Shown one piece after another: positions 1 to 5,420 of a stretch of DNA of 5,420 bases. How positions within the stretch are numbered: position 1 is the first letter of the stretch; every line of letters starts with the position of its first letter. The notes under the pieces were generated by a model. That model was given only the letters and a program-made list of their open reading frames with translations, was not told the origin of the DNA and ran no database searches. The position numbers were made by a program, and so were the translations under genes. This stretch comes from Trueperaceae bacterium. GTDB taxonomy: Bacteria; Deinococcota; Deinococci; Deinococcales; Trueperaceae. The stretch covers positions 1 to 5,420 of the forward strand of contig JAABSI010000147.1 in assembly GCA_011390455.1 (NCBI GenBank). Reading direction: 5' to 3'.

Positions 1-720
1 ATCCGCAACACGACGTGGACCAGCAGCCGCGACACCACCGTCGGCCTCAACTTCGCGCCCACGACCTTCTACGACGGTCAGGGCTTCATGGTGCGCCGCG
101 ATTCCGGCATCACCTCGCTCGCGGACTTCGAAGGTCAAGCCATCTGCGTGCAGTCGGGCACCACGACCGAGCTGAACCTGGCCGACGTCATGGCCGCGCT
201 CGACGTGCAGTACACCCCCGTCATCTTCGAGCAGGCGCCCCAGCTCGTCGCCGCCTACGACGACGGTCAGTGCGCCGGCTGGACCACCGACAAGTCGGGC
301 CTGGCTTCGTACCAGCCCAGCCTGCGCGTCCCTGCCGATCACATGATCCTCGACGTCACCATCTCCAAGGAGCCCCTCGGGCCCGCCGTGCTGCACGGCG
401 ACGACGAGTGGTTCGACGTGGTCTCGTGGACCGTGCAAGCGCTCATCAACGCCGAGGAGTTCGGCATCACCCAGGCGAACGTCGACTCCGCGCGCACCGC
501 CCCGAACCCGGACGTGCAGCGGATGCTCGGCACCGACCCGGCCAACGTCGAAGGCCTCGGGCTCGACGCCGACGCCTTCTACCGCGCCATCCTCGCGGTG
601 GGCAACTACGGCGAGATCTACGACCGCAACATCGGCGCCGACTCGCAGTTCGACATCCCGCGCGGCTTGAACCAGCTCTACGTCAACGGCGGCATCCTCT
701 ACGGGATCCCGTTCCGCTGA
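1..720 (+). CDS. aapJ: General L-amino-acid ABC transporter, substrate-binding protein (5' truncated)
   Basis: Extracytoplasmic solute-binding protein that captures a broad range of L-amino acids and delivers them to the AapQM permease. The reading frame is open from base 1 to TGA 718-720, giving 239 residues. The family is about 340 long, so roughly 100 N-terminal residues, including the signal peptide, lie outside the window. Family-typical stretches seen are RNTTWT (fragment residues 2-7), YYDGQGFMV-like FYDGQGFMVR (24-33), CVQSGTTTELNLAD (49-62), a second Cys at 91 followed by the TTD-SGL pattern, SKEPLGPAV, DDEWFD, ALINAEEFGITQANVD, and the terminal GNYGEIYDRNIG...RGLNQLYVNGGILYGIPFR. 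The two cysteines (49 and 91) probably form the disulphide common in this family (inference). It lies 206 bases upstream of aapQ on the same strand, separated by strong stem-loops. The assignment to AapJ/BztA rather than a narrow His/Arg/Gln binding protein rests on these motifs and on the AapQMP neighbours. No frameshift is seen. Confidence 0.95.
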   Translation: MRNTTWTSSRDTTVGLNFAPTTFYDGQGFMVRRDSGITSLADFEGQAICVQSGTTTELNLADVMAALDVQYTPVIFEQAPQLVAAYDDGQCAGWTTDKSGLASYQPSLRVPADHMILDVTISKEPLGPAVLHGDDEWFDVVSWTVQALINAEEFGITQANVDSARTAPNPDVQRMLGTDPANVEGLGLDADAFYRAILAVGNYGEIYDRNIGADSQFDIPRGLNQLYVNGGILYGIPFR

Positions 721-736
721 GTTCGATCGCTCGTGT

Positions 737-764
737 CTGGGGGCGGCGTTCGCGCCGCCCCCAG
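737..764 (+). terminator. Strong stem-loop just after aapJ (attenuating terminator or mRNA-stabilising hairpin)
   Basis: A perfect 12-bp stem, CTGGGGGCGGCG (737-748) with CGCCGCCCCCAG (753-764), closes a TTCG tetraloop (749-752). G-U and G-C pairs can lengthen it to about 732-769. It starts 16 bases after the aapJ stop. No T-run follows, so it is not a classical intrinsic terminator. In binding-protein transporter operons such a hairpin commonly protects the upstream binding-protein mRNA or lets only part of the transcription continue into the permease genes. That role is inferred here; the hairpin itself is read directly from the sequence. Confidence 0.65.
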
Positions 765-783
765 GTGCGTGCGGAACGCCGAG

Positions 784-807
784 GGCGGGCGCGGCGACGC
801 GCCCGCC
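784..807 (+). terminator. Second stem-loop in the aapJ-aapQ gap, GNRA tetraloop
   Basis: A perfect 10-bp stem, GGCGGGCGCG (784-793) with CGCGCCCGCC (798-807), closes a GCGA loop (794-797) of the stable GNRA class. It lies 19 bases after the first hairpin. A few T residues appear some way downstream (TATCTT at 820), too distant and mixed for a clear intrinsic terminator. With the first hairpin it forms a tandem structured block that could limit read-through into aapQ. A weaker third stem, GGCCGC/GCGGCC at 871-886 with loop GTTC, follows before the aapQ ribosome binding site. Confidence 0.5.
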
Positions 808-819
808 GCCCGGCCTCCC

Positions 820-841
820 TATCTTGATCGCTTCGTATCTT
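820..841 (+). promoter_or_regulatory. Paired TATCTT boxes, weak candidate internal promoter for aapQMP
   Basis: Two identical TATCTT hexamers at 820-825 and 836-841 are the only AT-richer words in this otherwise extremely GC-rich gap, and each resembles a -10 box. No convincing -35 hexamer lies 16-18 bases upstream of either. A start near 848 would give aapQ a leader of about 80 bases. This is a candidate only; transcription of aapQMP by read-through from aapJ remains the simpler explanation. Confidence 0.2.
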
Positions 842-917
842 GCGCCCGGCCTCGCCGGTGCGCGCCCGCCGGCCGCGTTCGCGGCCGAGCCCAACCCCCG
901 GACGGTGCCCTCGTGAC

Positions 918-921
918 GGAG
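918..921 (+). promoter_or_regulatory. Ribosome binding site fixing the aapQ start
   Basis: GGAG at 918-921 lies five bases before ATG 927. The frame is open further upstream to a TTG at 840, but the extra residues would be Arg/Pro-rich and unlike the family. The ATG at 927, followed directly by the hydrophobic N-terminal region, is therefore preferred. Confidence 0.6.
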
Positions 922-926
922 CGTCC

Positions 927-2738
927 ATGACGTCCCCGACCGCGCCCGAGCGGATCCCGTTCTGGCGCAACGTCAAGACCATCGGCGCCGTCGTTCAGGT
1001 GGCGTTCGTGGCGGCCATCGCGCTCGGCGTCGGCTTCCTCGTCTCGAACGTATTGACCGCGCTGCGCACGGCGAACCTGCCGGCCGACTTCTCCTGGATG
1101 GGGTCGCGGGCCGGGATCCCGATCGCCGAGACGCCCATCCCGTACGACGTGAGCGACCCCTACTGGCGCGCGCTGCTCATCGGCTTCCTGAACACCCTGA
1201 GGGTCGCGCTCATCGGCGTCGTGCTCGCATCGATCATCGGCGTGCTGGTCGGCGTCATGCGCTTGGCGTCCAACTGGCTCGTGCGCTCGATCGCGAGCGT
1301 GTACATCGAACTGCTCCGCAACATCCCGCTGGCCGTGCAGATCGTCTTCTGGTACTCCGCGGTGCTCTTGCCGATCCCGCCGCGCCTGAACAACCCGATC
1401 GAGTTGCCCGGCGGCGTGCTGCTCTCGAACGTCGGCCTGGCGTTCCCGTTCCTGTACCCGAGCTACCGGTTCGGCGCCTGGATCCCGTGGTTGGTCCTCG
1501 GGATCGTGCTCGCGGTGGTCGCGGCCGTCGTGCGCGACCGCGCCCTCAAGCGCGCCGACCGGGTCGGGCGCGTGTGGCCGTACCCGTTCGTCGCGTTCGT
1601 CGCGACCGCGTCGATCGGCTACGTGGTCGCATCGACCGGCACGGAGGTCCCGGATTCGTACGCGATCAACTTCAACGCCGAACGTGGCCGCGGCACGGTC
1701 TTCCGAGACCTCGACGGCGACGGCGTGCGCGGGGCCGGCGAGCCGGTCGCGCCCTTCGCGTCGACCCTCGTGCGGATCGAGGCCGCCCAGCTGACGACCA
1801 TCACCCAGAACCTGGTCGAGTCGCGGCGCAACGTCGACGCCACCTTCCGCTTCCCGCTCATCCGCGAGACCGACGTGGACTCGGTGGAGGTCGTGTTCGC
1901 GGACGAGGCGGCGGCGGAGGAGGCGGGGTACCGCTTGCACTACTTCGCGTTCCCCAGCCGCGGCCTGGTGTACGTCGACCGCGATGGCGACGGCGCCTTC
2001 ACCGAGGGCGAGCAGCGCGACGCCGACACGGGGCTCGGCTTCAACGGCATCGACCTGGTCATGCGGGTCGAGGGGTACGAGCGCCCCATCGTCGCCGATC
2101 GCGACGGGCAGGTGCGCACGCCGACCTTCGCGGCCCTGGTGCGCCCCGGGGACGCCGTCGAAGAGGCGCCCGCGGCCGCGCCGTCGTTCAGCGTCTTCGG
2201 GGCGATCCCAGACGCCACCGGCGCCGGCGCGGAGGCGCTCGCCGCCGACGTCGAGCTGCGTCCGGCCGGACCGCTCGTGCTGTCGCGCGTCCACGTGCCG
2301 GTCGGCACTTACGAGGGCGGCATGCGCTTCACGGTCAACTACCTGGCGCTGCTCCTGGCGCTCGTCGTCTACACCTCGGCCTTCATCGGCGAGATCGTCC
2401 GCGGCGGCATCCAAGCGGTGGCGAAGGGCCAGCGTGAGGCCGCGCAAGCGCTCGGCCTCTCGGGCTACCAGATCTTCACGCTGGTGGTGTTCCCGCAGGC
2501 GTTGCGCATCGTGCTGCCGCCGGTGATCAGCCAGTTCCTGAACCTGACCAAGAACAGCTCGCTCGCGCCCCTCGCCGGGTACGCGGAGCTCTTCGTGGTC
2601 GCCGGCATCGTGGCGAACCAGACCGGAGCGTCGATCCCGATCGCGCTGCTGCTGGTCGTCTCGTACCTCACCATCAGCCTGGTGTTCGCCTTCGTGCTCA
2701 ACGTGGTGAACGACCGGCTGGCCCTCGTGGAGCGCTGA
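927..2738 (+). CDS. aapQ: General L-amino-acid ABC transporter permease with a large inserted external domain
   Basis: Membrane permease that pairs with AapM to form the translocation path. The first third matches AapQ: a membrane segment at about 21-44, LLIGFLNTLRVALIG (83-97), then VYIELLRNIPLAVQIVFWY (125-143). The last quarter holds the permease core: YTSAFIGEIVRGGIQAV (482-498), the EAA loop EAAQALGL (504-511) with FPQALRIVLPP (522-532), LNLTKNSSLA (538-547), and the end NDRLALVER typical of AapQ. The protein is 603 residues against about 400 for the family. The excess is a block of roughly 200 residues at about 255-455, between the segment at 217-236 and that at 467-487. Its flanks, TEVPDSYAINFN (239-250) and GTYEGGMRF (460-468), both look like the normal short loop (DYP...FNFRGG-type). 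The basic loop 203-215 before it is probably cytoplasmic and the EAA loop after it certainly is, which places the insert outside. It ends one base before aapM, so the two are translationally linked. The gene is unbroken and its GC looks like that of its neighbours. Confidence 0.95.
   Translation: MTSPTAPERIPFWRNVKTIGAVVQVAFVAAIALGVGFLVSNVLTALRTANLPADFSWMGSRAGIPIAETPIPYDVSDPYWRALLIGFLNTLRVALIGVVLASIIGVLVGVMRLASNWLVRSIASVYIELLRNIPLAVQIVFWYSAVLLPIPPRLNNPIELPGGVLLSNVGLAFPFLYPSYRFGAWIPWLVLGIVLAVVAAVVRDRALKRADRVGRVWPYPFVAFVATASIGYVVASTGTEVPDSYAINFNAERGRGTVFRDLDGDGVRGAGEPVAPFASTLVRIEAAQLTTITQNLVESRRNVDATFRFPLIRETDVDSVEVVFADEAAAEEAGYRLHYFAFPSRGLVYVDRDGDGAFTEGEQRDADTGLGFNGIDLVMRVEGYERPIVADRDGQVRTPTFAALVRPGDAVEEAPAAAPSFSVFGAIPDATGAGAEALAADVELRPAGPLVLSRVHVPVGTYEGGMRFTVNYLALLLALVVYTSAFIGEIVRGGIQAVAKGQREAAQALGLSGYQIFTLVVFPQALRIVLPPVISQFLNLTKNSSLAPLAGYAELFVVAGIVANQTGASIPIALLLVVSYLTISLVFAFVLNVVNDRLALVER
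1689..2300 (+). other. Inserted extracytoplasmic domain of AapQ with two EF-hand-like calcium loops
   Basis: This segment encodes AapQ residues of about 255-458, absent from ordinary AapQ. Loop one starts at D261 (DLDGDG) and loop two at D351 (DRDGDG). Both fit the 12-residue calcium pattern with Asp at positions 1, 3 and 5, Gly at 6 and Glu at 12 (E272 and E362). Each is preceded by a matching hydrophobic lead (GTVFRD at 256-261, GLVYVD at 346-351), suggesting two related units of about 90 residues. A third, degenerate DRDG occurs at 391-394. An Ala/Pro-rich stretch (about 411-442) looks like a linker back to the membrane. The style recalls dockerin loops and SdrD B-like domains of surface proteins. 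Calcium binding is inferred from the motif; no function is established. Confidence 0.7.
2729..2732 (+). promoter_or_regulatory. Ribosome binding site for aapM inside the end of aapQ
   Basis: GGAG at 2729-2732, within the last codons of aapQ, lies seven bases before GTG 2740. It supports the GTG start and means ribosomes finishing aapQ are delivered straight to aapM. Confidence 0.65.
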
Positions 2739-2739
2739 A

Positions 2740-3960
2740 GTGTTCGAGGTCATCCCCCCCCGTCCCGCCCCCGTCGGCGTCGTCGGCGCCCGCGCCTGGC
2801 TGCGCTCGAACCTGTTCAGCTCGCCGGCGAACACGCTGCTGACGGTCGTCGCCGGCGTGGTCGTCGGCTTCGCGCTCGTCAACCTGATCGGCTTCATCTT
2901 CTTCGACGCCCACTGGGCCCAGGTCTGGCGCAACCAGAAGCTCTTCGGCGCGTACCGCTACCCCACCGAGCTGCTGTGGCGGCCGCTGTCGATCGCTGCG
3001 GTGATGATGGGGCTGCTGGGCGCGATGTCGGGCGCCGCGCGCGGCAACGAGATCGTCCGCGGCGCCTTCTTCTGGATCAGCGGCTTCGTCGCCGTCGTCG
3101 CGGTCGTGGCGCTGCTGTTCTGGCCCTCCGTGCGCCTCTGGTGGACGCTCGTCCTCGTCGTGGCGGCGGTCGGCTTCTTCCTGGGACGCGCCGCACCGCG
3201 CCCGGTGCTCAAGGCGCTGCCGTGGGCGTGGGCGGCGTGGCTCTTCCTCGGCTTCTTCGTCCTCTACGGCGTGCAGCCGGGGGAGGGCCTGCTGCGCGTG
3301 GTGCCCGCCCGCGAGTGGGGCGGCTTCCTGCTCACGCTGATCCTGTTCACCGGGATCGTGCCGAGCTTCCCGCTGGGGGTCGCGCTCGCCCTCGGTCGCC
3401 GCAGCAAGCTGCCGGCGATCAAGTACACGTGCATCGCCTTCATCGAGATCGTGCGCGGGGCGCCGCTGATCATGTGGCTGTTCATCGCCTCGCTGTTGCT
3501 GCCGTTGCTCCTGAACACCGACCCGAACAACCTCCCCTCGATCCTGCGCGCGTACGTGGCCATCACCTTGTTCTCGGCCGCCTACATGGCCGAGAACGTG
3601 CGCGGGGGCCTGCAGGCCGTCCCCAGCGGGCAGTCGGAGGCGGCGCGCGCGCTCGGCCTGAACGGCTGGCAGACGATGCGCCTCATCGTGCTGCCGCAGG
3701 CGCTCCGGGCCGTCATCCCGGCGATCGTCGGGCAGGCGATCGGCCTCTTCAAGGACACCTCGCTGGTCTTCATCGTCGGCCTCGCCGACTTCTTCCGGGT
3801 CGCCGAGCTGGTGTCGGTGCAGCCGGAATCGCTGCTCGTCACCGGCGGCGTCAAGCTCGAGGTCTACCTGTTCGTCGCCACCGTGTACTTCTTCTTCGCC
3901 TACCGCATGTCGGCCGCGAGCCGGCAACTCGAGAAGCGTTTGGGGGTGGGGACGCGATGA
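2740..3960 (+). CDS. aapM: General L-amino-acid ABC transporter permease, second subunit
   Basis: Partner permease of AapQ, 406 residues, a normal length for AapM (roughly 380-400). The N-terminal half carries hydrophobic segments at about 30-53, 82-97, 109-128, 132-149 and 160-177. The core begins at [36 protein letters not shown] (193-228). It continues with [23 protein letters not shown] (234-256) and [17 protein letters not shown] (282-298), then the EAA loop that docks on the ATPase (EAARALGL 300-307, [10 protein letters not shown] 318-327). The last core stretch is [18 protein letters not shown] (335-352), a hallmark of this subunit. Translation starts at GTG 2740, one base after the aapQ stop, with GGAG seven bases upstream. 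An eight-C run (2754-2761) sits at codons 5-8. Unlike AapQ it has no extra domain. The stop overlaps an ATG (ATGA at 3957-3960), and aapP follows after 37 bases. Confidence 0.96.
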
Positions 3961-3986
3961 TCCGCCGAGCCCCACGTGCCCCCGTC

Positions 3987-3991
3987 GGAGG
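3987..3991 (+). promoter_or_regulatory. Strong ribosome binding site of aapP
   Basis: GGAGG at 3987-3991 is the best Shine-Dalgarno match in the window, six bases before ATG 3998. It fixes the aapP start and suggests efficient initiation independent of the aapM stop. Confidence 0.75.
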
Positions 3992-3997
3992 TCCTGC

Positions 3998-4786
3998 ATG
4001 AGCACGCCGAGCGCAGCCGCGCCCGCCCCCGTCCGCGCCGACGCCCCCTCGGGCGGCGAGCGGATCATCGAGATCGATGCGCTCAACAAGTGGTTCGGGG
4101 AGTTCCACGTGCTCCGCGACATCCACTTGTCGGTGAACAAAGGTGAGGTGGTCGTGGTCATCGGACCGTCCGGTTCGGGCAAGTCCACGCTCATCCGCTG
4201 CATCAACCACCTCGAGGAGCACCAGCAGGGGCGCATCGTCGTCGACGGCACCGAGCTGACCGACGACGTCCGCAACATCGACCACGTCCGGCGCGAGACC
4301 GGCATGGTGTTCCAGTCCTTCAACCTGTTCCCGCACTTGACGGTGATGGAGAACATCACCCTGGCGCCCATCCGGGTGCGCAAGTGGAAGAAGAGCAAGG
4401 CCGAGGAGCGCGCGCGCTACTTCCTCGAGAAGGTCGGCATCCCGGAGCAGGCGGAGAAGTTCCCCGGGCAGTTGTCGGGCGGTCAGCAGCAGCGCGTCGC
4501 GATCGCGCGGGCGCTGACCATGGGGCCCAAGGTGATGCTGTTCGACGAGCCCACGTCGGCGCTCGACCCCGAGGTCATCGGCGAGGTGCTCGACGTCATG
4601 GTCAACCTGGCCAAGGAAGGCATGACGATGATCGTCGTGACCCACGAGATGGGCTTCGCGCGCGAGGTCGGCGACCGGGTGGTCTTCATGGACGCCGGTC
4701 AGATCGTGGAGGTCGGTTCGCCGGAGCACTTCTTCACCGCGCCGCGCGAGGAGCGGACCAAGAACTTCCTCTCCAAGATCCTGTGA
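3998..4786 (+). CDS. aapP: General L-amino-acid ABC transporter, ATP-binding subunit
   Basis: Cytoplasmic ATPase that dimerises on the EAA loops of AapQ and AapM and drives amino-acid uptake by ATP hydrolysis. It has 262 residues, a normal length, with a short Ala/Pro-rich N-terminal extension (about 2-20) before [20 protein letters not shown]. All motifs are intact: Walker [10 protein letters not shown] (56-64), Q-loop Q106 in [11 protein letters not shown], signature LSGGQ (159-163), Walker B VMLFDE (179-184), D-loop SALD (187-190) and switch His 216 in VVTHEMGFA. This is the polar amino-acid (PAAT) ATPase class. Assignment to AapP rather than GlnQ/HisP rests mainly on the AapJQM neighbours and the ending [11 protein letters not shown], close to the usual ERTKLFLSQIL. 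A good GGAGG precedes ATG 3998. Its final codons and stop are repeated in frame immediately downstream (see the repeat entry). Confidence 0.96.
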
Positions 4787-4866
4787 CGCCCGCGGAGCGG
4801 CGCGCCGCCGCGCGAGGAGCGGACCAAGAGCTTCCTCTCCAAGATCTTGTGACGCCTGCGCAGCGC
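4741..4866 (+). repeat. Tandem direct repeat duplicating the 3' end and stop codon of aapP
   Basis: Copy one is 4741-4800 and copy two 4807-4866, with a 66-base period (22 codons). Aligned over 60 bases they differ at five positions (4764/4830, 4781/4847, 4791/4857, 4795/4861 and 4800/4866), and 48 of the first 50 match. Copy one encodes the real AapP ending ([14 protein letters not shown] and stop). Copy two, in the same frame beyond that stop, would encode PREERTKSFLSKIL and a second TGA (4850-4852). It has no start of its own and is most simply a remnant of a local tandem duplication. The junction holds the palindrome CGGCGCGCCG (4798-4807). No intrinsic terminator with a T-run is visible after aapP. 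Confidence 0.9.
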
Positions 4867-4906
4867 GACGCGGCCGCCTTCACAGCACCGGTGCCGCGCC
4901 CCGGAC

Positions 4907-4912
4907 TACACT
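4907..4912 (+). promoter_or_regulatory. Candidate -10 box (TACACT) for pilT
   Basis: TACACT matches the TANNNT -10 pattern and stands out in GC-rich surroundings. It ends five bases before ATG 4918, the spacing expected of a leaderless transcript starting at or near that ATG. Otherwise it would give pilT (ATG 4950) a leader of about 32 bases. The nearest -35-like word, TTCACA at 4879-4884, is 22 bases upstream, longer than the usual 16-18, so the -35 is doubtful. Confidence 0.4.
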
Positions 4913-4949
4913 GCCGCATGAACCCTCTCGGCTCGGCGAAGGCGCCGCG

Positions 4950-5420
4950 ATGAGCGATGCGCCGACCCCCCGCGGGCTCCGCATGGCCGACCTGCTCAAG
5001 GGCATGGTCGCGCGCGGCGCCAGCGACATCCACCTGCAGGCCGGCGCGGCGCCGCACCTTCGGCTCGACGGCGAACTCGTCGCGTACGAGGGCGTGCCGA
5101 TGCTCACGCCCGAACAGACCGAGCAGATCGCGCTGGCGATGATGACCGACGGCCAGCGCGAGCTGTTCCGCCATCGCCACGAGCTCGACTTCGCCTTCAC
5201 CATCCCGTCGGTCGCCCGCTTCCGGTGCAACGTCTTCCGGCAGCGTGGCTCGGTCGGCATGGTGATGCGCGTCGTCGCCGACGCGATCCCGAGCTTCGAA
5301 GCGCTCGGTCTTCCGCCGGCGGTCGTCAGCGAGCTCGCGAGCCAACCGCGCGGCCTCGTGCTCATCACCGGACCGACCGGCTCGGGCAAGTCCACGACGC
5401 TCGCGGCGATGGTCGACTTC
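4950..5420 (+). CDS. pilT: Type IV pilus twitching-motility retraction ATPase PilT (3' truncated)
   Basis: Cytoplasmic hexameric ATPase that powers retraction of type IV pili. 157 codons are present of a family length of about 350-380, and the frame is open to the window end. Seen are the family N-terminus with LLKGMVARGASDIHLQAG (15-32), the PAS-like domain including ELDFAFTIP (78-86) and RFRCNVFRQRGSVG (90-103), then LGLPPAV (119-125), QPRGLVLITGPTGSGKSTTLA (132-152) with Walker A at 141-149, and AAMVDF at the edge. The Asp box, Walker B, His box and C-terminal motif lie beyond the window. The short N-terminus separates it from PilB-type assembly ATPases; PilU cannot be excluded. ATG 4950 has GAAGG (4938-4942) seven bases upstream and overlaps the stop of a tiny ORF (ATGA). 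The alternative start ATG 4983 (Met12) is possible. No functional tie to the transporter is evident. Confidence 0.93.
   Translation, partial: MSDAPTPRGLRMADLLKGMVARGASDIHLQAGAAPHLRLDGELVAYEGVPMLTPEQTEQIALAMMTDGQRELFRHRHELDFAFTIPSVARFRCNVFRQRGSVGMVMRVVADAIPSFEALGLPPAVVSELASQPRGLVLITGPTGSGKSTTLAAMVDF

Follow-up and report, generated by a model that had tools for sequence, protein, structure and literature searches.

The stretch of 5,420 nucleotides analysed here (the window) carries the genes of a polar amino-acid ABC importer in the order expected of an AapQ operon, aapJ-aapQ-aapM-aapP. The 3' part of aapJ (positions 1-720, + strand) encodes an amino-acid binding protein (NCBIfam TIGR01096, E 4.4e-29), whose N-terminus lies outside the window and whose relatives have a signal peptide without a lipobox, as judged by eye. 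It is followed by aapQ, for a permease subunit of 603 aa (927-2738, + strand), aapM, for a second permease subunit of 406 aa that has no AapQ-type insert (2740-3960, + strand), and aapP, for the ATPase subunit (3998-4786, + strand), which were identified from their open reading frames and from Pfam and NCBIfam. The window closes with the first part of a gene for a pilT-type pilus ATPase (4950-5420, NCBIfam), directly behind the operon. In the related loci where aapJ and aapM were located, aapJ also stands ahead of aapQ and aapM behind it.

Two further features lie at the borders of these genes. A tandem duplication of 66 bases (4740-4877; 2.1 copies, 90% match) runs across the 3' end of aapP, with its second copy beyond the stop codon. 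The gap between aapJ and aapQ contains a very stable hairpin (728-773; z -2.5, with 1 of 200 shuffles equally stable) without a T run; its role may be to restrict read-through or to shield the aapJ mRNA.

The AapQ core and its membrane sides

The aapQ frame is unbroken from the ATG at 927 to the stop codon at 2736-2738, which bears out the original prediction of an intact gene. Pfam finds BPD_transp_1 (PF00528) alone in the protein (residues 470-598, E 3.6e-13), and NCBIfam HEQRo_perm_3TM (TIGR01726) covers residues 81-145 with 49.4 bits (cut-off 42.2); therefore both AapQ halves are present, as had also been proposed. The core, the EAA region and the N-terminal part are all those of an AapQ-type polar amino-acid permease, and neither Pfam nor NCBIfam recognises anything between the two halves.

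In the full-length AlphaFold2 model (51 sequences, pTM 0.61), the membrane part of which is of moderate confidence, TM5 (residues 218-235; 1578-1631, this and all further features of aapQ being on the + strand) is followed by a large inserted block, by TM6 (residues 470-497; 2334-2417) and by an EAA-type coupling helix (residues 500-508; 2424-2450), which lies within the BPD_transp_1 match. The sequence ahead of TM5 contains a basic stretch, RDRALKRADRVGR (residues 203-215), marking the cytoplasmic side. Since the EAA region is cytoplasmic, as is established for the ABC permease family, this order of helices would place the block outside the membrane, in agreement with the external location originally deduced from the basic stretch and the EAA region.

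An inserted block in the TM5-TM6 loop

The block spans about residues 250-460 (1674-2306), which amounts to about 210 extra residues in the TM5-TM6 loop, as judged from loop lengths, and occurs once per genome; the segment first delimited (1689-2300, residues 255-458) fits within these limits. From the AlphaFold2 model and profile comparisons it can be divided into an SdrD_B-like domain 1 (residues 252-343; 1680-1955), nearly all beta with one short helix at 327-333, and a beta domain 2 (residues 344-404; 1956-2138), whose C-terminal end is the conserved VADRDGQVRTPxF. These are followed by a variable linker rich in Ala and Pro (residues 405-438; 2139-2240), with pLDDT <50 at 409-434 and far shorter in the loci L105-L107, and by a closing segment with a strand (residues 439-461; 2241-2309), of consensus xLxAxVELxPxGPLVLSRVHVPV.

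Of the 70 loci L011-L080, which belong to the best 80 of 547 relatives and of which none is titled Deinococcota, 68 have 54-64 aa in the region that corresponds to residues 217-480, against 264 aa in the window. The two exceptions are L011, with 135 aa and an insert, and L061, with 41 aa, which is clipped by the start of the locus and has no insert in its visible part. The closest named relatives among these best 80 come from Trueperaceae metagenome bins (Deinococcota), with L001 at 88% over residues 1-522, which suggests a Truepera-type Deinococcota source for the window.

A search with the block returned 52 proteins, including the window's own, among 7993 scored candidates. All are listed with PF00528, and 51 have a length of 574-626 aa; the remaining one, P0030 (356 aa), was excluded from the alignment used below (A1), which holds 51 of the 52 matches, with the window included. 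In the 51 other database proteins the block is retained with 41-86% identity, and is thus more than a chance feature of one sequence. The mean distance of the block, 1.09 over 22 rows against 0.58 for the AapQ core, corresponds to about double the rate of evolution, and the 51 aligned sequences have 23 invariant columns over residues 250-460. Searched alone, it gave no Pfam match at E <= 10, with filters that discard most weak matches.

Calcium-type loops and predicted fold

Two calcium-type loops are found at the residues originally given, with the same numbering, D261-E272 (1707-1742, D261 starting at 1707) and D351-E362 (1977-2012, D351 starting at 1977). Counting a 12-residue loop as complete when it has D/N, D/N/S, D/N/S and E/D at positions 1, 3, 5 and 12, we find a complete loop 2 in all 51 aligned sequences and a complete loop 1 in 35 of them, loop 1 being deleted or degenerate in the other 16, figures that are not independent counts because the aligned rows are related. 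The composition of loop 2 is D in all 51 at position 1, D30/N21 at position 3, D27/N21/S3 at position 5, any residue at position 7, D30/T17/S3/E1 at position 9 and E in all 51 at position 12. The 12-residue loop of an EF-hand (D/N/S at 1, 3 and 5, and E/D at 12) is therefore present, and this part of the proposed EF-hand/dockerin pattern stands, but the fold does not follow, as strands flank both loops in the models. Dx[DN]xDG loops occur in at least twelve families, of which EF-hands are one, and the motif probably had many convergent origins (PMC3123361).

AlphaFold2 models the block as nearly all-beta domains with high confidence, and we predict that two tandem domains of this kind, each bearing a Dx[DN]xDG...E loop, face the extracytoplasmic side. 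Neither the helix-loop-helix of an EF-hand nor the two loop-helix units of a dockerin are seen, since strands, and no helices, lie beside both loops, and no EF-hand or dockerin appears among Pfam matches at E <= 10. A dockerin profile, made from 9 pieces out of 20 loci that were chosen with a loop-type motif, scored 12.5 (0.6%) with domain 1, 15.8 (3.7%) with domain 2 and 16.9 (1.6%) with the whole block, while the shuffle maxima were 15.4 for domain 1 and 14.8 for domain 2; the match is thus at or barely over the shuffle level.

As modelled, the two domains would resemble the SdrD_B/CnaB-type (prealbumin-like) sandwiches, whose fold is stiffened by calcium, and are unlike EF-hands. An SdrD_B-type profile matched the strand-loop-strand part of both domains (domain 1, 96%, score 50.4; domain 2, 93%, score 37.0), with maxima of 17.7 and 17.4, respectively, in 60 column shuffles, a loop match that is partly built in because the set was picked by a loop-motif pattern (19 of 20 pieces kept, from Deinococci, 30 loci with PF17210 matches, not every piece being confirmed against PF17210). 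With the loops masked, neither domain tail matches, 14 of 100 shuffles being equally good for each, which limits the claim of homology. The block likewise falls short of the gathering score of SdrD_B (PF17210), with no match at E <= 10, and a direct comparison of domain 1 with domain 2 gave 92% over 26 columns, in the motif region only. On sequence grounds we call the block SdrD_B-like, a likeness that seems weak or absent past the loop.

A Foldseek search of the PDB with the block returned nothing at E <= 0.001, the best row being 6kgf_C (E 0.037, prob 0.13), which we take to be probably a cohesin chain. With the full AapQ model, ABC permeases came out on top and MalF chains were among the rows, presumably due to the permease core; MalF is absent from the 50 rows listed for the block in either of two listings, which excludes nothing. 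A weak match of the block to ferredoxin (E about 0.01 with the profile, i-Evalues of 9-15 for each piece alone) was put down to chance.

Distribution and possible origin

A six-frame search with the block profile found the block in 27 of 111 Deinococci genomes, in one copy each and inside AapQ. Two weak matches lie outside AapQ, in G063 (E 0.0071), where the match overlaps an SdrD_B domain (E 3.2e-11), and in G110 (E 0.0028). AapQ itself is matched at E <= 1e-30 in 43 of the 111 genomes, which include, besides the 27 with the block, 16 without it; in the latter the open frames are of 368-470 codons, with one piece of 198 codons. The original prediction took the block to be absent from ordinary AapQ, and over the examined loci (68 of 70 with short loops) and these genomes the block did not turn up in most AapQ proteins. 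The block is a conserved trait of one Truepera-type Deinococcota lineage, and not general in AapQ. A literature search, with most subscription journals outside its coverage, returned no report of it.

One genome, G092, has both kinds of AapQ, with the block in L103 and a block-free copy represented by L167/L181; the latter adjoins an AapJ that is 46% identical to that of the window. SdrD_B domains (PF17210) are themselves common in Deinococci, being matched at E <= 0.01 in 85 of the 111 genomes, 55 of them over the cut-off, and often lie in open frames of 1000-6000 codons.

At the same AapQ loop, one domain of about 80 aa was found in 8 of 46 genomes (L011 and L192-L198) from the order to which the Caldilineaceae bin L011 belongs, here called Caldilineales. 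A further 27 genomes have an AapQ match without the domain (in the 22 that were fetched, the part of the loop that was measured has 26-27 aa, the remaining 5 being judged via the match table), and 11 gave no AapQ match at E <= 1e-40. The L011 domain reaches 29.0 bits against SdrD_B (PF17210), just below the cut-off of 29.7, and the database lists PF17210 for P0054-P0056. A set of 10 Caldilineales sequences, picked without a motif criterion, matched the SdrD_B-type profile at 98% over 69 columns, domain 1 at 95% over 56 columns (score 46.2, 0 of 100 shuffles equal) and domain 2 at 95% over 48 columns (score 42.3, 0 of 100), and the dockerin profile at 24% over 13 columns. After masking of the loop, the tail of domain 1 still gave a weak match with that of the Caldilineales domain, equalled by 1 of 100 shuffles. 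Caldilineales AapQ differs from Truepera-type AapQ in having one domain instead of two, and its loop does not end in E at position 12.

In trees of the AapQ core, calculated with the insert columns omitted and with 5 of the 10 fetched ordinary Deinococci AapQ regions (the other 5 being left out), the Truepera-type rows fall on one side of a branch (100/100), and no block-free AapQ lies inside this clade among the sampled rows. The one-domain Caldilineales proteins stand beside them with support of 93/87 in the 49-row tree and 83/68 in the 58-row tree, before which 8 rows of the 49-row set were dropped (long branch, odd make-up, near-copies). They are possibly the sister group of Truepera-type AapQ. 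A tree in which all decorated loops (32 rows) share one origin is not the best one, but is not rejected (p-AU 0.33), and a single gain with a later extension from one domain to two would fit.

The same loop carries an insert of another type in a further AapQ group, represented by P0057 (L226:2855-4483, + strand) and also by P0058-P0071. Six of 301 sampled Chloroflexota genomes reached E <= 1e-60, and G311 is one of these six. In its AapQ, about 144 aa of the loop resemble a lobe of its own AapJ (BLASTP E 2e-7), which is encoded by a separate aapJ upstream, and Pfam does not see this insert. The insert is common to 14 database proteins, among 2904 candidates, and its profile (14 rows, consisting of P0057 and 13 of the 14 database proteins, P0066 being excluded) matches an AapJ profile at 97%, with a score of 74.5 against a maximum of 19.9 in 60 shuffles. 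The Truepera-type block gave no such relation to AapJ (hhalign 0.1-0.4%).

Possible role of the block

The explanation that we favour, and to which our analysis gives an even chance, is that the block is a calcium-stiffened platform that seats AapJ, in a MalF-P2-like fashion. The block would stand at the face of AapQ where AapJ docks, and would seat it on the channel in the manner of MalF-P2. Calcium would be held by loop 2 throughout the lineage and by loop 1 in some of its members, and would make the block rigid without acting as a switch. The position in the loop, the restriction to AapQ and the parallel of the AapJ-lobe insert all support the seating of AapJ. In MalF, the P2 domain corresponds to residues 91-271 and has one segment that contacts MalE directly (PMC3150292), and in the staphylococcal B domains calcium confers mechanical strength (PMC6232131). 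In a mirror-tree analysis (22 of 28 candidates, these being 27 loci and the window, after rows without usable AapJ and AapM were dropped), the block had a residual co-variation of 0.27 with AapJ and of 0.27 with AapM, equal values that show nothing specific to AapJ.

We also considered the block as a replacement for a lipid anchor of AapJ, and found no association with lipoboxes, which were judged by eye. No Deinococci locus with a printed AapJ N-terminus has a lipobox, whether or not AapQ has the block (L085 being clipped and four loci giving no AapJ), and in the Chloroflexota loci L011, L012, L014 and L015 AapJ is lipoprotein-like with or without an insert. In these loci the lipobox pattern does not follow the presence of block or insert, which counts against a simple tether, and we rejected this reading.

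Stalks of surface proteins are the usual setting of SdrD_B domains; the block is similar to such stalk modules, and many Deinococci genomes encode PF17210 domains, often within long open frames. As an alternative to the platform, the beta domains might bind a cell-wall or outer-layer component and serve as an envelope spacer or anchor that fixes the importer in place. We consider this unlikely, since no wall-binding family is among the Pfam matches of the block at E <= 10 (most weak matches being discarded by the filters), about 160 ordered residues would be short for spanning the envelope, and the block occurs once per genome, in AapQ and on no other membrane protein. The faster evolution of the block and its highly variable linker could also point to a tolerated passenger, an insertion without a specific role that was retained as harmless, but its invariant columns and the lack of block-free AapQ inside the clade among the sampled rows leave this a small probability. 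We find it slightly less probable still that gain and loss of calcium at loop 2 switch transport on and off: loop 2 has permitted side chains in every aligned sequence, but loop 1 is dispensable, the window shows no candidate regulatory partner, and the closest look-alike, the staphylococcal B domains, uses calcium for strength (PMC6232131). A true EF-hand/dockerin pair that docks a cohesin-like partner is extremely improbable, because, although both loops fit the 12-residue pattern and the dockerin score of domain 2 just exceeds its shuffle maximum, the flanking strands, the HH probabilities of the two domains and the Pfam result all speak against it.

Extending the AapJ-seating platform to the other decorated proteins, we tentatively suggest, with less confidence than for the platform itself, that the TM5-TM6 loop of AapQ may be a docking platform built by lineage-wise domain capture, of one beta domain in some Caldilineales, of two calcium-loop domains in Truepera-type AapQ and of a part of AapJ in another AapQ group. 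The result would be an importer with a built-in receptor for AapJ, calcium-stiffened in one lineage.

Relation to known systems

The importer resembles AapJQMP in its gene order, in the conserved core helices of AapQ and in the EAA region, whereas an ordinary AapQ has about 400 aa and that of the window has 603 aa, with the two-domain block in the TM5-TM6 loop. With the SdrD_B or staphylococcal B domains (PF17210) the block shares beta structure and a Dx[DN]xDG...E loop behind a strand; it differs in lying inside a membrane permease, in giving no Pfam match at E <= 10 and in having no detectable match past the loop.

MalF-P2, like the predicted block, is a large folded extracytoplasmic insertion in one permease subunit. 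It belongs to another importer subfamily and lies between TM3 and TM4, unlike the block, and the two are likened here by placement in a permease subunit. The accessible part of PMC3150292 does not mention calcium loops in MalF-P2. In OpuA and GlnPQ, as in the AapQ proteins described here, the extracytoplasmic domains are the transporter's own, and they are substrate-binding domains fused to the permease. The substrate-binding domains of OpuA and GlnPQ are described in PMC11065425. They are whole substrate-binding domains, in contrast to the Truepera-type block, which showed no relation to AapJ in the profile comparison given above.

Apart from a few systems, foremost the maltose importer, we know of none in which the seating of binding proteins on importer channels and their release have been worked out. 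If docking is its role, the block would be a natural, removable docking-type domain with relatives that have one domain or none, allowing clean comparisons, and the parallel insert made from part of a binding protein widens this set. Calcium-stiffened beta domains, familiar from surface adhesins, would moreover gain a setting in a transporter. We therefore describe this AapQ importer as a lineage-wide variant of a known system, with an SdrD_B-like calcium-loop block for which docking of AapJ, evenly balanced as it is in our judgement, appears to be the best explanation.
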